DNA from: a virus
Reading direction: 5' to 3' (one strand)
Virus record (IMG/VR): IMGVR_UViG_3300017697_002289
Span: 1 to 22,366 of that record
Length of the DNA: 22,366 nt
Shown here: positions 1-22,366 of the stretch, in pieces
Numbering within the stretch: position 1 is the first letter of the stretch
Layout: every line of letters begins with the position of its first letter
Notes under the pieces: model-generated
The model's input: only the letters and a program-made list of their open reading frames with translations
Told to the model about the DNA's origin: nothing
Databases searched by the model: none
Position numbers and translations under genes: made by a program

Positions 1-481
1 TGTGGCTACTCTACGCATCACTTGCCCTATATTTGTACTTCGCCAATTAGGTAAGCACCAAGTAGGATTTTCCTGGAGTGAGGTTAGTCGTAGGTATATT
101 ACAGGCAGCCCTGAGTTTTGGCTCCCCGATGATATTAGAACTCGTCCCGAGAATATTAAACAAGGTAGTCAGGCTAAAGAGTGGAGCGAGGAGGAGGAGG
201 ACTATCTTAAAGATGTGTTTCTTAGGCAAAACAACTCTGCATTACACAGGTATAATACCTTGTTAAGAAAGGGAGTAGCCCCAGAGCAAGCCCGAGCTAT
301 TCTCCCCCAATCCATGTACACTACTTGTGTAACTACAGGAACCCTTCTAGGGTGGCATCACCTATATAAACTAAGGACTGAGGAGCATACTCAATTAGAA
401 ACTCAGGAGTATGCTAAAGCAATTGGTAAAATAATGGGGGAGCTTTTCCCTACTAGTTGGGAAGCATTATGCAAACACTAA
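1..481 (+). CDS. thyX: Flavin-dependent thymidylate synthase ThyX, 5'-truncated
   Basis: ThyX makes dTMP from dUMP using methylene-tetrahydrofolate and FAD, supplying thymidylate for phage replication. The visible 159 residues are the C-terminal part of a protein usually 210-250 residues long; the start lies left of the window, so the GTG at position 2 is probably internal. The ThyX signature appears as K-H-Q-V-G-F-S-W-S-E-V-S-R-R-Y (about residues 17-31), a variant of the RHR-x-x-S-x-N-E-x-S-x-R-Y motif with Ser where Asn is usual. The conserved C-terminal block with A-R-x-I-L-P (about residues 97-102) and the T-E-E-H-T-Q-L-E region (near 125-132) also match. Its stop overlaps the start of the SbcD-like gene by 13 bases, as in an operon. 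The family call is firm; activity is not shown. Confidence 0.9.
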   Translation, partial: VATLRITCPIFVLRQLGKHQVGFSWSEVSRRYITGSPEFWLPDDIRTRPENIKQGSQAKEWSEEEEDYLKDVFLRQNNSALHRYNTLLRKGVAPEQARAILPQSMYTTCVTTGTLLGWHHLYKLRTEEHTQLETQEYAKAIGKIMGELFPTSWEALCKH

Positions 482-1479
482 TAATCGGGGACTTACATTT
501 TGATAACAAGCCTATGGGTATGCTTAATGCTCAGAAGGAGGCCATCAAAAAAATATGTAAAGACAACATGGATTGTGATAAGGTTATTTTCTTGGGTGAT
601 CTGATGATGCACAGGAATCCTAGACCAACAGTTCTGCTTGCCCTAAAAGAGTTGATGGATGAAGTCTCTAAGGATAAAGAAGTATATATCCTACGAGGTA
701 ATCATGATAGCGTAACCAAGGCTGACGATGGAGTTACCGCTCTAAGCCTACTGGAAAGCTCTAAGGTAAAAGTAATCACCCAGACCTGGTACGACAACAA
801 AAACAAGTGGGCTTTCATCCCACACTATGAAGATGAAGAAAAAATTAAACAAGATCTTGCTGGCGTCCCTAAAGGTTATACTGTGTTCGGGCACTTTGGT
901 TATTATGGGGTTCTTAACTCTGCTGGCGATGCTGATTTTAGTCTGTCTCTATCCGATTTTAGGAACCCTACGATTCTTGGGCACATTCATAAAGAAGGTA
1001 GGAATGGAAACGTCACCGTCCTTGGAACCCCTTACTCCACTAATTTTGGAGAAGCAGGGAAGGATTGTTTCTACGGAATTCTTAGAGAAGATGGGTTGGA
1101 AAAGGTGCCGTCCCTCTGGGGACCAAGACACCTAGTAGTAGACTATGACAACGTAGAGGATAACTTAGATTGGATTAATCAGGATTCACATCCCTACGAG
1201 TACACGCTTATAAGAATTAACATCAGCACTATTGATGAAGATCAAGACCGCATCGCTGATCTGTGTGACCAGATTAACGTAGGCTCTTTAGAGATTAAGT
1301 ACAAGCCTCTTCTGGATGAGAAAGAAGAGTTTGTAACTGACGGTAGAATATTTACAACCGCACTTAACGACGAGTTGATTGACCACTATATTAACTCAAG
1401 TAAATCAAAGATTAACAAAGACGAACTCTTATCGGGGCTAAAGCTTATTCATGAAAATCAACAAGATAGAAATCAATAA
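469..1479 (+). CDS. SbcD/Mre11-type nuclease subunit (T4 gp47-like)
   Basis: This is the metallophosphoesterase subunit of a Rad50-Mre11-type complex, which in T4 (gp46/gp47) resects DNA ends to start recombination-dependent replication. The 336 residues carry the calcineurin-like metal motifs in order: D-L-H (residues 8-10), G-D-L (43-45), G-N-H-D (77-80), G-H-F (141-143) and G-H-I-H (171-174). The ATG at 469 is chosen because G-D-L-H follows six residues later as in the family and G-G-G-A-A-G sits upstream; a TTG at 457 in the same frame is less likely. The gene overlaps thyX by 13 bases and the SbcC-like gene by 29 bases, so the two subunits are probably co-translated. All expected metal ligands are visible. 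Its partner next door makes the assignment strong. Confidence 0.93.
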   Translation: MQTLIIGDLHFDNKPMGMLNAQKEAIKKICKDNMDCDKVIFLGDLMMHRNPRPTVLLALKELMDEVSKDKEVYILRGNHDSVTKADDGVTALSLLESSKVKVITQTWYDNKNKWAFIPHYEDEEKIKQDLAGVPKGYTVFGHFGYYGVLNSAGDADFSLSLSDFRNPTILGHIHKEGRNGNVTVLGTPYSTNFGEAGKDCFYGILREDGLEKVPSLWGPRHLVVDYDNVEDNLDWINQDSHPYEYTLIRINISTIDEDQDRIADLCDQINVGSLEIKYKPLLDEKEEFVTDGRIFTTALNDELIDHYINSSKSKINKDELLSGLKLIHENQQDRNQ

Positions 1480-3037
1480 TTTTTATTCTATAAAGAAAGT
1501 AAAGTTTACTTTCGATAAGCATGAAGGCATCGTGTTGATCGAAGGAGACAATAAGGATACTGGTGGAAGTAATGGCTCTGGAAAGAGCGCACTAATTGAA
1601 GCTGTTGTTTGGGGCCTATTTGGTAAGACGATTCGCAAGTCTACTGAAGAGGCTTTGATTAACAATAAAGAAAAGAAGAACTGCTCAGTTAAGATTACTG
1701 TCAATGATGATCTGGTTATAGAGCGAGGTAAGAAGCCAGTATTCCTACGTCTGCACAGAGGTGACAAGGAGATCACCAGAGACAATGCTCTGAATACTCA
1801 GGCTTTGATTGATGAACTTCTGGAGACAAACTACAAGGTGTTCTTAGCATCGACGGTCTTTGGTCAGCAGAATAACATTGAGTTCATAAATGCTACGCCA
1901 GAGGACAAGAGAACCATCATTAAAAATTTCCTGAATCTGGATGAGTTATTCTCATTAAGAGAATCAGTTAAACGCTTGAAGTCTGAGTACTCACAGACTG
2001 TAAAGCAACAGGATGCCATAGTAAAGGAACATACAAAAAGCATTGAGTCATTTGATAAGAAGCTACTCTCATTATCTAAGTTAAAAGAAGCCGTAGAGGG
2101 GAAATATGATGAGGCAACCCTTGCTCTTTCCTTGGACGAGGTTATTAAGACAGAGCGAGACAACGCTGCATTAGAGAGAACTAAGATTAGTATCCGCACC
2201 AAGATGAATGAGGTGGACCAGAAGATCCTTGCTCTAAACAAGAGACTCAAGAACCCTACTGAGTCAGAGCCATGTGACAAGTGTGGTCAACCCATCACCA
2301 CTCCCTATCATCCTAAAAGAATTCAATTAGAGATCCAGGAGCAGTTAGATCTGATGACATCATGTGAAGAGCATCGGGATGAGTGTTTGTCCAAGGTAAA
2401 AGATCTACCAATAACCTCCACCGAGTATCACAAGATCATTGAGTACAATCAACTCAAGAAGGAATCAGAAACCTTTGAGGACATTAAAAAAGAAACCCTA
2501 GAGAAGATTCAAGAGGCACATGGTATTAAGCAAGAGTACAATAGCAAGTACGAGATCATGCGATTCTGGGAGAAGGCATTTTCTGAATCAGGTATTGTAA
2601 AATACATTATTAAAAATGTTCTAGAATACTTTAACTCTAAAGTAAACTTCTACCTATCTCACCTGTCTCAAGGCAAGTTCTTCATTGAGTTTGACGAGAG
2701 CTTAAAGGAAACCATCACGCATAACAAGAACTCTATTCATTATATGTCCCTTTCGGGAGGAGAGAAGAGGAAGATTAGTCTGTCTGTGATGCTAGGTTTA
2801 CAGGAGCTTTTACGCATCTCTCACAATCAAAAAAGTAACCTAATGTTTTTCGATGAAGTTGCTGAAAATCTGGACCAAGAAGGGCTTGAAGGTCTCTACA
2901 TACTATTGTCTGAATTAAAGAAAGAGAAGACTTTGTTCGTAATTACACATAATAATTATCTTAAATCTTTAATGGACAACGCAAGGACAATCACTATGAT
3001 AAAGTCCAAAGGAATAACACGATTAAAAGGAAAGTAA
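1451..3037 (+). CDS. SbcC/Rad50-type ATPase subunit (T4 gp46-like)
   Basis: This is the ABC-type ATPase partner of the upstream nuclease; the pair would process double-strand ends during phage recombination and replication. The 528 residues show Walker A G-S-N-G-S-G-K-S at 39-46, a Q-loop-like F-G-Q-Q near 137-140, a charged coiled-coil-like middle (about 165-370), a zinc-hook C-D-K-C at 275-278, the ABC signature L-S-G-G-E at 434-438, Walker B ending F-F-D-E at 466-469, and a switch histidine at 500. The length is close to T4 gp46 (about 560) and far shorter than bacterial SbcC, so the coiled-coil arms are short. The ATG overlaps the gp47-like gene by 29 bases. All catalytic motifs are intact. 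Confidence 0.95.
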   Translation: MKINKIEINNFYSIKKVKFTFDKHEGIVLIEGDNKDTGGSNGSGKSALIEAVVWGLFGKTIRKSTEEALINNKEKKNCSVKITVNDDLVIERGKKPVFLRLHRGDKEITRDNALNTQALIDELLETNYKVFLASTVFGQQNNIEFINATPEDKRTIIKNFLNLDELFSLRESVKRLKSEYSQTVKQQDAIVKEHTKSIESFDKKLLSLSKLKEAVEGKYDEATLALSLDEVIKTERDNAALERTKISIRTKMNEVDQKILALNKRLKNPTESEPCDKCGQPITTPYHPKRIQLEIQEQLDLMTSCEEHRDECLSKVKDLPITSTEYHKIIEYNQLKKESETFEDIKKETLEKIQEAHGIKQEYNSKYEIMRFWEKAFSESGIVKYIIKNVLEYFNSKVNFYLSHLSQGKFFIEFDESLKETITHNKNSIHYMSLSGGEKRKISLSVMLGLQELLRISHNQKSNLMFFDEVAENLDQEGLEGLYILLSELKKEKTLFVITHNNYLKSLMDNARTITMIKSKGITRLKGK

Positions 3038-3038
3038 T

Positions 3039-4940
3039 ATGGCAAACACATCTTTAGAGGGCATGGGACAAGAAATTTTTGAAAGCAGATATGCTTACCC
3101 TGGGGAGACAAAGTGGGCTGACAGAGCCAAAGTGATTGCTAAAACCATGGCTTCTGCCGAGAGGGATGATGATAAAGAAAAAGTTGAAAAGTTATTTTAC
3201 GAATCTATCGGATCTGGTGATCTCATTCCTGGCGGCAGGATTATATTTGGCGCAGGTAGGAACCGTGGGCATCATAACTTGCTCAATTGTTATGTTATTA
3301 TTCCTGAAGATGATGTGGATTCAATTGGACAGACTGTGCAGGACATGTATCGCATCTCTTGCGCGGGTGGAGGAGTAGGCTTTAACGTATCAAAGCTTCG
3401 TCCTAAAGGAGATCACATTGGCAGCGTGAAGAACTCTGCTCCAGGATCCGTCTCTGTCCTGAAAATGATTAACGAGGTAGGTGAACATGTTAGGGCTGGG
3501 AAGAATCGTCGCACCGCTCTTATGGGCATACTTAATATCACTCACCCTGATTTACTTGAGTTTCTTTCAGTAAAGCTAGACCAAGGTGAGTTAAATAACT
3601 TTAACATCTCTGTAGCTATTACAAATAGATTTCTTGAAGCAGTAGAGCTTGGAGAAGATTGGTACTTTACTTTCAACAACAAGGAGTACCACTCGTATGA
3701 CATTGCTCGCATGAATCCTGAAGAGGATCGCAATGAGATTATTAGTGTCATTGGAATGGACGAAGAGGATGCATTATCCAGAGCCGAGAACTTTCAGAAA
3801 GTTTCTTGGACTGATTCCTTTGAGATGATCGGACAGAGGGACATCAAAGCGAGAGAGCTTTGGGATATGATCTGGAAAAATTCTGTAGAGTCTGGTGACC
3901 CAGGGATCTACAACATCGACCTTGCAAATAGCTATACTAATGTTTCGTACTTTGAAAGTCTGGATTCAACGAATCCTTGCGGCGAGATTTCCCTGCCGTC
4001 TTATGGGAATTGCTGTTTGGGTAATATTAATCTTAACAACATGGTACTTGATGACGGTAGTGACCTCGATTGGAAACGTCTGGCAAAGACTGTACGAACT
4101 GGAATCCGCTTTCTAGATAATGTCCTAACTGTAAATACTTTCCCAACTGAAGAGTGCAAGAAAGTTGGCGAGAGATCTCGTAGAATTGGACTAGGTGTTA
4201 CTGGTCTTCATTACATGTTGATTAAGCTTGGTTTAAGTTATGGTAGTGAGTCCTGCCTAGAGTTTTTAGAAAGATTATTTGGAACGATCAGAGATGAAGC
4301 GTACAAGATGTCTATATACCTTTCCAGGGACAAGAAGCCTTTCCCTGAATTCGACTACAAGAAGTACCTTGAAGAAGATTTTGCAAAGACTCTCCCAGCT
4401 AGGATCCGAATGCTTATCAAGCGATACGGGATCCGCAATGCTGTTATGCTTACAATCCCTCCTTGTGGTACTATCAGTATGTTGCACGGGGTTAGTTCAG
4501 GGATTGAGCCTATTTTCTCTGCTATGTATAACAGGCGTTATCGGCACAACAATATTTGGAAGGAACAATTAGTTGTCGATCCGCTATTCCAGAAATATTA
4601 TGATGAAAAGAAAAATTTGGAACCGTTCATTGGAGCCTATGATGTTCTCCCCGAGGATCACATCAAAGTACAGGCAACCATTCAAAAGTATATCGACTCC
4701 TGTATTTCAAAAACAATCAACCTTCCTTCTACCTCCACGCCTGAAGAGTTTTCTCAAGCGGCTTTGGATTATGCTCCGTACTTGAAGGGTCTTACCGTGT
4801 ACCGTGCTGGAGCAAAAGAAGGAGAACCCCTTCAAGCTATTCCATTGACGGATGAAAACATTGAAAAGCATATGGCTGCGAAGGCCGAGATTTCTGTGGC
4901 AGCAGGAGATGTCTGCTCACTAACAGGGGGTGATTGCTAG
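3039..4940 (+). CDS. nrdJ: Class II (adenosylcobalamin-dependent) ribonucleotide reductase
   Basis: NrdJ reduces ribonucleotides to deoxyribonucleotides using adenosylcobalamin as radical source. The 633 residues include the first redox cysteine at C84 (L-N-C-Y), the N-P-C-G-E active-site loop at 312-316 (thiyl C314, E316), the partner cysteine C325 eleven residues later, and the P-P-C-G-T block at 474-478. The C-terminal C626 and C633 would pass electrons from thioredoxin or glutaredoxin. No radical-tyrosine subunit gene (NrdB) or glycyl-radical activase is adjacent, which agrees with class II. The reading frame is uninterrupted, with no intein or intron, although phage reductases often carry them. 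The start lies one base after the SbcC-like stop. Class II rather than class I is supported by motif context and the absence of a partner gene, not by a database search. Confidence 0.92.
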   Translation: MANTSLEGMGQEIFESRYAYPGETKWADRAKVIAKTMASAERDDDKEKVEKLFYESIGSGDLIPGGRIIFGAGRNRGHHNLLNCYVIIPEDDVDSIGQTVQDMYRISCAGGGVGFNVSKLRPKGDHIGSVKNSAPGSVSVLKMINEVGEHVRAGKNRRTALMGILNITHPDLLEFLSVKLDQGELNNFNISVAITNRFLEAVELGEDWYFTFNNKEYHSYDIARMNPEEDRNEIISVIGMDEEDALSRAENFQKVSWTDSFEMIGQRDIKARELWDMIWKNSVESGDPGIYNIDLANSYTNVSYFESLDSTNPCGEISLPSYGNCCLGNINLNNMVLDDGSDLDWKRLAKTVRTGIRFLDNVLTVNTFPTEECKKVGERSRRIGLGVTGLHYMLIKLGLSYGSESCLEFLERLFGTIRDEAYKMSIYLSRDKKPFPEFDYKKYLEEDFAKTLPARIRMLIKRYGIRNAVMLTIPPCGTISMLHGVSSGIEPIFSAMYNRRYRHNNIWKEQLVVDPLFQKYYDEKKNLEPFIGAYDVLPEDHIKVQATIQKYIDSCISKTINLPSTSTPEEFSQAALDYAPYLKGLTVYRAGAKEGEPLQAIPLTDENIEKHMAAKAEISVAAGDVCSLTGGDC

Positions 4941-5455
4941 TGGCACTTTACGAATGGATATGCAAGGACTGTAATATTTATTGGGATGCGGAACATCCCA
5001 TGGGAGAAGCACCAAAACAAACCGAGTGCCCAAAGTGCGGCACTTTATCAAATAGATACTGGCAAAGCGAGGGTTGTGCGATCTCATTTAAAGATGATGG
5101 TCAGGGTAATCACGGTACAGGAGCCCAAGACTTTCATACTGTAAGAAAAAGGTATGAAAAATTTCACAAGGATGGGTACGATAAAGACTCTGCCAATAGG
5201 TTTCTTCATGGAGAGATTAAGAGAACCAAGGAAGCCATGGATAACGAGGAGTTTCGTTACAAATCTGCCACTATTGACTATGATAAATATGCCAAAGCTC
5301 ATGGCATCAAAAAGGTAACCCACACTCAAGCATTAAAAAAGCAGGAACATGCTAAAAAATTGACTATGGAAGCCTATGATAGGGCCAACAGGATGGGCTA
5401 CAAAGATATAGGTAGCACACACTTAGACCCAGCGAAACCAAATAAAAACAAATAA
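4940..5455 (+). CDS. FmdB-type zinc-ribbon protein
   Basis: This 171-residue protein opens with a short zinc ribbon, C-K-D-C at 8-11 and C-P-K-C at 30-33, of the FmdB/CxxC putative regulatory type. The remainder is a lysine- and acid-rich, probably helical region with no recognised domain. The GTG at 4940 is preferred because it overlaps the nrdJ stop by one base and follows the purine run AGGGGG (about 4925-4930) at a usual distance; a TTG two codons upstream is possible. Its place between the reductase and the helicase suggests a role in nucleic-acid metabolism or late transcription, but no function can be read from the sequence. The zinc ribbon is clear; the family name is moderately secure. 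Confidence 0.72.
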   Translation: MALYEWICKDCNIYWDAEHPMGEAPKQTECPKCGTLSNRYWQSEGCAISFKDDGQGNHGTGAQDFHTVRKRYEKFHKDGYDKDSANRFLHGEIKRTKEAMDNEEFRYKSATIDYDKYAKAHGIKKVTHTQALKKQEHAKKLTMEAYDRANRMGYKDIGSTHLDPAKPNKNK

Positions 5456-5460
5456 CCACC

Positions 5461-6768
5461 ATGGCATACGATTTCAGCGAGAATATCCAAAGAGGGATTC
5501 TCTACCTCTTGAAGTCTAATAAGGACTTCTATCTTCAGATTGTTAATCTGGTTCAACCTACCTACTTTGAGTTCCCCTCCCATGCTAAGATATTTGGCAA
5601 GGTTAAGGAGCATTACGAGAAGTATGGAAAATTACCTACCGATGATTTTATCATTCAGGATGTAAAGCCTACACTTGGAGCCCGAGAGAGTGCTTCTGAT
5701 TATGAGGACGAACTCTCATACATTAATAATGTAGACACTTCCACCGTAGGAAACACCGAGTATATGCTCGACCTTGTAGAGGGCTTCGCCAAAAAGGAGG
5801 CGATGAAGAGTGCGATTGCTGATAGTATTTCGCTAATCAAGGAAGACCGCATTGATGAGGTTGAGGCTCTAGTCAAGCAAGCCCTCCTGATTAACAGAGA
5901 TGTAGATACGGGTCAAGACTATTTCGAGGACTTCGCAGGTCGTTGGGATCGTATCTTTAATAAGAAAACAGAGGATAAATACAAGACAGTCCTACCCGCT
6001 ATAAATAAATCTCTAGAGGGAGGTTTGGGTTCAAAAGAAATGGCTATGGTGGTCGCCCCTCCTGGAGTGGGTAAGTCTTTGTACCTTGTCAATCAAGGAG
6101 TTCAATCCATGATTGAAGGTAGGAAGGTCTTGTATATCTCTCTTGAGATGAGTGAGGATAAGATTGCTCAGAGGTTTGATTCTATCATGACCCTAGTTCC
6201 TCAGTTTAAACTTAAAGATCCTGCTAATCAACTCACAGTAAAGGAAAGACTTGAGATGTTTAAGGTGGAGTTTCCTGGAAGCGAGCTAGTCATCAAAGAG
6301 TTCCCTACTGGTCAGGCATCTATTAACACTATCCGCAACCTGTTGGTCCAGCTTAAAAACTATGATGAGTTTGAGCCCGACCTCCTAATCGTGGACTACC
6401 TTGAACTGCTTCGTCCGACCCGTGAGATTCAACAGGAGTATCACGCTCAACAGAAGGTCGCTGAGGAGCTTAGAGGAGTTGCTATGGAGTACAACTTCCT
6501 CGTCTGGACCGCCACTCAGACCAACCGACAAGGTAGGATGGTGAAGGTTATTACAGATGCAGAGCTTGGAGACTCTTACGGCAAGATCAGAACTTGTGAT
6601 TTCGCCATGTCATTGAACCAGTCCGAGGAGGAGTTCGATGAGGGCAAGATGAGAGGGTATGTTATCAAGTCTCGTAATGGTAGACCTAGGTTTTCTGTTC
6701 CCATGGATGTTGATTACAGCACACTTAGAATGTCAGAGGGAGATGAGGTATTTACAGGAGAAGCATAA
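5461..6768 (+). CDS. Replicative DNA helicase, DnaB/T4 gp41 type
   Basis: This is a hexameric RecA-fold helicase that would unwind DNA at the phage fork. The 435 residues comprise a helical N-terminal domain (about 1-150) and a RecA-like ATPase domain. Walker A is A-P-P-G-V-G-K-S at 199-206, the S-L-E-M motif follows at 227-230, and Walker B L-L-I-V-D-Y is at 308-313. Further C-terminal motifs are A-T-Q-T-N-R (351-356, sensor-like) and K-S-R-N-G (403-407, arginine-finger region). Length and motif order match DnaB-type phage helicases. The ATG at 5461 has no clear Shine-Dalgarno upstream, only A-rich sequence and CCACC; the next Met in frame is far inside, so this start is kept. No primase gene is visible in the window. 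Confidence 0.93.
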   Translation: MAYDFSENIQRGILYLLKSNKDFYLQIVNLVQPTYFEFPSHAKIFGKVKEHYEKYGKLPTDDFIIQDVKPTLGARESASDYEDELSYINNVDTSTVGNTEYMLDLVEGFAKKEAMKSAIADSISLIKEDRIDEVEALVKQALLINRDVDTGQDYFEDFAGRWDRIFNKKTEDKYKTVLPAINKSLEGGLGSKEMAMVVAPPGVGKSLYLVNQGVQSMIEGRKVLYISLEMSEDKIAQRFDSIMTLVPQFKLKDPANQLTVKERLEMFKVEFPGSELVIKEFPTGQASINTIRNLLVQLKNYDEFEPDLLIVDYLELLRPTREIQQEYHAQQKVAEELRGVAMEYNFLVWTATQTNRQGRMVKVITDAELGDSYGKIRTCDFAMSLNQSEEEFDEGKMRGYVIKSRNGRPRFSVPMDVDYSTLRMSEGDEVFTGEA

Positions 6769-7112
6769 TGAATTCTAAAAAAGATTACCCCGTCCATCCC
6801 ATGGAAGTTTATACTGGGGTTAAGACCTTCAAGATAGAACAAAGAAAACTAACAAAGGATAACCTTTACGGCTGTGTGGAATTTCCTAAGTCCCTCCTAA
6901 GTATTGATCCAACCCAATGTGATGCAGACTACAGGGGAACGCTTCTGCATGAAATTTGCCACATTGGATTTGATTTATATGGATTAGGGGATGACGATGA
7001 GATGCCTCAGATGGGTAATGAGTACCTAACAACCGTTACCTCCAACATGATACAGCAACTTGCAGGATTGAATGAGGAACTATTTAAGTTTATCTTCGAC
7101 ATACCTAAATAA
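6768..7112 (+). CDS. Small HExxH metallopeptidase-like protein
   Basis: This 114-residue protein carries H-E-I-C-H at 61-65, the zinc-binding and catalytic motif of gluzincin-type peptidases. A downstream N-E-Y-L segment (84-87) puts E85 in a position that could be the third zinc ligand. The layout, a short protein with a central HExxH and a helix after it, resembles the minimal ImmA/IrrE-like fold. Its ATG overlaps the helicase stop by one base, with ACAGGAG upstream at good spacing. ImmA-type peptidases often cleave repressors or regulators, but the substrate here is unknown and an inactive structural role is possible. The motif is seen directly; the family is an inference. Confidence 0.55.
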   Translation: MNSKKDYPVHPMEVYTGVKTFKIEQRKLTKDNLYGCVEFPKSLLSIDPTQCDADYRGTLLHEICHIGFDLYGLGDDDEMPQMGNEYLTTVTSNMIQQLAGLNEELFKFIFDIPK

Positions 7113-7115
7113 GGT

Positions 7116-7691
7116 ATGAAAGATCTTCAATTTAAAGATATCCTCGTTCGGCAAGACTTGCCTTTAACCAGAGCTTCTGTTTATGTTAATGGGAGGTGGT
7201 CATTTGCTTCACTTGCTGGCCCTACAAGAGTTACATCAGAGCAAGACTTCTTCTTAATAAACTATCCCTTTGGGATTAATAAAACGGGAACTAAAGATCC
7301 TTCAAGGTATACCGTTAAAGGAGCCCCTGGAGATTATATTTCTAGAGATCAAAGAGGAGTCTTAGCATTAGTGACTGCATCACACTATGCTTTGTTGTTT
7401 CCTGGACCGCAGCAGATACCTACCTCACCGCCCTCATCGGATCAACTGAAAAATCCAAACTTTTTAACAAAAACTCAAGCAGAATCGGTGGAGAATGACT
7501 CTGATAAGGTACTGATAGGTGATCGTGAGTTCACACTCCCGTCTACTCAGAATAAAACTATAACAATCGTAGAAACCCCGACAGGACAGGCACAAGTCTA
7601 CTTTACTGGAGATACAGGCGTAGTATATGACTACGACCTCTCTGGCATGGTAGAAGTTTCTCTTCCTTCGAAACCGACATCAGACTATTAA
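7116..7691 (+). CDS. Hypothetical phage protein, 191 residues
   Basis: I do not recognise this protein. It begins MKDLQFKD and is rich in beta-forming residues with several glycine turns, for example P-G-D-Y-I (72-76) and T-G-D-T-G-V (164-169 region). A proline- and serine-rich linker (about 98-112) divides it into two parts of roughly 95 and 80 residues. There is no signal peptide, membrane segment or cysteine cluster. The ATG lies three bases after the previous stop, with only a weak AAGG directly upstream. The two-part beta-rich shape could suit a structural or binding protein, but its neighbours are replication genes and no function should be assigned. Confidence 0.7.
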   Translation: MKDLQFKDILVRQDLPLTRASVYVNGRWSFASLAGPTRVTSEQDFFLINYPFGINKTGTKDPSRYTVKGAPGDYISRDQRGVLALVTASHYALLFPGPQQIPTSPPSSDQLKNPNFLTKTQAESVENDSDKVLIGDREFTLPSTQNKTITIVETPTGQAQVYFTGDTGVVYDYDLSGMVEVSLPSKPTSDY

Positions 7692-7693
7692 AT

Positions 7694-8125
7694 ATGCACG
7701 AACTAATTGAATCCCTTGAAGACTTTACTTGGGAAAACTACAAAGATATCAGCGATGCTCTCGTTCAGTTCAATGAGTACGAAGTAGAAAACGAGATGTT
7801 TCGACAAGCATCTATCTACTCGTACTATTATGGATTGATGGGCATGGCAAAGAAGATGGTCTCAGAGAGGAGTCTCGAACTGACTCGATTCACGTCACGC
7901 CTCCGCAAAGAAGCTAAACGCGACTCTCGCGTCAAGCTGACCGCAAAAGATCTCGACGATCTAGTGTTTGCTGACGATCAGTATCATGCAAGACAGACTA
8001 CTCTGGATGAGGCTACCTTCAAATACGAACTACTCAAAGGACTCGTCCGAGCCCTTGAGCAGAAAAAAGACATGTTGCAGCAAGCGTCTGCAAATAAACG
8101 AGAAGAAACTAAATTATACAAGTAG
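7694..8125 (+). CDS. Probable UvsY-like recombination mediator
   Basis: This is a 143-residue, highly charged and mostly helical protein directly upstream of the single-strand binding protein gene. UvsY in T4 (137 residues) loads the UvsX recombinase onto gp32-coated DNA. The similarity is in length, charge pattern, an aromatic-rich N-terminal helix (Y-S-Y-Y-Y at 42-46), a basic middle (R-L-R-K-E-A-K-R, 69-76) and a C-terminal helix with R-A-L-E-Q-K-K-D-M-L (119-128), which recalls phage UvsY-like families. There is no catalytic motif to confirm it. Its position next to gp32 and in a set with gp46/gp47/gp41-like genes supports the role. No UvsX/RecA gene lies in this window. Treat the name as a candidate. 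Confidence 0.5.
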   Translation: MHELIESLEDFTWENYKDISDALVQFNEYEVENEMFRQASIYSYYYGLMGMAKKMVSERSLELTRFTSRLRKEAKRDSRVKLTAKDLDDLVFADDQYHARQTTLDEATFKYELLKGLVRALEQKKDMLQQASANKREETKLYK

Positions 8126-8131
8126 TCCAAC

Positions 8132-8145
8132 TATCATACTATACT
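8132..8145 (+). promoter_or_regulatory. Possible promoter -10 region upstream of gp32-like gene
   Basis: The 38-base gap before the gp32-like gene contains TATCAT (8132-8137) and TATACT (8140-8145), both close to a sigma70 -10 hexamer. No convincing -35 box is present at the expected distance. A separate promoter would fit the high level of single-strand binding protein phages need, but this is suggestive only. Confidence 0.25.
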
Positions 8146-8149
8146 AACT

Positions 8150-8155
8150 AAGGAG
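8150..8155 (+). promoter_or_regulatory. Strong ribosome binding site of gp32-like gene
   Basis: AAGGAG lies eight bases before the ATG at 8164 and is one of the best Shine-Dalgarno matches in the window. It fixes the start of the single-strand binding protein and suggests strong translation. Confidence 0.75.
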
Positions 8156-8163
8156 TAACTAAA

Positions 8164-8907
8164 ATGGCTATCGACCTCGAAGCTCTTCGCAAGAAGCATG
8201 AGCAACTTAACAACCCCGCTGGGGCTAACAACAACAACGCAGACTTTCTCAACAAGTTCTACCAAATTCCTGAAGGCAGCAATGCTGTAAGGATTCTTCC
8301 TTGGAAGACTGAGGAGCGGGAGTTCTATGCGGAGACTAAAATCCACCGAGTCCCTGGACCCGATGGTAATGTGAAAAACATTCACTGCCGTAAGGTACAC
8401 GGGGAGAACTGCCCCATGTGTGACCTTTATTACGCTCTCTGGAAGACAGGGCGCAAGGAAGACGAGGATCTTGCTCGACAGATCAAGCCCAGGGCTCGTT
8501 ATTACATGAACATTCTCGACAGAGAGAGTGGTGACATTAAAATCCTTTCAGTTGGCGTGATCCTCTTCAAGAAGATCATCGGTGCCATGCTCGACGAGGA
8601 CTTCGGTGACATTACTGATGTTGAGAAGGGTCACGACTTCAAGATCGTGAAAGAGATGGAGGGGCAATGGCCGAAGTACGACCAGTCTCAGCCTCGTCCT
8701 AAGTCCTCACCGCTCGGAAGCGCGGCTGAGATCTCATCCTCAATGGACAGCCTTCATGAGATCCATGGTCTTGTCAAGCTGGAAGAGTACGAGGAAGTAA
8801 AGAAAGCTGCCGCTACACTTACGAATGTGGCAGTCCAAGGTACATCATCACCACAAGAGGCTACTGATGTCTCTGATAACGATTACCTCTCTAAACTGCA
8901 AAGTTAA
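8164..8907 (+). CDS. Single-stranded DNA-binding protein, T4 gp32-like
   Basis: This protein would coat single-stranded DNA at forks and recombination intermediates. Its 247 residues show the gp32 plan: a basic N-terminal patch R-K-K (9-11) resembling the cooperativity region, an OB-fold core, and a zinc site made of H61, C75, C83 and C86, spaced much like H64, C77, C87 and C90 of T4 gp32. The flexible C-terminal part ends in D-N-D-Y-L-S-K-L, a short acidic tail that in T4 recruits other replication proteins; this tail is less acidic than T4's. Codon choice is visibly more GC-rich than in the glycan genes. It sits directly after the UvsY candidate. The gp32 family call is strong. Confidence 0.92.
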   Translation: MAIDLEALRKKHEQLNNPAGANNNNADFLNKFYQIPEGSNAVRILPWKTEEREFYAETKIHRVPGPDGNVKNIHCRKVHGENCPMCDLYYALWKTGRKEDEDLARQIKPRARYYMNILDRESGDIKILSVGVILFKKIIGAMLDEDFGDITDVEKGHDFKIVKEMEGQWPKYDQSQPRPKSSPLGSAAEISSSMDSLHEIHGLVKLEEYEEVKKAAATLTNVAVQGTSSPQEATDVSDNDYLSKLQS

Positions 8908-8913
8908 TTAACT

Positions 8914-9297
8914 ATGAAAAATCTTATTATTATTACGCTATTGTGTGCGGGGTTGATGTCCTGTTCTGTTATTGAAGGCTTCACAGGTGGAGCAGAAGGC
9001 GAGCCAATGTCTTTTGGAGGAATCATCGACTCCATCTGGTCTATGCTTACTGCTTTTATTCCGAGCCTTGCGGCTTGGGAGGGTGCGGGATCAATTTTCA
9101 GCCCTCGTAAGAGGCAACACTACACCAACATGGTTACGGCTATCGTCCCCATGAACAAGAACATGGAATTCGGAGATGCTATTAAGTCTCTTGGTTCTGG
9201 TCTTGGTTTGGCTCACTCTTCTGATGCATCGAAAGCTGCAAACGATGAAGAGGTTACAGCAGCTAAAGTTGAAGCAGTAACGACTAAAAAAGCTTAA
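8914..9297 (+). CDS. Small predicted lipoprotein of unknown function
   Basis: The 127-residue product starts with a short basic end and a hydrophobic stretch (residues 4-15) followed by the lipobox L-M-S-C at 14-17, so it is probably cleaved before C17 and lipid-modified. Serine at +2 would direct it to the outer membrane of a Gram-negative host. A second hydrophobic patch (about 38-55) includes W-S-M-L-T-A-F-I-P, and the C-terminal third is alanine- and lysine-rich. It lies between gp32 and a terminator, so it is the last gene of its transcript. Surface exclusion, lysis (outer spanin-like) or virion roles are possible; there is no overlapping inner-spanin gene, so none is assigned. Confidence 0.75.
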   Translation: MKNLIIITLLCAGLMSCSVIEGFTGGAEGEPMSFGGIIDSIWSMLTAFIPSLAAWEGAGSIFSPRKRQHYTNMVTAIVPMNKNMEFGDAIKSLGSGLGLAHSSDASKAANDEEVTAAKVEAVTTKKA

Positions 9298-9321
9298 ACC
9301 TTAAGCAAACGAAACTATCAT

Positions 9322-9354
9322 AGAGAGGCATCTAATGGGTGTCTCTCTATTTTT
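9322..9354 (+). terminator. Rho-independent terminator between the two modules
   Basis: An 11-pair stem (9322-9332 with 9338-9348, including two G-T pairs) closes a five-base loop and is followed by a T-run at 9350-9354. It lies 25 bases after the lipoprotein stop and ends five bases before the glycosyltransferase ATG, so it separates the replication transcript from the glycan operon. Confidence 0.85.
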
Positions 9355-9359
9355 ATACC

Positions 9360-10526
9360 ATGAGCGATAAACTTAAAATACTTTGTGTCCCTGCTAACGA
9401 GGGTGGCTGTGCCTACTACCGAATCATTGCTCCCATGCAAAAGCTCCAAGAGCTTTATGGTGATCGAGTTGAGATTAGGTTTAACAAGAATCCGTTAGGC
9501 ATCAGTGAAGAACACGGTGGTTGGACTCCAGATTGGGACTTTGAAGACATGAAGTGGGCTGACATCGTGTTCACCCAGAACCTGTCTAACTTTGGTGGAA
9601 ACTATACGGCAAGAATTATTGGCAAAGCTAAAGAATTCGGGAAGTTTGTCCACTATGATACGGATGATCTTCTTACGAATATCTATGAAGGACACAGACT
9701 TTATGATGTGTACAAAGAAAAGGGCTTGGAGGAAATAACTAAGTTTATTTATAACAACTCGGATCTTGTCACAGTAACACAAAGAAAGTTTGCAGAGAGA
9801 GTAAAGCCGTTTATGGGTAGTGGCGGTGCATTAGCTGTTGTAAAAAATAGTATTGACTACAACCTTCCGTGCTGGAACATGGATAAGATCCCCAAGCCCA
9901 GGAAGAAGTTTACACGCTTCGGATGGGTTGGCGGTATTCACCATGAGCAAGATCTTAAGTACTTCTCTGGTGTTCCGCATATGGTAAATCAGAGAGCAGG
10001 TAGAGAGAACATTAGGTGGGATTTCTTTGGACACCCACCACCGAACACACCTGCCGACGATTGGCAGAATGATGTCTGGAGAAGGTACAAGGATATTATT
10101 CTTAGAGGATTTAAGGGCGGTAAAAATTGGGATATTCATTATGCTCAAACTCCTGATCGTTATGGTCAGATGTTCACAGCGATGGATGTTGCTTTAGCTC
10201 CTCTTGAGATGAATCCGTTTAACGATTCAAAGTCTGAGATTAAAGTTGCCGAATGTGGAAGGTATCAAATCCCTCTCGTTGCTACTAACTGTGGAGCATA
10301 TGATGAGTGGATTGTGGATGGAGAGACTGGCTTCTTAATTGATCCAGATAAGCCCATTACTGAATGGGTTCGTGTACTGTCACAATGCGCTAAGAATCCA
10401 GGACTGGTAAAGCGTATGGGTCAGAACCTACACAAGCTAACTGAAGAGAACTTTGATATGAACAAGGTTGCTGGAGCAAGGCTTGATCTTTATGAGGAGT
10501 GTATGCGTGTCAAATCAAGCAAGTAA
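9360..10526 (+). CDS. GT4-type glycosyltransferase
   Basis: This is a GT-B fold glycosyltransferase of the group 1 (GT4) kind, which would transfer a nucleotide-activated sugar in the cytoplasm. The 388 residues begin with K-I-L-C-V-P (5-10) and G-G-C-A-Y-Y-R (15-21). They contain H-Y-D-T-D-D-L-L at 98-105, common in phage and capsule transferases, and end with the donor-site region S-E-I-K-V-A-E-C-G (292-300) and G-E-T-G-F-L-I (321-327). The ATG at 9360 is chosen because family members begin just before the K-I-L strand, although it lacks a Shine-Dalgarno and sits five bases after a terminator. A GTG at 9339 lies inside the terminator hairpin and has GAGAGG ten bases upstream. It is the first gene of the glycan operon. 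Donor and acceptor are unknown. Confidence 0.88.
   Translation: MSDKLKILCVPANEGGCAYYRIIAPMQKLQELYGDRVEIRFNKNPLGISEEHGGWTPDWDFEDMKWADIVFTQNLSNFGGNYTARIIGKAKEFGKFVHYDTDDLLTNIYEGHRLYDVYKEKGLEEITKFIYNNSDLVTVTQRKFAERVKPFMGSGGALAVVKNSIDYNLPCWNMDKIPKPRKKFTRFGWVGGIHHEQDLKYFSGVPHMVNQRAGRENIRWDFFGHPPPNTPADDWQNDVWRRYKDIILRGFKGGKNWDIHYAQTPDRYGQMFTAMDVALAPLEMNPFNDSKSEIKVAECGRYQIPLVATNCGAYDEWIVDGETGFLIDPDKPITEWVRVLSQCAKNPGLVKRMGQNLHKLTEENFDMNKVAGARLDLYEECMRVKSSK
10495..10499 (+). promoter_or_regulatory. Ribosome binding site deciding a GTG start
   Basis: AGGAG at 10495-10499 is seven bases upstream of GTG 10507 and lies inside the end of the previous gene. It supports GTG 10507 over the ATG at 10492 as the start of the second glycosyltransferase. 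Confidence 0.6.
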
Positions 10527-11370
10527 ACAGGAATTATTTAAGTCTTTAATGAAGAAGGAAGCTACTGTCGTAGGGAGACCTAGACTAGCTCCTAGTAAGG
10601 TGAAGATTGTGTCCAGTTGGACCAATCCTGGGGGCGGGACTGTAGCGCATATAAACCTAACTAATTTGCTAAATGATAACGGGTATGATTGCACCTTTTA
10701 TGGGCCTAATGAGTGGCACTTAGATAAGTGTAAATCTGATACGATTGATAAGTGTATCCTTGGCCCTACAGATATCCTTATAAGCCACTTCATTCAAGTA
10801 CCAGAGCAGGTGCAGGTAAAAAAGCATATTCTGTACTGCCATGAGAAAGATGTGTGGCCTCTCAAGACCGTTCCTCTGGCGCGGTATGATTCTATCGTAT
10901 TCATAAGTAATTCCCAAAAGGAGTGGCAAGGCGTAGATCACCCATCGACCATTATCCCTCCTATCGTTAAAAAGGTAAATTGGACAAATCCCAATAACGG
11001 GGTTGCTGGCGTAATTGGCAGCATTGACACAAACAAGCAAACCCACAAATCCATCCAAAGAGCAATAATGGCAGGATATCAGAAAGTTATGCTTTTTGGT
11101 CAAGTCAACGATACGCCTTATTTTAATGAGAAAGTCCAACCCTTGCTTGGAGCAGGGTCTGTAGTCTTAGCAGACCATGAGGACGATCCTACGGCGATGT
11201 ACGGGCAAGTAAGTGAGGTCTTCCACTCATCACTCAGCGAGACTTACGGGCTCGTAGAAGCCGAGTGTAGGCTCTCAGGAATACCATTCAATGGAGAGAG
11301 CAACGGGCAAGAGATTCTGGAAAAAGAGGAGATTTTAAAGCGATGGAAAAAGATAATCAACGGATCGTAG
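10507..11370 (+). CDS. GT4-like glycosyltransferase, second copy
   Basis: This 287-residue protein has the look of a compact GT-B glycosyltransferase. An N-terminal strand K-I-V-S-S-W-T-N (33-40) leads into P-G-G-G-T-V-A-H-I-N (41-50), a glycine-rich acceptor or nucleotide loop; a second Rossmann half begins near 166. An E-x7-E motif is seen as S-E-T-Y-G-L-V-E-A-E (E245 and E253), the donor-phosphate signature of GT4. It is shorter than the neighbouring 388-residue transferase and lacks the usual long linker. GTG 10507 is chosen for the AGGAG seven bases upstream and gives a 20-base overlap with the previous gene. Substrate cannot be read from the sequence. Confidence 0.72.
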   Translation: MSNQASKQELFKSLMKKEATVVGRPRLAPSKVKIVSSWTNPGGGTVAHINLTNLLNDNGYDCTFYGPNEWHLDKCKSDTIDKCILGPTDILISHFIQVPEQVQVKKHILYCHEKDVWPLKTVPLARYDSIVFISNSQKEWQGVDHPSTIIPPIVKKVNWTNPNNGVAGVIGSIDTNKQTHKSIQRAIMAGYQKVMLFGQVNDTPYFNEKVQPLLGAGSVVLADHEDDPTAMYGQVSEVFHSSLSETYGLVEAECRLSGIPFNGESNGQEILEKEEILKRWKKIINGS

Positions 11371-13316
11371 TTTTAACTACTTTGTACAATTGTGACGAGT
11401 GGATTGGTAAATGTATTCAATCCATAAAAGATCAAAATTACGATAATTACAAATGTTTTATCCTAAATGATATGTCCACCGACTCCTCGGTAGAGAGAGC
11501 AAAAGAAGCTATTGGGGAAGACTCCAGGTTTGTTATCGTGGAGAACACCAAGAAATTTTATCAAACGGGAAACTACGATCAGATTATTCGTAGTGATGAA
11601 GTTTTAGATAACGATATTTGCGTAGAGGTCGATGGGGATGATTGGCTGCCTGATAGTGGCGTGTTTGATCGCGTGATAGAGGCATACTCAGATGGGGAGA
11701 CTTGGATTGCGTTTGGGCAGTTTGAATACGCTGATGGTCGAAAAGGGTTTGCACAGCAGGGAAGCGTAGCTCAATGTAGAACTAGTGTATTTACAATGTC
11801 TCATCTTAGGACCTGGAAAGCTTTCTTATGGCGCAATATCCAAGTGGATGATTTGTATACCCATACAGGCTGGTACTCTGACGGAGGTGGAGATGTATTC
11901 TTTATGACTCCTATGTACGAAATGGCTACGGAACAGCACACTAAGTTCATGGAGGATATTAATTATATTTATAATGATAATAACCCATTGAATGATCACA
12001 AAAGAGAGGACAATCCTCAACATCATCACGCAGAGTACGCAAGGAAAAAACCCCCGTATGGTTCTTTAAACTTTGCATACCAACTTCTTACTCCGTATAG
12101 ATTTGATTTAGTTCCCAAGTTCTTGTATGCCGCATATAGAGAGGCAAACTTAAAGACAGGGTTCGCTGTTGATTTATATAAAGAGCACTTACGAGTTTGG
12201 AATGGTTTTAAAGAATATGATAATCCCGACAAAAATACATTTGAAAAGTTTAAGAAGTGTTTTGACGATATTATTGAATCCATGAAAGCCAAGGGTTTCG
12301 ATAAGGAATACGCAGTTCCCACCACTCCCGAAGGTCACCTATTAAATGGATCGCACCGAACTGCTGCTGCATATGTCACTAACACTACTTTAAGAACTAC
12401 AAAAACGACTGATCCTACTGCTGGTCAGGTAAACTGCGGCTCGCAATTCTTCAAGAACTTAGGGTTAGAAAAAAAGTATTTAGATCATATGGCATTAGAG
12501 TATGTTAAGCTAAAGCCTAGTACAAAATTGATTACATTACATCCTGCTAGGGATATTCAAAAAGAAGAGGCTGTAAGTGATCTAATCTATTCTAAAGTTC
12601 CTGTAGTCTATGATTCTGTAATACCCTTGAATAAAGAGGGATTTACAAATTATGTTAGCCAAATGTACTTTGGAGAGTCTTGGCTGAGTACTCCAAGTGA
12701 CCCTATCGCAGGAGCCAGATTAAAAGGTGATCTATGTTGGGGCCAATCTCCTGTTAGGATATTACTAATTGAAGAGGATAGCTTGGATACTTTAAATTCT
12801 CTTAAGGAAGAGATTAGAAGCTTATATAGTATTGATAAATCATCTGTTCACATTAACGATATGTATGAAGAGACACTAAGGTTAGCTCGCGTTGTGTATA
12901 ATCCAAATAGTGTTGATTTTTTAAATGTTGGAATTCCTAATTTGTCGCCTAAGCTAAGTGCCGAGTTAGAAAATTATAGGAAGACTATCGAAGGGCATCG
13001 TTTAAACCCAGACTTATTTTGTGTCACAGGCAGCGCCGTAATGACGATGTTTGGTCTACGAGAGTGCGCTGATTTAGATTACCTACACTATGACCCTAGC
13101 CATGTGATTCAAGGAAGCTCTTATATCAACTCACATGAAAAAGAGCTAAGTAAGTATCCAATGCACAAAGATGACATCTTGTTCAATCCTAATAATCATT
13201 TTTATTGGAACAATGTGAAGTTTGCATCTCTGGACTCTGTTAAAAAATTGAAAGCTCATCGAGGTGAAGAGAAAGATCTAGTAGATGTTAAATTAATGGA
13301 GGATGTGAATGTTTAA
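11343..13316 (+). CDS. GT2 glycosyltransferase fused to ParB-like and nucleotidyltransferase-like regions
   Basis: This 657-residue protein appears to have three parts. Residues 1-240 are a GT2 (GT-A) glycosyltransferase: strand I-V-V-L-T-T-L-Y-N (8-16), N-D-M-S-T-D-S-S (42-49) and the metal motif D-G-D-D (97-100). Residues about 245-350 are helical and lead to G-H-L-L-N-G-S-H-R-T (331-340), the G-x-H-R motif of ParB/sulfiredoxin-like folds. Residues about 380-530 form an unassigned domain with H-I-N-D-M-Y-E-E-T (503-511). Residues 555-657 contain V-T-G-S-A-V (561-566), A-D-L-D (576-579) and a late K-D-L-V-D-V-K (644-650), the G-S, D-x-D and K-D arrangement of nucleotidyltransferases. It overlaps both neighbours, by 28 and 8 bases. 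The GT2 part is firm; the other parts are motif-based inference. Confidence 0.75.
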   Translation: MEKDNQRIVVLTTLYNCDEWIGKCIQSIKDQNYDNYKCFILNDMSTDSSVERAKEAIGEDSRFVIVENTKKFYQTGNYDQIIRSDEVLDNDICVEVDGDDWLPDSGVFDRVIEAYSDGETWIAFGQFEYADGRKGFAQQGSVAQCRTSVFTMSHLRTWKAFLWRNIQVDDLYTHTGWYSDGGGDVFFMTPMYEMATEQHTKFMEDINYIYNDNNPLNDHKREDNPQHHHAEYARKKPPYGSLNFAYQLLTPYRFDLVPKFLYAAYREANLKTGFAVDLYKEHLRVWNGFKEYDNPDKNTFEKFKKCFDDIIESMKAKGFDKEYAVPTTPEGHLLNGSHRTAAAYVTNTTLRTTKTTDPTAGQVNCGSQFFKNLGLEKKYLDHMALEYVKLKPSTKLITLHPARDIQKEEAVSDLIYSKVPVVYDSVIPLNKEGFTNYVSQMYFGESWLSTPSDPIAGARLKGDLCWGQSPVRILLIEEDSLDTLNSLKEEIRSLYSIDKSSVHINDMYEETLRLARVVYNPNSVDFLNVGIPNLSPKLSAELENYRKTIEGHRLNPDLFCVTGSAVMTMFGLRECADLDYLHYDPSHVIQGSSYINSHEKELSKYPMHKDDILFNPNNHFYWNNVKFASLDSVKKLKAHRGEEKDLVDVKLMEDVNV

Positions 13317-14175
13317 AATTTATTTTGCTCCTGCTTGGGGCCTGACCTCAGAGGAAATGTTGGATGACTATAGACACCAAACCCCAGGTAATACAGGTGT
13401 CTGGAAAGACATGCAAGCAACAACAAATCCCGATGAGGCTGATTACTTAATTATTCAAGATTATTGTGACCCTGAGCTATTAGGGAAGTTCTCACCTGAC
13501 CAAGTATACTACTTTGGTAGGGAGGTTCCAGGCTTGGGGCCTATTGGTGATTATAGTAGTTGGGGGATTAATGTTTTCTCGTATGTTGATGAGTCTTCAC
13601 ACCTGTACACTAAATGGAGGTATCCTAATAAGTTTAGTGGTGGCGTAAACCGTAGTTATGACGAGTTGTACCAGATGGACGAGCCTCCGACTAAGACTAA
13701 ATTACTAAGCTGTATTCAGTCAGGAAAGCAAGCGTGTGAAGGTCATGTGAAAAGGGTCCAATTTTTACGAGAGTTCATAGATCGTAATCCAGAGGATTTA
13801 GATCTTTTTGGTAGCATTCCGTTCAGTAATACAAAACTGAAAGATGATGATAAGTGGGAAGGGTTAGCTCCTTATAAGTATTCGATAGCTTTTGATAATG
13901 GAAAGTACCCAAACTATTTTGCTACTCAATTTACAGACGCTATCTTAAGTTGGAATGTTCCCCTCTTCTGGGGTTGTCCAAACATTGATGAGTATTTCCC
14001 CGAGGGATGCTACGAAACTTTCGACATTGATGATTATAATGAGATAGACCGTCTTCTGGAGTTTATTAATTCAGATAAATATGATGATCGTATAGAAGCA
14101 CTACGAGAGGCGAGAGTTCGTATTTTAGATAAGTACAATCTGTGGCCTACTGTTTATGACGCTATAATGAAGTAG
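13309..14175 (+). CDS. GT10 fucosyltransferase-like protein
   Basis: This 288-residue protein resembles the alpha-1,3-fucosyltransferase family GT10, which transfers a 6-deoxyhexose from GDP-fucose. The diagnostic C-terminal block reads P-Y-K-Y-S-I-A-F-D-N (188-197), Y-F-A-T-Q-F-T-D-A-I (203-212) and V-P-L-F-W-G-C-P-N-I (217-226), matching the order of the conserved GT10 donor-site motif. In most members the middle piece reads T-E-K; here it is T-Q-F, so the glutamate and lysine are replaced. An upstream G-H-V-K-R-V-Q-F-L (145-153) also fits. GGAGG at 13298-13302 supports the start at 13309, which overlaps the preceding gene by eight bases. The donor may be a relative of GDP-fucose such as another GDP-6-deoxysugar, given the GDP-mannose dehydratase downstream. 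Confidence 0.82.
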   Translation: MFKIYFAPAWGLTSEEMLDDYRHQTPGNTGVWKDMQATTNPDEADYLIIQDYCDPELLGKFSPDQVYYFGREVPGLGPIGDYSSWGINVFSYVDESSHLYTKWRYPNKFSGGVNRSYDELYQMDEPPTKTKLLSCIQSGKQACEGHVKRVQFLREFIDRNPEDLDLFGSIPFSNTKLKDDDKWEGLAPYKYSIAFDNGKYPNYFATQFTDAILSWNVPLFWGCPNIDEYFPEGCYETFDIDDYNEIDRLLEFINSDKYDDRIEALREARVRILDKYNLWPTVYDAIMK

Positions 14176-14177
14176 AT

Positions 14178-14822
14178 ATGGATTATTATCATTACAACAC
14201 CGAGACCAGCGATATCCGACAACTCCTGCTTGATTTGTGGGAAGTAGAAGATTTAGAGAATCTGCACGAAGTTAAAGAGTACCCAACCTTTACAATGGAG
14301 GACAACTCTAATACTGAGTTCCATAAAAAGTTTTATGATAAGCTTAGAGGGGGTTGGCCTGAGTTTATGGAAGCCTACATCAAAATTGTAAAAACCCCAG
14401 AGTGGATAACCCCAGACTATCTGTACCAAACAACCCCAACACTTCGTATACATTTAGTTAACAACTGGGCAACGCCAGAGTTCCACAAAGATACGCAGAA
14501 AGGTTATAACCACCCAAACTATGAGAAGAACTGGGTGATCCCACTAACAAATTGTTACGGTAATAACTCACTATGGGTAGAAAGCAGTCCTGAGAAGTTT
14601 GATTTTCATCCTATTAAAATGTCGTATGGAGATTTAATAGCGTGGGACGGTGGTAAGCTATTACATGGCAATAAAATTAACGACACGCTAACAACTAGAG
14701 TGTCTTTTGATTATAGAACTTTAAACAAAAAACATTATCACCCTGAAAAGTGTACTAAGTCTGTAACTAATGGTCTACAATTTAAAGTGGGTTCCTATTA
14801 CGCGGAGTTTGAAGATGAGTGA
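14178..14822 (+). CDS. StrG-like 2-oxoglutarate/Fe(II) oxygenase
   Basis: This 214-residue protein carries the 2-oxoglutarate dioxygenase facial triad as H-K-D (103-105) and a distal L-L-H-G at 161-164 (H163), with R174 eleven residues later for 2-oxoglutarate binding. Around it, H-P-N-Y-E-K-N-W-V-I-P-L-T (112-124), N-N-S-L-W-V-E-S (129-136) and G-D-L-I-A-W-D-G-G (151-159) resemble the StrG family named from streptomycin biosynthesis. It would hydroxylate or otherwise oxidise a sugar or another small molecule. All metal and cosubstrate residues seem present. It follows the GT10-like gene after two bases and overlaps the cupin gene by eight. The substrate is unknown. Confidence 0.8.
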   Translation: MDYYHYNTETSDIRQLLLDLWEVEDLENLHEVKEYPTFTMEDNSNTEFHKKFYDKLRGGWPEFMEAYIKIVKTPEWITPDYLYQTTPTLRIHLVNNWATPEFHKDTQKGYNHPNYEKNWVIPLTNCYGNNSLWVESSPEKFDFHPIKMSYGDLIAWDGGKLLHGNKINDTLTTRVSFDYRTLNKKHYHPEKCTKSVTNGLQFKVGSYYAEFEDE

Positions 14823-15237
14823 AGAGATTTATTCTAAAGTAGATCCTGAGCTTTTGCTATGTGTTATCATGAGAGGCTCCAACATCACCGAAAACAGAGT
14901 GGATCTTTCGCCAGAGTCTGAGCCACTTCAAGTGGCATGTAAGAAGTTGATGTCAGGCACAAAATTTAAACCACACAAGCATAACACATTAGAGAGACAA
15001 ACGATGATAACTCAAGAATCTTGGGTCTTCCTGCGTGGAAAAGTACGAGCCTCTTTCTATGATATTGATGACGAGGTTATTCATGTAACTGATCTTGGAG
15101 CGGGTGATTGTGCTGTGGTTTTTAAAGCAGGGCATAGTTTTGATGTGCTAGAAGATGACACGGTTTTGTATGAATTCAAGAACGGTCCTTATTTTGGGCT
15201 AGAGAAGGATAAGACATTTATAAATGAAAAGCATTAA
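14815..15237 (+). CDS. WbuC-like cupin protein
   Basis: The 140-residue product is a single-domain cupin. The first metal motif has P-H-K-H at 53-56, W-V-F-L-R-G-K-V (70-77) corresponds to the conserved glycine-containing strand, and H107 (A-G-H-S) belongs to the second motif. The C-terminal Y-E-F-K-N-G-P-Y (119-126) and E-K-D-K-T-F (130-135) match the WbuC family named from O-antigen clusters. A role in sugar modification such as isomerisation or epimerisation is plausible; WbuC's own reaction is poorly defined. ATG 14815 is chosen over upstream in-frame starts because these would lie deep in the oxygenase gene. It overlaps that gene by eight bases and the next by fourteen. Confidence 0.78.
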   Translation: MSEEIYSKVDPELLLCVIMRGSNITENRVDLSPESEPLQVACKKLMSGTKFKPHKHNTLERQTMITQESWVFLRGKVRASFYDIDDEVIHVTDLGAGDCAVVFKAGHSFDVLEDDTVLYEFKNGPYFGLEKDKTFINEKH

Positions 15238-16072
15238 AGAACTCTACGATATTTTATATCCCATCAAAGACTATAATCACGACTATTTACCTAGAGTAGC
15301 ACAATGCAGAGATTGTGATTCTATCCCAAAGGTTAAAAATGCAGGTCAGGTTATAGAGACTGATCAAGGACAAGCACAGGTAATGCACCCAGGAGTCCTT
15401 GTTCATGAAGGCTGCTATCACCAGCAATGGATGACTGATTTAATTAGATGTCTTAAGGGACATCATGAACCTCAAGAGGAGAAGTTGTTTTATGAAGTTT
15501 TAAAGCATGTTCCCGATGATGCGGTAATACTAGAGTTAGGTAGTTTTTGGGCATTTTATTCGTTGTGGTTCAAAAAAGAGAAGCCTAAATCTAAAGCGTA
15601 TTTAATCGAGCCCAATCCATATAAAATTGAGTTAGGGCAACATAATTTCCTACTTAATAATTTTGAAGGTGATTTTATGCAGGGGTATATTGGAGCTTCA
15701 CATATTGACCCCTCTGTTTTTGTTGATTGGGATGGAAAGAAATTTTCTGTTCCTCAAGTTTCTGTGGACTGGTACTTGAAGCATAAGAATATAGATAAAC
15801 TTCATATACTACAAGCTGACATCCAGGACAACGAAGCCGAACTCTTATCAGGAATGAAAGATACCTTGGCTAGTAGAGGGGTAGACTTTATTTTCTTGGG
15901 AACGCACTCTCCAAATTACCCTTTTAGAAAAACTCTAGTAGATGCTGGGTATATTATCTTAGAAGAGTTTGAAGTTCATGAGTCGTTCTTTGATGATGGT
16001 TTGATTTTAGCCTGTTCGCCTGATGTATATGAAACACTAGACCCTACCCTATTCAAGGTTAGCAAGAAATGA
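15224..16072 (+). CDS. FkbM-family methyltransferase
   Basis: This 282-residue protein is an S-adenosylmethionine-dependent methyltransferase of the FkbM kind, usually acting on hydroxyls of sugars or polyketides. Motif I is L-E-L-G-S-F-W-A-F-Y-S (103-113), with a Ser-Phe-Trp stretch where Gly-Gly is more usual; I-E-P-N-P (128-132) is the acidic ribose-binding strand end. V-S-V-D-W-Y-L (179-185) and L-Q-A-D-I-Q-D-N-E (196-204) are the family's later motifs, the last often reading K-I-D-x-E-G. The first 85 residues form an extra N-terminal part. It overlaps the aminotransferase start by four bases (ATGA). The substrate is likely the sugar made by the operon, by position only. Confidence 0.83.
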   Translation: MKSIKELYDILYPIKDYNHDYLPRVAQCRDCDSIPKVKNAGQVIETDQGQAQVMHPGVLVHEGCYHQQWMTDLIRCLKGHHEPQEEKLFYEVLKHVPDDAVILELGSFWAFYSLWFKKEKPKSKAYLIEPNPYKIELGQHNFLLNNFEGDFMQGYIGASHIDPSVFVDWDGKKFSVPQVSVDWYLKHKNIDKLHILQADIQDNEAELLSGMKDTLASRGVDFIFLGTHSPNYPFRKTLVDAGYIILEEFEVHESFFDDGLILACSPDVYETLDPTLFKVSKK

Positions 16073-17160
16073 AAATTAACCAATTCGAACCATTTATTGG
16101 GGAAGATGAGTACGCTTCCATTAAATCCTGCTTTGACGATATGTGGATTACTGAGGGACCGAAAAGCAAAGAATTCCTCAGTCGCATGGAGGAGATGTTT
16201 GGAACTCCCTACGTTGTGTTTGCTCCCAATGGAACCCTGGCCTTATACTTAGCATTACGCGCACTAGGCATAGGTGAGGGGGATGAAGTATTAGTTCCCA
16301 ACTTTACATTTATCGCTACAGCTAACGCAGTAGAGATGGTTGGAGCAACACCTGTTTTTGTAGATATTAGATCTGATTTACAAATGGACCCCGACCTATG
16401 CGAAGAAGCGATTACTGAAAATACGAAAGCAATAATGCCAGCGCATATCTTTGGATTCTCTGCTGACATGGAGGCTATTTGTGAAGTGGCAGATAAGCAC
16501 AATCTAAAAGTAATTGAAGATGCAGCACAAGCCATAGGCATTAAACGAAATGGCAAGCCTTGCGGAACCTTTGGGGATGCTGGTTGCTTCTCCTTCTTTG
16601 CTGATAAGACTATCACTATGGGAGAAGGTGGTTTGGTTATTGTGAAGGATAAGGATGCATATGATAACCTCCTTTACTTAAGAAACCAAGGCAGGAAGAA
16701 CAGAGGGTCTTTCTTGCACCCAGAGATCGGATATAATTTCAGAATTACAGATATGCAAGCTGCTGTAGGTCTAACCCAACTAGATAAGCTGCCCGAGATT
16801 ATAAAAAAGAAAGCACAGATTTTTGAATGGTATAAAGAAGGGTTATCAGGTATTGATGAGATTTGTGTTTATGAGCCAGATAATAACACTAACCCCTACA
16901 TCCCTTTTAGGGTCGTTATTAGCACTAAGGATAACTCTGGACCCCTTATGGTTCATATGTCTACTGATGGGATTGAAACCAGGGGGTTCTTTGTTCCTCT
17001 CCATAAGCAGCCATGTTACACGTTAAACCTTTCAGACAATCAGTTTCCAAATAGTGTGTCTGCATTTGAACACGGTGTATGCTTACCCTCATTTGTAGCG
17101 ATAACACATTCTCAAGTGCTTGAAGTGTGTCAGTCAATTGTAGATTATTACCATGTATAA
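16069..17160 (+). CDS. DegT/DnrJ/EryC1/StrS aminotransferase
   Basis: This is a PLP enzyme that converts a 4-keto (or 3-keto) nucleotide sugar to an aminosugar, using glutamate as usual donor. The 363 residues show the family plan: N-G-T-L-A-L (54-59), D-E-V-L-V-P (72-77), E-D-A-A-Q-A (150-155) and the cofactor lysine at K180 in S-F-F-A-D-K-T-I-T-M-G-E-G-G (175-188). Most relatives have Asn before that lysine; here it is Asp. G-Y-N-F-R-I-T-D (221-228) is also characteristic. With the GDP-mannose dehydratase in the same operon it could act as a perosamine synthase (GDP-4-keto-6-deoxymannose to GDP-perosamine); a UDP-sugar substrate from the other dehydratase is equally possible. It overlaps the FkbM gene by four bases and the next gene by eight. 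Confidence 0.93.
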   Translation: MKINQFEPFIGEDEYASIKSCFDDMWITEGPKSKEFLSRMEEMFGTPYVVFAPNGTLALYLALRALGIGEGDEVLVPNFTFIATANAVEMVGATPVFVDIRSDLQMDPDLCEEAITENTKAIMPAHIFGFSADMEAICEVADKHNLKVIEDAAQAIGIKRNGKPCGTFGDAGCFSFFADKTITMGEGGLVIVKDKDAYDNLLYLRNQGRKNRGSFLHPEIGYNFRITDMQAAVGLTQLDKLPEIIKKKAQIFEWYKEGLSGIDEICVYEPDNNTNPYIPFRVVISTKDNSGPLMVHMSTDGIETRGFFVPLHKQPCYTLNLSDNQFPNSVSAFEHGVCLPSFVAITHSQVLEVCQSIVDYYHV

Positions 17161-17857
17161 AGAATTTGCATCCTTATATGATAACTTATCAGAAAAGAAA
17201 AACTACAAAGATGAAGTTTCTTTTTGTAGAGCCTATTTTACTAAACCTCCTAAAACAATTTTAGATGTTGGGTGTGGGACTGGATCACATTTAAATGAGT
17301 TTAGTAATCTGCATGGTGTTAGTAGCGTAGGAGTTGATCCTTGTGAAGAGATGATTTCTCTGGCTAGAAAAAAGGGTATACCAAACTGTACACTTCATAC
17401 GGGGAAGGTTTACGATATAGCAGAGGACAATTTTGATTTAGCAGTTAGCTTTTTTAATGTCATTAACCATATTGAAGACTATGGCACTTTGAAAAAAACC
17501 TTTAGTAGCATATACTCTAAGCTAACTGATAATGCATATTTTCTGTTCGACTGCTGGAACGGCGCAGCATTCTTCATGGATCCTCCGCAAGTGAAGACTA
17601 CAGTAACTCCTCATGGAACGTATAGGTACGAACCAACTGTGGATTATCTTAACTCTAATATTATGATGGATGTTTCTTTAAATGACGAAGTGGGGAAGGT
17701 CATAACTTCAAAACTTTCTCATACTTTATGGACTCCTTTTTCACTCAAATCACTATTATTAGATGTAGGCTTCCAGTCTGTCGATATATACAAGCACTTC
17801 ACTCTTGAACGTGCAGTAGGTACGGAGCATAAGCTTTCATTTGTCTGCAAAAAGTAA
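17153..17857 (+). CDS. Class I SAM-dependent methyltransferase
   Basis: This 234-residue protein has the Rossmann methyltransferase motifs I-L-D-V-G-C-G-T-G-S (36-45), the acidic V-D-P-C-E-E-M (61-67), and D-L-A-V-S-F-F-N-V-I-N-H (95-106). The V-I-N-H-I segment is frequent in sugar N- and C-methyltransferases and N,N-dimethyltransferases of deoxysugar pathways. Because it follows the aminotransferase with an eight-base overlap, methylation of the newly made aminosugar is a reasonable guess, but O-methylation cannot be excluded. Length and motifs are normal, and there is no sign of disruption. Confidence 0.85.
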   Translation: MYKEFASLYDNLSEKKNYKDEVSFCRAYFTKPPKTILDVGCGTGSHLNEFSNLHGVSSVGVDPCEEMISLARKKGIPNCTLHTGKVYDIAEDNFDLAVSFFNVINHIEDYGTLKKTFSSIYSKLTDNAYFLFDCWNGAAFFMDPPQVKTTVTPHGTYRYEPTVDYLNSNIMMDVSLNDEVGKVITSKLSHTLWTPFSLKSLLLDVGFQSVDIYKHFTLERAVGTEHKLSFVCKK

Positions 17858-17858
17858 A

Positions 17859-18593
17859 ATGCATTTAGAAAAAGAATTAACAGTAGTCATAACAACCCAT
17901 GTATTACCTACTGCCCCATCAACTCACATACTAGAAGAGTGCGTAAACTCCATTGTAAGCAAGTTCGGTGGGATTAATGTGTGTGACATTTTAGTGTACT
18001 GTGATAGCAGACCAAATGATTTGGTATCTGATCAATACCTAGAAAACATCAGGAAGAATCTTCCCGACGTTACCTTGATTGAAAACCCAAACAGCGGCCT
18101 TAGGATAAATTACTTTAAGGCGATGAATGAAGTAAAAACACCCTACATCTTATTTTCAGAGCATGATTGGGTTTGGTTGCGTGATGTTAATATTACAGGG
18201 TTAGTCAAGGGGATGATCGCAGACTCGTCTATAAATTTTGTTAGATTTAACAAAAGAAACAACTGGCAAACTCACGACGAGCAAGGCGCATGGGAAACTC
18301 ACATAGAAGAAGCCCCAGAGGTGACTGTGTTTCCTTTAATGAAAACCAACTGTTGGGCTACGCATCCTCATGTGATTAGGAAAGAGAAGTTTGTTGAAGA
18401 TTGGATGCCTGTGGTTGATACGATTGAGGGGGGTTGGAGTATCGAACTTTCTACCTACTTAAGCTATGGTCAGGCAATTCAGAGAGATGGGTTTGAAAAA
18501 GCCCAAAAAGATTGGGGTGTCTTTAATTATGGTGGAAAGGATGAGCCCTATATTATTAAACACTTAGACGGAAGTAACTCAGGAAGAACTTGA
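17859..18593 (+). CDS. GT-A-like glycosyltransferase candidate
   Basis: This 244-residue protein begins with a Rossmann-like strand T-V-V-I-T-T-H (8-14), has L-E-E-C-V-N-S-I (25-32) as in GT2 enzymes, and contains P-Y-I-L-F-S-E-H-D-W-V-W-L (95-107) where GT2 members place their D-x-D metal motif. The S-E-H-D replaces the canonical aspartate pair, so metal binding would use E101 and D103. I read it as a divergent GT-A fold transferase. The ATG at 17859 is one base past the previous stop; a TTG at 17841 is unlikely. It is followed by the 4,6-dehydratase after one base. Acceptor and donor are unknown. Confidence 0.65.
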   Translation: MHLEKELTVVITTHVLPTAPSTHILEECVNSIVSKFGGINVCDILVYCDSRPNDLVSDQYLENIRKNLPDVTLIENPNSGLRINYFKAMNEVKTPYILFSEHDWVWLRDVNITGLVKGMIADSSINFVRFNKRNNWQTHDEQGAWETHIEEAPEVTVFPLMKTNCWATHPHVIRKEKFVEDWMPVVDTIEGGWSIELSTYLSYGQAIQRDGFEKAQKDWGVFNYGGKDEPYIIKHLDGSNSGRT

Positions 18594-18594
18594 T

Positions 18595-19455
18595 ATGATA
18601 AAAATTAAAGAAGGTAATAGATATTTAATCACTGGAGGAAGTGGATTTCTCGGAGGAAAGGTTATTCAGCGCATCCTAAGCGAAGGAGGCAAAGTTGTCA
18701 CTATCTCCAGAGATGAAGGGAAGCTTATTGAGTTAAAGCAAAGATTCCCAGAGATCGAGTTCTACACAGGAGACATCTGTGATCCGTTCGATGTCCACCA
18801 AGCGATGAAGGGGGTCGATGGAGTTTTTCATCTAGCAGCGTTTAAGCATGTCGGCATGGCTGAATCTTTAGCAAGAGAATGCACAAGGTCTAATGTTTTA
18901 GGATCGTTAAACATTTTGGAGGAAGGCTCAATTCTTGGTGTGGACTTCATTGTAGGTATTAGCACCGATAAGGCAGCCCAAGTCGCTGGTGTATATGGAG
19001 CCACTAAGTATGTCATGGAGAAGTTGTTTGAGCAGTTCGAGCGTAATTACCCAGACATTCAGTTTAGAGTGGTCCGCTACGGAAATATCTTGTACTCCAC
19101 AGGGTCTGTTTTGTGTAAGTGGAAAGAGTTGTTGCTGCAAGGCGAGCCGCTTATTGTGACAGATCCCACGGCCACTAGGTATTTTTGGACTGTGGATCAA
19201 GCTGTTACTTTAATTTGGGACTGTTTAGATAATGCTACAGACAGCAAGCCGTATGTTCCTGAGATGAAGTCCATGAGCATTCGAGATCTCTTGGTCGCTA
19301 TGTCCGAGAAGTACCTGCCCGAGGATAAGGAGCTTTTAATTAAAGAGATTGGATTGCAGCCAGGAGAAAACTTGCATGAGAAGATCCTTGAAGACGGGAC
19401 CGATTCTAGTGTTGCTGAGAAGTACACGATTGAAGAGATTACGGAGATGATATGA
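18595..19455 (+). CDS. PseB/FlaA1-like nucleotide-sugar 4,6-dehydratase
   Basis: This extended SDR enzyme of the polysaccharide CapD/FlaA1 type would remove water from a UDP-GlcNAc-like sugar to form a 4-keto-6-deoxy intermediate. The 286 residues show the NAD(P) loop T-G-G-S-G-F-L-G (13-20), A-A-F-K-H-V (81-86), S-T-D-K-A (123-127) and Y-G-A-T-K (134-138). D125, K126 and Y134 have the same spacing as catalytic D132, K133 and Y141 of FlaA1/PseB. R-Y-G-N-I (161-165) is also typical. It is somewhat shorter than the usual 330 residues. Whether it inverts C5 cannot be told. It gives the operon a second ketosugar route beside the GDP-mannose dehydratase. Confidence 0.87.
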   Translation: MIKIKEGNRYLITGGSGFLGGKVIQRILSEGGKVVTISRDEGKLIELKQRFPEIEFYTGDICDPFDVHQAMKGVDGVFHLAAFKHVGMAESLARECTRSNVLGSLNILEEGSILGVDFIVGISTDKAAQVAGVYGATKYVMEKLFEQFERNYPDIQFRVVRYGNILYSTGSVLCKWKELLLQGEPLIVTDPTATRYFWTVDQAVTLIWDCLDNATDSKPYVPEMKSMSIRDLLVAMSEKYLPEDKELLIKEIGLQPGENLHEKILEDGTDSSVAEKYTIEEITEMI

Positions 19456-20099
19456 AAGCTGCTGTGTGTTTGTATGGGTTGTCCACAGGCACTAATGACA
19501 AAGGTGATCCTGTCTCGCACACAACAGCTTATGAGTATTTAAAGAAGAATGTATTAGATATTCAGGATGAGGAAGTCTCTGTTTTTTTTCACACATGGAA
19601 TGAAGATTACGCCACTCAGCTAGAACTTCTAGACTTATACAAGCCTAAGTACTCAAGACAAGAGAAGCAACGTATGTTCGATACTGATGCCACAAAACTT
19701 CATCAAATAAAAAGTAGATGGTACTCTCACAGAGAAAGTATTAATTTAAAGAAACAGTATGAATTAGGTAGTGGTGAATTTGATTTTGTTTTGGTCTCCC
19801 GTTTTGATAATTGTTTCTTAACTCCACTTAAGTTTGAAGACTATGAAAAGGGAGTTTTTTATTCTTCGAACTGGCAGAAGCCCCACAGCGACACAGGTTT
19901 TTTAGATTACTGGTTTTTTTCTGATTCAAAGACTATGGATCAGTTCTCCACACTCTATGATAATCTGGACACTTACTTTGCTGAAGGACAAGGGCAATCA
20001 AACCACACCTTATCCCGTCATCACGCAGAACAGCAGGGACTACAATTACAAACCACTAAAACTGAGTACATTGATTTTGGTTTAGAGAGATGCATATGA
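19452..20099 (+). CDS. Unrecognised protein, possibly glycan-related
   Basis: This 215-residue protein is not one I can name. It starts K-A-A-V-C-L-Y-G-L (2-10), a beta-strand and turn opening seen in some capsule and O-antigen proteins. It contains V-F-F-H-T-W-N (44-50) and D-F-V-L-V-S-R-F-D-N (111-120), where R-F-D could mark a nucleotide-sugar or metal site like a D-x-D. A late H-T-L-S-R-H-H (185-191) is also notable. No signal peptide or membrane segment is present. It overlaps the dehydratase by four bases (ATGA) and the next gene by four. By context it may be a further glycosyltransferase, but that is inference. Confidence 0.6.
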   Translation: MKAAVCLYGLSTGTNDKGDPVSHTTAYEYLKKNVLDIQDEEVSVFFHTWNEDYATQLELLDLYKPKYSRQEKQRMFDTDATKLHQIKSRWYSHRESINLKKQYELGSGEFDFVLVSRFDNCFLTPLKFEDYEKGVFYSSNWQKPHSDTGFLDYWFFSDSKTMDQFSTLYDNLDTYFAEGQGQSNHTLSRHHAEQQGLQLQTTKTEYIDFGLERCI

Positions 20100-21058
20100 A
20101 AAAGAAAGCTTTAATTACTGGAGTTGCGGGGCAAGACGGCAGCTATTTATCTGAGTACCTAATCTCACAAGGTTATGAGGTTCATGGTATTGTTCGCAGG
20201 AACTCAGTTGCTGAGAATCAAGATAGTAGAATTAAATCCTTAGATGTGACAACGCATTACGGAGATTTACTGGACGTACCCTCTCTCACTCGTATTATTT
20301 CTGAGGTCAAGCCAGATGAAATTTATAATTTAGGAGCCCAGAGTCATGTTAGGGTTAGCTTCGACGTTCCGTCCTTTACGATCCAGACAAATGCTATGGG
20401 AGTGCTTAATCTCTTAGAGGTTTGTCGAACTCTAATCCCGAATGTTAAATTTTATCAGGCGAGTTCGTCAGAGATGTTTGGAAACTCCATTGACCCAGAC
20501 GGGTATCAAAGAAAGACAACTCTTATGAATCCTACTTCTCCGTATGGCTGCGCTAAAGTAATGGCCTACAATTTGGTAAGGCATTATCGAGCAGCCTATG
20601 GAATGCATACATGTAATGGTATTTTGTTTAATCACGAATCACCTAGAAGAGGATCTAACTTTGTAACTAACAAGATTGTAAAGGGCGCAGTAGAGATTAA
20701 GAAAGGGCTCAGAGATTCTTTAGCTTTAGGTAATTTAGATGCTTCCCGTGACTGGGGACATTCTAAGGACTATGTTCGAGCAATGCACAAGATATCCAAC
20801 CATGAAACTCCTGGCGATTGGGTTGTTGCTACAGGAGAAAGCAGAACTATCAGGGACATGTGTGAGACTACGTTCTCCTACTTAGGGCTAAACTATAAAG
20901 ATTATGTGACCGTTGATCCTAAGTACTTCCGTCCACAAGAGCTTGATTTTCTAAAAGGGGACTCTAAAGAAATTCGTGAAGAGCTAGGCTGGGCTCCTGA
21001 GTATACTTTTGAATCCATGGTCCATGAGATGGTTGATCACTGGATGGAAATAGTTTAA
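20096..21058 (+). CDS. gmd: GDP-mannose 4,6-dehydratase
   Basis: Gmd converts GDP-D-mannose to GDP-4-keto-6-deoxy-D-mannose, the branch point to GDP-fucose, GDP-rhamnose and GDP-perosamine. The 320 residues carry the NADP loop T-G-V-A-G-Q-D-G-S-Y-L (8-18), R-R-N-S (34-37), S-S-S-E-M-F-G (123-129), the Y-x3-K pair Y150/K154 and F-N-H-E-S-P-R-R-G (178-186), all diagnostic of Gmd. The ATG at 20096 is preferred to the one at 20090 because AGAGAG (20084-20089) stands six bases before it. The gene overlaps its left neighbour by four bases and the HAD gene by one. No GDP-fucose synthase (WcaG) follows, so the product may go to the aminotransferase instead. Confidence 0.95.
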   Translation: MKKKALITGVAGQDGSYLSEYLISQGYEVHGIVRRNSVAENQDSRIKSLDVTTHYGDLLDVPSLTRIISEVKPDEIYNLGAQSHVRVSFDVPSFTIQTNAMGVLNLLEVCRTLIPNVKFYQASSSEMFGNSIDPDGYQRKTTLMNPTSPYGCAKVMAYNLVRHYRAAYGMHTCNGILFNHESPRRGSNFVTNKIVKGAVEIKKGLRDSLALGNLDASRDWGHSKDYVRAMHKISNHETPGDWVVATGESRTIRDMCETTFSYLGLNYKDYVTVDPKYFRPQELDFLKGDSKEIREELGWAPEYTFESMVHEMVDHWMEIV

Positions 21059-21663
21059 TGAAGGCAGTCCTGTTTGATTTAGATGGTGTCCTAGTGGATG
21101 CCTGTGATTGGCATTATGATGCACTAAACCGTGCCTTAAAAGATGTTGTTAATTATACAATTGATAGGGATTCACATGATAAGATATACAATGGCATTCC
21201 AACTTTAACTAAGTTGAGTATCTTAAAAGAGATGGGGATTATTAGAGAGGAAGACTTTACCGAGATATCGGATCGAAAACAATGGTACACCATTCAAGTA
21301 ATTAATGATTTTTGTACAGAGTCAGTCTCTAAAATATCTTTAATGAAACTCTTGAAAGCAGAGGGGTACAAATTAGGGTGTGTTACTAATAGTATTAGGA
21401 AAACTGCTGAGTTAATGTTGGAAAGATCAGGAATACTAGAGTACATGGATGTAGTGATTACAAATGAGGATAGTGTAAATCACAAGCCCCACCCAGAGCA
21501 GTATATTCAGGCTTTAGTAATTCTTAATACTCTTCCTGAAAATGCTATTATCGTAGAAGACTCACCCAAGGGCTTACAGGCTGCAAGATTAACAGGTAGT
21601 CGAGTATTTCAGGTTAAAAACTCAACAGAAGTAACAAAAGAATTATTTAAAGACAAACTATGA
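21058..21663 (+). CDS. HAD-superfamily phosphatase / beta-phosphoglucomutase-like
   Basis: This 201-residue enzyme has the HAD motifs D-L-D-G-V-L-V-D (7-14; nucleophile D7 and acid D9), V-T-N-S (109-112), K143 in H-K-P-H-P, and V-E-D-S-P-K-G (166-172). The helical cap between motif I and II (about 15-95) and the V-L-V-D-A end of motif I resemble the beta-phosphoglucomutase-like subfamily. It could dephosphorylate a sugar phosphate or shift its phosphate before activation by the adjacent nucleotidyltransferase. ATG overlaps the gmd stop by one base. A GmhB-like role in heptose synthesis is less likely from the motif I sequence. The substrate is not evident. Confidence 0.85.
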   Translation: MKAVLFDLDGVLVDACDWHYDALNRALKDVVNYTIDRDSHDKIYNGIPTLTKLSILKEMGIIREEDFTEISDRKQWYTIQVINDFCTESVSKISLMKLLKAEGYKLGCVTNSIRKTAELMLERSGILEYMDVVITNEDSVNHKPHPEQYIQALVILNTLPENAIIVEDSPKGLQAARLTGSRVFQVKNSTEVTKELFKDKL

Positions 21664-22366
21664 ACATTTTAATTCCGATGGCTGGCGCAGGGTCCAGGTT
21701 TGAACAGGCAGGATACACCTTTCCAAAACCCCTTATTGAGATACATGGTAAGCCCATGATTCAAAAGGTGGTTGAGAACTTAAATATTGAAGGTCGTTAT
21801 ATCTTTTTAGTGCAAAAAGATCATTATGAAAAGTATGCATTGCAATATTTACTACCTTTAATCGCTCCAGGATGTGAGATCATCCAAGTAGACGGCGTTA
21901 CTGAAGGCGCAGCTTGCACTACTCTATTAGCTAAGAAGTTTATTGATAACGATACTCCTCTAATTACTGCTAACTCTGATCAGTTTATTGAATGGGAGTG
22001 GGACACAGAGGACTGTTGGAGTCACGCCTTTGATAGTGATGGGGGAATGCTAACCTTTAAAGCGACCCATCCTAAGTGGAGTTTTGCGAAATTAGGAGAA
22101 GACGGATACATTAGTGAGGTCGCTGAGAAGAAGCCTATTAGTGACAATGCAACAGTAGGTGTTTATCATTGGGCGAAAGGTTCCGACTACGTTAAGTACG
22201 CCGAGCAGATGATTGAAAAAGATATTCGAGTGAACAATGAGTTCTATGTTTGTCCCGTGTTTAATGAAGCTATTCAAGATGGAAAGAAGATCAAGTCTGT
22301 TCCAATTAAAAACATGTGGGGTTTAGGTACTCCTGAAGACCTTCGTTACTTCCTTACTTATTATAA
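21660..22366 (+). CDS. Sugar-1-phosphate nucleotidyltransferase, 3'-open
   Basis: This frame runs from ATG 21660 to the window edge, 235 codons without a stop. It is a GT-A fold nucleotidyltransferase that would join a sugar-1-phosphate to a nucleotide. M-A-G-A-G-S-R-F (7-14) is the nucleotide-binding loop, P-K-P-L (22-25) supplies the lysine K23, A-N-S-D-Q (104-108) places the metal aspartate, and G-L-G-T-P-E-D-L (221-228) is a C-terminal motif common in these enzymes. The start overlaps the HAD stop by four bases (ATGA). Since G-T-P-E-D-L is usually near the end, only a few residues are probably missing. The base (GTP, CTP, UTP or dTTP) cannot be decided; GTP would fit the Gmd route. Confidence 0.88.
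   Translation, partial: MNILIPMAGAGSRFEQAGYTFPKPLIEIHGKPMIQKVVENLNIEGRYIFLVQKDHYEKYALQYLLPLIAPGCEIIQVDGVTEGAACTTLLAKKFIDNDTPLITANSDQFIEWEWDTEDCWSHAFDSDGGMLTFKATHPKWSFAKLGEDGYISEVAEKKPISDNATVGVYHWAKGSDYVKYAEQMIEKDIRVNNEFYVCPVFNEAIQDGKKIKSVPIKNMWGLGTPEDLRYFLTYY

What the first reader, a model, noticed from the sequence alone, without database searches (positions are those of the whole stretch)
11343..13316. Three-part fusion: GT2 glycosyltransferase, G-S-H-R motif region and nucleotidyltransferase-like C-terminus
A 657-residue frame without stops joins a clear GT2 domain (D-G-D-D 97-100) to a region with the ParB-like motif N-G-S-H-R-T (335-340), an unassigned domain (about 380-530), and a C-terminal part with G-S (563-564), D-x-D (577, 579) and K-D-x-x-D (644-648). 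The first part is established GT2; the others are read from motifs. A single protein that both transfers a sugar and may transfer a nucleotide or phosphate has no common counterpart I know of, and could be a self-contained glycan-building module.
Basis: partly seen in the sequence, partly recalled or inferred. Interest (0 to 1): 0.8.

Follow-up and report, generated by a model that had tools for sequence, protein, structure and literature searches.

The report
Glycosyltransferase fused to triple nucleotide-handling module
A marine phage gene joins a sugar-transferring enzyme to a compact, strongly conserved block of three domains that look built to bind and transfer nucleotides or phosphates; the block has no family name in the databases searched, occurs beside sugar-transferring enzymes in phages and scattered bacteria (and, by fold, in giant viruses), and probably puts an unusual chemical cap on surface sugars.

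Summary
The protein is a GT2 glycosyltransferase (residues 10-143 match Pfam) joined to a ~410-residue module (246-657) without Pfam, NCBIfam or PADLOC family. AlphaFold models the module with high confidence (pLDDT 94.5).

The module is usually a gene of its own, directly behind a glycosyltransferase gene. It is in more than 80 uncultured viral contigs and in scattered bacteria, there often inside giant glycosyltransferase/FkbM proteins; by fold also in giant viruses; in none of 50,697 cultured phage genomes. Fusion to GT2 was gained or lost at least six times. Catalytic-type residues are almost invariant in 65 diverse copies.

Most likely it decorates the glycan made by its partner with a nucleotidyl or phosphoryl group. 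Anatomy is well supported; substrate and chemistry are inference. I found no description in the literature searched.

The parts
11343..12062 (+). GT2 glycosyltransferase domain (residues 1-240; Pfam match 10-143; DGDD 97-100 at 11631-11642)
   Evidence: PF00535 E 3.6e-15; a separate GT2 gene ending at this junction in L009 (5001-5711, module gene 5713-6975)
12078..12512 (+). ParB/Srx-like domain (residues 246-390) with box-II-like motif NGSHR at 12345-12359 (335-339)
   Evidence: G336 invariant, H338 and R339 in 64 of 65; ParB-like PHROGs weak; hhalign to ParB P 0.0022 with GxxR aligned; ParB/Srx phage proteins among Foldseek hits
12510..12911 (+). NDK-fold domain (residues 390-523); His503 at 12849-12851 aligns with the NDK catalytic His, Arg492 (12816-12818) with the Arg of the NDK TIRGDF motif; the NDK Lys of IKPD is replaced (His400 here, Phe in most)
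   Evidence: AF2 model; VIA Z 11.9 to 3pj9_C, rmsd 3.0, 119 aligned, and dozens of NDKs; hhalign collinear, P 0.024; H and R invariant in 65 of 65
12924..13313 (+). Pol-beta-type nucleotidyltransferase domain (residues 528-657): GS 563-564, DxD 577/579 (13071-13079), conserved Lys626, Lys637, Arg640, KDxxD 644-648 (13272-13286)
   Evidence: AF2 of this part alone, pLDDT 93.3; VIA Z 10.6 2fcl, 9.6 8an5, 8.2 6y8q, 7.9 4xje, 7.3 4fo1, 7.0 4o8s
13309..14175 (+). GT10 fucosyltransferase-like gene overlapping the end of the fusion gene (recurrent neighbour; fused directly to the module in L098, L105)
   Evidence: PF00852 E 2.4e-8; clustered homologues in 26 of 46 loci; fused in L098, L105, L115
15224..16072 (+). 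FkbM methyltransferase gene; FkbM domains lie in front of the module in one polypeptide in L100 and L115
   Evidence: PF05050 E 2.8e-8; PF05050 in L100 and L115 fusions

Best explanation
The gene makes a GT2 glycosyltransferase carrying at its C-terminus a conserved three-domain nucleotide-handling module: a ParB/Srx-like NTP-binding domain, an NDK-fold domain that keeps the catalytic-type His and a phosphate-binding-type Arg, and a MenT/ANT-type nucleotidyltransferase. Shown: gene, domain order, folds (by confident prediction), near-invariance of the catalytic-type residues, separability, repeated fusion and adjacency to glycosyltransferases. Inferred: the module works on the same glycan as its partner; the NTase uses Mg2+ held by Asp577/Asp579 to transfer a nucleoside monophosphate (or a phosphate-bearing group) onto a sugar hydroxyl, as ANT(2'') and LnuA do on drug sugars; the ParB/Srx-like and NDK-like domains bind or load the nucleotide or phosphate. 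The product would be a phosphate- or nucleotide-capped surface glycan on the phage particle or, as proposed for other phage glycan clusters, on the infected host.
For: Fold. Conservation in 65 modules: NDK His, Arg, Lys488, Tyr442, Trp447, Asp506 65/65; NTase D577 65/65, D579 64/65, D645 63/65, D648 63/65. Partnership: GT2 fused in 11 of 46 representatives, with at least 6 gains or losses forced by well-supported branches; in 30 stand-alone representatives a gene lies directly upstream (gap -46 to +19 nt), 11 of them PF00535 GT2, others GT7C, GT11 or GT25; GT10, FkbM or GT25 fused in bacteria; CapD/Gmd-type dehydratases in 27 of 46 and GT10 in 26 of 46 loci. Neobacillus and Ilyobacter carry it among gmd, GDP-fucose synthase-type and glycosyltransferase genes. 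Two-copy versions (L051, L114): the NTase of copy 1 lacks part of its motifs while copy 2 keeps DxD and KDxxD, as expected if one working NTase is needed. NTase residues match in order those essential in MenT1 (D41xD43, K137, D152; PMC11375011).
Against: No biochemistry. The NDK lysine is replaced by an aromatic residue in nearly all members, so ordinary NDK activity is unlikely. The ParB-like assignment rests on weak signals, and this part is absent or degenerate in some Chlamydiota and Dependentiae members. MenT, the second-best NTase match, acts on tRNA, so fold alone does not give the substrate. Neighbouring glycosyltransferase families differ (GT2, GT10, GT25, GT11), so no single acceptor is indicated. 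About two thirds of the upstream neighbours in stand-alone loci are not PF00535 GT2 at the threshold used.
Confidence: 0.5

Rival explanations
1. The module makes or regenerates the activated donor for its partner: ParB/Srx-like kinase step, then NTase to form an NDP-linked sugar or polyol, with the NDK-like domain recharging the NDP that the glycosyltransferase releases. The fusion would be a channelled donor-making and donor-using machine, comparable in logic to fucokinase/GDP-fucose pyrophosphorylase.
For: All three domains have folds that handle nucleotides; close link to glycosyltransferases and nucleotide-sugar genes.
Against: Partners GT2, GT10, GT25 and GT11 are not expected to share one donor; ordinary sugar nucleotidyltransferase-type genes are already in the clusters (window 21660-22364 by eye; L099 4454-5872); MenT/ANT-type NTases modify hydroxyls rather than sugar phosphates; the NDK lysine is lost.
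Confidence: 0.2
2. The module is a nucleotide-sensing regulator or scaffold that controls the partner glycosyltransferase, without chemistry of its own.
For: NDK-fold domains occur as parts of axonemal complexes (matches); one degenerate Chlamydiota copy exists (L144).
Against: DxD, KDxxD and the NDK His and Arg are invariant or nearly so down to about 30% identity; in two-copy proteins one NTase keeps its motifs.
Confidence: 0.15
3. The module is a toxin or defence-type nucleotidyltransferase (MenT/AbiE-like) carried in the accessory region of the phage, acting on host tRNA; its place among glycan genes is incidental.
For: Structural matches include MenT1 and AbiE.
Against: No PADLOC match; no recurrent small antitoxin-like gene seen beside it; repeated fusion to GT2, GT10, GT25 and FkbM in phages and bacteria.
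Confidence: 0.05

Closest known systems
MenT1 / TM1012 / DUF1814-type nucleotidyltransferases
   Same: Whole NTase domain superposes (Z 9.4-10.6); DxD and a conserved Lys followed by Asp residues in the same order.
   Different: Those are one- or two-domain proteins or tRNA-modifying toxins; here the NTase is the end of a ParB-like/NDK-like/NTase module linked to glycosyltransferases. A relative of the NTase part exists alone in some Chlamydiota (L145-L147), one weakly matching DUF6036.
Aminoglycoside 2''-O-nucleotidyltransferase ANT(2'')-Ia and lincosamide adenylyltransferase LnuA
   Same: NTase fold match (Z 7.9, 7.3); from general knowledge, they adenylylate a sugar hydroxyl of a small molecule.
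   Different: Drug-modifying single enzymes; no ParB or NDK domains; sequence identity about 10-16%.
Nucleoside diphosphate kinase (Pfam NDK, PF00334)
   Same: Fold over residues 390-523 (Z 11.9); His and Arg positions conserved.
   Different: No significant sequence match; active-site Lys replaced; embedded in a larger module; the bacterial hosts tested have a normal NDK as well.
ParB/Srx fold proteins (ParB, SerK, sulfiredoxin)
   Same: [NED]G[SA]HR box-II-like motif and weak profile matches.
   Different: No partition-protein parts; PNAS 2025 survey of ParB-fold fusions (PMC12704722) does not mention NDK or nucleotidyltransferase partners in its text.
Giant-virus proteins annotated 'Glycosyltransferase' or uncharacterized (Catovirus A0A1V0SAX2, Yasminevirus A0A5K0UAL1, Mimivirus LCMiAC01 A0A481Z0W0)
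   Same: Module-wide fold match, E 1e-14 to 1e-16.
   Different: Uncharacterised; identity 14-20%; seen by fold only.

Membership tests
GT2 glycosyltransferase (PF00535) | Profile match above curated cut-off and DxD-type motif | tested here: met
   56.7 bits against cut-off 23.3; DGDD 97-100
Nucleotidyltransferase fold | Pol-beta NTase core with hG[GS]...DxD | tested here: met
   Structure match Z 10.6 over 117 residues to 2fcl; DxD kept apart from one D to E
Nucleotidyltransferase fold | Nucleotidyl transfer activity | not testable with these tools
   needs an enzyme assay
NDK (PF00334) | NDK fold | tested here: met
   VIA Z 11.9, 119 residues, rmsd 3.0
NDK (PF00334) | Sequence match to the Pfam family | tested here: not met
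   no PF00334 match among families listed for 44 members at E up to 1
NDK (PF00334) | Active-site His and Arg | tested here: met
   aligned by hhalign and invariant in 65 of 65
NDK (PF00334) | Active-site Lys of the IKPD motif | tested here: not met
   aligned position is Phe 58, Tyr 3, His 3, Trp 1 of 65
ParB/Srx (ParB-CTPase fold) | Box II GxxR motif | tested here: met
   G 65/65, R 64/65; aligned to GERR of true ParB
ParB/Srx (ParB-CTPase fold) | Pfam ParB_N (PF02195) match | tested here: not met
   not among families matched by 43 members at E up to 1
ParB/Srx (ParB-CTPase fold) | Fold of the isolated domain | tested here: inconclusive
   only weak hits from the whole-module search; this part was not folded alone
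LicD/FKRP phosphotransferases (also NTase fold) | LicD sequence signature and structural match | tested here: inconclusive
   no LicD Pfam match; not among the structure rows, which does not exclude it
Known defence systems (PADLOC) | Match to a PADLOC model | tested here: not met
   0 of 5 proteins

The most novel reading that the evidence does not exclude
The module is a new class of glycan-modifying enzyme: a three-domain nucleotide and phosphate relay (ParB/Srx-like, NDK-like, NTase) that puts nucleotides or phosphate groups on surface sugars and has been attached to different glycosyltransferase families many times, shared by phages, bacteria and giant viruses.
Probability: 0.3. Interest if true: 0.85.

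Novelty: new variant of a known kind. Interest (0 to 1): 0.7.

Why it matters
A conserved enzyme-like module with three nucleotide-handling folds and near-invariant catalytic-type residues has no family name in Pfam, NCBIfam or PADLOC, yet recurs with glycosyltransferases across phages, bacteria and apparently giant viruses. If it caps glycans with nucleotides or phosphates, it would add a sugar modification to the chemistry that phages and bacteria use to change cell surfaces, and a fold-based handle for annotating many 'hypothetical' genes in polysaccharide clusters. It can be tested with one purified protein of about 420 residues.

Tried and rejected
Whole-protein Pfam and PHROG scans saw only GT2 and weak noise. 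Pfam on 44 modules: no family; NCBIfam gave only GT2-type matches or weak noise. hmmsearch of module and single-domain profiles against PDB sequences: nothing significant, so the kinships are seen at fold level only. Cultured phages by tblastn with three queries: only one GT2 match, no module. Toxin/defence reading rejected on context and PADLOC. A chance open frame rejected. Literature: the combination of NDK, ParB, glycosyltransferase and nucleotidyltransferase gave no paper; further searches gave none describing the module. The careful tree did not finish; the quick tree was used.

Full report
Observation. The frame is far longer than chance (longest open stretch in 200 shuffles 195 codons) and differences from its closest relative sit mostly on third codon positions in all parts, so the whole length is a selected protein. 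The window is a fragment of a T4-like phage, judged from gene content read by eye (recombination, helicase and single-strand-binding type genes, 457-8907), followed from 9339 on by a glycan gene cluster: GT4, the fusion gene, GT10, FkbM and SAM methyltransferases and a second GT2 by Pfam, and cupin-, DegT-, CapD-, GDP-mannose-dehydratase- and NTP-transferase-like genes by eye.

The protein is two things joined. Residues 10-143 are GT2 by Pfam. Residues 246-657 are a module that exists on its own. In phage contigs most copies are separate genes of about 390-440 codons; in L009 the GT2 gene stops and the module gene starts two bases later. Fused and separate forms are mixed on the module tree: eight changes by parsimony, at least six forced by well-supported branches (quick tree). 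In bacteria the module often sits inside polypeptides of up to 2,700 residues with GT2, GT10, GT25, FkbM and TPR-like parts.

Folds. AlphaFold2 on 44 diverse modules gave pLDDT 94.5 and pTM 0.93. Residues 390-523 match nucleoside diphosphate kinases, best Z 11.9 over 119 residues at 3.0 A; I had predicted this from the sequence (note) before the structure was run. Profile alignment puts invariant His503 on the NDK catalytic His and Arg492 on the Arg of the TIRGDF motif, P 0.024; the NDK lysine is not kept. The last 130 residues were folded alone (pLDDT 93.3) and match nucleotidyltransferases over the whole domain: TM1012 10.6, MenT1 9.6, AbiE 8.2, ANT(2'')-Ia 7.9, LnuA 7.3, JHP933 7.0. In MenT1 the residues D41, K137 and D152 are needed for tRNA modification (PMC11375011); the module has an almost invariant DxD and conserved Lys and Asp residues in the same order. 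The first part carries [NED]G[SA]HR; ParB-like PHROGs match up to 7 of 44 members weakly, ParB/Srx phage proteins are among the weaker fold hits, and the profile alignment with real ParB proteins aligns GxxR (P 0.0022; mismatched domain pairs gave 0.07-0.8). I call this part ParB/Srx-like with moderate confidence.

Modularity. In Chlamydiota the profile finds the NTase alone (L145-L147, about 135-156 aa, E 1e-5 to 1e-8), NDK-like plus NTase without the ParB-like motif (L143, read), and a degenerate copy (L144) besides full modules. L051 (phage) and L114 (Bacteroidota) carry a second NDK-like/NTase unit with a Cys-rich insert; in both, the NTase of the first unit lacks motifs (no KDxxD in L051; DxE and no KDxxD in L114) while the second keeps DxD and KDxxD. 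This points to the NTase as the working end.

Distribution. Viral contigs: 84 confirmed relatives, 80 returned. Cultured phages: none in 50,697 records with three queries. Cellular: 20 loci in the GTDB collection over many phyla; 1 of 297, 2 of 395 and 15 of 234 genomes in three phyla (several of the 15 are single-domain matches); plasmid-borne in Ilyobacter, Jannaschia and Paracoccus, annotated 'hypothetical protein'. Giant viruses by fold. This pattern looks like horizontal spread of an accessory module.

Context. Within about 6 kb in 46 loci: GT10-type genes in 26, CapD/Gmd-type dehydratases in 27. Upstream genes lie within -46 to +19 nt of the module start in 30 stand-alone representatives; Pfam names GT2 in 11, GT7C in 2, GT11 and GT25 in 1 each, epimerase/dehydratase in 2, and non-glycan phage genes in a few. 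Downstream: GT10 in 6 of 43, sulfotransferase in 2, RXYLT1_C in 2, FkbM in 1. Neobacillus: gmd, mannose-1-P guanylyltransferase-type gene, module, an Epimerase-family gene whose best reading is GDP-fucose synthase, GT10. Ilyobacter: gmd, GT, GDP-fucose synthase, FkbM, GT, module, GT. The glycan link is firm; the fucose link is suggestive.

Mechanism. Because partners range over several glycosyltransferase families, and ordinary donor-making enzymes are already in the clusters, a common role in decorating the glycan fits better than making one donor. An ANT-like NTase acting on a sugar hydroxyl, served by two nucleotide- or phosphate-binding domains, is the simplest reading: nucleotidyl or phosphoryl capping. 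This is inference. The chief rival is on-site donor synthesis and NDP recharging. The suggestion that phage glycan clusters remodel the host surface comes from a survey of jumbo phages (PMC7824862).

Novelty. No Pfam, NCBIfam or PADLOC family covers the module; I found no paper on this combination; the 2025 survey of ParB-fold fusions (PMC12704722) does not mention nucleotidyltransferase or NDK in its text. Each fold is known, so I file it as a new variant of a known kind (modular glycan-modifying enzymes) rather than categorically new.

Noticed in passing
L051 5983-8091; L114 3600-6985: Second NDK-like/NTase unit with a Cys-rich insert (DPDCx3HxGxxCxC), possibly metal-binding, in a phage contig and a Bacteroidota MAG; the first unit's NTase lacks motifs.
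   Followed up: partly
L010 7200-9458: Near the stand-alone module: by eye a CMP-sugar synthetase-like gene and a NeuB-type nonulosonic acid synthase, so the module is not tied to one sugar.
   Followed up: no
window 14178-14822: Gene without Pfam match that by eye looks like a 2-oxoglutarate/Fe(II) oxygenase (HxD...H), between GT10 and the cupin.
   Followed up: no
downstream neighbours of the module (alignment A9): Two downstream genes match RXYLT1_C, the ribitol xylosyltransferase family; in general knowledge that enzyme acts on a ribitol-phosphate glycan, which would fit a phosphate-bearing product.
   Followed up: no
L008 7111-7911 and homologues in other viral loci: A ~264-aa family of unknown function occurs near the module in 23 of 46 loci.
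   Followed up: no
collections: Module in over 80 uncultured viral contigs but in none of 50,697 cultured phage records: an isolation bias worth noting.
   Followed up: partly
L098, L101, L102, L107, L109: Cellular polypeptides of 2,000-2,700 residues that string together several glycosyltransferases, FkbM, TPR-like repeats and the module.
   Followed up: partly
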